From Prorocentrum cordatum (lineage: Eukaryota > Sar > Dinophyceae > Prorocentrales > Prorocentraceae): a stretch of DNA of 64,000 bases. The notes under the pieces are model-generated. The model made no database searches. It saw only the letters and a program-made list of their open reading frames with translations, and had not been told where the DNA came from. Below are positions 1-64,000 of this stretch, piece by piece. The position numbers were made by a program, and so were the translations under genes. The stretch is taken from contig CAUYUJ010019625.1 of the NCBI GenBank assembly GCA_963575745.1, forward strand, positions 111,189-175,188. Reading direction: 5' to 3'. The first letter of the stretch is position 1; each line of letters begins with the position of its first letter.

Positions 1-812
1 AGCATCATCAGCATCATCGTCAGCATCACCATGAGCACATCAACATCATCATCCTCATCATCATCATCGGCATCATCATCATCACCACCACCACCATCAT
101 CAACATCATCATCAAAATCAGCATCATCATGATCAGCATCATCAGCATCATCGTCATCAGCTTCATCAGCAGCATCAGCATCACCATCATCATCAGCATC
201 AGCATCAGCAGCATCATCATCATTACCAGCATCATCATCAGCATCATCATTCAGCAGCAGCATCAGCATCAGCCTCATCATTAGCATCAGCATCGTCATC
301 ATCATCATCAACAGCAGCGCCATCAGCATCATCATCGTCATCAGCATCAGCATCATCATCAGCATCATCATCAGCATCACTCATCATGATCATCAGCATC
401 ATCATCATCATTATTATAATCCCCACCACCATCATCATCATCACCACCACCATCATCATCATCATCAGCATCATCATCAGCATCATCAGCATCATCAGCA
501 TCACCAGCATCATCATCAGCAGCAGCATCATCAGCATCATCATCAGCATCATCATCAGCATCATCATCATTGAGCAGCAGCAGCATCAGCATCAGCATAT
601 CATCAGCATCATCATCTTTGTCACCATCATTATTACCATCATCATCAGCAGCAGCATCAACATCATCATCATCTTCATCAACATCAGCAAAATCATAAGT
701 ACTAGAATTATCAGCCTCATCAGCACCAGCACCATCACCATCATCATCATCAGCACCATCATCGTCGTCAGCATGAGCATCATAATCATCAACATCATCA
801 TCATTATCACCA
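1..812. repeat. Degenerate (ATC/AGC)n triplet microsatellite
   Basis: The plus strand is an almost unbroken series of the triplets ATC, AGC, ACC and GTC, with occasional AAC or ATT. Long reading frames here encode only poly-Ile/Ser/His or, on the other strand, poly-Met/Asp. They follow from the triplet repeat and are not genes. The block stops abruptly at a C-rich run near 812. Confidence 0.95.
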
Positions 813-1337
813 CTCTCTTCCCCCCCCGTTGCAATGCGTGCGAACACCATCCCAAAGAAGCCCCACACGAACACATAGCAATACATGATCGAGCATCGCA
901 CCTTGAACAGGCAAGTTGGTCTCGCAACATGAGCTTCACTATTGAAACGCCTCCTGGCCCACTAGCAAAAAAACACGCGTGGTAATCTGTTGCAACGCCC
1001 CACTAGCCATTACCCGCATCGGCGTACGTAGTTGGATCAGGGAGCCAACTCTTCTAACCTGAACCACTGCTCCCTGTTGAAAAAACGCTATATCCCCTAC
1101 TCGACCAGCCGCCGACCATGAACAATGCGGGCACCCATCCACACAATCTGTCAAAAAATATTGCGACGAAATCTGCATCATGAGCGGGACCCTCGCGATC
1201 AGTTGCCACTGCTTCTGGCAGGGATGGCTGGGGTGGGATCAGATTCCTCCGCCTGGCGCTCGCCCGCACCATGCACAACTCGGACCACCCCCCCGCCGTC
1301 ACTTCACACTGGCTTGTGGCAGGGCTGGTGGGGTTGC
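813..1337. other. Spacer, no supported gene
   Basis: Mixed-composition sequence between the first microsatellite and the first TIR element. A minus-strand reading frame at 939-1181 (80 codons) has an unbiased amino-acid mix, but there is no second copy, motif or splice context to support it. I see nothing else. Confidence 0.5.
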
Positions 1338-1563
1338 GTAAGCGTTTTCTCGTTCGGCGTTTCGACACTGGGCGGCAAGGGGCGGGGAAAGGGGGGGCGT
1401 CTGGCTCCGGACCTCTGCTTAGTGCGACTGTTTGCAACAGTGCGTCCATCATGGCGGAGACCCCACCTGCTCGAAACGGGCGCCAAGAACAGCCCCAAGA
1501 TCTACTCCACGGGGGGGGGGGAGAGGGGGTGACGAGGGCCCGCGCCGATCGGCAAAACGATAA
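1338..1563. mobile_element. TIR element family B, copy 1
   Basis: About 225 bp sharing long blocks with 3463-3665 and 59990-60215. Shared blocks include TCTGGCTCCGGACCTCT, the CACCTGCTCGA block, and the ending GGGCCCGCGCCGATCGGCAA. The ends are weak inverted repeats: CGTTTTCTCGTTCGGCG on the left against the complement of CGCCGATCGGCAAAACG on the right. There is no coding capacity. It is probably a non-autonomous DNA transposon remnant; the superfamily is unknown. Confidence 0.6.
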
Positions 1564-1614
1564 AGAAAAAAATATAACATGAGTGCTGTCACGTGCACCC
1601 GCGCACCTTCCGCC

Positions 1615-1789
1615 GCCTGGCGTGAGGTCGGGCCTGTCCCCCTACAGGCGGATTGTGGGCGGAAAATTAAAATACCCCGAGAGTTCCCCTCAATAGCCAA
1701 AAAATGGTCCACAAATCGTCCCCCGACTATCTTGCATCTATTCTTGAACATTCATCCTGTAGAGGGACAGACCCGATTGAAGCCTGGCG
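1615..1789. mobile_element. MITE family A, copy 1, with perfect 8-bp target duplication
   Basis: A 159-bp element (1623-1781) flanked by the identical octamer GCCTGGCG at 1615-1622 and 1782-1789. The left end reads TGAGGTCGGGCCTGTCCCCC; the right end is its imperfect reverse complement, AGAGGGACAGACCCGATTGA. The interior is AT-richer than its surroundings and non-coding. Eight-bp target duplications are typical of hAT, P and Merlin-like transposons, so this is a non-autonomous member of some such family; the sequence does not say which. Confidence 0.88.
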
Positions 1790-2278
1790 CACCCCTCCCC
1801 GTCGCTCGGACGTCCACCCCCTGTGTTTTTTTCGGTTTCTTGCGTGGCTTTTTCGCAGGATGACCCAGGATGCTCCTCGATAGCCCCCGCCGGGAAAAAT
1901 CGGGCGTTGGCAGAACTGGGTTTGGTGGAACCTGGTTTAGCGATCTGTACTGGGGGCGCTTTTTTGTGCCGTTTCCGCTAACCGGAACTGCCGTCGCCCG
2001 AAAAGACACCAGCTGTGGCAACCCTGGTTCAGTGAGACAAGACAAGACAAGAGACAAGAGCCCGCGTCGAGGCACCTACGAGGGTGCGGCGGGAGGGCGC
2101 CGGGGCGCCGGAATAGGCTGGCCGCTCAGAAGCCGGGGTCGGGAAATGGCAGCCCGGGTCGGACAGATGGGAGTGGGTGCCGGAGCCGCAGTCGGAGAAG
2201 TGGTTCAGTGATGCTGGCCAATTCCAAGGAAGCAGGCGCCCTACCACTAACCGGGTCCCCTTACCTGGGGTCCTCGTC
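1790..2278. other. Spacer, no supported gene
   Basis: Unassigned sequence. A short (ACAAG)n run lies near 2037-2058. No reading frame has recognisable content. Confidence 0.5.
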
Positions 2279-2460
2279 TCAAGTCGGACCTGTCCCCCTA
2301 CAGGGGGATCTTCTATGAAAAATACAAGATAGCCCAAAAATTACCAAAAATAGTCCAGAAATAGTCTGGGGACAATTTGTTGCATAATGTTTGACCTTTT
2401 GGGGGCAGTTTTGGGGTATTTTTTTTATTTTTCGTCGAAAATCCCCCTGTAAGGGGTCCT
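2279..2460. mobile_element. MITE family A, copy 2 (right end damaged)
   Basis: The left end, TCAAGTCGGACCTGTCCCCC, matches family A. The interior shares its AT-rich stretches (ATAGTCTGGGG, TTTGACCTTTT, TTTTTCGTCGAA) with the longer copy at 26879-27136, so these two form a sub-family. The right terminal repeat stops after ATCCCCCTGTAAGGGG, and no target duplication is visible. It is a truncated relic. Confidence 0.75.
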
Positions 2461-2629
2461 GGATATGCCCGAGAAAAAATGCACACGTCCGAGCGACGCC
2501 GAGCCCCTGCGCACGCGGAGAGCACGCGGCGCTCCCGGGGGCGCCGCGCCGGGCGGGCCCCCTTAAGGGGGCACCCGGCGCAGCCGTGGGCGCCTGGCAC
2601 TGCGAGCCTGGCACAGATCCCTATGCCTA

Positions 2630-3165
2630 AGCCAATCTTAGGGATTCCCATATTAGGGATTCCCTAATCTTGGAGATGCCCTCAGTTTTTCAGGGCGCAT
2701 CCCTACGATTGTCATCGCCTTTTGGCGTGTCAATCTTAAGGATAGGGATTCCCTCAGGGCATCCCTGAGGGATCCCCTAATCTTAGGGCATCGCCTCATC
2801 ACAATGCCAATCTTAGGGGTTCCCTCAGTTTTTCAGGGCGCATCCCTAAGATTGTCATCGCCTTTTGTCGGGGATGGACATCCCTATCCCTCACCACGAT
2901 GCCTCATCGCCTCATCACAATGCCAATCTTAGGGATAGGCTATCCCTATCCCTGAGATTGGCACTGTAATCACAAGCGTTGCCTATCCCTGAGATTGCCT
3001 ATGCTTGCGCCTCATCGCAATCACATATCCCGATCCCTCATCCTAAGCTGGGCATCGCCTCATCACAATGCCAATCTTAGGGGGTTCCTCAGTTTTTCGG
3101 GGCGCCTCCCTAAGATTGTCGTCGCCTGTTGGCGTGTCAATCTTATGGATAGGGATAAGTTCGAG
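2630..3165. repeat. Degenerate inverted and direct repeat of CTTAGGGAT / ATCCCTAAG
   Basis: Built from short blocks in both orientations: CAATCTTAGGG, GGGATTCCCT, CCCTCAGTTTTTCAGGGCGC and ATTGTCATCGCCTTTTG. The longest block recurs near 2679, 2830 and 3089. The mixture of a motif and its reverse complement would allow several alternative hairpins. No coding capacity. Confidence 0.75.
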
Positions 3166-3290
3166 GCTGGTGATGGCACGCGTGGCGCGCGGCCGCCGTC
3201 TGCAGAGGGCGCTCGACGGCTCTCCCGGTCCGAGGGCGACCTCCGCCCGATGGGGAGCGCCGTTTTTTTCTTTGTTTTTCGGCGTGTCCA

Positions 3291-3470
3291 CCATGGGTTC
3301 AGGTCGGGCGCGTCCCCCTACAGGCGGATGGTGGACGAAAATTTAAACATACACGAACAGACTCAAGAGCAGTCAAAGGTACTCAAAAAGTCGCCCTCCG
3401 ACTATTTTTGACCATGTTTGAATTTGGACTATCCCTCCTGCTCAGGGACAGACCCGACTTAACACTGGGC
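3291..3470. mobile_element. MITE family A, copy 3, nested in a family B copy
   Basis: The element spans 3299-3462. It begins TCAGGTCGGGCGCGTCCCCC and ends CAGGGACAGACCCGACTTAA. The flanking octamers CCATGGGT and CACTGGGC agree at only five positions, so the target duplication has decayed. Sequence on both sides (CGGCGTGTC before, GGGCGGATGG after) continues a family B element, so family A inserted into family B here. Confidence 0.82.
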
Positions 3471-3665
3471 GGATGGTGGAGGGAGGGGGGGTCTGGCTCC
3501 GGACCTCTACTTGCTGCGCCTGTTTGCAGCAGTGCGCCCCAGGGGGGGACGTTCCACCTGCTCGAGACAGGCGCCAAAAAAATGCCAAGGTCTGCTCCAT
3601 GGGGGAGAGGGGGGGAAGGGGGGTTCGAGGGCCCGCGCCGACCGGCAAAACGATGTGCAAAAAAC
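3463..3665. mobile_element. TIR element family B, copy 2 (right part)
   Basis: This aligns with 1362-1563 and 60025-60215: the TCTGGCTCCGGACCTCT block, a TGTTTGCA block, the CCACCTGCTCGA block, a G-rich run, then GGGCCCGCGCCGACCGGCAA. Its left part (about 3260-3298) is separated from it by a family A insertion. Confidence 0.65.
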
Positions 3666-4529
3666 GATCACATGCTGAGCCTTGGGCGCGAATGCTGTGG
3701 CGGGAGGTCGGGTGGGAACGACGAACCAACTTCTGCCGTTCCCGGTGGCTTGCCGTCGCTCGGAGGTCCCTTTTCCGTGCATGTGTCGGTTTCGTGCGCG
3801 TTTTTGTTGCTCGATGATCCGGGGAACTCTTCGATGGTTCTCGCAAAGACACAACATGCACACGTCCGAGCGACGCCAAGTTGGGAGCTTGACCCCTCCC
3901 CTGGGTTTGGGCAGGGGGACGAGGGGTTGGAGGATCTGCTTGCGCTCAGAATGGCTGCAGGATGGCTCCAGGTACTTTGAGAGTGCGTCCAAGATAGCCA
4001 AAGTAGACCAACATGGCGTCGAACACTCCACCAAGAGGCCATGTTCCCTCGTCACAGACAAAGATCCGCACCCCTGAGGCCCCCACGCTCACCTGTAAAA
4101 CAAACTGTGGATTCACGTTTCCGAAGTCACGATCCGTTGATAAACAGTATGGGGCCGCACTGCCGAGGCCAAGGATACCTTGCAGCAAACCGCGGGCCCA
4201 CGGTGCCAAGGCCACGATTCCTAATAAAACACCTAGGTCCGCACTCCCAGTGCACTGATCCACTGTAAACAAACTATTGATGCAGGCCCCGAACCCGTCT
4301 GCCACCCAGTCAGCCTTCCACGCAGCCAGCAAGCTGCTCGGACAACCTGCCTGCCTGCTAGCCAATCAACCTGCCAACTGTCCATCCAGGCAGCGAGCCA
4401 ACCGACCGAGTTGCCAGCCCCATTCCTCCACCTCCCCATCACTCTGTCTACGATGGTGCAGGCCTGACCGGTGGCAACACATGCATTGTTCTACCTCTCA
4501 CCTCACTGTGTGCTGCCCTTAAGGCGCAC
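3666..4529. other. Spacer with one unassigned minus-strand reading frame
   Basis: Mostly unassigned. A minus-strand frame of 139 codons at 3946-4365 stands out because its composition is protein-like. It has a hydrophobic stretch (GVLLGIVALAPWARGLLQGI) followed by a mixed segment, unlike the skewed reading frames nearby. I recognise no domain, and there is no visible partner exon. It may be a fragment of a host or element gene, or chance. Confidence 0.3.
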
Positions 4530-4870
4530 GCGCCTCTGGGGGAGGGGAGGATGCAGCAGCAGTCGGAGGCGAGGGACGTGGGAGGAGGAATGAAGAGGGA
4601 GGAGGAAGGGAAGGAAAGGAGGAAGGAGTGACAAAGGAAGGAGGAGGAGGAGACTGATGAGGAAGGAGGGACGACGCAGGGAGGTAGGGAGGATGAGGCG
4701 AGGATGAGAATGAACAGGTCGACGCTGAGGAGGATCGCAAGCTCGAGAATAAGAAAGAAAACAATGACGCAGGGTGATGAGGATGAAAATGAAGACAAGA
4801 CGGGCGAGGGAGAAATCAGGTGGGTGGGCAGGTAGGGGAGAGGCTCATCCTCCTCATCCTCACAGTGCGG
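4530..4870. repeat. Purine-rich GGA/GAA tract
   Basis: The plus strand is dominated by GGAGG, GAAGG and GAGGA in no strict period. The opposite-strand frame is Ser/Leu/Pro-rich low complexity. Not a gene. Confidence 0.7.
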
Positions 4871-4894
4871 CCCTTCTGGTTACTCTACATCTGC

Positions 4895-6395
4895 ATAGTC
4901 CTTATCAGCATCATCATCATCGTTAACAGCATCAGCATCACCATCATCAACAGCAGCAGCATCAGCATCCTCATCAGCACCAGCAGCATCAGCATCAGCA
5001 TCAGCATTATCATCACCATCACCACCACCACCATCATCATCAATCAGCAGCAGCAGCATCATCACCATCTTGACCAACAGATGCCTTCTGGCATTACTGT
5101 CGTAATCATAGTCATGTTCATCGTCTAACTCAGCAGCAACATCCCGACCATCATCATCACCAGCACCATCATCATCACCACCATCTGCATCACCATCATC
5201 ATCACCAGCATCAGCATCAGCATCATCGTCATCATCATCACCATCATCAGCAGCATCATCATCATCGTCGTCATTGTCATCAGCATCAGCACCATCATCA
5301 TCAGCAGCAGCATCACCATCCTGATCATCATCATCAGCAGCATCAGCATCATCAGCATCATCGGCGTCGCCATCAGTAGCAGCAACACAATCGTAACCTC
5401 CATCATCACCAGCAGCATCATCATGACCACCACCACCACCACCATCAGCACCACCAACATCATCATCAGCAGCAGCATCACCACCACTATGATAATCGTC
5501 GCCATCAATATCACCATCAGCATCATCATCACCGTGACCATCAGCACCATCAGCATCATCATCAGCATCATCAACATCAGCAGCATCATAAGCATCGTCA
5601 TCATCAGCAGCAGCATCGATAATATCATCAGCATCATCAGCAGCATCGTCACATCATCGTCGTCACCATCGCCACCATCACCATGAGCCACGTCATCAGC
5701 AGCATCAGCATCATCAGCATCAAAATCCTCGGCATCATCATCGCCATCATCAACAACAACCGAATCAGCATCAGCAACAGCATCGGCATCAGCATCAACA
5801 TCAGCAGAGCCAGCATCAGCAACATCAGTATCACCAATACGTATGATCACCAGTAACATCATCGTCACCCTTGCTGTAATCATTCACCACCAGCAACGGC
5901 CTCACCAGCAGCAGCGTCATGAACATCATCACCAGTATCAGCATCATCAGCATCATCACCATCAGCATCATCCCCACCACCATCGCAACCATCATCACCA
6001 CCATCGTAATCATCAACATCGTCATCCTCACAATTATCCTCATCATCAGCAGCATCATCACCATCACCATCAACAGCATCAGCATCAGCAGCAGCAGCAT
6101 CCGCATCATCATCACCATCATCATCATCATCAGCATCATCATGATCATAAGCACCAGCATCATCATCGGCATCAGCATCAGCATCAGCATCATCATCATC
6201 ATCAGCATCAGCAGCATCATCATAAGCAGCATCCGCATCATAAGCAGCATCAGCCTCACCATCATTATCAGCAGCAACATCAGCATCGTCATCAGCACCA
6301 TCGTCATAAGCGTCATCATCATTACCGTTGTCATCGTCATCGTCATCGTCAACGTCATCGTCACCGTCGTCGCCATCACCGCCACCGTATAGTAT
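4895..6395. repeat. Degenerate (ATC/AGC)n triplet microsatellite
   Basis: Two blocks (about 4895-5075 and 5130-6395) separated by a short non-repetitive stretch. Units are ATC, AGC, ACC and GTC, with a growing share of CGT near the right end. The triplet phase holds over several hundred bases at a time, which produces long His/Gln, Ile/Ser and Met/Asp frames that are not genes. Confidence 0.93.
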
Positions 6396-7115
6396 TCGTC
6401 CGAATCCTGCCCTCTCCTCGTTGGCCCTCCGCAGTCAGCTTCTTTTCCTCCCCCTCATCCTCCTCCGCCACCACCTCCTCCTCCTCCATCTCCTCGTTTT
6501 CCTCCTCCTCCTCCTCGTCCTCCCCCTCTGTCACCATCGATCCTCCTCTTCCTCAGCAGGAGTGGAGATGGATGAGGAGGGATCAGGGGTCAGGCCGAGG
6601 CGCAACATCCGATTCGGATGAGGGCTGGCGGGCAAGGGGAAAAGGTGGAGGGCGCGGGATTCTCGTGTGTCACGGTCCCGCAGAAAAGAAGGAAGAGGAG
6701 AAAAGAAGGACAGAGGAAGGAAAAGATGAGAAAAGAAATGGAGATGGACGAGGAGAAAAGAAGGAAGGAGGAGGAGGAGCAGCAGCACGAGGGAGAAGAG
6801 CAAGAGGAGGAGGTGGAGGAGCAGCAGGAGAGAGAGAGAGAGAGGAGGCGACAGGAGGAAGAGGCGAGAGGAGGAGGAGGAGGAGGAGGAGGAGGCGAGA
6901 GGAGGAGGAGGAGGAGGAGGAGGAGGAGGATGGAGGAGGAGGAGGAGGAGGAGGAGGAGGAGGAGGAGGAGGAGGAGGAGGAGGAGGAGGAGGAGGAGGA
7001 GGAGGAGAGAGAGAGAGAGAAGAAGAAGAGGCGAGAGGAGGAGGAGGAGGAGGAGGAGGAAGAGGAGGAGCAGAAGGGTGAGGAGCAGGAGCAGCAGGAG
7101 CAGGAGGAAGGAGCA
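6396..7115. repeat. (TCC)n, spacer, then (GGA)n microsatellite
   Basis: TCC-rich from about 6400 to 6560, a short mixed spacer, then GGA-rich from about 6690 to 7110 with near-perfect (GGA)n at 6880-7010. The Glu/Gly/Arg and Ser/Pro/Leu reading frames over this stretch are artefacts of the repeat. Confidence 0.9.
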
Positions 7116-8240
7116 GGCTGAGGAGGAGGGAGGAGGCCTGCGGCACCGCGTCCGCGCTGAACGCCGAGAGGTACTCGGTGAGGTCAGTGCCGCTGTGGTA
7201 CGGGCGGGACATGATCTGCGGAGGCGCCGCCGCAGCAGGCTACAGTCAGCGCGCTGCCGTGCAGAACGCTGCACGAGGAACGAAAGGGCTCTCCTGGCCA
7301 CTGCGAGCCTCGGCCACGAAAAGGTCCTCCGACCTAGATCTGAGGAGCGGCCGCAAAACCAGAGCCCCTCCTGAGCCCAAGTGACCTTTTTTATCAGCGT
7401 CTTGGCTGCACGCTGAGCCCCAGATCCACAGGCGTTGCGAGAACAAAGACGCGACGGTCGGGTTGTTCACGATCGTCCAGACGGCGGAGGGAGCCGTGCC
7501 TGGGCCGCGGGGGCGTATAACAGAACGCCTAGGGCGAGAGATCGCAGGACGTGCTGGAGCAATGCTCCCACACAACCCTGGTGCATGCACGGCGTCAGCA
7601 GCCAGCTTGGCCCAGAAGGACCCCAGAAGGAGCGAAACGTCAACCCGATACCGGCAAAAGAAGACTGTACCGACGTGCTCTGATCGCGCAGTTTGGTTGT
7701 CTTACAATCGGACCCAGGCCAGAAGAACATCCCGCAATAACATGAGACCCTCCGTCGGCCAAAACAAACAGAACGTCCGTACCCTCCCTAGGATGCACGA
7801 GAACATCCAACAAACACGAAGAACACCAAGCTACCCTCCCCGAACCGACCTCGACCGCATACCTCGGTCCGACTGCACAATGATCGGGGAGAAGCCGTGC
7901 TTTCGGTGGCAACCCATGGGAGCCTCCCGTACCATCGTGTCGGCCCTTGCGAATCGAAGCCGATCGACGCGGAATCGACGCGAGTCGGTGCTAAACCGAC
8001 GCTGACCGACGCCAAGTCGGCACCGTCTCATCGACTCCCAGACGACAATCGGCGCTCATCGACGCTACTGACGGAATTCAGAGGGCATACCAAGCTCCCT
8101 TGATTTGCTGCCGAACGTGCTCCCGATGGCGCCGCATCCACAGTGCACCAGCGATGGGGCGCGATCTTCCGACCCCCTGAGGCGAGGGCGGCCGTCGAGA
8201 GCCCCGTGGGGGGCCCACGTCGTGACCGGGTGCAGCGACG
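7116..8240. other. Spacer with a CGAC-motif cluster
   Basis: No gene I can support. Frames of 180 codons (plus, 7463-8005) and 114 codons (minus, 7246-7590) exist but carry no motif. Between about 7955 and 8070 the motif CGAC/GTCG occurs many times (for example CGATCGACGCGGAATCGACG, then GTCGGTGC and GCACCG), with small inverted repeats. Confidence 0.5.
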
Positions 8241-8574
8241 TCGGCCTCCTCCTCCGCCTCCTCCTCTTCCCCATGCTCCTGCCGTTCCTGCTCCTGTTCC
8301 CCCTGCTCCTGCTGTTGCTGCTCTCCCTCCTCCTTCTCATCCTCCACACAGTCCTCCCCCTTCTCCTCAATCGCCCTGTCCTCCTCCGCCTCCCCCTCCT
8401 CCTCCTCAATCGCCCTGTCCTCCTTCTCCTCCTCCTCCTCCGCATCATCATCATCACCATCATCACCACCGCCACCACCACCACCACCACCACCATCCTC
8501 ATCCTCATCACCATCATCATCATCATCATCATCAGCAGCAGCATCAGCATCAGCATCAGCATCATCAGCATCAG

Positions 8575-8616
<42 letters not shown>

Positions 8617-8622
8617 GAGCAT

Positions 8623-8657
<35 letters not shown>

Positions 8658-9105
8658 GCATCATCATCATAATCATAAAAGCAGCAGCAGCATCATCATC
8701 AGAATCGTCATCGACAGTATCATATCATTATCATCACCAGCAGCAGAATCGTCATCACCATAAGTTGCATCATCATCACCATCACCATCATCATCATCAC
8801 CACCATCACCAGCATAAGCATCAGCATCATCAGCATAATCAGCAGCATCATCATCATCAGCAACGTGGTCGTCATCAGCATCATCATCGTCGTTATCATC
8901 ATCATAATCAGCATCATAGTCATCAGCATCATCAGCATCATCATCATCAGCATCATCATCGTAATCAGCATCATCAGAATCAGCAGCATCATCAGCATCA
9001 TCATAGTAAGAACATCATCAACATCAGCAACATCATCATCATCAGCATCAGCAGCATCATCATCATCCTCGTCATCGTCATCGTCGTCATGATCATCATC
9101 ATCAT

Positions 9106-9148
<43 letters not shown>

Positions 9149-9335
9149 GTCATCTTCATCATCATCATCAGCATAAGCATCCTAATCGTCATCATCATCA
9201 CCATCTGCATCATCATCCGCATCAGCATCATCATGATCGCCGTATTCTTCTTCAACATCATCATCAACAATATCATCCTCCTCTTCCTCCTCTTCTTCCT
9301 AGTCCTCCTCCTCCTCTCTGTCCACTTCTTATCAT
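8241..9335. repeat. (CTC)n, (ATC/AGC)n, (CCT)n composite microsatellite
   Basis: CTC/TCC-rich to about 8440, then ATC/AGC triplets to about 9250 including long pure (ATC)n runs near 8580-8650 and 9110-9150, then CCT-rich to 9335. A plus-strand frame of 455 codons spans it, but its content is only Leu/Ile/Ser/His repeat. Confidence 0.93.
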
Positions 9336-9584
9336 TTTCCTCATCCCACCCCCACTTACTAATCCCTCCACATCATCCTGTAGACCAGCGTGAATGGAGA
9401 AGAATGGAAGACGGAGCCTTCTCCTGCGACAGGCCGTACACCGCTAGGCTGACGACAACTCCGAGAGCGTAGACGCCACATAGCACCAAAGCTCCCCACC
9501 TCGCTTGCCGAGCGAGCGGGAGCTGGAACAGAGGCGCAATAGAAATACGGCAGGCTCGCGTCGTGTCGATCCTGATCGTTCCAC
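9336..9584. other. Spacer, nothing recognised
   Basis: Mixed sequence. A 20-base stretch ending GTCGATCCTGATCGTTC near 9565-9581 is repeated at about 9850-9868, beyond the neighbouring foldback element. Confidence 0.5.
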
Positions 9585-9766
9585 TAGAAGAAAAAACGGC
9601 ATAAACAAAAACTCTTGGCGCTCCGCGCGGATTTCTTGGAGCCCCTCCCTGGCGCGCGGAGCGCGCCAGGGGCGGGGCCGGAGGCGCCGCCAGGGGGCCC
9701 CAGCGCGAATCCAAGATATCCGCGCGGAGCGCTAAAAGTTTATGCTCATAGCGTTTCTCTTCTTCG
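9585..9766. mobile_element. Foldback element family C, copy A
   Basis: A 182-bp near-complete inverted repeat. The left arm has TAGAAGAAAAAACGGCATAA, then GCGCTCCGCGCGGATTTCTT. The right arm has the reverse complement (ATCCGCGCGGAGCGC, then GCGTTTCTCTTCTTCGA). The centre is CCTGGCGCGCGGAGCGCGCC followed by GGGGCGGGGCCGGAGGCG. It has the same layout as 15725-15924, 29525-29664 and 40758-40944. Confidence 0.85.
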
Positions 9767-9769
9767 ATC

Positions 9770-9965
9770 AACCCTGAGCGGTCGTTGGCTTCTCGATCGC
9801 GAGACCGTTCCGTGCTGTCCAATGCTGGGCCAGTAGCGGCGTTCGCGGCGTGTCGATCCTGATCGTTCAGCCTCGGAACGGTCGTTGGCTTCCCGATCGC
9901 GAGATCGTTCCATGCCGTCCGACGCCGGGCCACCGGCGGCGCGCAGCCTCGAGCGCCCCGCGGCG
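9770..9965. repeat. Tandem duplication of about 111 bp
   Basis: The block GGTCGTTGGCTT, TCGATCGCGAGA and CGTTCC at about 9780 recurs at about 9891, with related sequence between. It contains the near-palindrome CGATCGCGAGATCG. Confidence 0.65.
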
Positions 9966-10044
9966 GCGTCGCCGCCACGTCCACACGACGCGAAGCTACC
10001 GCACACACGTGTGCTGCGAGTCGGAGGACTGCTGGGGCTCAACA

Positions 10045-10211
10045 CACTGGGCTGAGGTCGGGCGTGTCCCCCCACAGGCGGATGTTGGACGAGAGATCAA
10101 ACATACCCCAGACAGACAAAAAAACAACTTCAAAGATTCGTTCCCAGGCGATTGTTTGACTATTTTGGGAGAGTCCTCCTGTAGAAAGACACGCCCGACT
10201 TAACACTGGGC
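10045..10211. mobile_element. MITE family A, copy 4, with perfect 8-bp target duplication
   Basis: A 151-bp element (10053-10203) between identical octamers CACTGGGC at 10045-10052 and 10204-10211. Ends are TGAGGTCGGGCGTGTCCCCC on the left and GAAAGACACGCCCGACTTAA on the right. Non-coding interior. Confidence 0.88.
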
Positions 10212-10740
10212 AGCGACCACGCTGATGCCCGTGATGGAAAGAGCGAGGCTGAAATGCAAAATGGGGCCAGCACCGCGGTTACAAGCAAAGGGGGTTGTGT
10301 ATGTACGGTGAGGGGTCACTGGCATGCAAAGGCCGAGGCGATGATGAAGAAGGGAAACAGGCAATATGGGCACTGGACGATTGTGAAACCTTGCCCAACT
10401 ACACAAAATAGAACCGCACAGAAGAATCCTCAGTAAACACTCGCTACCCTGCAGATCATTGACACCCTAACTGGCAAGCCTTGCTAATTGCCGCAGAGTT
10501 GTATATCCCCCATGGCTCCCTGAAGTGAGAGGGGATCGGCAAAATACCCTAAGCGCTCACGCTCTCTTGCGGATGGTCGACGCATCCCAAATATGCGCCT
10601 CCCAGGTACACCTAACGAAGCATACCAAGAGTCTGTATCCTGGCCACGGGTACCTCGCCATTGCTGCCCGCTCGATCTGGCGCGTACAAGGAAAAGGGGA
10701 GGTCTGCAACTGTATCGTTACCGTCCATATCAGCACAACC
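10212..10740. other. Spacer, no supported gene
   Basis: Mixed sequence with no repeat partner or convincing reading frame. Confidence 0.5.
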
Positions 10741-10784
10741 CCCAATCCTCCTCCTCCTCCTCCTCCTCCTCCTCCTCATTATCC

Positions 10785-10826
<42 letters not shown>

Positions 10827-10849
10827 CCACCCTCCTCATCATCATCATG

Positions 10850-10880
<31 letters not shown>

Positions 10881-11142
10881 GCAGCATCAGCAGCATCATC
10901 AGCATCAGCATCATCGTCGTCATCGTCGTCGCCCTCCTTCTCATCATCATCATCAGCAGCAGCATCAGCGTCAGCATCATCATCATCAGCAGCCCTATCC
11001 TCATCATCATCCTCATCAGCATCACAACCATCATCACAGTCGTCATCATCATCAGCAGCATTATCATCATCAGCATCATCACCTTCATCATCATCCTCAT
11101 CATCATCAGCAGCATCATCTGCATCATCATCAACATCATCAA

Positions 11143-11193
<51 letters not shown>

Positions 11194-11794
11194 TCACATC
11201 ATCACATCAGCAGCATCAGCATCATCATCATCATCATCCTGATCAGCAGCATCAGCATCATCATCATCATCATCATCATCATCGGTATCATTATCAGAAT
11301 CAGCATCATCATCACCATCATCAGCATCACCACCATTATCACCACCATCATCATCATCGTCATCAGCTTCGTCATCGTCATCGTCATCTCCAGCATCAAC
11401 AGCATCATCATCAGCAGCATCATCATCAGCAGCAGCATCATGATCATCATCAGCAGCATCAGTATCATCATCATCGTCAGCATCTTCACCTTCGTCATCA
11501 TCCTCATCATCCTAAACGTCATCATCATCAGCATCATCAGCATAAGCTTCGTCATCATCCTCATCATGAACATCATCAGCATTAGCATCACCAACAGCAT
11601 CACCATCATCATCGTCATCGTCATCGGCATCGTCATCGTCACCATGACCCTCAACCTCAACGTCATAACCCTCGTTATCAGATCGGCATCATCATAATCA
11701 TGTCAGTCATTAGCAACATCATCATACTCACGTCAATGATCATGGTCATCATCATCATAATCATCAGCAGCGCAGCATCCTCGCCATCATCATT

Positions 11795-11830
<36 letters not shown>

Positions 11831-12117
11831 GTCATCATCATCATCATTACCATTTCATTTTCATCAGCATCATCATCAGCATCATCGTTATCATTATCAC
11901 GATCACCAGCAGCAGCATCATCATCATAATCATCAACAGCATCCCCAGCATCCCAATCAGCATGCACATCATCATCATCATCATCTTCATCATTCTCTTC
12001 ATCATCATCAGAATCAGCATCATCATCGGCATCATCAGCGTCATCACCATCACCATCACCGCCACCACCATCAGCATTACCACCATCATCATCATGAACA
12101 GCAGCAGTAACATCAGT

Positions 12118-12168
<51 letters not shown>

Positions 12169-12477
12169 GTCATCATCATCATCATCGTCGTCAGTATCAT
12201 CATCAGCGTCATCAATATTACCATCATCAGCAGCGTCATCATCATCATCATCATCGTCATCCACATCATCCTAATCATCAGCATCATCTGCATCATCATC
12301 AACACCATCAACATCGTCATCATCATGGTCGTGATCAACATTAAGCTCATCATCAGGCTCCTTAGCAGTCGTCATCACCACCATCATCATCAGCATCATC
12401 ATGATCATCATCTTTATCATCATCATCATCATCATCAGCATCATCACCATCATCATCGTCACCATCATCATCATCAG

Positions 12478-12541
<64 letters not shown>

Positions 12542-12600
12542 GTCGTCGTCGACGTCGTCGTCGTCGACGTCGTCGGCATCGTTGCCTTCATCGCCCGATA
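10741..12600. repeat. (CCT)n then long (ATC/AGC)n microsatellite
   Basis: A short (CCT)n at 10745-10780 is followed by about 1.8 kb of ATC/AGC/ACC/GTC triplets, with pure (ATC)n runs near 11145-11195, 12120-12170 and 12480-12510. It passes into (CGT)n at about 12515-12580. The triplet phase slips near 11195, so His/Gln frames turn into Ile/Ser frames there. Confidence 0.94.
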
Positions 12601-13420
12601 CGTTGCCATCCTCCGTGGGCGGCCCGGGCTCGCGTCGTGGAACGCAAAGGACTGATTTGACCACAGCGGGGCGATCTCATCGCAGGCACCTCATCCACCT
12701 CGGCTCGTCTTCCCAGGAGGAGGAGGAGGAGGAGGAGGAGGAGGAGGGAGAAGGAGGAAGAGCAGGAGGAGGAGGAGGCGGGAGGAGGAGGAGGAGGAGG
12801 TCGTCGTCACCACCCTCGTCAGCGGTGTGGGGGCACGCTCGCGGCTCGCAGGCGCGGAGGGGGCTCCACGTGTGGCGCGGCTGCGCCTTCCCAGCGGAGG
12901 ACGGCATGGGCCGGCGAATGCGGACTCGGTACCCGCCGACCCCACCCGGGGTCGCATCCGTGTGGGACCTCCTCCTCCGCCTCCTCCTTCTCCCCCCTCC
13001 TCCCTCCTCCTCCTCCTCCTCCTCCTCCTCCACCTCCTCCTCTCCTCCTCCTGCTCCTGCTCCTCCCTCCTCCTTCCTCCTCCCTCCTCCTCCTCTCTCC
13101 TCCCTCCTCCTCCTCCTCCTCTCCTCCCTCCTCTCCTTCTCCTCTCCTCCCTCCTCCTCCTCCTCCTCTCCTCCTCCTCCTCTCCTCCTCTTCTCCTCCT
13201 CCTCCCTCCTCCTCCTCTCTCCTCCTCTCCTCCCTCCTCTCCTCCTCTTCCTCCCTCCTCCTCCTCCTCCTCCATCCTCATCCTCATCCTCATCCTCTCT
13301 CATCCTCCCTCCTACTGCTCTCCCCTCCTAAAATCCTTCTCCTCCTCCTCCTCCTCCTCCTCCTCCTCCTCCTTCCTCCTCCTCCTCCTCCTCCTCCTCC
13401 TCCTCCTCCTCCTTTTGAAG
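12601..13420. repeat. (GGA)n and (CCT)n tracts with GC-rich spacers
   Basis: (GGA)n at about 12715-12805, a GC-rich spacer at 12806-12965, then (CCT)n with CTCCT interruptions at 12966-13415. The long Ser/Pro/Leu and Arg/Glu reading frames over it are artefacts. Confidence 0.9.
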
Positions 13421-13569
13421 GCCCCAGGGGCCTCAGTGCCCCGTCCCGCCGCAGGGAGCGACCGAGCCAACGGCGCGCTGCCTATCGGCCCCGGGGGCCG
13501 TCCCGAGACGGGGGGGGCGGTGGCGCCTCGGCGCCCTCGGCTCTGGTGCACGGCGGCGCTTCCCCGCCA

Positions 13570-13850
13570 AGACGTGCTTCAGGGAGAGGGCGGGGCGCGG
13601 GAGGAGAGGGAGAGGGCGAGCTCGGGAGAGGGAGATGGCTCAGGGAGAGGGAGAGGGAGAGGGCGAGCTCGGGAGAGGGAGAGGGAGAGGGAGTGGGGGA
13701 GGGAGAGGGAGAGGGAGAGGGAGAGGGGGAGGGGGAGGGAGAGGGAGAGGGGGAGGGAGAGGGAGAGGGCTCAGGGAGAGGGCGGGGCTCGGGAGGGGAG
13801 GGAGAGAGACAGGGAGAGAGGGCGGTGCCGGGTGAGAGGGCGGGGATCAC
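13570..13850. repeat. Hexamer (GAGAGG)n minisatellite
   Basis: Repeats of GGGAGA/GAGAGG with interruptions such as CGAGCTCG and GCTCAGG. They give an artefactual Gly-Glu alternating frame on the plus strand and Ser-Pro on the minus strand. Purine/pyrimidine strand asymmetry is complete through the core. Confidence 0.9.
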
Positions 13851-13947
13851 CAGAGCACGAGGCCCACCGAATCCTCCCCACGGGCACGCGGAGGCCCGAG
13901 AGCCCCGCCGCCCTCCCCTTGATTAACCAAAGAAGGGCCCCTAAGCC

Positions 13948-14028
13948 CTCCTCCTCCTCCTCCTCCTCCTCCCCCCTCCTCCTCCTCCTCCTCCTCCTCC
14001 TCCTCCTCTTCCTCCTCCTCCTCCTCCT
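13948..14028. repeat. (CCT)n microsatellite
   Basis: Pure or nearly pure CCT triplets with two short interruptions. Confidence 0.95.
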
Positions 14029-15500
14029 AAGTTAGGAGGGCCAGAAACACCATGGATAGAGGGGGACTGTCCTGCAGATGTATCGGGCCCAGCCGCCCAG
14101 AAGTATTGTCCCAAATGCGAGGACGGGGACCTAAGCGAGGCCACGTCTTCATCGTGTCATTAGGGTTAGGGGTTCTTCTGCTCGCGATGACCCTTGCTCG
14201 GCCCAAATGAGGCTTTGGCGGCTGTGGCACAAGCCGAAACGAATCAGGAACTATTACATCCATGTATCGCACCCCGTTGGTGCGGATTGGGCCATGGAAC
14301 TCGCGCGGCCAGCGGAGCAGAGTTCGGAATCAAGGAGGGGGGGGAGAGGAAGCGGAAGAAAGAGGAACGGGAAAGGGAGGCAGCTGCAGCATCGCGAGGA
14401 GAGTCCCCGATTCGAGGTGCGCATTCGATCTGCTGTGCTTCAGGTTGGGGGCCCAACTCAGCCCCCACATGTAGCATGAAGGCCGAAGCCTGGAACAGCG
14501 TATAGTCCTCACCCCCCGGCACACCCTCCTAAACTACATTCTCTTACTCCACTCCCCATTCCCCCTCCTGCCCCTCCCACTCTGACTCTCATCCTCGTCT
14601 TGCCCTCGCCCTCGTCTTCCTTCCCCTTCTCCGTCTCCTTCCCCCGCCTCCCCCTTCTCGCCCTCCGTCTCCTTCCCTCCTCCGCCTCATCGTGCTTCCC
14701 CTCCTCCACCTCGTGCTCCCACTCCTGCCCATCATCCCACGAGTGCTCCTCCTGCTCCGCCTGCTCCCCCATCCTTGCTCCCCCCACCCCCCGTCCCCCC
14801 AGAGGGGGCGCTGGAGGCTGCTCTCGGCCAGGCGCTGCAGGTCTGCGCTGCGCGGCCCCGCCCCTGGCTCCGGCGACCAGGGTGGTGATCGCAGCCCCTC
14901 GCAAAAAAGAGGCCGATGCTCCTCGGCCGTTCTCCTGGCGATGCTCCCGGTGAGTTCGGGCCTCACAGTTGCGACCTGCCCGGGGCCCGGGGAGGGGCGC
15001 TGAGAAAGGCGACGAGCTCGCGGTCCCCTGCCGTGCTGCGAGAAGGCTGATCCCCAGGGGAGGGGCCGCAGACTCTGCAGCTGTCACCACAGGCAGAATC
15101 GGACTGCCACCCGCACCTACAGTACCTGCACCACCACGTTTGAAGTCTGCCATGGACCTCCATTAATTTGAAGGGGCCCTGGGACACACAAACAAATAGA
15201 CACACATCCCAGGACTCCGCACATTTTTTCTAATATGTTCTGGGTTGTCGTCTTCCCCGCACTTCCCATATTTTCTCATCTTTTCCTAGGAGGCGACGAT
15301 AAATTGTGTTGTATGTGTGTGTGTTCTCCCCCTCATGATAATTGCGAACCAAACAAGCCAGGGGTGAACCCGCAGTACCGCGCGGCGGGGCGTCACCAGG
15401 AACGCAATCGGGGCCGTTCCTCCCCAATGCCAAAAACTCCCGGCCCCTGAGCCTCCCGCTGCGAAGCTGGAGCCCAAATGGTGAATACGTCCACCTCGTC
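14029..15500. other. Long spacer, no supported gene
   Basis: About 1.5 kb of mixed sequence; 14530-14780 is pyrimidine-rich. Frames of up to about 210 codons exist on the minus strand but have Arg/Gly/Glu-skewed content and no recognisable motif. Confidence 0.5.
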
Positions 15501-15503
15501 GTC

Positions 15504-15720
15504 GTCGTCCTTCTCCTCCTCCTCCTCCTCCTCCTCCTCCTCCTCCTCCTCCTCCTCCTCCTCCTCCTCCTCCTCCTTATCCCTCTCCATCCCCTCCCTC
15601 CCGCCATCCTTCCTCCCTCCGTCCTCCCCTCCCTCCCTCCAGCCCGTCCCATGCCTCCCTCCCTGCCACTTCCTCCCTCCGTGCTCCCCTCACCGCGCCC
15701 TCCCTCCACCCCTCCTCCCT
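15504..15720. repeat. (CTC)n microsatellite and CCTCC-rich tail
   Basis: Perfect CTC triplets at about 15508-15575 followed by degenerate CCTCC to 15720. Confidence 0.92.
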
Positions 15721-15724
15721 TACG

Positions 15725-15924
15725 TAGGGGAACAAAAAGTGGCATAAACATAAAAACTCGGAGGTCCGCGCGGATTTCTCGGATCGGTGCTGGACCCCCC
15801 CTCCCTGGCGCGCGGAGCGCGCCAGGGGCGGCGCCGGAGGCGCCGTCGGGGGGCCCCAGCGCCGATCCGAGAAATCCGCGCGGACCTCCGAACTTTTCTG
15901 TTTATGTCATTTTTCGTTCCCCTA
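15725..15924. mobile_element. Foldback element family C, copy B (best preserved)
   Basis: A 200-bp element, essentially one long hairpin. The left arm starts TAGGGGAACAAAAAGTGGCA and runs through CTCGGAGGTCCGCGCGGATT. The right arm is its reverse complement and ends TTTTTCGTTCCCCTA. Arms are about 75-80 bp and the loop holds a second GC palindrome (CTGGCGCGCGGAGCGCGCCA). The terminal TA on each side could be a TA target duplication, but that is only a suggestion. Confidence 0.9.
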
Positions 15925-16077
15925 TCCCTGGCCCCTCCTTCGCCACTCGCCCTCCTTCCCCGTGGGCGAGGCACCGCTTTTCTCCGCGGCCGCGCCCGGC
16001 TCTCGAGCGAGCCTGGGGGAGCCCGCGGGGGCCCACGGGCCTGCACAGCGAGCGCCGCGCCGCGCCTCGCTCTCACC

Positions 16078-16133
16078 GAATTACGCGGCAGACAGACAGA
16101 CAGACAGACACAGACACGGACACGGACACGGAC

Positions 16134-16178
<45 letters not shown>

Positions 16179-16335
16179 CAGACTTGTTGCGTCGGCGGCT
16201 GAGCAGATCGACCGCGCTGGCGGGAGGAGACAGGCACAGGCACCGGCACAGACACGGACACAGGCACAGACGCAGACGCAGACACAGGCACAGGCAAAGA
16301 CACTGACACGGACAGACAGACACATAGACAGACAA
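16078..16335. repeat. Hexamer microsatellite (ACACGG)n / (ACAGGC)n
   Basis: Begins with (ACAG)n, then (GACACG)n, then (ACAGGC)n, a short interruption at 16185-16230 and the same hexamers again to 16335. Frames of Thr/Gly, Gln/Ala and Val/Cys/Pro are artefacts. Confidence 0.93.
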
Positions 16336-16632
16336 GCAAACAGAACAAGGGAGGGAGGGGGGGAAGTGGCGGGGAACGGGGGAGGGCGGGAGGGGAAGAA
16401 GAGGGAGGAGGTAGGGAGGGGGGCGGGGCACAAAAGGCAAACCTAACATTCCCGACCAGGCCGAACGCGCACGGCGCGCGCCGTGCCCGGCGGGGCAGGC
16501 GGCCCGCACCGGAGGCGGGCCCTGACTGGCGGCCGGCGGGCGGCGGCCGAGACGCCCGGGCCCCCGACGTAGACGGAGAGCCTCGGGCGCGCCGCGCGGC
16601 GGCGGCGACCACGAACGTCGCCACCGACGACG
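16336..16632. other. GC-rich spacer
   Basis: G-rich to about 16430, then CG-rich mixed sequence. Nothing recognised. Confidence 0.5.
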
Positions 16633-16639
16633 GTGCCGG

Positions 16640-16671
<32 letters not shown>

Positions 16672-16676
16672 GCGAC

Positions 16677-16745
<69 letters not shown>

Positions 16746-16865
16746 AGCGGTGGCGGCGGCGGCGGCAGCGGCAGCGGCGGCGACGGCAGCGGCGGCGACG
16801 GCAATGGCGGCGACGACGGCGAAGCAGCCACCTGTCGGCGGCGGCAACGACGAAGACGACGTGGG
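16633..16865. repeat. (GCC)n, (GAC)n, (GGC)n triplet microsatellite
   Basis: GCC triplets, then about 75 bases of pure (ACG)n at 16672-16745, then degenerate GGC/GAC. Reading frames here are poly-Thr, poly-Asp or poly-Val. Confidence 0.95.
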
Positions 16866-18050
16866 GGGGGCGCCAAGCGCGCGGCAGAGCTGGTCGCAGT
16901 CGCCCCTCGTCGCCGCCTCCCTCCCCTGCCACGGAAGATCCTCCTCCATCCTCCTCGTTCTGAGCCTCCCTCGCCCCCCCTCAACCTCTCCCTACCCCCT
17001 CCCCCCCACGCTCGAGCACACTCACCATCTGCCCCACCAACACAGAATACTACCCGCCACTGCCCTCCATTCAGGCGCCGTGCGCGCCCTTGCGCCGCCA
17101 CTGCCAGGCGCCAGTGACCCAGCCCAGCGCCTGGAGCGGCAGGGCCCCCGCGCGGCCAGCGCCACCTCCGGGCGGCGCGGCGCGGACCCCGGCCTCCAGG
17201 TCGACGCGGCGGCGGCCCACTGCGGCCAAGGCGCAGTGCGCGTGCCGCGCCAGGGCGAGGGCCGCTCCTGCATCCGAGGCCCTCCTCTGGCCGCCATGGC
17301 GTCCAGGAGTGAGATGGGAAGAAGCGCCGAGCGGGAACAGTTGCCCCCGTTGGGCCTCCATCGACTTGGCGGAATTCCGCGGAAGTCTCGTGCGAGCGCG
17401 CCGCTCCTGAGGCCAGGGCCCTCTCTGGTCAGGGCGTTTCGGAGTAGATTGGGGCGAAGGATCGAGCGGGAGCCCTTGTCGTCGCAATTGGGCCTCCAAG
17501 AATCCGCATTGGTCCCCGAGCCCGCGCTCGAGCGGGAGCCTTGGTGCCAAAAAGGAAATGCAGCCGTCGTCGAGGCGAGAGCGCCCAGGACCGATCCCAG
17601 AGATCACCAATAATCCCACCAGCCCTTTCGGGCGTTGGAGGGCCCTTTCTTCTACTGCATGTTCCTCCAAACCCCTGATCAGGGCAACTCATCTGGGCAT
17701 CGTTTCCGGATGGGCTGGTAAGATTACGCGAAGCGTCTGGAAACGGGGAGACGGAAGGCTCGGGTTCGGGGGACTCGGGTTGGCCTGACGGGGCCATCAT
17801 GAAAATAACGAGACCCCATCTGAAACTTGACGCGAGCTCCCGCTGCAAGCGTCCCGCGAAAACCGGACCGCCAAAATCCAGAGCGCGCTCGTCAGAAACG
17901 GTTGGAAGACCTGGTTTCTGGCGCACTCGAGCCTTGCGTCTCCCCGATGGAATTCTTCTGAGCATCCTCTTAGGGTGGAGGCGTCGGGGTGAAGTCCATG
18001 TGGGCTCTTGCACCTCGAGAATCAACCCGTCCTGTGATTCACCACCTGCA
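16866..18050. other. Spacer, no supported gene
   Basis: Unassigned GC-rich sequence. The motif CGAGCGGGAGCC occurs twice (about 17465 and 17531) and resembles the AAGCGGGAGCC block of the 80-bp repeat near 37.9-38.1 kb. I cannot support a gene. Confidence 0.45.
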
Positions 18051-18054
18051 GATT

Positions 18055-18303
18055 CAAGCCACTTCAGATTTCACCCTTTGCCCTCCACCGGCACGAAGGG
18101 ACCCTGCCACTGGCGTCGGCGTCCACTGCCCTGGCGGAATCGCTGAACCTGGCGTAACAGGCGCTGGCACTGCTGTTGGTGTCGCTGGCGCTGGAAGCCC
18201 CGCCCCTCCAGGCGGCGACGGTGGGAATTCTGGCGGCGCCTTCTGGCCTGTGAAAATCCATCGAAACAGCACTTCAGATTTCACCCTTTGCCCTCCACCC
18301 CAA
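18055..18303. repeat. Direct repeat of 30 bp, about 210 bp apart
   Basis: The stretch ACTTCAGATTTCACCCTTTG continuing into CCCTCCACC occurs at about 18060 and again at about 18272. The 180 bp between them is Gly/Ala-coding in one frame but unrecognised. It could be flanking direct repeats of an insertion or a plain duplication. Confidence 0.7.
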
Positions 18304-18524
18304 AGAAAATGCTCGGTTCTTCTCTGGGCATGCAGCTTCCGCAGTGCCGGCGGCGGCCGCCGTGGAACCGCCCAGCCCGCGCCCACGCAGGCCCGTCGAT
18401 GAGCCCGCTGCTCTCCCAGGGCGCGCCGCCCCGCTCCTGCCGCCGCGGGGAGCGGGGGGGAGGCTTCGCAGCGTCCTGCTCCTCCGCCCTCTCAATCAGT
18501 ACCTCCTCCCCCCCCCTACTTCGA

Positions 18525-18973
18525 CATCTTCCGCCTCCTCCTCCTCCTCCTCCTCCTCCTCCGCCTCCTCCTCCTCGCCCTCGTCCTCGTCCACCTCCTC
18601 CTCCGCCTCCTCCTCCTCATCCTCCTCCGCCTCCTCCTCCTCGTCCTCGTCCTCCTCCTCCTCCTCCGCCTCCTCCTCCTCCACCTCCTCCGCCACCTCT
18701 TCTTCCTCCTCCTCCTCCTCTTCCTCCTCCTCCTCCGCCTGTTCCTCCGCGTTCTCCTCCTCCTCATCATCCTCCTCCTCCTCATCATCATCATCATCAT
18801 CCGCCTCTTCCTCCTCCTCCTCCTCCTCCTCCTCCTCCTCGTCCTCCTCGTCGTCCTCCTCGTTCACCTCTTCTTCCTCCTCCTCCTCATCCTCCTCCTC
18901 CACCTCTCCTCCTCCTCATCCATCATCCTCCTCATCCTCATCATCCTCCTCCTCCTCCTCATCATCATCATCA

Positions 18974-19010
<37 letters not shown>

Positions 19011-19225
19011 GCATCAGCATCATCATCATCATCCCACCTCCTCCTCCTCCTTCTCCTCCTCCTCGTCCGCCTCTACCTCCTCCTCCTCCTCCTCGTCCTC
19101 CTCGTCGTCCTCTTCGTCCACCTCATCCTCCTCCTCCTCATCCTCCTCCTCGTCCTCCTCCTCGGTCTCTTCCTCCTCCTCCTTCTCCTCCTCCTGCTTC
19201 TCATCCTCCTCCTTTTCCGCCTTGT
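18525..19225. repeat. (CCT)n with (ATC)n insert
   Basis: CCT/CTC-rich from about 18530 to 18960, (ATC)n at about 18960-19030, then CCT-rich again to about 19220. The Ser-, Pro- and Glu-rich reading frames are artefacts. Confidence 0.93.
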
Positions 19226-19958
19226 CTTATCCTAATGATTGCCAGCACGAGTTTTAGTACTGGCACATTTAATAATGCAATTAGTGATAGCATTAGTATC
19301 AGTAACAATAGTACGAATAGTAGTTGTAGTATGTTGCATAGTAGCATTAAGCGTAGTGCAATGGTTGTGAGTATGACTATTGTTGTTACCAGTAATACCA
19401 TGGTTGTTATTTTAAATAGTACCCCAGTAGTCGTAGTAGTACAAATATCGCTATTAGTAGTCGAAATTATGATTATCACGAATAGTATGATGTCGGTTAT
19501 GATTAGTAGCATGAGTGTTCGTCTGATCAGTATTATGATGGTGTTTGTCTTATTGTGGCTAGTGTTCTTATTACTAGTAGTATGGTTGTGTCTATTAGTT
19601 GTATGCCTCTTCTTATTAATACGTTCGGTAGTGTCATTAATATTCTTAGCATTGGCATTGGTATTAGCAGTATGAGTACCATTATTATTATTAATAGTAC
19701 TAGGCTTCTTATTATTATTGTTGGTAGTCTGAGTCATTTCCTTCCTATTCTTATTCTCAATATAATCATTAGTAGTCTTGTTATTGCGATGCGTAGTCGT
19801 ACTATTCCTAGTATTCTCAAAAGTATCACTCGTACTAGTACTCATATTAGCGTGATGATTCGTATTCTTAGTGTGAGTATCAGCATTATGAATAGTAACA
19901 GTAATAGTATTCTTATTACGTTTCCTATTATTGTTCGTATCGTGACCTGTCGAAATTG
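19226..19958. repeat. AT-rich degenerate triplet block with RNY pattern
   Basis: About 730 bp, much richer in A and T than its neighbours. Read in triplets it is dominated by AGT, ATT, GTT, AAT, ATC and ACC, that is purine-any-pyrimidine. RNY triplets read as RNY on the reverse strand too, so both strands have long frames: Asn/Thr-rich on minus, Ile/Ser/Val-rich on plus. No perfect tandem unit survives. It may be a strongly decayed triplet microsatellite. I see no sign of a real protein. Confidence 0.75.
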
Positions 19959-19961
19959 TTT

Positions 19962-20120
19962 TTTCTTCCTCCTCCTCATTCTCCCCCTCCTCCTCCTCCT
20001 CTTTCTCCTGCTCCCTTCCTCCTCGTCCTCCTCCTCCTCATCATCATCATCATCCTCATCATCATCATCATCATCATCATCCTCATCATCATCATCATCA
20101 TCATCCCCATCATCATCAGC
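19962..20120. repeat. (CCT)n then (ATC)n microsatellite
   Basis: CCT-rich to about 20035, then almost pure ATC triplets to about 20115. Confidence 0.93.
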
Positions 20121-20285
20121 CGTTCCTCTCGGAGCAGGGGGTCGCGCCGACCTGGGCGCGGCCCCGAGGTCCGCGGGCGAAGCCTGGAACCGCCCTGCCC
20201 TGCCGGCGGGGGCGGGGTGCAGTGTGCGGGGGGGGGGGGGTGCTCGTATTGGCGCTCGCTTTGCAAGGCTGCGAGTGCGATGGGC

Positions 20286-20560
20286 TGGGGGGAGGAGGAG
20301 GAGGAGGAGGAGGAGGAGGAGGAGGAGGAGGAGGAGGAGGAGGAGGAGGAGGAGGAGGAGGAGGAGGAGGAGGAGGAGGAGGAGGAGGAGGAGGAGAAGG
20401 AGGAGGATGAAAAAAAAGGAGGAGGAGGAGGAGAAGGAGGAGGAGGAACAAAAAGGAGGAGGAGGAGGATGAGAAGGAGGAGGAAAAAAGGAGGAGGAGA
20501 AGGAGGAGGAGGAGAAGGAGGAGGAGGAGGGGGAGGAGGTGCAGGAGCAGGCCTTCGCGC
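20286..20560. repeat. (GGA)n microsatellite
   Basis: Pure GGA triplets for about 110 bp, then GGA with AAA/GAA interruptions to 20560. Confidence 0.95.
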
Positions 20561-20617
20561 CTCACTTCGCACAGGCGCAGGAGGAGGTGTCGCTGATACC
20601 CGTCGGTCGGAAGAAGT

Positions 20618-20855
20618 AGGTAGAAACACTAAGCAGGAAGGCGGATGTAGTAGATTGGGTCCAGGTCCTCCCAGAGACTAGCAAAACACAGCAAAAGCAT
20701 GTCGACTCTTGAAGTAGGAAGGCGCTTGAGGTAGAAACACGAAGTAGGAAGGCGGGGGTAGTAGATTGGGTCCAGGTCCTCCCAGAGACTAGCAGAACAC
20801 AGCAAAAGCGTGTCGACTCTTGAAGTAGGAAGGCGCTTGAGGCAAATTGGGATCT
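20618..20855. repeat. 111-bp tandem repeat, about two copies
   Basis: The block TAGTAGATTGGGTCCAGGTC starts at 20648 and again at 20759, a period of 111 bp. Further shared text (AGCAAAAGC, GTCGACTCTTGAAGTAGGAA) follows. Since 111 is a multiple of three, a minus-strand frame stays open through both copies; the product has no recognisable domain. Confidence 0.85.
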
Positions 20856-21860
20856 GGGAATCCAAAAAGACCTACTTTCAACGACCGGCGTGTACCGTGC
20901 TCCCTGGAGAGGACCCACGTGTCCATGACGAGCGACGCACAGGCAAGCATGCAGACGGTCGCCGAGGCCCGGAAGGGCCCACAATTGGCCACGGGAATCT
21001 AGACTGCGGAAGGATGGGGATGGTGGAGATGACCTACCCGTGAGATCACCACGATGTACACGTACACGAAGGCCGCCCAGTACATCGAACCCGTGTTTCT
21101 GCACCATCGCCCGTTATTCAGGAGATGGGGGTAGCCTGGTTGTGCACTGATCCACCTGCCTGAGGGCCTATGCATGGATTGTGCTGTCTTGGCTCTCACA
21201 CACACACACTCACACACACACACACACACACACACATTCACCCACACACACACACACTCACACTGTTTCAACGTACGCCAGCTCATGCAGCGCCAACACC
21301 ACCTGAACTAGGATCAAAACGGCTCTTACGCGAGATGGCATAACGAGATCACGCCGCGGCTTACGCGGTCCACCGAAGCGGCACGCCACATTGAAGACGA
21401 GGGCGCACTCACATTCGGCCAGCTTGCTTGGGCGCCAGACCATCGACACGGGTGGACAATTGTTTATCGTTGGCGCCCGCGCCGCGGCGCGGCCGCCATG
21501 TCTGGATCTGGATCCTGAGGAACGCGGCCTTCGTGTGCGAGCGGCTTCGCTTCTCGTCAGTCTCTGAGATGCGGTTCGACTTGAACCGGGAACTCCACAT
21601 GTGCCCTGGGGCGGACTATTTGCCGGTACTTGGGGCCATCGGGCCCAGGCCGGGTGTCGCATGCTGCTCGGAGTCGGCTTCCAGCGTGGCGCACTAGACT
21701 CAAGACACAAACGTGAACTCTAAGTATGCTCCTTTTTTTTTGCTCGTCCCAGCGGCTGCGAGTGGGACTCTGCCTCAGGGCCTGGTCACCTGCACGAGCA
21801 AGCTGAAACAAAAATAAGCCCAGCGCATCCTAGATTCGTTCCGTCCGCCTATTTGGACGC
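20856..21860. other. Spacer with (CA)n
   Basis: Mixed sequence with a (CACA)n run at about 21195-21262. The Cys/Val frame on the minus strand there is artefactual. Frames in the rest (for example minus 21258-21710) have no recognisable content. Confidence 0.5.
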
Positions 21861-22060
21861 CCGAAATGGGTACGGAAAAAATTGGTACAATGCCCAACAA
21901 CAAATGTTGTCCCAAACCAACAGCGGCCGCTGTTGGGCAGGCGGCCTCCTGTCTCGAATGGACACAGGCCGCGGCGGCGCGGACAGCGAGTCCTGCTCAA
22001 AATGAACAGGAACCGTTGTTGAGCATTGTACCCATTCTTTCCGTGCCCATCTCTTTCGTG
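21861..22060. mobile_element. TIR element family F, copy 1
   Basis: A 200-bp element. The left end reads CGAAATGGGTACGGAAAAAA then TTGGTACAATGCCCAACAAC. The right end has the reverse complement, GTTGTTGAGCATTGTACCCA then TTCTTTCCGTGCCCAT, giving inverted repeats of about 35-40 bp. Inside, 21917-21936 is a perfect 20-bp palindrome (CCAACAGCGG and its complement). A second copy lies near 40580-40757. Confidence 0.8.
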
Positions 22061-22248
22061 CAGAGCCTAGCAAAGAAGGGAATCGGGCGCGCCCGGCCGC
22101 GAAGCCGCCGGCAGCGCCGCGGGCGAGGGCGGCGGCCGTGCGGCCGCGAGGGCAGAGAGAAGGCGGGCTCGACGCCCAGGAAGGCAGGAGTCCGTCGGGA
22201 GAGAAGGCGGGCTCGACACCCACAGGGCCTGCGCAGCTACATGAACTA

Positions 22249-22424
22249 CAGTCGAGGCGTGGACCTAAGGAACCCAAAATAAGGAACGAGGCCCCTTGTT
22301 CCCATAAGTTAAACTTCGATTTCCTATCGGAAACAGAAGGAAAACCTGAGGCAAGCTGCGAAACACTTAAGGAACGCGGAGCCCCTCCCCGACGAAAAGG
22401 GTTCCTTCTTCAGGGCCCCGACTG
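22249..22424. mobile_element. TIR element family D, copy 1
   Basis: 176 bp. The left end is CAGTCGAGGCGTGGACCTAA then GGAACCC; the right end is GGGTTCCTTCTTCAGGGCCC then CGACTG. It matches 28295-28470 (same length) and 59795-59963 throughout, including GCGGAGCCCCTCCCC. Non-coding. No clear target duplication; TA follows the right end in all three copies. Confidence 0.85.
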
Positions 22425-22611
22425 TACGGTGAGCTGTGGTGGCGTTTCCTAAGCTTCGCTGGGGTTCCTCCGCGCCGCCGCTGGTTCGCCTCGGTGCCCT
22501 CCGTCGGGGGCGGGTCGACACCGCTGGGCGCTGCTCGGAAAGGCCCACCGGGGCTCGGCCTCCGCTGCCGCGGCGCAGGCTGGGGCGGCGCGGCCAGCGG
22601 GACCCCGAGGA

Positions 22612-22653
22612 CCCTCCTCCCTGACCCTCACCCTCACCCTCCCCAGCACCCTC

Positions 22654-22685
<32 letters not shown>

Positions 22686-22791
22686 TCTCCTCCCACACCT
22701 CCGTCACATCCCCCTCTTCTCACAACTTCCACCTCTGGATCCTCATCCTCCTCATCATCCTCGTCATCAGCCTCACCACCGCTACTACAAC

Positions 22792-22861
<70 letters not shown>

Positions 22862-23128
22862 AGCAGCATCCTCATAATCACCATCAGCAGCGTCATCAGC
22901 ATCATCATCATCATCAGCATCAGCATCATCAGCATCATCATCAACAAGATCATCATCCGTATCATCATCATAATAATAATCATCATAAGCATCATCATCA
23001 TCATCATCATCATCATCAGCCTCACCACCATCATCATCATCATCGTCCTGGTCATCGTCGTATTCGTCGTTTTCGCAGTCATGCTCAAACTAATCATCAT
23101 CATCATCACCATCATCACCACCGCCACC

Positions 23129-23162
<34 letters not shown>

Positions 23163-23178
23163 TCATCATCGAAGGCAA

Positions 23179-23264
<86 letters not shown>

Positions 23265-23582
23265 CCAAAACCACCATCAAAATCATCATCATCATCATCG
23301 TCCAACAGCAGCAGCAGCATCAACATCCTCGTCATCATCATCAGCATCGACATCATCATCAGCAGAATCATCATCGTCATCGTCATCATGATCATCATAT
23401 TCATAATCACAAGCATTATCATCATCATCAGCATCATCATCGGCATTATCATCAGCAGCAGCAGCAGTAGCAGCAGCACCATCGTCGTCATCATCCTCAT
23501 CATCACCCTTATCATCAGCATCAGCATCATCGTCGTCATGTTCGTTGTATTCCTCAGCCTCATCGTAATCATCATTATCATC

Positions 23583-23619
<37 letters not shown>

Positions 23620-24217
23620 TTACCAAAATCGACAGCACCATCATCATCAGCAGCATTGCCATCACAATCATCATCAGCAACATCAACACAATCGTGATCG
23701 TCATCATCATAATCATCATATGCATCAGCATCATCAGTCATTATCAGCATCATCATCACCGTCACCGTCATCGTCATCGTAATCATGATCATTATCATCA
23801 TCAGCATCAGGATCATGGTCATCATCATCAGCAGCAACAGCAGCACCATCGTCGTCATCACTATCTGCATCACCCTCATCATTATCATCATCGTCATCAT
23901 CATCATCGTCGTCGTCGCTTCTGTCGTCGTAGTCGCATTCGTCGTCATCGTCCTCAGCCGCATCCTCATCGTCATCCTAACAATCCTGATCATCACTTAC
24001 ACTGCCATCATCGCCCCTACCCCCACCCCCACCATCATGATCATGATTGTTACACGCATCATCACCATCAGCATCAACATCAGCGTCAGCAGCATCGACA
24101 GCATCATTGTCATCGTCCTCACCTCCCCAACTACCACCATGGCATCATCGTCAGCAGCCGTATCATGATGATCACCAAAACCACTACCACCACAATCATC
24201 ATCATACTTATCCCCCT

Positions 24218-24248
<31 letters not shown>

Positions 24249-25535
24249 AGCATCATCAGCATCATCATCATCCAGATTATCGTCGTCGGCGTATTGTCCC
24301 TCGTCCTCATCATCAGCATCATCATCCTCATCAGCCTCAGCGTCAGCCTCAGCATCATTATCATCCCCATGGTCGCCCCCCCCCCCCCCAACACCACAAC
24401 CACCACCACCATCAGCCTCGTGATAGGTACCGCCAGCATCATCACCATCAGCATGATCATTATCATCATCATCGTCATCATCAACATCAGCAGCATCGTC
24501 ATCATCATCACCATCGATAATATAATCATCAGCATCATCATCATCAGCCTCGTCATCGTCATCATCCGCATCATCATCATCATCATCAGCAGCAGCATCA
24601 TCATCATCAGCATCAGCATCAGCATCGTCAGAGTCGTCATCGCCATCGCGATCGTCATGATAACCACGAACGCCACCATGTCATCATCAGCAGAATAATC
24701 CTTGTCAATACCACCATCATCGTCATCAGCGTTATCATCATGATCATCATCATCATCATCATCAGCATCATCATCATCATCAGCACAATCAGTGGCATCG
24801 TCACTATCATCATCGTCACCATCGTTATCATCATCAACAACAGTATCATCAACATCAGCATCTTCAGCATCGACATCACCACAGCATCATCATTATTAGA
24901 AGCATCACCACCACCATCAGCATCAGCATCATCATCAGCATCATTATCTTCATCATCGTCATCGTCGTCATCGTCGTCGTATCCGTCGTCATCGTCCTCA
25001 TCCTCATCATCATCCTAATCATCCTCATCATCATCATCATCACCACCATCATCATCCTTAGCACGATCGTCATCGCCCCCACTACCACCACCACCATCAT
25101 CGTCGCCAGCATCATGACCATCAGCATCATCAACATCGGCGTCAGCATCATCGTGATCACCATCGTCATCTTCAGCATCACCACGACCACAATCATCATC
25201 ATCATCATCATCAGCAGCATCATCATTGTCTTCATCATCATCATCAGCATCAGCATCAGCATCATCATCATCATCACCATCATCATCGTCATCATCATCA
25301 GCATCATCATCATGATCAACATCATTATCATTATCCTGAGTAGCACCGCCACTGTCATCATCATCATCATCACCATCATCATCCTCATCAGCATCGTCGT
25401 CCTCATCATCAACAGCATCGTCATCATCACCGTCAGCATCATCATCAGCATCATCATCAACCTCACCGTCATCAACGTCATCATCGACATCGTCATCGTC
25501 ATCGTGATCCTCATCAACACGCACACACGCACATC
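22612..25535. repeat. (CTC)n then 2.8 kb of degenerate (ATC/AGC)n microsatellite
   Basis: A CTC-rich leader to about 22740 is followed by the longest triplet block in the window, with pure (ATC)n runs near 22795-22850 and 23185-23260. Units include ATC, AGC, ACC, GTC and ATT. The frames of 130-440 codons through it are all low complexity. A C9 run interrupts it near 24380. Confidence 0.94.
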
Positions 25536-25587
25536 TGTGCATATTCCTTTATTTCGTACTTCGGCGCAAGTCCACAGACTGTCTCTA

Positions 25588-25640
25588 CAGTGCTCCTCCT
25601 CCTCCTCCTCCTCCCCTTCCTCCTCCTTCTCCTCCTCGTC
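25588..25640. repeat. (CTC)n microsatellite
   Basis: CTC triplets with CCTT interruptions. Confidence 0.9.
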
Positions 25641-25735
25641 CTAACCATCATCATCGTGAAAAAACTGTCCCCCTTCCCCCTTAGCCTGGAGTGGAACGAG
25701 AAGGAAGCAGAGGAGACAGATTCGAAATAGCACCC

Positions 25736-25893
25736 AAGACGACGGCCACGACGACCACGACGACGATGACGACGACGACGACGACGGCGGCGACGACGGC
25801 GCGAAGACGACGCGAAGACGACGACGGCGGCGGCGGCGGCGGCGAGCGACGACGAGCGACAAGGATGAGCGACGAAGACGACGACGGCGACTA

Positions 25894-25926
<33 letters not shown>

Positions 25927-26405
25927 TCAACGTTGACTACCACGAGCGACGACGACGGCGACTCACCACGGCGATGAGCGGCAGCGACGAGCGACGAGCG
26001 GCGGCGACGAGCGACGAGCGGCGGCCAAACGGGGACCGGCCGGGGCTCGCGCGAGGCGCCGCGGGTCCTCCCCGTTGTCGCACCGCCTGCCGCCCCAGCG
26101 ATCTGGTGCTGCCGACCAGCGACGAGCGACGGCCACGACGAGGACGACGACGACGAGGAGGACGAACGCCGACAGCGAGCGACAACGATGTCGGCGACGA
26201 GTGACGGCAACGAGCGACGACAAGCGGCGACGAGCGAGCAACGACGACGACGACGAGTGACGACAGAAACGACGAGGAGGAGCGACGAGCGACCAGGAGC
26301 AAGTGGCGACGACGACGACGACGACGCCGCACGACGAGCACCGACGAAGACGACGAGAGAGGACGAACAGGACAAGGACGACAAGGACGAGCGACGACAA
26401 AAATA
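25736..26405. repeat. (ACG)n and GCGACGA-rich degenerate repeat
   Basis: Begins as (ACG)n triplets, then becomes a loose mixture of GACGAC, GAGCGACGA and GGCGACG. Only the plus strand carries the G/A-rich form. Asp/Glu/Arg frames on plus and Ser/Val/Arg frames on minus are artefacts. Confidence 0.85.
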
Positions 26406-26497
26406 AGGAGGCTGAATTCGAAGCCATTTGAGCGCAAGGGGTTCGGCAGCTGCAGCTACCCCCCTTACGGTTCTGCTTCTCCTACCTCGAAGCCAAG

Positions 26498-26706
26498 GTC
26501 GGCGATTCCGAAGGGTGTGGTTTGCAAAGGGTGTAGTTTGCAACCAGCACCTTGAGAGGCACCCTGGGGGGCGGGCGAGGACCTCCACAGAGCTCTCCGT
26601 CGGGCCCCGAGGAGGCCCGACGAGGACAGTGTCGTGCCCCCCAGGCCCCGACGGTGCCGATCGTAAACCACACCCCGGCGTAACCATACCCTTTGTAGTC
26701 GCCGAC
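26498..26706. mobile_element. TIR element family E, copy 1
   Basis: About 209 bp. The left end has GTCGGCGATTCCGAAGGGTG then TGGTTTGC; the right end has the reverse complement, GTAACCATACCC then TTTGTAGTCGCCGAC. The interior matches 29317-29497 (GGGCGAGGACCT, CCCCGAGGAGGCCCGACGAG, GTGCCCCCCA). Non-coding. Confidence 0.82.
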
Positions 26707-26870
26707 AAGAGCACTTTCCAATCGCAGTCCATGGTCCCGGGTTGGCACCGCGGTGCGCGGCGGGCACCTGCGCGGCTGCCGAGATCGAGCGGCGAACCTC
26801 GCCCTGGAGCTGGACGCCGCGGGCCGCGGCGCCGGCGCGCCCGTGCCAGGGGCAGCTCGAGCAGACTCCA

Positions 26871-27144
26871 CGCGAGGCTCAAGGCGGGCGTGTCCCCCCA
26901 CAGGGGGATCTTCGACGGAAAAAAAAATCCCCCCCAGAAAAAAACAAAAAATAGTCCAAAAATGCTTTAAATATTTAAATCGGTAAAAAGCAAAAAATCC
27001 AAAACATATAAAATAGTCGAAAAATAGTCTGGGTGCTATTTTTGTAAACTATTTTTTGACCTTTTTGGGGGGTATTTCTGGGGTATTGCTTATTTTTCGT
27101 CGAAGTTCCCCCTGTAGGGGGACACGCCCGGCTCTACGCAGGGC
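26871..27144. mobile_element. MITE family A, copy 5 (long sub-family)
   Basis: The element spans 26879-27136 (258 bp). It begins TCAAGGCGGGCGTGTCCCCC and ends GGGGGACACGCCCGGCTCTA. Flanking octamers CGCGAGGC and CGCAGGGC agree at six of eight positions. The interior is very AT-rich with repeated ATAGTC and is shared with 2279-2460. Confidence 0.85.
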
Positions 27145-27287
27145 GGGCCGACGTCCGCCTCGGGCTGCAGGACGGCCTCAGGAGAGGGTCGGGCGCTCGG
27201 TCGCCAGGCGGCTCCAGGGCTCGCGAGGCGCCGGGGGCGGGCTCGCGCCGGGCGCGGCGCCCGCGGCGCTCCCTGACTCAAGGCGCC

Positions 27288-27415
27288 CGGGGAGACACAA
27301 ATAGGCAGACACAAATAGACAGACACAAATAGACAAACAGACAATAGACAGCAGATAGGCAAATTGACAAATAGACAAATAGAGAGATAGACAAATAGAC
27401 AAACTGTTTTTGTTT
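27288..27415. repeat. (ACAAATAG)n octamer minisatellite
   Basis: Variants of ACAAATAGAC and CAGACACAAA repeat through about 120 bp. Confidence 0.9.
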
Positions 27416-27699
27416 GATCCGCGGGTCGAGAGCGCACCTCTTCCGGTCGAAGCTGAGCGGGCCGCGCGAAGCTTGAGTCAGGCGGAGAAGAGGGGGGAGG
27501 AAGCGGCGGAGCCTCAGAGCGAGGCCGAGAGGAGGAACAGCCTCGGATACAGGCGGTGCCGAAGCCGAAGTTCTTGCAAAGGGACGCCCAGGGAGACACA
27601 AATAGACGAACACAAATTCTGGGGTATTGCCCTCCGCGGCCCAGTGTCGCCCATCCTTCCTTGGGGATCTGCCCTTGCTCGCGTCCGTGGCTACTTCCC

Positions 27700-27980
27700 C
27701 TCCCGACCGACACCGGCGCTGGTCAAAGCGGCGCTGGGCACTCGGGTCGGGCGAAAGGGGGGGATAGCAAAGGGGGGGGAGTGAGAATCAGCTCACGTAG
27801 CTAATTTTCCCGGCCCCGGAGGCGGCCATGTATCGAGGAATGGGCCCCTCGGTGAGGCCGAAACCAGCTGCATGCAGCATATTTCGTAACCCCCCCTTTC
27901 CCAATCCCCCCCTTTCGCCCGGCCCGATATTTGCCCTCCCGGCCAGCACCGGCGCTGGTCAAAGCGGCGCTGGGCACCCT
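27700..27980. repeat. Direct repeats of about 42 bp flanking an inverted repeat
   Basis: The block CACCGGCGCTGGTCAAAGCG then GCGCTGGGCAC lies at about 27711-27741 and again at about 27947-27977. Just inside the pair, CGGGCGAAAGGGGGGG (about 27748) faces its reverse complement CCCCCCCTTTCGCCCG (about 27906-27921). A TIR insertion bordered by a long duplication would look like this, but so would local duplication. Confidence 0.7.
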
Positions 27981-28009
27981 CAACAAGGCCACGCGAGACA
28001 AGGGCAGTG

Positions 28010-28176
28010 ACTACCTACCAGACCACCCCAACCCAACCCGAAGACCCGAATTTCGGGTTGGGGGGGGGGGGTAAGGGTTCCACATGTGTTTTCTAGATGT
28101 TTCCCGACCCCCCCCCACTGGAAATCGAGGGTAAATCTGAGCCCTCGGGTTGGGTTGGGGTGGTTTGGTGGGTGGT
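28010..28176. mobile_element. TIR element family L
   Basis: 167 bp. The left end is ACTACCTACCAGACCACCCC then AACCCAACCCGA; the right end is TCGGGTTGGGTTGGGGTGGT then TTGGTGGGTGGT, an inverted repeat of about 30 bp with few mismatches. A second short palindrome (CCCGAATTTCGGG) sits inside. Single copy in this window. Confidence 0.75.
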
Positions 28177-28294
28177 GAGGCAGGACGTGGGCCGGCTGGG
28201 GTTCGGACAGGTCGGGGGCCTCTGAGAGCCCGTGGGGCCGGGAGAGGCGCGCGAATGCCGCCGCGGTCAGCACCAGAGCGCGCCGAGAGCACTG

Positions 28295-28470
28295 CAGTCG
28301 GGGCGTTGACCCAAGGAACCCTAAATAAGGAAGGAGGCCCCTTTTCCCCACAAGCTAAACTTCGCTTTCCGGTCGAAAACATCAGGAACACCCGAGGCGA
28401 GCTGTGAAACACTTCAGGAACGCGGAGCCCCTCCCCAACCAAAAGGGTTCCTTCTTCAGGGCCCCGACTG
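28295..28470. mobile_element. TIR element family D, copy 2
   Basis: 176 bp, the same length as copy 1. Ends are CAGTCGGGGCGTTGACCCAA and CTTCAGGGCCCCGACTG. Long identical stretches with copies 1 and 3. Confidence 0.88.
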
Positions 28471-28639
28471 TAAGGATGCAAGGGCCGTGGAGGGCCATGT
28501 CGACACTCTGCGAGCGGGGCGCGGCCAGCGAAAGCGGCCAAGGATGGGCCGAGGGGAGAGGCTACAAGGGAAGCCTTGGAAAGTCGCTCATCCTGAACTG
28601 TGCGGGTTGACTGTACCCGCGCGCGCCCCATGGCGGGCC

Positions 28640-28932
28640 TGGGCTGGCACCGCCGGGATTGCGAATCTTCCGGGTCGGCGTGCGTCGCCGCGCGTGTGGC
28701 CCACGGGGCCGCAAAACAGGCAGGGCGAAACATGAAGAAAGAAGCGGCAGCGCCGGCGCGCGCGCTGCAGGGGCCCGCTGCGCCCAGGAATGGACGAGCG
28801 CGTTCCACTACTCGCACAGTAACTACCCGCAAATGGCCTGGATCCGCCGCGAGGGATCTACGATAAATTACGTCGAAGCAGACATGTGTTTTTCGGACGT
28901 TTACGAGCAGGCACCTTGCGAGTAGCGGAACG
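28640..28932 (+). other. Family J block, protein-like, copy 1
   Basis: Shares a region with 50095-50392. The plus-strand translation contains WTSAFHYSHSNYPQMAWIR here and STSALHYSRSDYSKMARIR there. Both the DNA and the peptide frame are conserved through the core. The remainder aligns loosely. It could be a fragment of an element or host gene; I recognise no domain. Confidence 0.5.
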
Positions 28933-29316
28933 CGCTCGGTGAAGGAAGAGAGGACTGGCCCTGGAGCGCACCGAGCCGGAATCGGCAGCGCACCGCGGAC
29001 AGATTGGCCATGGGCGCCCCCGATGGCGACGCCGCACGGTCCTGGGCGGAGGGGGGGGGCTGCCAGGGCCCCTGGCGGCGATCGGTGGGCGCTCGGGAGT
29101 CGATGCGTCCATCCCTGGGGCCTGTCCCCCCCAACGTTGCCCCTGCCTCCCGCACCCTCCCCCACCCTGCACTGGGAAGACCGGCATCCAGACCGCCTCG
29201 GAGCGCTCGGCTGAGACCGCGACGGCGTCCGCGCCACGCCCCCCGCCCGCGCAAGCCCCGACGTGCGTGGCGTCCTTCTCCCTCCGCGGCCGCCCTCTTG
29301 CCTCGTCCCCGCCTCG
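28933..29316. other. GC-rich spacer
   Basis: Nothing recognised. Reading frames are Arg/Pro/Gly-rich. Confidence 0.5.
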
Positions 29317-29497
29317 TGCGGCGGCTCCGACGGGTATGGTTTGCAGAGGGTGTGGTTTGCAGCCCGCACCCTGGGGGGGGCGGGCGAAGACCTCGACAGA
29401 GTTCTCTGCCACGCCCCGAGGATGCCCGACGAGGGCAGCGTGGTGCCCCCCAAGCCCCAACGGCGCAGATCGCAGACCGCACCCCGTAGTCGCCGAC
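29317..29497. mobile_element. TIR element family E, copy 2
   Basis: About 181 bp. The left end has GGCTCCGACGGGTATGGTTT; the right end has CAGACCGCACCCCGTAGTCG then CCGAC. The outer ends match copy 1 better than the inner right arm, which is partly deleted. Confidence 0.78.
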
Positions 29498-29524
29498 TCT
29501 TACATCGGGCTGAAGTTGCGAGAA

Positions 29525-29664
29525 CAGAAGAAGAAAAAAACCATAATCATAAACGTTTGCCGCTCCGCGCGGATTTCTTGGATCTGCGCTGGGCCCCCCT
29601 CCCCGGCGCGCGGAGGTCCGCGCGGAGCGCTCAAAGTTTTATGCGTATGGCGTTTCTTCTTCGA
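29525..29664. mobile_element. Foldback element family C, copy C (internally deleted)
   Basis: 140 bp. It starts CAGAAGAAGAAAAAAACCAT and carries CCGCTCCGCGCGGATTTCTT. The right arm (CGCGCGGAGCGCTCAAAG, then CGTTTCTTCTTCG) begins early, so the central GC palindrome and part of the right arm are missing. It groups with copy A. Confidence 0.8.
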
Positions 29665-29807
29665 GACGACTGCGGTGGACCCAGCCCCTCGCGCCTGAAG
29701 AAGGCCACGCGGCCTCCCGCCAGGTAGATGCCGGCGCGCCCGCGGAAAGGGCGGCCGTGGAGCGCCTGCGGGGGAACCGCCGCGAGAAGTGCGGCGCCAA
29801 GGGAGCC

Positions 29808-29945
29808 TGACCTCCTCCTCCTCCTCCTCCTCCTCCTCCTCCTCCTCCTCCTCCTCCTCCTCCTCCCTTCCCGCCCCATCCTCCGCCTCCTCTTCCTTCT
29901 CCTCCTCTTCCTCCTCCTGCTCCTCCTCCTGCTCCTCGTCCAAGA
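29808..29945. repeat. (CTC)n microsatellite
   Basis: Pure CTC for about 65 bp, then degenerate TCCTCC/CTGCTCC. Confidence 0.93.
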
Positions 29946-29999
29946 CTTTCCTCACAACAACTCCTCCCTGTCGCACACCCAGACGTGATGGACGGCGGG

Positions 30000-30600
30000 C
30001 CGAGCACTTCAGATTCTGAAGCTTGAAGAATGTGGCTATCGCCCTAGCGCCGTGCACATGCGTGTCAAAAGTGTGCAACAGCTTCGCGGATGGAGGGCGG
30101 GTCGTTTCCAAACTGTGGCGCTCGCCGCAGCGACGAGCAGATTCGTCTTAAAGTGTGCCGCAGGTTCACGGATGGAGGTCGGCTCCATCTAAAGGGTGTG
30201 GCTCTCGCCTTAGCGCCGTGCACATGCGTGTTAAAAGTGTGCAACAGCTTCACGGACAGAGGGCGGGCCGTCTCCAACCTGTGGCTGTCGCCTTCGCGCC
30301 GCACACATGCCTTTAACAGTTTGCAAGAGCTTTAAGGATGGAGGGCAGTTCCTTATCAACATGTGGCACCCGCCTTGGCGCCGCGCACGCTCGTCTTAAT
30401 GCTTCAAACAGTTTCAAATATTCGTGTGGTCGAAAGCCCAGGGATGGTGTTCTGGCACCATTTAGGGCTGTCGGGACGCAACAGTAAAGTTGATGCGCAA
30501 GGCTGAAGTCCCAACATTGATATACTGGCACAGTTTAGGATTGCCAGAACGAAACACACAAATTGATCCGCGGCGTCAAAATCCCGGGAACAGTGCTTTA
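30000..30600. repeat. Degenerate 83-bp tandem repeat, about seven copies
   Basis: The stretch resembling CGTGTCAAAAGTGTGCAACA recurs near 30061, 30145, 30228, 30310 and 30393, spaced about 83 bp. Two more diverged units at about 30440-30600 share CTGGCACCATTTAGG / CTGGCACAGTTTAGG. Confidence 0.75.
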
Positions 30601-30930
30601 GCACGATGGGGATTCTCAAAAGGTTGTCTTCTATTGGGCCACTTCCCAGAATGAAATACATTCTTAGGCACCTATGATGAGGGACCCTAGAAGGAGCGTT
30701 TAATACAACATCATCGATGCGCATTGGACTTACACTGGTCCTCCTCCTCCTCCGCCTCAACCTCCCCCTAGTCCTCCCACCATTGTTATCATAAACTATG
30801 GGCTGAGTCGCTCCGTAGCAAAGAAGTCCAATTACAGTTTCCTGGTCTGCCACTATAAATTTCTCTCGGCGGTCGAGTGCAGCGACTGCCGGTGGCGAAC
30901 ACACATGCACACACTGCTAACAGGAATCCT
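30601..30930. other. Spacer before the 280-bp satellite
   Basis: Mixed sequence with a small CCTCC run near 30740. Nothing recognised. Confidence 0.5.
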
Positions 30931-33240
30931 ACAAGGAGGTGTTACACAAGCGCCGACGTAGAGACCAACGGCCACTCACAAAACATGCGACTGTCTGAGT
31001 CATGCCCCATCTCCTCACGCTGATCTCAGAGGTGCATTGAAGATTCCGATTGCAGCACTTCGCCACATGGTCAGGGACAGACGAGAGCATCATCAATGGA
31101 AAGCGAGGCAGTGGGCGCAAAATCTGTCAACTCAAATGCACTGAATCTTCGATGTAATGGATCCTCATCCATATCAAGATGGACTGATTACGGGAGAAGC
31201 CCCGTCGGGCGTGTCACAGAACCTTCTACATGAAATTATGTCCCCCACCACTCACGAAAGAGAGTGCACACCAGCGCCGACACAAAGGCCAACGGCCATT
31301 CACAAAACATGCCACTGTCTGAGTCACGCCCCATCTCCTCGCGCTGGTCTCAGAGGTGCATTGAAGATTCCGGTTGCAGCACTTCGCCACAGGGTCAGGG
31401 TCAGAAGAGGGAGCTCGTGGTATCATCAGTGGCCGGCGAGGCAGCGGGCGCAAAATCTGTTAACTGCAATCCACTGAACCTTCGATACGATCGTTGCAGA
31501 TCCATAGCAAGATGAACTCGCGTGAGAAGCCACATCGGGCAGATCACAGAACCTCCCCGAAACAAAGGCCAACGGCCATTCTCGAAACATGCCACTGTCT
31601 GAGTCACGCCCCATCTCCTCGCGCTGGTCTCAGAGGTGCATTGAAGATTCCGGTTGCAGCACTTCGCCACAGGGTCAGGGTCAGAAGAGGGAGCTCGTGG
31701 TATCATCAGTGGCCGGCGAGGCAGCGGGCGCAAAATCTGTTAACTGCAATCCACTGAACCTTCGATACGATCGTTGCAGATCCATAGCAAGATGAACTCG
31801 CGTGAGAAGCCACATCGGGCAGATCACAGAACCTCCCCGAAACAAAGGCCAACGGCCATTCTCGAAACATGCCACTGTCTGAGTCACGCCCCATCTCCTC
31901 GCGCTGGTCTCAGAGGTGCATTGAAGATTCCGGTTGCAGCACTTCGCCACAGGGTCAGGGTCAGAAGAGGGAGCTTGTGGAGTCATCAATGGCCAGCAAG
32001 GCAGCGGGCGCAAAATCTGTCAACCGAAAGGCCCTGAGCCTTCGATACGATCGATGCCGATCAAAAGCCAGATGGACTCACGTGAGAAGCCACATCGGGC
32101 AAGTCACAGAAGCTGCCCGACAGAAAGGCCAACGGCCATCCACAAAACGTGCCACTGTCTGAGTCATGCCCCATCTCCTCGCGCTGGTCTCAGAGGTGCA
32201 ATGAAGACTCCGGTTGCAGCACTTCGCCACAGGGTCAGGGTCAGAAGAGGGAGCTTAGAGTTTCATCAATGGCCAGCGGACCAGCGGGCGCAACATCTGT
32301 CAACTGCAATTCACTGAACCTTCGATACGATCGATGCCGATCCATAGCAAGATGGACTCGCGTGAGAAGCCACATCGGGCAATTCAGAGAACCTCCCCGA
32401 CACAAAGACCAACGGCCATTCACAAAACATGCCACTGTCTGAGTCACGCCCCATCTCCTCGCGCTGGTCTCAGAGGTGCATTGAAGATTCCGGTTGCAGC
32501 ACTTCGCCACAAGGTCAGGGTCAGAAGAGGGAGCTTGTGGTATCATCAATGGCCAGCGAGGCAGCGGGCGCAACATCTGTCAACTGCAATCCACTGAACC
32601 TTCAATACCATCGATGCCGATCCATAGCAAGATGGACTCGCGTGAGAAGCAACATCGGGCAAGTCACAGAACCTCCCCGACACAATGGCCAACGGCCATC
32701 CACAAAACATGCCACTGTTTGAGTCATGCCCCATCTCCTCGCGCTGGTCTCAGAGGTGCATTGAAGATTCCGGTTGCAGCACTTCGCCACAGGGTCAGGG
32801 TCAGAAGAGGGAGCTTGTGGAGTCATCAATGGCCAGCAAGGCAGCGGGCGCAAAATCTGTCAACCAAAAGGCCCTGAGCCTTCGATACGATCGATGCCGA
32901 TCAAAAGCCAGATGGACTCACGTGAGAAGCCACATCGGGCAAGTCACAGAAGCTGCCCGACATAAAGGCCAACGGCCATCCACAAAACGTGCCACTGTCT
33001 GAGTCATGCCCCATCTCCTCGCGCTGGTCTCAGAGGTGCATTGAAGATTCCGGTTGCAGCACTTCGCCACAGGGTCAGGGTCAGAAGAGGGAGCTTGTGG
33101 TATCATCAGTGGCCAGCGAGGCAGCGGGCGCAACATCTGTCAACTGCAATCCACTGAACCTTCAATACCATCGATGCCGATCCATAGCAAGATGGACTCA
33201 CGTGAGAAGCCACATCGGGCATGTCACAGAACCTCCTACA
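30930..33240. repeat. 280-bp satellite, eight copies
   Basis: The anchor ACTTCGCCACA occurs at 31057, 31381, 31661, 31941, 32221, 32501, 32781 and 33061: one spacing of 324 and then six of exactly 280. The conserved core reads CTGGTCTCAGAGGTGCATTG, AAGATTCCGGTTGCAG, ACTTCGCCACAGGGTCAGGG, TCAGAAGAGGGAGCT. Copies anchored at 31941 and 32781 share private variants (TGGAGTCATCAATGGCCAGC and the CAAAAGCCAGATGGACTC stretch), which suggests an 840-bp higher-order unit. Frames on both strands are open across unit boundaries, but I see no gene. Confidence 0.95.
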
Positions 33241-33409
33241 AGGAAATTATAGCCGGAGTGCAGTATCCCCAAACAGTGTTTTTAAACCCACTGCGGTTTC
33301 CAAGGTCGATTGCGTGTCCGTCCAGTGCGGGCTGGCATGGCATGTTAGAACATGATAGCATGTGTGACGCATGCCTATCAGGAAGCTAACGCTAGAGGGT
33401 GTCGTCCCT

Positions 33410-33456
33410 CCTTCTCCTCCTCCTCCTCCTCCTCCTCCTCCTCCTCCTCCTCCTCT
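33410..33456. repeat. (CTC)n microsatellite
   Basis: About 45 bp of CTC/CCT triplets. Confidence 0.93.
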
Positions 33457-33469
33457 TCATCCCGAACGG

Positions 33470-33648
33470 CATCTCGGAGCCCAGAGTTGCGAGGATGTCT
33501 CCAGCGTAACGGGCTGGACCACCTCGCGCGCGGCATCTCGGACCCCAGATTTGCGACGATGTCTCGGGCGAAACGTACTGCGAGGAAGTCTCAGGCGAAA
33601 CGGGCCGGACCACCTCGAGCGCGGCGTCTCAGAGCTCCGAGTTGAGGG
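33470..33648. repeat. 64-bp satellite, part 1
   Basis: Three diverged units containing GCGAGGATGTCTC, ACGGGCTGGACCACCTCGCG and GCGGCATCTCGGA. The same family resumes at 34040. Confidence 0.85.
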
Positions 33649-34020
33649 GGCCTCCTGGGGCCTCCTGGGGCCTCCTGGGGACCTCCTGGGGCTTCCTCCT
33701 GGGCCTCCTGTGGCCTCCTGGACCCCACCTGGGGCTTCCTGAAGCCTCTTGGGGCTCCCAGGCTGGGATAACTAACATGTGGCCGTCTGGGCCCCCCAAA
33801 ATTGGGGGGGGGGGGGGGCACAAGAGCAGGAAAAATCAACGAATCGGCACCGGATGTGTATTAACTTGACACGTTCTGATAGGGGGCCTCCTGAGGCCTC
33901 CCGGGAGCCTGCTGGGAATCTCTCCTGGGGACCCCTGGGGTCTGTCCTGGGCGTCCTGCGGCCTCCTAAGGTCTCTGGGGCCTCCTGGGGCTCCCAGGGT
34001 CCCAGGAGGGATATGTAACA
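33648..34020. repeat. Decamer minisatellite (CCTCCTGGGG)n with G15 run
   Basis: CCTCCTGGGGCCTCCTGGGG and variants fill about 33648-33770 and 33885-34005. A 15-base G run lies near 33804-33818. It interrupts the 64-bp satellite, so it is either a later expansion or an insertion. Confidence 0.88.
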
Positions 34021-34039
34021 TGTGGTCTTCTGGGCCCCC

Positions 34040-34850
34040 AGGCTGGACCACCTCTTGCGCGGCATCTGGGAGCTCAGAGTTGCGAGAATGTCTTGTGCGA
34101 AACGGGCTGGACCAACTTGCCCACCGCATCTCAAAGCTCAGAGTTGCGAGGATGTCTCAGGCGAGACGGGCCTGACCACCTCGTGCAGGGCATCTCAGAG
34201 CTCAGAGTTTGGGCGGCATCTTGGGGCTCAGAGTTTGGAGGATGTCTCAAGCGAAACGGGCCGGACCACCTCTCCGGCAGCATCAGAGAGCGCAGAGTTG
34301 CGAGGATGTCTCAAACAAAACAGGCCGGACCACCTCGCGCACGGCATATCAGGGCGCAGAGTTTCGAGGATGTCTCAGGCGAAACGGGCCGGACCACCTC
34401 TTGCGCGGCATCTCGGAGCCCAGAGTTTCGAGGATGTCTCAGGCGAAATGGGCTGGACCACCTCTTGCGCGGCATCTCAAAACTCAGAGTTTCGAGGATG
34501 TCTCAATCGAAAAGCGCCAGACCAACTCGCGCACGGCATCTCAGAGCTCAGAGTTTGGAGGACGTCTCAGACGATACGGGCCCGACCACCTCTCGCGCGG
34601 CATCTGGGAGCTCAGAAATTGGAGGATGTCTGAGGCGAAACGGGCCGGACCACCTCTCGCGCGGCATCTGGGAGCCCAGAGTTTCGAGGATGTCTCAGGC
34701 GAAACGGGCCGGACCACCTCTTGCGCGGCATCTGGGAACTCAGAGTTTGGAGGATGTCTCACGCGAAATGCCCAATCCCGGACAACTCAGAAACGAGAAT
34801 TGCGAGGATGTCTCAGGCGAAACGGCCCGGACCACCAAATTGTTTTGAGA
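34040..34850. repeat. 64-bp satellite, part 2, about twelve copies
   Basis: The unit contains CGAGGATGTCTCAGGCGAAA, CGGGCCGGACCACCTC, GCGCGGCATCT and a GGAGC.CAGAGTTT end. GAGGATGTCTC starts at 34366 and 34430, giving the 64-bp period. Since 64 is not a multiple of three and the unit has no plus-strand stop in any frame, all three plus frames are open for 600-750 bp. They translate into the same rotating peptide. Confidence 0.93.
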
Positions 34851-34964
34851 ACGTCTCAGCTTTGAGTTCCCTCGGCCGGAGTTAGCTTCTATCACAACAG
34901 CACCCCGTTCAGCAAGCTGTTTGGGGAAAACTGTCCCCCACCACTCACACAAGAAAGTGCTACA

Positions 34965-35066
34965 CGAGCGGCGGCACAAAGACTGAATCATGAATCATGC
35001 CTTTGCCACTGCCTGAATCATGCCCCATCTCCTCGCGCTGGCTTCAGAAATGAATTGAAGATTCAG
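34965..35066. repeat. Truncated satellite-core copy
   Basis: CATGCCCCATCTCCTCGCGC then TGGCTTCAGAAATGAATTGAAGATTC matches the left part of the 280-bp unit. The copy stops where (CTC)n starts at 35067. Confidence 0.8.
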
Positions 35067-35342
35067 GCCTCCTCTCTTCTCCTCCTCCTCCTCCTCGTCC
35101 TCCTCCTCCTGCTCCTCCTCCTCCTCATCCTCCTCGTCCTCCTCCTCCTCCTCCTCCTCGTCCTCCTCCTCCTCCTTTTCCCCCTGCTCCTCCTCCTCCT
35201 CCTCCTCCTCCTCGTCCTCCTCCTCCTCGTCCTCCTCTTCCTCCTCGTCCTCCTGCTCCTTTTCCTCCTCTTCTTCCTCCTCCTCCTCCTCCTCCTCCTC
35301 CTCCTCCTCCTTCTCCTCCCCCTCCTCCTCCTCCTCCTGCGC
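35067..35342. repeat. (CTC)n microsatellite
   Basis: TCC/CTC triplets with CGTCC and TGCTCC interruptions. The Leu-rich and Glu-rich frames are artefacts. Confidence 0.94.
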
Positions 35343-36180
35343 TGCCTCCGCGCCCAAGCTAGTTCCCCCCTTTGGGGGCCGTGGACACATGCCATCACGT
35401 GCCTCGCGCGCACGCGCGTTGGTCCCCCTACCCCTCCACGCACGTACTTGTACGTGTGAGGAAAAAGTTGGATCCCTCGTTGTGGCCCCGTCGTGGCCAG
35501 AGAAACTTGAAAACACCTGCCGAACGCACGCGTGCCGAGAGTCATGTTGGAGACCCCCTCCTCTGCACACGCATTCTCACGTGTCCAATTCCGACACGTG
35601 TTGCTCGACACCCTTCTCGTGGAGGGCCTTTAGCCCACCAACTAAAACAGAACCCTGGGCAAAAGCCCTTACCGTGAAAAAACAAGTGTTTTCCTGTTGT
35701 TGCGGTCTGATTGCCCCGGCGGGCTCTGGTTGGGTGTATGGGCACCTGTGGTGGCCCCAAGAGGGCCCCAAAGGAGGGCCCAAAGAGGGCCCTAAGAGAG
35801 GCCTAACAGCGGATGCTACTTGGAGAGAGCCTTTCGTATGCAACGTGGCCCCAGGATAGCGACCTCGAGGTGGTCCAAGATGGTCCCAGGCAGCCCTCAA
35901 GGAACCTCGAAAAGACTCCGAGAACCCCTTGGGAAGCGCTTGAAAGATCCCAGATAGCCCACAGACTCTTTCAAAAGTCTCCCAATCCTGCCAGGATCAT
36001 AGGAACAAAAAAAAAAATCCCGCGGACTCCGAGTGAGTTGCTCGGCCCATGGTGGCCCCAGGAGGGTCCCGAAAGAGCCCTGTGAAGACCCCAAAACTCC
36101 CCAACAACAACTGCCGCTCACTCCCTCCAGCGCCCAGAAGGACACAGTGGTTTCGGCATCCGCGAAACATGGAATATACG
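35343..36180. repeat. Spacer then GGCCCCAAG-rich degenerate minisatellite
   Basis: 35343-35740 is unassigned. From about 35745 the text is dominated by GGCCCCAAGAGGGCCC, CCCAAGATGG and similar short units with no fixed period. The same vocabulary recurs at 52.8-53.4, 54.6-55.0, 59.7 and 61.1-61.7 kb. Confidence 0.6.
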
Positions 36181-36184
36181 AACG

Positions 36185-36378
36185 CCACGCAGTACACAAA
36201 CCAGCGGCCTTTTTCACATGACGTCGCACTGCCTCGAGAATTTCCCATTTCTCCGCATTGGTATCAAAAGTGCATTCATGCATGATTCCGGTAGCAACAA
36301 TTCGCCGTAGGGTCAAGGTGGGAAAAAAAGGGAGGTCGTGGTACTATCAGTGGCCAGCACGGCGGTGGAGATCATGCC
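36185..36378. repeat. Dispersed satellite-core copy
   Basis: Diverged copy of the shared core: CCGCATTGGTATCAAAAGTG, ATGATTCCGGTAGCAACAAT, TCGCCGTAGGGTCAAGG, TATCAGTGGCCAGCACGGC. A single unit, not in tandem. Confidence 0.78.
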
Positions 36379-36477
36379 CGTCGATATGAGAAAACCGTGC
36401 AACGTGTCACGTTCAAGATAATGATGCGAAACAACACATCGGGCATGTCAGATAAACTATATATCGGCGGTCGCAAC

Positions 36478-36595
36478 GCAACAACAACAACAACAACAAC
36501 AACAACTGCAACAACAACCACACGAACTACAATAATGACAACAACACTAACAACAACAAAAGCAACAACAACAATAACAATCATGTTAAGACTGT
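36478..36595. repeat. (ACA)n microsatellite, first tract
   Basis: (ACA)n at 36478-36505, degenerate AACAACA to 36595. Confidence 0.92.
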
Positions 36596-36821
36596 TCGCT
36601 CTTATATGATCGCGTGTCATTCGATACGCACATCCCAAACCATGGATACCCGCCCTCTTCGTGTTCGATCGTACCCCGTTTTGGAGGGTAGATTCATTCC
36701 CTGCCACGTGTGGTCGGTGAAGCCCTTGAAAACGAAGGGTAACAGATAACGAGAGGGAGAATGAGGAGGAAGGGATCGGAGGAAGCCGCCATGGGTCGCA
36801 CCACAAACAGCGCCTCGTACC

Positions 36822-36822
36822 A

Positions 36823-36867
<45 letters not shown>

Positions 36868-36876
36868 AAACAAAAA
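36822..36876. repeat. (ACA)n microsatellite, second tract
   Basis: About 50 bp of pure AAC triplets. The poly-Asn and poly-Val frames are artefacts. Confidence 0.95.
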
Positions 36877-37065
36877 CGTTGATACCCCCACGGGGGGACG
36901 TACAGCTGCGAATAGGTGTCAGAAACAAATGTCGTGGAACCCTGAAAAGAAGCGGGATGTCGGGAGAGCGGGGCGGAAGGATAGTGAGAACTGCAACCGT
37001 GTCGAGAGGAGCGCGGGGATGTGGAGTGGATTGGGATGGAGTGGACAAGAGTAAGGTCCCATGAC

Positions 37066-37690
37066 CTGTGGGCCACGAAAAGCAGCGAGGGGGCTACAAA
37101 TGGCGACAGCGGGGCGACGAAACGCATGCGCATGGGACCACGAAAGGCGCGAGCGAGCGGGGGCCACGAAGGGCAATCAATCCGGGGCCACAGAGGGCAG
37201 CGACGGGGCCGCTGAGGGCAAAAACGGGGCCGCGAAGGGCAGAGAGGGGGCCACGAAGGGCGACAGCGGGGCCACGAAGGGCATGCATATGGGGCCACGA
37301 CGGGCGCGAACGAGCGGGGGCCACGAAGGGTATTCGTATATGGGGCCACAAAGGGCCACAGCGGAGCCACTGAGGGCAGCAAAAGGGCCACAAAGGGCAG
37401 CGACAGGGCCACGAAGGGCGACAGCGGGGCTACGAAGGGCATGCGTATGGGGCCACGACGGGCGACTGCGAGCGGGGGCCACGAAGGGCATATAATGCGG
37501 GGCCACGAAGGGCAGCGACAGGGCCACGAAGGGCGACAGCGGGGCTACGAAGGGCATGCGTATGGGGCCACGACGGGCGACTGCGAGCGGGGGCCACGAA
37601 GGGCATATAATGCGGGGCCGCAATGGGCAGCGACGGGGCCACTGAGGGCAGCAACGGGGCCAAGAAGGGTAGCGAGCGAAGGCGACCGCG
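37066..37690. repeat. GGGGCCACGAAGGGC minisatellite with a 115-bp higher-order unit
   Basis: Units of about 20-25 bp built on GGGGCCACGAAGGGC repeat throughout. A 115-bp block is duplicated head to tail: GGGCATATAATGCGGGGCC lies with its TATAA at 37491 and again at 37606. The opposite strand gives a Pro/Trp/Ala-rich open frame without any domain. Confidence 0.9.
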
Positions 37691-37879
37691 GAACCAGTAC
37701 GGGCAGCGAGGGGCATCGAAGGCGGGCGAAGTGCAGCGAGCGGCGACTGCAGTCCCCAACGGGCTGGTCGGGCGGGCTGGCCCAGACGGGCGGGTCGAGC
37801 GGGCGGGTCGTTGAAACGTAAATTCTGCTTGAACCACCAGGCAATAAATAGCGGGAGCATGATTCCTGAGTGTCGAGGA

Positions 37880-38085
37880 GCGGCATCTGGATAATTTGTG
37901 AGGACGTATCAAGCGGGAGCCGCGATTCGGTGGTAAGTTGCGAGGAAGTCCCAAGCGAGAGCGCGATTCTTCAATACATTGTGAAAACCAAGCGGGAGCC
38001 GCAATCCGGTGGTAAATAGCAAGGAAGTCCAAAACGAGAGCGCGATTCTTCAGTAATTGTGAGGAAGTGTCAGGCGGGAGCCGTT
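37880..38085. repeat. 80-bp tandem repeat, about three copies
   Basis: AAGCGGGAGCCGCGATTCGG at 37911 recurs as AAGCGGGAGCCGCAATCCGG at 37991, and the start of a third unit is at 38071. Also shared: GGAAGTCCAAAACGAGAGCG and GCGATTCTTCA. Confidence 0.85.
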
Positions 38086-39108
38086 GTTGTTGTTGTTGTA
38101 AACCGGGGGCCAACAATGCAGTTTGACCTTCAAGATTCTCCCTGATAAAAAACCGGGTGCGAACCCCGGGAAGGGCACTTCAATCGAAAAATGTGCACCG
38201 GACGGGGGGGATCAACAATAATTTTTCAGAAATGAAAGTTCAACTGTAGCAAAAACAGCAGCAACAACAACAACAACCACAATCATTTTACCCGAACGCG
38301 CTGTGTTCTCCCCAGTGCCAGGGTTTTCATACGACACCAGGCAATACCCCCACTTCGTGGGGGGGCATTACAAGCTCTACCAAATATCCAAACGACTCTT
38401 CGCGACCACCCAAACCCAGCTTCCCGCCCTATGACGTTGGGACACTTCACTTCGTGGCGTGCGGACGACCGTGGCTACTACACTGGCGTGGGGTACACAC
38501 CCACAGAACTTGGTCACTTATTCGGGGCGCGCATGTGCCCAGCATGGTGCAATTGTGCCATACAATACATAATACAGAGAGACGAATGTGTCCCGCATGG
38601 TATTATTTGACAGGGATGATGGCCCTGGCAGGTGCGCAACCGTTGTCGCAGAAGTTCGAAAAAGTTGCTCGCAAAAGCCCGTTTGACAGAAATGTTTAAA
38701 AAGTGTTGGGTTTCCTACGAATCCGCAAGAGCGCGCGGGATGAGATTTTGACATTTTTTGTTGAAAAACCATTGGTTTTTTGATGTTTTTATGTTAAAAT
38801 CGCTCCGAACACTAAGCTTTTGGAAGGATTTCGTCTTGCGCGCGCGAATGTCCACTTTACCTTATTTTTTTGCAAGGGATTCTTGAAATTTGATTATATT
38901 TGAACAAGAAATTTCATTTTATAGTGTTTTTTGCAAGGGAAAACGGACTACAACAAAACAACCGGATTTTGATCAACTCGAATTACCTGAGGCTTCCTCA
39001 CGAAAGTGATGAAAACGTGGCTGCGGCCTAGGCGCGGCGGGGGGGGCGCGCACCAGGGGGCCCAACAATAATTATTCTTTAGAATTAATCATGTTCAACA
39101 ACCACAGC
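38086..39108. other. Spacer with small hairpins and an AT-rich stretch
   Basis: A short (GTT)n at 38084-38100 and (AAC)n at 38255-38275. CCCCCACTTCGTGGGGG near 38349 is a perfect 7-bp-stem hairpin. 38690-38990 is AT-rich for this window. No gene recognised. Confidence 0.5.
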
Positions 39109-39129
39109 AACAAAAACAACTCCATCACT

Positions 39130-39345
39130 TCAGAGGCCACCACACACACCATACCAAACCACACACACCCACACACACACACCACACCAAACCACACACA
39201 CACACACCACACCACACCACACACACGCAGGCGGGCACACACCACACACACAGGCGGGCACACACACACACACATACGCACACACACACACACCACACCA
39301 CACCACAACACACCACACCACACCACACCACACCACACCACACGG
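39130..39345. repeat. (CA)n and (CACAC)n microsatellite
   Basis: Mixed ACACAC and ACCACACC repeats. The Cys/Val/Gly and Thr/His frames are artefacts. Confidence 0.94.
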
Positions 39346-39654
39346 TCGCGGCCTCGCGCGCAGCGACGAGGCGGAGAAAGTCAGGTGCAGCAGCAAGGCC
39401 CCGCGCGTGCCGGCCTCCCAGGGGCAGCGCCACAGGCCACCTGGGCGTGGACGGCGGGGAGGCAAGGGAGGGCGACAACCACCGACAAGGGGGGGGGGTC
39501 CCGCACGGAAGGCGCAGTGGGCGACACGACGGGCGACAAGCCAAGCGGGCGAAGGACTCGCATGCACTCAGGGAGTTGGGAAGCAACTGCTGGGAGGTCT
39601 TCGTCGGAAAGGTTAAGGAGGCTTAAGCCCCATTGCGGGGTGGTTACGCCAGAA

Positions 39655-39750
39655 AAGGGCTCGGAGCAAGCGGGATTAAGCCGGATGAAGCGGGAGTAAG
39701 CCGGATTAAGCGGGATTAAGCGGGAGTAAGCCGGATTAAGCCGGACTTCG
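39655..39750. repeat. 11-bp tandem repeat (TTAAGCGGGAG / TAAGCCGGATT)
   Basis: About eight units alternating GGATTAAGC, GGGAGTAAGCC and GGATTAAGCC. Confidence 0.9.
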
Positions 39751-40157
39751 GACCAGGGCAAAATCAGAATTTAACCTCCCAGGAGTTGCATCCGAAAGGG
39801 AGGGGACGAGCTCCAGTCGAGAACGAGGGAGAGCAGAAGCAGGCGGGGATGGCAAAATGGCATGGAAGACTTTCGGCGCCTCGACTTGCGGCTCCCGTGG
39901 GGCCACGAGAGCTCGCGGAAGGAAGACCCCTTCTGAGGCGTCGCGGCGACGGAGCCCCCAGCTGGAACGGCAGGGGCCTCCCCTAGCCTGGGTGGCGTCA
40001 CAGAGGATGCTGGTGGGAAGAGAGCGTGTGAAGAGTCTGAGCTGAGGGGCAGAGAAGGCGTGCGGGCCGAAGGTCATCTGATCATCCCCAGCATCATCCG
40101 CTGTGCCGGGGGCGTGCCTGATGACCCATTCGTGCCAGTGGGCGGTCGTGAAGCGTC
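39751..40157. other. Spacer, no supported gene
   Basis: Mixed sequence. Both strands have frames of about 70-110 codons without motifs. Confidence 0.5.
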
Positions 40158-40324
40158 GGGCGAAATCTATACATATCCACTGCTGCCTTGCCAGGCCCGT
40201 CCTGAACCCAGGAGCTGTGTATACGACCTCCTGGCCAAGGCAGGAGGGCGTGGCGTATACACCGCAGCTGGGTTCAAGATGGGCCCGGCCAGGGAGCAGT
40301 GGACATGTATAGATCTCGTCGCCC
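40158..40324. mobile_element. Foldback element family N
   Basis: 167 bp, one long imperfect hairpin. The left arm reads GGGCGAAATCTATACATATC then CACTGCTGCC, CTTGCCAGGCCCGT and CTGAACCCAG. The right arm carries the reverse complement (CTGGGTTCAAGATGGGCCCG, GGAGCAGTGG, ATGTATAGATCTCGTCGCCC). Arms are about 75 bp, roughly 80-85 percent paired by eye. Only copy seen here. Confidence 0.85.
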
Positions 40325-40580
40325 TAGTGCGGACGACGGGACTGGCGGCGTGTCATGCAAGGCGGCCACGCGGTTGGCCATAGCGGGGTGTGCGGCTGCC
40401 GAAGCCTGACGAAGCGGCCGTCCCAGCCGCCGCGCCTGCGAACAGCCCTCCGCTGGGGCGGCGGGGCGGAGGCGGGGCCCGAGGCACCATGAGATCGTGG
40501 CTGGGTCTTGGCCTGGGGGGCCGCGCGGAATCCCGCCGATTGGGTGCGGGGGCTGGGGAGCATTCGCTTCGGAGGATCAC
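40325..40580. other. GC-rich spacer
   Basis: Nothing recognised. Confidence 0.5.
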
Positions 40581-40757
40581 ACATGGGTACGGCAAGAATG
40601 GGCAGAAAGACCGACAGCGCTTCCTGCTCCTAGAGAACAGGAATCGCCGCTGTCGGTGTCGCCGCGGACGTTTCGTCCGTTTGGAGACAAAAGGCTGCTG
40701 GCCCAACAGCGGCCGCGATTGGCTTTGGGACAACATTTGTTGGGCACTGTAGCCATT
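40581..40757. mobile_element. TIR element family F, copy 2, truncated
   Basis: The left end is ACATGGGTACGGCAAGAATG. The right part reads CGGCCGCGATTGGCTTTGGG then ACAACATTTGTTGGGCACTG, in inverse orientation to copy 1. The terminal 20 or so bases of the right end are missing where foldback family C begins at 40758. Confidence 0.72.
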
Positions 40758-40944
40758 TGGGGAAACGAAAAATGGCATAAACATAAAAAACTCGGAGGTC
40801 CGCGCGAATCTCTTGGATCCGCACTGGACTCCCCCTCCCTGCCGCGCGGAGCGCGCCAGGGGCGGCGCCGGAGGCGCCGCCAGGGGGCCGCAGCGCCGAT
40901 CGGACCTCCGAGTTGTTGTGTTTATGTCATTGTTCGTTCCCCTA
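40758..40944. mobile_element. Foldback element family C, copy D
   Basis: The left arm is TGGGGAAACGAAAAATGGCA then ACTCGGAGGTCCGCGCG; the right arm is CGGACCTCCGAGTT then TTATGTCATTGTTCGTTCCC. The centre is the GC palindrome shared with copies A and B. It groups with copy B. Confidence 0.87.
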
Positions 40945-40970
40945 CCATTTTTTCCCTACCAGTTTCGGCC

Positions 40971-41145
40971 GTCCAAGTTAAAGTCGGGCGTGTCCCCCTA
41001 CAGGGGGATTTTCGGCGATAACAGAAAAATGCACAGAAATACTCCCCGAATGAGCAAACATAGCCGAAAAATCGTCACCAGACTATTTTTACACTATCTT
41101 TGAATTTTCCCCCTGTCGAGGGACAGGCCCGACTTAAGTCCAAGT
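40971..41145. mobile_element. MITE family A, copy 6, with perfect 8-bp target duplication
   Basis: The element spans 40979-41137 (159 bp), flanked by GTCCAAGT at 40971-40978 and 41138-41145. Ends are TAAAGTCGGGCGTGTCCCCC and GAGGGACAGGCCCGACTTAA. Same length as copy 1. Confidence 0.9.
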
Positions 41146-41229
41146 AACTGGCGCACGCGGCGGAGATGCCAGAGGGCTGCGGGTTGCCTGCGAGATGTCA
41201 GAAGGCCGGGGCTGGCTACCTTCGGGGAT

Positions 41230-41405
41230 CTTCTGACCCGGGTCAATCCAGACCCGGGTCAGCAGGAAACCAAAAACTGCAATGCAGGAAAAAAAACCTA
41301 CTACGCAGGTCTTCGCAAACCTGGGTCAGCCAATATGTGCGGCCGCCTCGCGGCCACAAGCGGCTCGCTAACCCGGGTCAGCCAGGGGGGGTCTTCGCAG
41401 GATCC
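41230..41405. repeat. Cluster of the palindrome ACCCGGGTC
   Basis: GACCCGGGTC occurs at about 41235 and 41251, and near-copies (CCTGGGTCAGCC, ACCCGGGTCAGCC) at about 41321 and 41371. Each is followed by CAGC or AATC. Possibly remnants of a short repeated inverted element. Confidence 0.6.
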
Positions 41406-41537
41406 TGCAGGATCCGATGCCGTGGCTGACCCCCGTTTGCATCGACCCCCGTCTCAAGGCTACCTCCCTTTTGGGCGCCCCCCAGCCTCGGGAGCGGGAC
41501 CCGTATAGGGACCCCGGGGACCCTTGGAGAGCCTCGG

Positions 41538-41544
41538 GGACCAC

Positions 41545-41603
<59 letters not shown>

Positions 41604-41660
41604 TGACGATGACGATGACGATGGTCAATCATCGTCATCGTCGTCGTCATCATCAGGGCC
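41538..41660. repeat. (GATGAC)n microsatellite with complementary (GTC/ATC) end
   Basis: GACGATGACGATGACGATGA to about 41622, then GGTCAATC and ATCGTCATCGTCGTCGTCAT, so the tract can fold on itself. Confidence 0.9.
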
Positions 41661-41887
41661 AGCACCCGGGGGGAGAAGGAGACCCGTCGGCGTGGGGCCC
41701 GCTGCGGCTGGGATCGCGGCAGATGGCGGCATGGGCCGGCTGCCCAGCAGAGGCGCGCTTAGAGCTTGCGCCCTTGAGGAGCGCGCTCTCCCTGAAACGG
41801 GAGGCGCGCTGCCGTCGCTCGGGCGGGCCGGCGGTGGCGGGAGGTGGGGTCGGGCGGCCATTCGGCGCGCCGGGTGAGAGTGACTGG

Positions 41888-42105
41888 AGGCCTCCTGGAT
41901 GGGGTCGGAGGGGATGGGGTCGAAAGATCGCGCCGCATCGCCGATGCATCGGCGATACCTCGCCGGCGCATCGGGCGACATCGGCGATGCATCGGCGACG
42001 CCAGCGTAGAGAAAATCGGGCTCCACATCGAGCCGCATCGCCGATGCATCGACGATACGGCGCGATCCTCCGACCCCATCTACTCGGACCCCACGTAGGA
42101 GGCCT
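41888..42105. mobile_element. Foldback element family P with GATGCATC palindromes
   Basis: 218 bp. The left arm reads AGGCCTCCTGGATGGGGTCG then GATCGCGCCGCATCGCCGAT; the right arm is its reverse complement, ending CACGTAGGAGGCCT. The interior holds three copies of the palindrome GCCGATGCATCGGC (the first in ATCGCCGATGCATCGGCGAT). Non-coding; single copy here. Confidence 0.82.
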
Positions 42106-42334
42106 AAAGAGAGACGCCCTCGTCAAGCGAGATGTTCGCAGACTCCGCACGCCGTCGAGGGGTGGCCTCCCGCGAGGGCGGTGCGCCCATGGCGCTGGCA
42201 CCTCTGGGGGGCCAGGGCGACCTGGTCCTGTCATGCCACCCGGCGTTCCGGCGTGGCGGGGTTACCCGCGGCCGCACAAGGGCGCGGCGCCAGGGAGGCA
42301 GAGGCCGAGGTCGGAGGAAGCACCCCACGGGGGC

Positions 42335-42847
42335 GAGGAGGAGGAGGAGTAGAAGGAGGAGGAGGCGGAGGAGGAGGAGGCTGAGGAGGAGGAGGAAGAG
42401 GAGGAGGACGAAGAGGAGGAGGAGGAGGAAGAGGAGGAGGAGGAGGAGGAGGAGGAGGAGGAGGAGGAGAGAGGAGGAGGAGGAGGAGGAGGAGGAGGAG
42501 GAGGAGGAGGAGGAGGAGAGGTGGAGGAGGGAGGAGGGAGGAGGAGGAGCAGGAGGAAGAGGAGAAGGAGGAGACGAAGAGAAGGAGGAGGAGGAGGAGG
42601 AGGAGGCTGAGGAGGAGGAGGGGAAGAGGAGGAGGAGGAGGAGGGGAGGAGGAGGGTGAGGAGGAGTAGGGGGGGAGGCGGAGGAGAGGCGGAGGAGGAG
42701 GACGAGGAGGAGGAGGAGGAGGAGGAAGACGAGGAGGGAGGAGGAGGAGGAGGACGACGACGACGAAAAGGAGGAGGCTGAGGAGGAGGAGGAGGAGGAA
42801 GGGCGGAGGGGAGGAGAGGAGAGGAGAGGAGAGGAGAGGAGAGGAGA

Positions 42848-42878
<31 letters not shown>

Positions 42879-42940
42879 CAGAAGGAGGAGGAGGCGGAGG
42901 AGGAGGAGGAGGAGGAGGAGGAGGAGGAGGAGGAGGATGA
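42335..42940. repeat. (GGA)n microsatellite at the 3' side of the LINE
   Basis: About 600 bp of GGA with AGA, GCT and GAC interruptions. On the retrotransposon strand it reads (TCC)n and directly follows the element's 3' end. The matching tract beyond the 5' end is at 49414-49738, in the same orientation. Confidence 0.95.
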
Positions 42941-43000
42941 GGAACAGAGGAACAGACCGAGCGCACCCAGGTGCGAAGTTCGGGCGATGCCAAACGCATT
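42941..43000 (-). other. LINE 3' untranslated region with a terminal hairpin
   Basis: Only about 60 nt separate the RNase H stop (43001-43003, TAG) from the TCC-rich tail. Within it, 42962-42975 is a perfect 6-bp stem with a 2-nt loop (CGCACC TG GGTGCG on the element strand). Several LINE families need a 3' stem-loop for recognition by their reverse transcriptase; whether this hairpin does that is inference. Confidence 0.6.
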
Positions 43001-44569
43001 CTAGCCCTGACAATGAGCGGCGCATGCAGCGGCAGGCGCAGCGGCAGCTGAAATTTCTTCCACGGCCATGCCGTGGGTAGCTGCGCGCAGGAATTTGGTG
43101 AGGCCATCGCGCCCAGCGTGGGCGCGAGTGAATTCTCCCTTGTCAATCTTGGCGAGGTTCTCTCGCCCTCTCTTGGTGATACCCGCGCAGGGTGCGGCAA
43201 GGTGGCGTGGGTCCTCGGTTGCCGTCTTTCCGCGCCCGCGGCAGAAGTACAGGCGGTACTTCTGCATGGGATGAAGCTTATGGCTGGCGTGCAGCTCGCG
43301 CCCAGCAATGGTGATGGTGCCCGGTACTGGCACTATCTGGTCACTGGCAGACGGCAGGGGCGGCTGGTGGGTGCACGGCGTGGCACAGGCCTGGCGTACT
43401 TTACACTTGTCAGTGGTGAGCCCGCACCGAGAGCAGAGGTACTTGCCCGCTCTGAGCTCAAAGGCGTGCTGGCTCGATTGCATGGCTGACTGCAGCTTGG
43501 TGAGGCGCGGGCCTTTGGCCTGCGAGGGTCGCTCCGCAACCCACGGGTCGACTGCGAGCGTGTCAGCTAGGGCTCGGCGCGCCCTCCTGCGGATGAGGGC
43601 GCGCCGGGCATCGTGCAGGTCTGTGGGAGGGGCCTGTCCTACAAGCGCTGCCTCGTAGGACTGTTGGGCCGCTACCCCTGCCCACGCATCGGCCGTCGCG
43701 TTGCCGATTGTGTGAAAGTATCGCACAGGGTCAGAGGCTAGGCCAGGTGACTCCTCGCAGTGTGAGGGCACCCAGATCGCAGAGAGCTGCCTAGTGCCAC
43801 GTGCGCGAATTGCTTTGGCAATTCGCGCCCGCAAATCCTGATTGGCGCCATCGCAGGGGCGCAAGTGTCGATTCGACCGCCATCCGTCGTATAGCGGGAG
43901 GTGGTCTGTGATGAAACAGAGGTCGCCCTTCCAGCGTTCTAGGGCGAGCGCAAGAGCTAGCAGCTCAGCGCGGGGCACAGTCTGAAAGGGGCCCTCGAGG
44001 CCCGACATGATACCTCCCCAGGGGGCCCACTCCCCGAAGAGGCACTTCATAGCAGCACAGGCGGTCCCCACTCTTCGGCGTCGTGGGTCATCACTGTGCT
44101 GACCTCCGGAGCCGTCCCCGAAGAGAGCGAGGGTGCCGCCGCTGCTGACGCAGTCCTCCCAATCCCGCCCAACCCAGCTCCACCCGCCGCCCCCTCCCAA
44201 TGAAGCAAAGAGCGGGTGCGTGTCAGCGCGCGCAGGCAAGCCGCGGAGCCAGCATGCGGGAGCAGCCTCTGCTCCAGCCAGGGCAGAGGGCATGAGGGCG
44301 TCAGAATCCGTGTAGTCCTCGTGGTCGCGGTTGCAGGGGCACAGCCAGACCCTGTGCATGAGCGTCTCGTCGGCCCCGCCGCCCCTCGGACAAGTTGGAA
44401 TAGCGTTGTACCCCGCCTCGATGAGTCGGCTTCTGGGCCATTGCGCCCCCGCGACCACGCAGAGGTTGAGGGCCGCCTGGTCGTACTGACCCTTCCTCGT
44501 GAACTTCTCCATCTCGTTGGCAACAATGTGGACGTTTGGCCCCCCCGTTGCAAACCTTCTCCATGTGGA
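43001..44569 (-). pseudogene. LINE ORF2 segment: Cys/His segment, RNase H, C-terminal Cys-rich segment
   Basis: A stop-free stretch of about 520 codons, the best preserved part of the element. From its N-terminus: HIVANEMEKF; an ETLMHRVWLCPCN segment with Cys/His spacing (about 44318-44372); RNase H (about 44130-43660) with the four acidic active-site positions in FGDGSGG, VPRAELLAL, ITDHLPLYDG and GNATADAW; then YLCSRCG and CATPC, a second Cys-rich cluster (about 43445-43375). RNase H would remove the RNA strand during cDNA synthesis. It is joined to the RT part through two frame changes near 44590 and 44540-44546, the latter at a run of seven C. The stop is TAG at 43001-43003. Confidence 0.85.
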
Positions 44570-47240
44570 TGATTGGCAGCGCCCCTCCAGAGGCTCCGCT
44601 CGAGGGGCAGGCAGAACTCGTGGACGAACTCCGCAACGTCCACGTCGTAGCGCTCGTCCTCCCAGTCGGCTTGTCCACTGTGAGGTAGCTGCCACTCCTG
44701 GATGTAGGTCTCGCCTGCCCACGGTGGTCGCGACCACTCCGTTGGCGTCGGGCAGGTCCAGCCTGCGTCCAGGAGGATGGCCTGGATGGCGGAGATGGGG
44801 CCCATGACCTTCCTCCACTTTTTGTTGCCGCGCTTGGTCGACTTGTCGTAGATCAGCTTTCACGCCTGCGTGACCCGCATGTGGTGTTCTGGGTACTGCA
44901 TCCAGAAGTTGAGCCACTCGGCGATCGACTGGCGCCTGAGCTCGATGGCGGGGCCCTTCTTCCTCATGACGACGGCCAGGGCTGCGGAGAGGCAGCGGCC
45001 AGGGACCTTCCCCGCCGAGGCCTGGACGGCCTGGCGCCTCTAGTCGAGGATGGCCGCTGGGGCGAGGCCCATGATCTGGCGGCCGTAGGTCCCCTGCGGC
45101 CTGGAGCCTGTGTTCCACAAGCCCTTCGCGATCTTGGCGAGGGAGGCGTGCTTCCTGACCTCGGCGACGATGCGGTGAGTGCGCCTCATCGCAGTCCTGG
45201 CCCTCTTGGTTGCCTTGGCCACAACCCGTCTCTTGGCGCCGCCCACGTCGATGCCGAGGTCGACCGCGCTGTTGGCCACCTTGACGTAGTAGCCCTTCTG
45301 CTTGAGGCCGTCGTGCACTGCGTAGGCGATCGCCTGGCTGGAGGCGACGACGGTGGTCTTGGGGGAGACTCGGAGCCCCGCGCCCACCATGCCTGCGCAC
45401 AGGTCGGCGCCAACCCCGATCAGATCCTTGATGACCTGCTTGGTCTGGCCCTCTGTTCTCGCGACCGTGTCGTCCACGAACGTCCACAGGCCCGCGTATG
45501 TGTGGTTGATGTGGGCCCTCTGCAGGATCGGCCCCAGGTAGACCTTGGCGAGCCTGCCGCCATTGCAGCTGCCCGCGACAATGGACCTCTCGGCATCTAT
45601 GATGTCGCTGACCCAGCCGTGCATTCACAAGTACCTGGGCGCCAGGTAGAGCTGCACCTCCAGCGCCACGACGACCGGGGGGGAGTTCACCCCGATAGCG
45701 GCGTCGAAGAGGGGCGCGTAGCAGACCGAGTCGTAGAACTTCTCTACGTCCATCAGCAAGGTCGCGAAGGCAATGCCAAAGGTCGCCGCCGCCTCGTCAA
45801 GCAGCGCCCTGACCAGCGCTGCCCTTAAGTCGCTGGAGCCTTTGATGGCGGTGTCCCTGAACTCCCCGAGCTCCTTGGACCACTCGTCGGTGACGCTGGA
45901 GCGGACCTTGGCCCACGTCTTGGGGATGGTGGGGGGCATGCCCAAGATTCTCTCTCCACCCGCGGGCTTGGGGGCCATGGCCACAATGGTGGCGCAGAGC
46001 TGCTGCGGCCACAGTCCGTTGGCCTCCACCTGGTTGTAGATGTCGGCGAGCTCCTGGATCCCTTTCTCAGGGGGCCTCTGGATGTCGATGGGGCCGATGT
46101 TGTCGACTCCTCTCGCCTTCTTCGGGTTGGCGGTGCCCGCGATGGCTTGCATGTGCTGCGGCTCGATTGGCGAGAGAGGGTCCTCTTTCGCAAGCCGCAT
46201 GGCCTTCTCGTAGGCGCTGATGATATGCTTGGCGTTGTAGCTGTCGGACGCCCAAATGGAGCGCCAGGTGTCGGCGGAGTGGCTCATAAGCGTGGATGGG
46301 TCGCCCACCGTCTTCTGGGGCTGCTTGCCCTCTAGGCGCGGCGCCTTGGGGTCAGCGACCATGCGGCGCAGCTTGCCTGGTGAATCCTTCCACGCCTGCT
46401 TCGCCCAGTCGAGGTATCGTTTTCGCGCTCTGCCTGCAGCTCTCGCCATGGCTTTGTGGGTCCACTCCATGGTGGCGACACTGATGCGGTGCAGATCAAC
46501 CCCGTCGCAGTACTCGAGGGTAGCGAGCTGGGTCTTCCACTCTTCGATCTCCTGCGGGTCGGTTTTTCATCCGAAGTGCGTCTTGGAGAACTCAGGGTTC
46601 TCTGGGTCGTCCAACTTTTTCATGACTGTCTTGTGGGTGTGCTGGCGGGCTTTGGGGCCCTTGCCGTTGGTGGCCAGCGCGGCGTACCTCACTGCGAGGG
46701 TGCTGAGGTGCTGCCACCATGTGGCCTCGGGGTCCTTGAGGTGCGCTCTGCCAGGCGACGCCTTGATCGTCTGCTTGGTGGTCCTGTACTCTGCCCTGCC
46801 CTGGCACCTGGCCCTGCCCTCGACGGGGACCGCGTGCGTCTCCAGGAAGGCGAACTCCAGGGTCGCGATCCACTGCGCGTACTTCGAGTTGATGTTCTCC
46901 GCGAGGTTCGGCGCATGGTTGCGGAAGATGCGTCCTCTACCCTCCTTGGTGCCGACCTTTGCGCCATCGAACTTCGGGAAGTTGCTGACCTCGTCGGCGG
47001 CTTCGTCCCAGTTCTCCTGGGGGATGACGAAGGGGGTGGGGTCCTCCTTGACCGTCTCGCGGTTGGTGCACAGGGCATCGAACTCGTCGCGCAAGTGCTC
47101 TGGCAGCCTTTCCCTCCTGGTTCGCAACGCCTCCGCTCGAGCCTTGGACCTTTTGCTGCTCGGGTCCGCGACCTTCTTGGGTCTGGCTCGCGCGGGGAGG
47201 GCTTTGGGAACCTTTATGGCTTTGTACTGCCACGGCTCGG
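44570..47240 (-). pseudogene. LINE ORF2 segment: linker and reverse transcriptase
   Basis: One frame runs from the endonuclease end to about 44590, interrupted by TGA at 46567-46569, TGA at 45625-45627, TAG at 45040-45042 and TGA at 44860-44862. Homologous-looking protein continues across each stop. The basic linker (47240-46500) precedes the RT fingers (KARGVDNIGPIDI near 46110), motif A with catalytic Asp (LLMDVEKFYDS, about 45765-45730), motif B-like AGSCNGGRLAKVYL (about 45570-45530) and the active-site motif C, WTFVDDTVA (about 45490-45460). FVDD is a variant of the usual YxDD box. After motif C come the thumb-like region and a Trp-rich segment. The role is target-primed reverse transcription of element RNA. 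Dead as read. Confidence 0.85.
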
Positions 47241-48035
47241 CGGTGCCCACCGCGATCTGAATGCCGCAGTGGGTCTTCCAGGGGACGTCGTAGATGGCCT
47301 CGATCCCGACGTGCGTGGCGATGTCCGCCGGCACGATCGCGTAGTCGCACACGGAGCCCGAGCCCTTGCCGCACGTCGCCTCGCAGCTCGGGTCAGTGAG
47401 GATGGTGCCGTTCCAGCGCGTAACCACGGCTTGTTGCCCCACCAGTGCGGCTCGTAGTTCAGTCGGCCAGGATGATCCACGGGTCCATGAGCATGTCCAC
47501 GAAGGTGGAGATGGAGACCAAGATGTCACTGTTCGCGCCTTGGCCCCGTAGGCCAGGGCGCAGGCACGCCGCCACGACGACTATGTTGCCGCTCGTGGAG
47601 TGGAGGACTGTCGGCGTGAACCCCACGAACGGCTGCCTCTTGTGGCGCTTGACACAGTAGTCCCTGTAGCCCTCGAACGTGGTCGCCGCCGCGTCCCTGC
47701 GCGTGAGGACCCACTCGCCGCCATGGGCCCCCTTGTCCGATTTGTTGGTGGCCACTGCGGGCGTGGCCGACAGCTCCCAGCCGTCCATGGCGAGCTTGCC
47801 AATCTGCTCCGTGAGGCCGTTCGCGTCGACGTGCGTCTCCGCCAGCGCTATGAGGTGGTACTTGTAGCCTGCGTTGCGACAGAAGTTCGCGGCCTGCGGG
47901 CCCCAAGCCGTTATGTTGCCGAACAGGATCTGCGCTGCCTGCTCGGGCTTAGGGGCGGGTGCACCTGCCGCGGGGGACCCACTGGCGCGGTTCCCATGCC
48001 CCTTCAGCCGATGCGGCCGCTTGCGGCTACCCCAG
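47241..48035 (-). pseudogene. LINE ORF2 segment: APE-type endonuclease
   Basis: The N-terminal half (48030-47460) has the substrate/metal motifs FGNITAWG and LAETHVD. It ends at WIILAD followed by TGA, where the frame changes (about 47460). The C-terminal half continues in the next frame with GSVCDYAIVP and the catalytic His in PWKTHCGI. Together these are the N, E, D.N, S.xDY and H signatures of the exonuclease-endonuclease-phosphatase fold used by LINEs to nick target DNA. The D.N motif is split by the frameshift, so this copy cannot make an active enzyme as read. Confidence 0.85.
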
Positions 48036-49203
48036 CGACGGTGGGGCTCCTGCCGCTGCCGCTGGCACCGTGGTGGCGTCCTTGCCCATGCCCTTAGCTG
48101 CGAAGGCCAGCTCCCTGGCCCCGGCGGCGGTGGCGATGAGCTCGGCGGCGGCCTCGCGGTCCTCCACGGAGGGCTCGTCGGCGGCAGGGGCGGCTGCAGC
48201 GGGCCCAGGGGCCCCTCCAGGCTAGCGTGGCTCAGCAGGTGGGGCGGCAGAGCCTCCTGGCGTGCCAGGTTGTGCCTGTCCTCCAGGCGCGGCCGCTGGC
48301 TGCTGTTCCGCCGGTGATGCGGGAGCAGGCTCAGGAGGAGGTTGCTGAGCAACAGGTGCCTCCCCATTCGGCTTCTTTCGCTTCGCAGGGTTGGTGGTGG
48401 ACTCCTTGGCTTGGCGTAGGAGCTCACGTACTTTTTCTTGGCCATTGTTGAGCTCGGCGAGGCGCCGGTCGAGCTCTTGCTTCCACTGTTCCATCTGGGC
48501 GCGGGCGCCCTCGTCGTAGATGGAGAGGTCGTCCCACATAGAGCTGTCGACCTTGAAGGCGTCCTGAGGCCCCACAGGTGGTGCTCCGCGTGCTGCTCCA
48601 GCAAGCTTGGCACTGTGGTCAGCTTGTGCCTTGGCGCATGCGTTCTGTGCCTGGACGAGGTCCACGGCGGCTTGCTCTTGTTTGTCCACGGCGTCGTCGT
48701 ACCACTGCTTGGCGGCCTCGACGTCGTCGACCGACTGCTTGAACTTCTTCTCCCTGTCTGTGAGGACTGACAGCGCCGACTGTGCGGGCAGGCTGATGCT
48801 TGTCAGGCTGCTGGAGGGCGTCCTTGAGGTTGCCGACGAGTTCGGCGTGCTTGGTGTCGCTGAGGAACGTGCTGAGCGTGGCGAGGATGGCGTCCCTAGT
48901 CGGGGCGGCGGCCACTGGCTGCTCCTTCGATGGCGGTGGTTTGCTGACTCCTGCCCAAGCCCCTGTGGGCTGGCGGTTTTCGGCAGGTGATGGAGCCAGC
49001 TGCTTGCCACAGTAGAAGCACTCGGACTTCCCCTTCCATGTCCATCGGTATCGGCACTGCTTGCAGACTGTGCACTGGCTTGCGAACCTTGCTGGCGAGC
49101 CTCGTCCGCCTTCAGGGCGTGCACGTCGCGGCCTGGTGCCGCCATTGGCGGCTGCTCCTCCGTCAGCAGGGGCGGTCCCTCCACCACGCTCTGCGGCGGC
49201 CAT
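48036..49203 (-). pseudogene. LINE ORF1-like segment: zinc ribbon, coiled coil, acidic region
   Basis: The first part (from ATG at 49203 to about 48795) carries CTVCKQC and, twelve residues later, CFYC: a CxxC-CxxC zinc ribbon at about 49075-49005. The frame then moves by one base. The second part has a charged helical stretch (about 48790-48590, TDREKKFKQSVDDVEAAKQW) that looks like a coiled coil, then a Pro/Ala/Gln-rich tail. It is cut by TAG at 48222-48224, beyond which similar sequence (VEDREAAAELIATAAG) continues. An alternative start is the first ATG after the spliced leader at 49385, in a different frame. Probable role is nucleic-acid binding, by analogy only. Confidence 0.7.
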
Positions 49204-49257
49204 CGACCCACTGCTTCCCAGGGAGCTCTCGCGAGCCACGCAAGGGAGGAATATGAA

Positions 49258-49325
49258 ATGGGCGGCAGCTCGCCCGTGAGTGTAGCTGCGGTGGGCGGCA
49301 GTTCGCCCGTGAGTGTGGCTGCAGA
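49258..49325 (-). repeat. Short tandem duplication in the LINE 5' region
   Basis: Two copies of about 30-33 bp sharing GGGCGGCAGTTCGCCCGTGA and GTGTGGCTGC (plus-strand reading), lying between the spliced leader and the zinc-ribbon start. Confidence 0.8.
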
Positions 49326-49391
49326 TACGAAGAGCACTGATAGCTGTGGGAGCCTACCCCAGATCGGCAGCGAAATGAACACCATGTTGGC

Positions 49392-49413
49392 CTTGAGCCA
49401 AAATGGCTACGGA
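49392..49413 (-). other. Complete dinoflagellate spliced-leader sequence at the LINE 5' end
   Basis: The minus strand reads TCCGTAGCC, ATTTTGG, CTCAAG, an exact match to the known 22-nt leader that dinoflagellates add to nuclear mRNAs by trans-splicing (first base T, one of the allowed variants). It is followed by GCCAAC and ATG at 49385, not by the GT splice donor of a spliced-leader RNA gene. It is therefore the leader of a processed mRNA copied back into DNA. Immediately upstream is microsatellite. Confidence 0.95.
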
Positions 49414-49738
49414 AGAGGGGAAGGGGGAGGAGGAGGAGGAGGAGGAGGAGGAGAAGGAGGAGGAGGAGCAGGAGGAGGAGGGAGGAGGAGGAGGAGGAGG
49501 GGAGGGGAGGGGAGGGGAGGGGAGGGGAGGGGAGGGGATGGGGAGGGGAGGGAGGAGAGAGGAGAGGAGAGGAGAGGAGAGGAGAGGAGAGGAGAGGAAG
49601 AGAGGACAGGAGAGGACAGGAGAGGACAGGAGAGGAGAGGAGAGGAGAGGAGGAGGAGGAGGAGGAGGAGGGGGAGGAGGAGGGGGAGGAGGAGGAGGAG
49701 GGGGAAGACGAGGAGGAGGAGAAGGAGGAGGAGGCGAC
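49414..49738. repeat. (GGA)n / (GGGGA)n microsatellite at the 5' side of the LINE
   Basis: GGA triplets to about 49500, (GGGGA)n and (GGAGA)n to about 49645, GGA again to 49738. Same strand orientation as the tract at 42335-42940. Confidence 0.95.
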
Positions 49739-50094
49739 GTGGATTGCCTCTCGGCTACTCGCTGACCAGGCGCTGCGCGAGGTCATTCCGATGCTCGAGA
49801 GACAGCTGGCGCCAGTTCGCGAGGCATCTGGACTTCCACCCCTCGACCAGGGCGCGTGCGAGCTTGGGCTCGGGGAGCCGAATGTCGCTGTGGAGGAAAC
49901 GGGGTGCCCCTGGGGGCGACGAAGCGGAGGAACTCCTGCCAAAGGTCGGGCCGTCCCGCCTCTGGCTTGGCGCACTGCTGCCCCCATCGCACTTGAAGAC
50001 CACGTCCCAGAAGTAATTTCGAGCACCCAGAAAACTATCGAGACAGCGCCTGCGCGACACGATTGCGAAGTGTCGAACGAATATCGCCCCCCAG
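49739..50094. other. Spacer, no supported gene
   Basis: Mixed sequence. A minus-strand frame of 206 codons (49755-50375) includes the family J region but has no motif I know. Confidence 0.45.
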
Positions 50095-50392
50095 AACCCG
50101 ACCTGCGAAAACCCTCCGGGTTCGGTATTTTCGTGGTGCTCGATGTTATCTCTGGTGGTCAAGGCGAAAATATAGGTTGGAACATGGAACAGTTCGGCCT
50201 GGCCGCGCGCAGGCGCTCGAACACGTCCTGGCCAGGGAGGGCCGCGAGTCGACAAGCGCGCTCCACTACTCGCGGAGCGATTACTCGAAGATGGCCCGGA
50301 TCCGCCATGGGGGGACCGAGGATCCTTTCCATCAGGGCGAACGTGTTTTCTCCTCGAACGGCTGCGGGTAGGCAATTTGCGAATGGCGGAAC
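50095..50392 (+). other. Family J block, protein-like, copy 2
   Basis: Partner of 28640-28932. The shared peptide core is STSALHYSRSDYSKMARIR. A small inverted repeat (GAACCCG facing CGGGTTC, about 50095-50130) lies at its start. Confidence 0.5.
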
Positions 50393-51775
50393 TCAGGGAT
50401 GGACAGACCTCCCTTTCGTAAAACGTGGTCTAGCGAAATCGACCTGAGGCCCAAACCTGGCGGGCGCGAGTCTGGAAAATAACGGCCGCGGCGCCCTCTC
50501 GAGAACCGAAAACGGACAATTCACGAATCGACGTGTCACTGTTGGGTGTTCTGTCCGCCCCCGAGGAACGCGCTCGGCGAGCGGGGGGCTCACGCGCCCG
50601 CGGGGCCGCGCCGAAGCGGAAACGGCACCACGCCGGCCGCGGGGGGGCCTCTCTGCGCCCCGCCTGCAGCCGCAGGCGCACCCCGGGAAGCTGGTTGGGC
50701 TGGTCGCCCGCGCCACGCGAAAGCTCCGCGTGCGGGGCCTTCGGCCTTCGAGCAGGGGATCGACGACATAATCACAGCGTTCGACATTCCCCGAAGTCGA
50801 TTAAGGGGATCCTCGCGTCGGGAGCAGAGTCACAGCTTTCGATTCTCGGGATCTTACACGGAAGATAGACGCGACGATCTTCGGGATCTATCAGTTCTCG
50901 CGATCACAGCTCCTACACGAAAGATAGACCCGACGATCTTCGGGATCTTCCCCGAGATCGATTCTCCCGTCGGAGCTGCACGAAGCACGCGGGATGCCCC
51001 GCAGATCTCGGAGCATCCTGCGCACTTCTCGTGGCCTCGACGGGGGAGATCAAGTCTGGGGTAGCTCAATTCTGTAGTCGGCCCCCTATTCGAAGCTTCA
51101 GGAGGCACTTGCGCCAGAGCCGAATTCGCTGATAGCCGAGCCGAACCTATGCGTTCACGACGTTGGCCTTCACGGGATGGAGGAGTTCACTGCTGGGCGC
51201 CTGTGCAATGTCGGCGAAGGGGGTGGGCGGGGGAGGGGGGGGGGCGGCGTCGGCAGCGGTATCCGGTGACTGGGGCCTCCACCTGCGTCCGGCGGCGACA
51301 GGCGCCTCGCCAGAGGCTTGCGGGCGTGACTGGCCAGTAGGGTCAGCCGCCGACGCGGACTCTGTGGCCAGAGCGGGCCGCTCCAAACCCCGCCCTCGAC
51401 CCCACCGCCTGGCCTGGGGAGGAGAGCGGGACCTGAGCGTTTGCCCGCGCACCGGAAGGGGGGGTGCCCGCGCCCGAGCCTTCTTTTGCAGTCGGGGCGT
51501 CGTCGTCGGGCTCGTACTTCAGCTCGCCGACGGGAGGTGAGAGCTCGAGGGCGGCAGCCTGCAGGGCGGAGAGAGAATCGGTGCGGAGACACCGATCGGG
51601 GGTACGCAAGGGCTCGAGGCTCCACGGGCCTTGAAGGTCCTGAGGGAGTGGCCGGGCAGTCGCTCTCACGCACGCACGCGTCGGAGGCGGGTGACGGCAA
51701 CGTCGCGGTGCGCAAAGCCGTGTCACGCTTAGGCGACTTCTCACCTGGCATAACACAATGATGGACTGTATGGGG
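50393..51775. other. Spacer with a 59-bp duplication
   Basis: Unassigned GC-rich sequence. GAAGATAGACGCGACGATCT then TCGGGATCT starts at 50861 and recurs, with single-base changes, at about 50920. Nothing else recognised. Confidence 0.5.
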
Positions 51776-51779
51776 GCAA

Positions 51780-52732
<953 letters not shown>

Positions 52733-53697
52733 TGTATTCCTCTTCCTATATTTTTATAAGCCCGGGGGGGGGAAAACCCGTCACCCCCGCCCCAAAACCG
52801 GACTCCCGGCATCTGGGGCTTTGGGACCTTCCAGACCGGCCTCGAAGCGGCCACCGGGCCTCCCATGGCGTTTTGCCAAGCCTTCCCAGCACACCTAGGG
52901 CAATCAGGGGGGTCATCGGAGACGTCCCAGAGACCCCCAAGACAGCACAAGAGCGCCCCAAGAGTGACCGACGTGACCTCAAGATGGCCCAAGAGGCCTC
53001 CAGGACAGCCCCAAAGAGGCCTCCAAGAGCTCTCCCAAGAAGGCACCCCGAGGCAAAGATCAGTGACTTTCTTTTGGTTTTTGGTGAAGTCTGCGGTTCT
53101 CCTCTATTCGGCTTCCCGACGCTCCAAGACGGCGGTCTTCTGGGCGTCCGAAGCCGCCTGGGAGGCTCCAAAATCGCCCCACAACCATCCGAAAGGGCTC
53201 CCAGGCAGTCCAAGAGAGCCCCCAAACGGCACAACACGGGTCCAAGATGGCCCTCAGAGAGCCCCATGGCGGCCCAAGATGGCCCAAAGACACCCTCCGA
53301 AGCATTCCGAGTCGTGACCCGGTCGTTCAGGGAGACCACGTTTGGAGGCAGGGTGGCCCGAGGAAGCCCCCGGAGGCCCCTAGAATACGCCCAGGAGGTT
53401 TCCAGAAGGCCTTAAGAAAGCCCCAAACAACTTTTGTGAGGCCCCTACAGGCTCTCCAAGGAGGAGCCTCCGCAAAAAAGAGCTGAGGAGGATGGGGAGA
53501 GTGCGCAGGGCATGGCGAAAATAAGAAAAAATAAGCATGGAGAAAGGATAACGAATAACATTATTATAGCGGCGATGCCAGAAAAGGCAACCAGGAGTTA
53601 TCGCTACATTGTCGGCTTGACCTTCCTGCTATTCCGCCTGCGCGCCAAACTTCAAGGACCAAGGTGCATGGCGCGAAGCGCCACTGCAGTCTTGTGT
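52733..53697. repeat. Left arm of a giant inverted repeat
   Basis: Starts TGTATTCCTCTTCCTATATT and ends GCGCCACTGCAGTCTTG. It is the reverse complement of 54338-55169 apart from scattered differences and a stretch of about 130 bp (about 53255-53385) absent from the right arm. Much of it is GGCCCCAAG-like low-complexity text, but the terminal 150 bp at both ends are normal-complexity and match well. Confidence 0.9.
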
Positions 53698-53755
53698 ATA
53701 TATATACATATATATATACACATATATATATATATATGTACACATATATATATAT

Positions 53756-53789
<34 letters not shown>

Positions 53790-54298
53790 GTATACGTGTG
53801 AGTGTGCGCGCGTGCCTGTAGAGCGGGCGTTCGGCGCTGTGCTGGTCTCAGCACCGGCAAGCGACCAGGGCCTCGCAGGGAGCGCGCGGGCACAGAACGA
53901 ACGCCGGCCGCTGCGGGGAGGCGGCGGACCTGGGCGGCAGCGGCCGGCAAGAGGGTCGAACCGGGAGGCAGGAGGGCCGAACCGGGGCAGGGGCGAAGGA
54001 GAGGCGGGGAGGGGGAGAGACGAAAGAGGGCGAGGAGGCGAAGGAGCAGGCGAAGGAGGAGGCGAAGGAGGAGGAGGAGGGCGAAGGGGCGAGGAGGAGG
54101 AGGAGGAGGAGGAGGAGGGCGAGAGCGGAGGGGCGAGGGGGAGGAGAAGGAGAAGGAGGAGCAGAAGGGGAAGGAGGAGGAGACGAGCGAAGGAAGAGGG
54201 AAAGGAGGAGGAGGAGGGCGAGGGGGGAGGGCGACGCGCAGCGGCGGCAGGAACGGGCCAGGCGAGAAAGGGGGTGAACGGAGAAGGCGCCCCCAGAG

Positions 54299-54329
<31 letters not shown>

Positions 54330-54337
54330 CACACACA
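53698..54337. repeat. Loop of the giant inverted repeat: (TA)n and GGCGA/GGA-rich sequence
   Basis: (TATA)n with ACA interruptions at 53698-53790 and again at 54307-54335, next to each arm. Between them are about 150 bp of mixed GC-rich sequence and then degenerate GGAGG/GCGAGG to 54290. Not coding. Confidence 0.85.
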
Positions 54338-55169
54338 TACAAGACTGCAGTGGCGCTTCGCACAATGCACCTTGGTCCTTGAAGTTTGGTATGCAGGCGG
54401 AATAGCAGGAAGGTCAAGCCGACAATTTAGCGATAACTCCTGGTTGCCTTTTCCGGCATCGCCGCTAGAAATTGTTATTCGTTATCCTTCCTCCATGCTT
54501 ATGTTTCCTTATTTTCGCCATACTCTGCGCATTCTCCCCATCCTCCTCAGCTGTTTTTTGCAGAGGCTCCTCCTTGGAGAGCCTCTAGGGGCCTCACAAA
54601 AGTTGTTTCAGGCTTTCTTGAGGCCTTCTGGAGGCCTCCTGAGCGTATTCTGGGGGCCTTCTGTGGGGGACCCGTGTTGTGCCGTTTTGGGGCTCTCTTG
54701 GACTGCCTGGAAGCCCTTTCGGATGGTTGTGGGGCGATTTGGGAGCCTCCCCAGGCGGCTTCGGACGCCCAGAAGACCGCCGATTTGGAGATTCGGGAAG
54801 CCGAAAAGAGAACCCCAAAATTCACCAAAAACCCACGGAAAATCAATGATTTGTGCCTCGGGGGGCCTTCTTGGGAGTGCTCTTGGAGGCCTCTTTGGGG
54901 CCGTCCTGGAGGCCTCTTGGGCCATCTTGAGGTCATGTCGGTCACTCTTGGAGCGCTCTTGTGCTGTCTTGGGGATCTCTGGGACGTCTCCGATGACCCC
55001 CCTGATCGCCATAGGTGTGCTGGGAAGGCTTGGCGAAACGCCCTGCGAGGCCCGGTGGCCGCTTCGAGGCCCGTCCGGAAGGTCCCAAAGCCCCAGATCC
55101 CGGGAGTCCGGTTTTGGGGGGGGGGGGTCCCTCCGCCCGGGCTTATAAAAATATAGGAAGAGGAATACA
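54338..55169. repeat. Right arm of a giant inverted repeat
   Basis: Starts CAAGACTGCAGTGGCGCTTC and ends TATAGGAAGAGGAATACA, complementary to 52733-53697. No clear target duplication flanks the pair. Confidence 0.9.
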
Positions 55170-55380
55170 TGCGTCGGCGGCTAGGCAGTCACTGCGATGG
55201 CGATGGGGCGTAAGTGGGACGCACGGAACGCGAATTAAGCCGCATTGCACGGGGGATGGAGGAGGACGCCCAGCGCGGGCAGGAGGGAGATGGGAAGCTG
55301 GGCCCGCTCAGACACACACACACACATGCAATGCAAACACGCCCAAACACAGTGGCTTCCGGCACTCGCCAAGAGAATGC
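55170..55380. other. Spacer
   Basis: Mixed sequence with a short (AC)n at 55313-55326. Confidence 0.5.
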
Positions 55381-55384
55381 TGCA

Positions 55385-58300
55385 CAAAAAAAACGACACA
55401 GGCCAGCGGCCACCCACAAAACATGCTGCTGCCTGAAAACTGTCCACCTTTCCGCACTGGTCTCAGAGGTGCAGTCATGATTCCGGTTGCAGCACTTCGC
55501 CACAGGGTCAAAGTCAGAAGAGGGAGCTTGTGGGATCATCAATGGCCAGCACGGCAGCGGACACGAAATCTGGCAAATAAACGCACAGATCGTCTGATAT
55601 GAACGATCTGGTTCAATATATAATCAAACTAATTACGCGCGAAACCCCTCGAGTCTGTCACTCAAATTCTCTCTAAGCGGTCGAAGACACTCACTCACTA
55701 CAGAGACACACACACACAGAGGCTGCTGACACTAGCAAGACAAGTGTTACACGGTCGCCAGGACACAGACCAGCGGCCATTCACAAAACATCTCACTGCC
55801 TGGAACACTGTCGACCTCTCCGCATTGGTCTCAGAGGTGCAGTCATGATTCCGGTTGCAGCACTTCGCCACAGGGTCAAAGTCAGAAGAGGGAGCTAGCG
55901 GTATCAGCAATGGCCAGCACGGCAGCGGACACGAAATCTGACAACTGGAGGCACAAATCCTTTGATGTGAACGATATGACTCAATATCACATCAAACTAA
56001 TTACGTGCGGAACTCCTCGAGCATGTCACTCAACTTCTCTCTAGATGGTCGAAGACACTCACTCACTACAGAGGCACACAGAAAGAGGCTGCTTCTACTC
56101 GCAAGGAAGGTATGACACGATCGCCAGGACACAGACGAGCGGCCGTTCAAAAAACGTCAACTCCCTTGAGAGCTGTTTATCTGTCCGAACTGGTCTCAGA
56201 GCTGCAGTCATGATTCCGGTTGCAGCACTTCGCCACAGGGTCAAGGTCAGAAGAGGGAGATTGTGGTATCATCAACGGCCAGCACGGCAGCAGACACGAA
56301 ATCTGACAAATGAAAGCACATATACTTTGATGTGAACGACATGATTCAATATCAAACCAAACTAATTACGTGCGAAACCCCTCGAGCCTGTCACTCAATT
56401 TATCTCTAGGAGGTCGAAGACACTCACTCACTACAAAGACACAGAAAGAGGCTGCTGACACTCGCAAGGAAGGTATTACACGATCGCCAGGACACAGACC
56501 AGCGGCCATTCAAAAAACGTCAACTCCCTTGAGAGCTGTTTATCTGTCCGAACCGGCCTCAGAGCTGCAGTCATGATTCCGGTTGCAGCACTTCGCCACA
56601 GGGTCAAGGTCAGAAGAGGGAGCTTGTGGTATCATCAACGGCCAGCACGGCAGCAGACTCGAAATCTGACAACTGAAAGCACATATACTTTGATGTGAAC
56701 GATACGATTCAATATCAAACCAAACTAATTACGTGCGAAACCCCTCGAGCCTGTCACTCAATTCATCTCTAGGAGGTCGAAGACACTCACTCACTACAGA
56801 GACACACAGAAAGAGGCTGCTGACACTCGCAAGGAAGGTATTACACGATCGCCAGGACACAGACCAGCGGCCATTCAAAAAACGTCAACTCCCTTGAGAA
56901 CTGTTTATCTGTCCGAACCGGTCTCAGAGCTGCAGTCATGATTCCGGTTGCAGCAATTCGCCACAGGGTCAAGGTCAGAAGAGGGAGCTTGTGGTATCAT
57001 CAACGGCAAGCACGGCAGCGGACACGAGTTCTGGCAACTGAAAGCACATATACTTTGATGTGAACGATATGATTCAATATCAAACCAAACTAATTACGTG
57101 CGAAACCCCTCGAGCCTGTCACTCAAATTCTCTAGGCGGTCGAAGATGCTCACTCACTTCAGAGGCATACGCAAAAAGGCTGCTGAAACTCGAAAGGAAG
57201 GAGCTACACGATCGCCAGGACACAGACCAGCGGCCATTCACCAAACATGCCGCTGCCCGAGAACTGTCGACCTCTCCGCACTGGTCTCAGAGGTGCAGTC
57301 ATGATTCCGGTTGCAGCACTTCGCCACAGGGTCAAAGTCAGAAGAGGGAGCTAGCGGTATCATCAATGGCCAGCACGGCAGCGGACACGAAATCTGACAA
57401 CTGGAGGCACAAATCCTTTGATGTGAACGATATGACTCAATACCACATCAAACTAATTACGTGCGAAACTCCTCGAGCATGTCACTCAACTTCTCTCTAG
57501 ATGGTCGAAGACACTCACTCACTACAGAGGCACACAGAAAGGGGCTGCTTCTACTCGCAAGGAAGGTATTACACGATCGCCAGGACACAGACGAGCGGCC
57601 GTTCAAAAAACGCCAACTCCCTTGAGAGCTGTTTATCTGTCCGAACTGGTCTCAGAGCTGCAGTCATGATTCCGGTTGTAGCACTTCGCCACAGGGTCAA
57701 GGTCAGAAGAGGGAGCTTGTGGTATCATCAACGGCAAGCACGGCAGCAGACACGAGTTCTGGCAACTGAAAGCACATATACTTTGATGTGAACGATATGA
57801 TTCAATATCAAACCAAACTAATTACGTGCGAAACCCCTCGAGCCTGTCACTCAATTTATCTCTAGGAGGTCGAAGACACTCACTCACTACAGAGACACAC
57901 AGAAAGAGGCTGCTGACACTCGCAAGGAAGGTATTACACGATCGCCAGGACACAGACCAGCGGCCATTCAAAAAACGTCAACTCCCTTGAGAGCTGTTTA
58001 TCTGTCCGAACCGGCCTCAGAGGTGCAGTCATGATTCCGGTTGCAGCACTTCGCCACAGGGTCAAGGTCAGAAGAGGGAGCTTGTGGTATCATCAACGGC
58101 AAGCACGGCAGCGGACACGAGTTCTGGCAACTGAAAGCACATATACTTTGATGTGAACGATATGATTCAATATCAAACCAAACTAATTACGTGCGAAAGC
58201 CCCTCGAGCCTGTCACTCAAATTCTCTAGGCGGTCGAAGATGCTCACTCACTTCAGAGGCATACGCAAAAAGGCTGCTGAAACTCGAAAGGAAGGTGCTA

Positions 58301-58875
58301 CACGATCGCCAGGACACAAACCAGCGGCCATTCACCAAACATGCCGCTGCCCGAGAACTGTCGACCTCTCCGCACTGGTCTCAGAGGTGCAATCATGATT
58401 CCGGTTTCAGCACTTCGCCACAGGGTCAAAGTCAGAAGAGGGAGCTAGCGGTATCAGCAATGGCCAGCACGGCAGCGGACACGGAATCTGACAACTGGAG
58501 GCACAAATCCTTTGATGTAAACGACATGATTCAATATCACATCAAACTAATTACGTGCGAAACTCCTCGAGCCTGTCACTCAAATTCTCTGTCGGCGGTC
58601 GACGACGCTAACTCACTTCAGAGGCATACACACAGAAGCTGCTCGCACTCGCAAGATAAGTGTTTCACGGTCGCCAGGACACAGACCAGAGGCCATTCAC
58701 AAAACATGCTACTCCCTGGAGAACCGTCCAACTCTCCGCACTGGTCTCAGAGGTGCAGTCATGATTCCGGTTACAGCACTTCGCAACAGGATCAAGGTCA
58801 GAAGAGGGAGCTTGCGGTATCATCAACGGCCAGCACGGCAACGGACACGAAATTTGGCAGCTGAACGCACTTGTA
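55385..58875. repeat. 365-bp satellite, ten copies
   Basis: The anchor ACTTCGCCACAGG (or a variant) occurs near 55493, 55862, 56227, 56590, 56955, 57318, 57683, 58048, 58412 and 58778, spacing 363-369. The unit includes GACACAGACCAGCGGCCATT, CTGGTCTCAGAGGTGCAGTC, ATGATTCCGGTTGCAGC and TAATTACGTGCGAAACCCCT. Two subtypes occur: GGGTCAAAGTC...AGCTAGCGG and GGGTCAAGGTC...AGCTTGTGG. The pair of units around 55862-56227 recurs almost unchanged at 57318-57683, a 1456-bp (four-unit) higher-order spacing. Both strands have open frames; no gene seen. Confidence 0.95.
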
Positions 58876-59119
58876 CTTTGATGCGAGCGAACCCACTCAA
58901 TAAAACATGGATGGCCACGCGCGCCGACGGTGTGTAAGAAACGCAATGCATATAAAAAAACAAGTAGTGTGGTTGAGTTGTTATTTCCTAGACGCTGCGC
59001 GCATGGGGAATCCGCGGACCTCACTGGGGCCGAAGTCACCATTTGCCCGCAGAGCGCCCCAAGAGCGGGCCAAAGCATCCGAAGACCGCGAGCTAAAGCG
59101 TGTCGGGTCACACACTGGC
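58876..59119. other. Spacer
   Basis: Mixed sequence, nothing recognised. Confidence 0.5.
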
Positions 59120-59697
59120 CCCAAGATTTCGAACGGGCGTGTCCTCCTACAGGCGGCTTTTCTAAGAGAAAATAAGAACCATCAGAAAAAGATTCGGAAT
59201 GTGTAAAAAAATAATCGAAAAAACTTCCCGCGACTATTGCTTGTTGACTCTTCTCGAATACATCCCCAAGACGAAAGTTATTCCTCTTGGGCCCGGAACG
59301 ACGGCTTGAAGTCTTGAGCAGACGCGTATGAGACACTCGCCGTCGGATCCCATGAAGTTCGCGCGGATCCAAGTGTGACTTTGGTGTTTGTTTCGGTGGA
59401 TCCGATTTCCGTCCGCGCGGATCCGATTTCGGATTTGCTGGATCCGTGTTCGGTCTTATTTTGTACGGCGGATCCGATTTCTACCCCGTTTAAAATCTAT
59501 ATTATTATTTTAAAACGGGGCACTGGAGGAATCGGATCCGCGGACCCCAGAACCCGCCCGTGTTAAGATTCTACGGGGGAAGGGGGTTCGGTCATGAACT
59601 CCCAACTCATCATCGCCGTTTGCACCTCAAGGGATAAATCTTTCGTCCTGCGTGAGTATTCCTCCTGCAGGAGGACAGGCCCGACGTAACCCAAGAT
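59120..59697. mobile_element. MITE family A, copy 7, perfect target duplication, split by an insertion
   Basis: The left end (59128, TTCGAACGGGCGTGTCCTCC) and the right end (to 59689, GGAGGACAGGCCCGACGTAA) are 562 bp apart instead of about 160. The octamer CCCAAGAT at 59120-59127 and 59690-59697 is identical, showing that the two ends belong to one insertion. About 380 bp of foreign sequence (about 59270-59650) sits inside. Confidence 0.85.
59340..59545. repeat. GGATCC cluster with a strong hairpin
   Basis: GGATCC occurs at 59345, 59365, 59398, 59419, 59440, 59470 and 59534, mostly as CGGATCCGATTTC. At 59468-59541 it forms a nested hairpin: outer stem GCGGATCCGATT / AATCGGATCCGC, inner stem CCCCGTTTAAAAT (59484-59496) / ATTTTAAAACGGGG (59507-59520). 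It lies inside family A copy 7, so it is probably part of what inserted there. Confidence 0.8.
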
Positions 59698-59794
59698 GTT
59701 GCCAAGATGGCCCAAGGTGGTCCGAGACATCCCAACGGACTGCGCAGATGGCCCAAGATTGCCGAAGAATCTCTACCCAGATGGTCTCAAAATG

Positions 59795-59963
59795 CAGTCG
59801 GGGCCTTGACCTAAGGAACCCCAAATAAGGAACGAGGCCCCTTTTTTCCATAAGTTGAACTTCGATTTCCTATCGAAGAAAAATCCAGGGCAAGCTGCGA
59901 AACACTTAAGGAGCGCGGAGCCCCTCCCCAACGAAAAGGGTTCCTTCTTCAGGGCCCCGACAG
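59795..59963. mobile_element. TIR element family D, copy 3
   Basis: 169 bp. Ends are CAGTCGGGGCCTTGACCTAA and CTTCAGGGCCCCGACAG. Same interior as copies 1 and 2. Confidence 0.87.
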
Positions 59964-59989
59964 TAACCAGAATCCCAGCTCAAAAACCA

Positions 59990-60215
59990 ATGTATGGCGA
60001 ACGTTTTCTTATTCGGCGTTTCAGCAGTGGGCGGAACGGGGGGGGAGGGAGAGAGGGCGTCTGGCTCCGGACCTCTGCTGAGTGCGAATGTTTGCAACAA
60101 TGTGCCCTATGGGGGAGACTCCACCTGCTCGAAACGGGCGCCAAGAACAGCCAAGATCTACTCCACCAGGGGGGGGGAGGGGGGGGGAGGGCCCGTGCCG
60201 ATCGGCACAAAATAA
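59990..60215. mobile_element. TIR element family B, copy 3
   Basis: Starts GCGAACGTTTTCTTATTCGG and contains TCTGGCTCCGGACCTCTGCT, CCACCTGCTCGAAACGGGCG and AGATCTACTCCACC, as in copy 1. Ends GGGCCCGTGCCGATCGGCAC. It lies 26 bp after family D copy 3. Confidence 0.68.
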
Positions 60216-60313
60216 CGTATGAAAAAATGATTCCATGCTCATTCCTTCGACTGCTGAGCAGGCTTCGATTGGCTTCTCGGGCCGCGCGGTGTCTCCAAGA
60301 GGGCCACCAAAGA

Positions 60314-60514
60314 TCGGCGGCGAGCGAGGGGGGGAAGTGAGAAGGAGAAGGCCTTCTCAGCAGGCTCGCAAATCCCCTGGCCGTCTCAGAAGTTTTCGAA
60401 GCCCTCCCCAGAGACATGGAAAAACTTCCCAGACGGCGCGAGGGCTTCTGAGAAGTCCCGCCGCCTTCTGACAAGTCCTTCTCCTTCTCATTTCCCCCCC
60501 TCGCTCGCCGCCGA
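60314..60514. mobile_element. Foldback element family O, copy 1
   Basis: 201 bp. The left end is TCGGCGGCGAGCGAGGGGGG then AAGTGAGAAGGAGAAGG; the right end is CCTTCTCCTTCTCATTTCCC then CCCCTCGCTCGCCGCCGA. The 37-bp terminal repeats are nearly perfect. The interior contains several CTTCTGAGAAG-type short palindromes. Confidence 0.87.
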
Positions 60515-60683
60515 AAAGGGTCCCAGGAGGGCTCTGGACCCCCCGAGAGGACCCCCCGAGGGCTCCACGAGAGCCTCCAGGAGGGCCCCACGAGCAGCGC
60601 TGCGCCACGGCGGGGAGCTGGCGGGAGGCAGGCCCCCAAGATGGCCCCAAGACAGCACCAGTGAGGCCCCAAGATGGCCCTCA

Positions 60684-60882
60684 TCGGCGGCGAGCGAGGG
60701 GTAAGAAGGAGGAGGCCTTCCCAGAAGGCGGCGGGACTTCTCAGAAGCCCTGGCGCCTTCTGAGAGGCTTTCTGCGTCTTCAGGGAAGGCTTAGAGCACT
60801 TCTGAGAGGCCGGGGAAACTTCCGAGCCTTCTGAGAAGGCCTTCTCCTTCTCACTTCCCCCCTCCCCCTCGCTCGCCGCCGA
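60684..60882. mobile_element. Foldback element family O, copy 2
   Basis: 199 bp. Same ends as copy 1 (TCGGCGGCGAGCGAGGGG and CCCCTCGCTCGCCGCCGA), and again rich in CTTCTGAGAGGC and CTTCTGAGAAGGCC. The two copies are about 170 bp apart in the same orientation. Confidence 0.87.
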
Positions 60883-61720
60883 CATGAGGTGATCCATGGA
60901 TGGCCCGATGCAGCCCCCAAGGAACACCCAAGAGGCCGCAAGAAGATCTCGAGAGGTCCCTGAGGAACCTCAGGAACGCCACTGAAAGCCTCCAGAGATC
61001 CCCAAAGTCGCCCAAAGAGAGCCCGAATCACGAGCAGAAGCAGGCGGCTTCCTCTTGTTTCTATCTGCCTGCCCAGGCGGGCTACTCTTGGGCGCCTCGG
61101 CCCAGTGGTGGCCCCAAAAGGGCCTCAGAGGAGCCCCGAGAGGAGCCCCAGACTCCCTGGGCAGGGCTGCAGGAGGGCCAGAAGCCAAAAAGAGTGTCCC
61201 AAGAGCGGCCCCATAGCGGAGGCCACCAGGGTCACCACCGGGTTTTGTGACTCCTGGCCCCACCAGCGTTCGGGACATCCTCGGAAAACCGCACGAGTCC
61301 CCAAACCGGGTGGTGACACCAAATCGCCCGAGACTCACCGCCAGGTGTTGTCACCACCACGTTTGGGGACTACCGAGAGCGGCCCAATAGCGGAGGCCAC
61401 CAGAAGGCAGCCTCCAAGATGGCCCCAAGATATCCCCGAGAGGCCACATGGAGACCTCAAGGTGGCCCAAGATGGTCCAAAACAGCCCTCAGGGAACAAG
61501 AAACGCCTAGGAGGCCTCCAAGGGCCCTTGATAGCACCCAAAGCCATCCAACAATTCCCCAAGATTGCCAGGAACATCAAAACACACGCGATGATGATGC
61601 TTCTGCCGTTGCAAACTCCAAATGGGGTTCTCGCGGTCCGCGAGGTGGCCCCAAGAGAATCCCGAAAGAGCCTGCGAGGATCTAACGACGACTGCTGCTC
61701 ACTTGCTTCAGCGACCAACA
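60883..61720. repeat. Degenerate GGCCCCAAGATGGCCC-rich region
   Basis: Built from CCCCAAGATGGCC, CCCAAGAG and CAGCCCTCAGGGA-like words with no fixed period. ACCGGGTGGTGACACC-like text (about 61230-61370) occurs three times in direct and inverted order. Frames are Pro/Arg/Ser-rich and unconvincing. Confidence 0.6.
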
Positions 61721-61724
61721 CACA

Positions 61725-62625
61725 CGATGGACTGTGGCACTCGAAAAGGAGTGATACACGACCGCCGCGCAGGACATAGACCAGCGGCCATTCATAAAAC
61801 ATGTCACTGCCTGAAAAAAAATGATCATCTCTGCGCTCTAGTTTCAGAGGTGCAGTCATGAGCTTGGTTGCAGCACTTCACCAAGGGGTCAAGGTCAGAA
61901 GAGGGAACTTGTGATATCATCGAGACCGGTCAACTGAATGTACATGTCCGTCGACTTGAGCGAGTGCGTGCAACATATCAGGTTCAAAGAAACTATGTGA
62001 GGAGCACCCTGGGCGTGTCACGAAAAACTGTCGGCTGTCAGAATACAACGACAGATGCTCACTCACTTCAGCGACCAACACACACAACAGATTGGGGCAC
62101 TCGCAAAGGAATGTTACACGAACGCAGCGAAGGACACAGACCAGCGGCCATTCACAAAACATATCACTGCCTGGAAAACTGTCCAACCCTCCGCACTGGT
62201 CTCAGAGGTGCAGTCATGATTCCGGATGCAGCACTTCGCCACAGGGTCAGGGTCAGAAGAGGGAGCTTAAGGTATCATCAATGGCCAGCACGGCGGCGGA
62301 CTCAAGACTCTAGCATGTTCTTCGATATGAGCGAACCCGTGAAAAACCCCTCGAACACATATCTCATAACCTGAAACGTAAATATAATTATCTCCCACAA
62401 CTCACGAAATGAGGTGAGGCGTTACACGAGCGCCGAGACACAGACCAACGGCCAATCACGAATCATGCCACTGGCTGGCTGGGAAATGCCTCCTCACCCC
62501 GCACTGGTCTCAGAGATGCAGTTTTGATTCCGGTTGCAGCACTTCGCCACAGGGTTAAGGTCAGAAGAGGGAGCTCGTGGTATCATCAATGTCCAGCGCG
62601 CCAGCGACCTCGAAATCTATAAACG
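61725..62625. repeat. Three diverged satellite-core copies
   Basis: The shared core recurs near 61875, 62233 and 62541 (spacing about 358 and 308), each with GCGGCCATTCA-like text before and GGTCAGAAGAGGGA after. They are more diverged than the array at 55.4-58.9 kb. Confidence 0.85.
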
Positions 62626-62739
62626 GAGTACCAATGTCGTTTGATGTGAGCGTGCCCATATGTGAGTAGCCCCCCAGGTCTATCACATATGTTTCCAGAA
62701 GGTCGAGTATAACGATTGCTGCCCCCTTACCTCAACAGC

Positions 62740-63170
62740 CCCCACACACATTAACAAACACACACGCACAGTGGCTTTTGGCACTCGCAAGAGAGTGTGA
62801 CACAAAGGCCACAACACGGGCCAACGGCCATTCGCAAATCATGCCACTGCCTGGAAAACTTGCCATCTATCCTGGGGAGACCAAGAGGTACCGATACCGC
62901 TACTCCCCGGACCTCTCCCGGGAGGCGTTATGAACAAAATTCCGAGGCGAATCCAACGAAGGCGACGAGGGCCTCCGAGGAGGCCCAAAAAGGGGAAAAC
63001 TGGCGGAGGGTAGCGGTGTGGGTACCTTTTTCTCCTCTGATCTCCGCACTGGTCTCGGAGGCGCATTCAAGATTCCGGCTGCCAGCTCTTCACCACACGG
63101 TCAAGGTCCGAAGCGGGAGCTCGTGGCATCATCCGTGGCCGGCGCGGCGTCGGACGACCAAATGCGCCTA
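62740..63170. repeat. Highly diverged satellite-core copy
   Basis: CCAACGGCCATTCGCAAATC, ATGCCACTGCCTGGAAAAC, CGCACTGGTCTCGGAGGCGC and GATTCCGGCTGCCAGCTCTT are recognisable. About 150 bp of unrelated sequence (about 62880-63040) splits the unit. Confidence 0.7.
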
Positions 63171-63855
63171 GCTTTCGACAGATGCGACCCCAGTCAGTGG
63201 CACGTCCCACCAGCTCCCTGGGCGCGGATGGTTTTTGCCGCATCCTCTCTTGCAGCTCCCCTTCTCCCCGTTCGCTGAGGGGGGTACCCTTCACCGCCTT
63301 TTCTGCCCCGGGGTCTCGAGAAGCGGGGCCGCGAGCGGTCGTGGCGTCTAAGATGCCCTGCTACCAGGCGGCCCGAGGTGCCCACGGAGCCTCCCGACGA
63401 TGCCCCCGACAGGCCAGAATCCTTCAAGCGCACTGGTCTTGGCCATTCGGTTTTCTCGCCTTTGCGCGGTCGGCGAGCTCTAAGATCGCTTAAGAAAGCA
63501 CGAAGACGTCCCAAAACGGCCCCAAGGAATGACGTTTCAAGGGAGGGATGATTATAGCCTCGCCCTTTATGGGGTCCAAGGGATCTGATTATGTCCAAGA
63601 TGGCCCTCAGAGGGCCCCGAAGACCCCAAAGAGAGGTACGACTTTGTGTGGCGCCTTGTTTTATCGCTCTGTCGGGCCGTGCACTGCATTGGTCTGCTTC
63701 GATTGGCACTGCCTCACCTAACGTTGCCGAAGGTGCGCGATCGAGGGGCAAGGCTTCGTAGGTCCGAAGAGGACATCATCGGCATCAAGAAATCCCGAAG
63801 ACGCGTTTCGGAGGGCCTGAAAGGAAAGGCTAAAAGCATTGATTTCGTCAAAGTG
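63171..63855. other. Spacer, no supported gene
   Basis: Mixed GC-rich sequence. A minus-strand frame of 185 codons (63194-63751) has no recognisable motif. Confidence 0.45.
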
Positions 63856-63857
63856 TT

Positions 63858-64000
<143 letters not shown>

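Follow-up and report, generated by a model that had tools for sequence, protein, structure and literature searches.

In every copy we have read, a LINE family of the dinoflagellate Prorocentrum cordatum begins exactly at the spliced leader of its host; nearly all copies have pyrimidine tracts on both sides, and some carry exact 22+15 stacks of leaders. The copy from which this family was recognized lies in a stretch of 64,000 nt (the window). It is probably a decayed member of a (TCC)n-targeting family that receives its 5' end from host trans-splicing in each cycle and in which nothing upstream of the host leader belongs to the element. A preliminary description of this one element had proposed trans-spliced, leader-headed and possibly stacked copies, a picture that is supported, and the loss of the splice acceptor from each new copy, which is not.

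The window LINE and its leader

The window LINE is ~6.47 kb long and lies on the minus strand, with the leader at its exact 5' end. This leader, TCCGTAGCCATTTTGGCTCAAG (49413-49392, minus strand), has no mismatch to the spliced leader and is the only match in the window with up to three mismatches allowed; 100 shuffles of the window gave none. The complete dinoflagellate spliced leader has been written as DCCGTAGCCATTTTGGCTCAAG (PMC7245778), and the window leader is the complete 22-nt form with D = T, present singly and unstacked. Reading along the minus strand, a (TCC)n-type pyrimidine tract (49414..49740), which we regard as a target-site remnant and propose as the polypyrimidine tract of a trans-splice acceptor, is followed by CCCCTCT, the leader, GCCAAC and an ATG (49383..49385). 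This ATG, six bases 3' of the leader, is in a different frame from the zinc-finger ORF1 piece, and copy L028 has CTG at its position; it therefore need not start ORF1. Two AG dinucleotides of the leader are of interest below: one at leader nt 6-7 (TCCGTAG/CC; 49407..49408, minus strand), the putative acceptor for stacked leaders, and one at leader nt 21-22 (CAAG/GCC; 49392..49393, minus strand), proposed from the excess of single leaders as the acceptor that restores a single leader.

Downstream on the same strand, the ORF1 region (48222..49239) is broken over two frames, with a zinc-finger-like piece followed by one resembling a coiled coil, as judged by eye in both cases. ORF2 comprises an apurinic-endonuclease-like part (47200..47953) with a frame shift near 47460, to which the homologues P0001 and P0002 align; a reverse transcriptase (45040..46470), to which P0002 aligns, with an FVDDT motif and one in-frame stop; and a C-terminal part (43004..44570) with RNase H-like and zinc-knuckle-like motifs. 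The endonuclease-like, RNase H-like and zinc-knuckle-like regions are what we take them to be from their motifs. The element ends in a short 3' segment (42945..43000) made of a CGCACCTGGGTGCG inverted repeat and a tail of TGTTCCTC units without poly(A), and then comes a second (TCC)n-type pyrimidine tract of about 600 nt (42335..42943), the other half of the target. Across 30 copies there are 1-6 TGTTCC units within 120 nt of the 3' end.

Six proteins (P0001-P0006) match the window LINE, four of them named Prorocentrum cordatum. P0002 scores to Pfam RVT_1 at 7e-07 and 29.6 bits, exactly at the cut-off of 29.6, and the window's own broken ORF pieces gave only sub-cut-off Pfam matches, with no RVT_1, endonuclease or RNase H among them. 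The LINE-type reverse transcriptase recognized through P0002, together with the fixed ends and the like lengths of the copies, points to a non-LTR retrotransposon. With its several frame shifts and stops, the window copy looks dead.

Genomic copies, target tracts and stacked leaders

The P. cordatum genome (4.128 Gb, 21,875 contigs) was searched with the first 314 bases of the element, leader included, and 40 of 321 candidates were scored; these gave 42 rows for 40 copies, two copies being split over two rows, and 41 of the 42 rows begin at query base 1-12. A search with the 3' end scored 40 of 157 candidates. We read the best 30 scored candidates from each end, the window copy being among the 5' set. 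The leader stands at the same boundary in all 30 of the latter, with 0-2 substitutions across the 21 fixed bases; L030 has G as its first leader base, reflecting either the copying of a leader with D = G or a later base change. L022 (on contig C18861) and L025 have identical flanks and are probably one insertion counted twice, so that the 30 copies represent 29 distinct insertions. A listed 3' end lies 6.1-6.5 kb away from 25 of the 40 listed 5' ends, a count that includes two duplicate pairs twice, takes its 3' ends from the 40 scored of 157 candidates, and was obtained by script for 34 of the 40, the other six having no listed 3' match on their contig.

Since the leader forms part of the 314-base query, a second set was picked blind to it, by an exact 33-base motif just downstream of the leader that occurs 19 times genome-wide. 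The leader is present in all 19, of which 17 are among the 30 already read and the others are L165, with one substitution in its leader, and L166. Leaderless copies at the LINE 5' boundary were sought, and there are none among the 19 exact-motif copies and the 30 copies read. The leader at this boundary is confirmed as real and recurrent, far more regular than one window could show. The preliminary description had it right in placing the leader exactly at the LINE start, six bases ahead of an ATG, and the many copies beginning at the leader to which it looked are now in hand. A chance match, a one-off retrocopy and an assembly chimera are rejected as having next to no probability, given the shuffles without a match and a junction that recurs in 30/30 copies (29 distinct) with different flanks.

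Beyond the tract, no upstream sequence adjoining the leader is common to the copies read once low-complexity sequence is masked. Among flanks of up to 1,400 bases from the 30 copies, masked in the same way, similarity reaches the leader only between L022 and L025; other flank matches are repeats away from the leader junction. Transcription would therefore have to originate in the host flank or inside the element.

Target use was measured on 31 distinct insertions, the 30 read less L025 plus L165 and L166. The 40 nt before the leader are at least 85% pyrimidine, mostly (TCC)n, in 28 of the 31, against 4.0% of plus-strand and 2.4% of minus-strand positions in the window outside the element (p about 5e-39, with a rough background drawn from this one window). 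The three under the mark are L041 and L165, which have short tracts, and L033, which adjoins (CT)n(TA)n. On the 3' side, 29 of 30 ends have at least 90% pyrimidine across the next 20 bases, L070 (60%, no tract) being the exception; L065 and L066 have one 3' flank in common. Both flanks are thus in like simple repeat and in fixed orientation: the family uses (TCC)n-type tracts as targets, oriented so that its sense strand runs with the pyrimidine strand, and the leader's first bases, TCC, merge with the tract, within which any target-site duplication would be ambiguous.

Four of the 30 copies read (L014, L017, L033 and L041) carry stacked leaders of 22+15 nt, as the preliminary description had anticipated, the leader being followed by CCATTTTGGCTCAAG or a near form. 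The second leader of each stack lacks its first 7 nt, the loss ending at an AG. For dinoflagellate retrogenes, the splicing of a new leader is described as removing the first seven nt of the old one (PMC12014239). We infer that the 22+15 stacks are the trace of renewed trans-splicing within an older leader, so that some leader-bearing copies would have been transcribed, trans-spliced inside the old leader, reverse transcribed and reinserted; the stacks thus favour trans-splicing of a longer precursor. The earlier proposal of an element RNA that acquired its leader by trans-splicing and was reverse transcribed up to the leader's first base is supported.

On a tree of 29 copies, built from about 300 bases with the leader columns left out and with 18 of 26 inner branches weak, the stacked label requires four changes, and at least two of these are forced by well-supported branches. 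When the leader columns are kept, the stacked copies form two pairs; with these columns removed they scatter. Two copies with a shared GGTTC variant fall on opposite sides of a well-supported branch, and a CATGTT variant is common to L023 and L041.

The remaining 26 of the 30 copies have a single leader, suggesting that the commoner route is splicing after the terminal CAAG, by which one leader would be restored. Single leaders would equally result if transcripts of a leaderless master were newly spliced. A few masters elsewhere in the genome, having a promoter of their own and an ordinary acceptor (CAAG/GCC), might indeed have produced leader-bearing insertions that are dead on arrival, and a rare or diverged master could escape a reading of 30 + 2 copies. 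We judge such an origin improbable, because none of the 19 exact-motif copies lacks the leader or has other upstream sequence in its place, and because the stacks indicate that some leader-bearing copies have been re-transcribed, re-spliced and recopied, more than once on the tree.

The cycle that we favour instead, in which host trans-splicing renews the 5' end, would run as follows: (i) host transcription reads through the tract into the element; (ii) trans-splicing adds a new leader, the acceptor being the tract with an AG that lies inside the old leader or ends it; (iii) the leader-headed mRNA is translated and then reverse transcribed from its TGTTCCTC-type 3' end, primed in the (GGA)n/(TCC)n tract; and (iv) the cDNA reaches the 5' TCC of the leader and is joined at that point, where leader and tract sequence agree; tract and leader then form an acceptor again. 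Splicing at the terminal AG would keep one leader, and splicing at the internal AG would add 15 nt and yield a stack. We infer the read-through transcription, the acceptor use of the tract, the priming and the junction steps from the arrangement of the genomic copies. Host read-through with repeated trans-splicing in each cycle, which the preliminary description had offered as one of two outcomes, appears to fit best. Its statement that a new copy has lost the splice acceptor finds no support: the leader has AGs ending at nt 7 and nt 22, and a pyrimidine tract precedes it in 28 of 31 insertions. A long pyrimidine tract followed by an AG, the composition of a 3' splice site, is present whether the tract is read together with TCCGTAG or with the complete leader up to its final CAAG, so that insertion in this orientation would rebuild a possible acceptor at each new site.

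Leaders beyond this family

The exact leader 21-mer occurs 14,218 times genome-wide (7,201 + 7,017 on the two strands) and its reversed control not once. Fourteen straight pyrimidines precede 3,860 of the 14,218 (27%, vs 1.3-1.8% of window positions). The first 100 listed sites were taken as a sample, 28 with long flanks and the other 72 with flanks of 100 bases. The 40 bases upstream are at least 85% pyrimidine in 42, at least 85% purine, (GGA)n-like, in 19, and otherwise composed, other simple repeats included, in 39; 58 of the sampled leaders are therefore outside pyrimidine tracts. Seventeen are stacked (up to three mismatches, within 12 bases), and L149 is a triple stack of 22+15+15. When the 99 bases 3' of the leader are compared, 54 of the 100 sites group by similarity into 12 clusters of 2-19 members.

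The clusters differ in their surroundings. The cluster of 19 has 16 members in pyrimidine tracts. One cluster of 5 has none behind pyrimidine or purine tracts and another of 5 is mixed. We note some particular groups: (i) L097, L099, L143 and L160 are headed by the leader behind purine tracts, in the opposite orientation to the window LINE, and a fifth member of their cluster, L162, is behind a pyrimidine tract. (ii) L074, L094, L103, L124 and L159 form a leader-headed cluster set in varied sequence that includes (TA)n, (CA)n and CAGACA repeats. (iii) L119, L120 and L121 (contig C39, 19.9-28.2 kb) are three leaders 3-5 kb apart with both flanks alike, and probably represent SL RNA genes or a tandem unit that contains such genes. 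Leader-headed families seem to differ in their targets, and leaders flanked by purines would gain no pyrimidine tract, so that the acceptor idea does not apply to leader-headed insertions in general.

In a cluster of 3, the leader L080 lies behind (TCC)n with a LINE-type reverse transcriptase, L164 (RVT_1, 4.8e-13), 2.6-4.6 kb downstream in the same orientation; distance and orientation suggest that the two belong to one element. The best E-value of L164 to the proteins of the window LINE, 0.25, is not significant. At least two distant LINE families thus appear to be leader-headed, and there are probably more. A zinc-finger regular expression was found downstream of the 28 long-flank leaders in the sense direction in 8 and antisense in 2, and upstream in 1, a result that is suggestive only as a marker of LINE ORF1 downstream of leaders. 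The 1.5 kb after these 28 leaders have no match to ORF1 or ORF2 of the window LINE or to P0001-P0006, which speaks against a close relative by ORF1 among the 28.

These leaders bear on a further explanation, in which the leader is a fixed part of the element that acts as promoter or initiator (a TTT(G)/TTTT-box) and is copied as DNA without trans-splicing. A promoter motif within the leader was proposed by Song et al. in 2018 (PMC6050394; repeated in PMC12014239). Refreshing of leader variants, moreover, is not evident in our family: leader nt 8-22 have two shared alleles (4 cells), and 22-nt windows of the element body have 0-24 shared cells. Even so, we think this explanation quite unlikely, a little more so than that of the masters: the 22+15 stacks and the 22+15+15 of L149 lose exactly 7 nt up to an AG, which transcription from the leader alone would not bring about, and unrelated repeat clusters bear the same leader.

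Trans-splicing as the source of the leader might extend to a large class of unrelated LINE families that have lost their own 5' promoter region and live on host read-through and trans-splicing, a pyrimidine-microsatellite target rebuilding the trans-splice acceptor and so taking the place of a promoter; this generalization is tentative, and we put it slightly below an even chance. If it is true, many of the DinoSL relicts in dinoflagellate genomes that are counted as retrogenes would mark the starts of such elements or have been made by their machinery, and there would be a structural reason why dinoflagellate retrogenes survive so well.

Relation to known elements

A LINE normally needs an internal promoter, since reverse transcription cannot copy sequence upstream of the transcript. 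In the present family the 5' end would come from host trans-splicing and the acceptor from the target tract, which would solve the promoter problem in another way, and stacked leaders would allow cycles to be counted. The family is also relevant to the questions of which machinery makes the many leader-tagged retrocopies of dinoflagellates and why so many of these remain expressed. Non-LTR elements that target microsatellites or telomeres include the R1-clade Waldo and Kendo, SART/TRAS and Dong. These are like our family in inserting into simple repeats; we know of none with a host spliced leader at its start.

Slamovits and Keeling reportedly described DinoSL relict retrogenes in 2008. Leader-tagged dinoflagellate retrogenes have since been treated in print (PMC6050394, PMC12014239, PMC8045281). 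As in our family, a trans-spliced mRNA is reverse transcribed and inserted and the old leader lacks 7 nt (PMC12014239), and the window family has the features of such DinoSL retrocopies, a leader at the exact 5' end and stacked relicts minus the first 7 nt. The cargo of the relict retrogenes, however, is host genes, whereas in the present family it is a LINE that follows the leader in all copies read, and the microsatellite setting is fixed.

Leaders on transposable elements are also in print for flatworms and Hydra. In flatworms, 597 discarded partial-leader loci lay mostly in LTR and LINE elements and were explained by trans-spliced element RNA (PMC12582326); in Schistosoma mansoni, six SL exons were merged with transposable elements, chimeric assembly being considered as well (PMC5832876). 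The passages concerned are brief remarks and, unlike the present case, give no exact boundary, stacks, target or cycle. In Hydra, about 30% of Iso-Seq reads from transposable elements carry leaders (PMC12220107); this is an observation on RNA, with no leader-headed genomic copies described in the text consulted. SymbioLINE-Dnmt and other dinoflagellate LINEs have an ORF1 and an RT-bearing second ORF, but the available text mentions no leader at their 5' ends, using 'trans-splic' once and of the host (PMC5890265). The main text of the P. cordatum genome paper, as available, has no word beginning with 'retrotranspos' (PMC10666404). Among the titles and abstract openings surveyed, which took in few subscription papers, none described a LINE family in which all copies begin with a leader, or an acceptor rebuilt by the target tract.

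Outside the genome, no relative was found in viral contigs (searched with the RT piece and RT alignment A2) or in genome contigs (A2), and a protein search with the ORF1 pieces gave none among 8,000 candidates scored, a search that low-complexity words may have crowded. The leader pattern hit one viral contig, L001, and the doubled-leader pattern none; in genome contigs the leader hit two, L002 and L003. L001 (IMGVR_UViG_3300045993_001077, 1936-3000) is an AT-rich viral-catalogue contig with two exact leaders 147 bases apart and a glycosyltransferase family 41 ORF, one leader standing shortly before a 254-aa ORF whose composition looks different; the contig may be chimeric, or a viral genome may have taken up a copy of a dinoflagellate mRNA. 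L002 (1-52), on a contig binned as Dehalococcoidia, starts with (TCA)n and then directly the full leader, apparently a misbinned dinoflagellate leader-headed insertion into a microsatellite. L003 (4300-4360), also on a Dehalococcoidia-binned contig and probably misbinned too, has the leader followed by GTACGCAACC and AATTTTTTGG, features that make it look like an SL RNA gene. Finally, the window itself contains long minisatellites at 31277-33236 and 55395-58890, with units of 280 bp and 365 bp; the consensus units of both contain GATTCCGGTTGCAGCACTTCGCCACAGGGTC.
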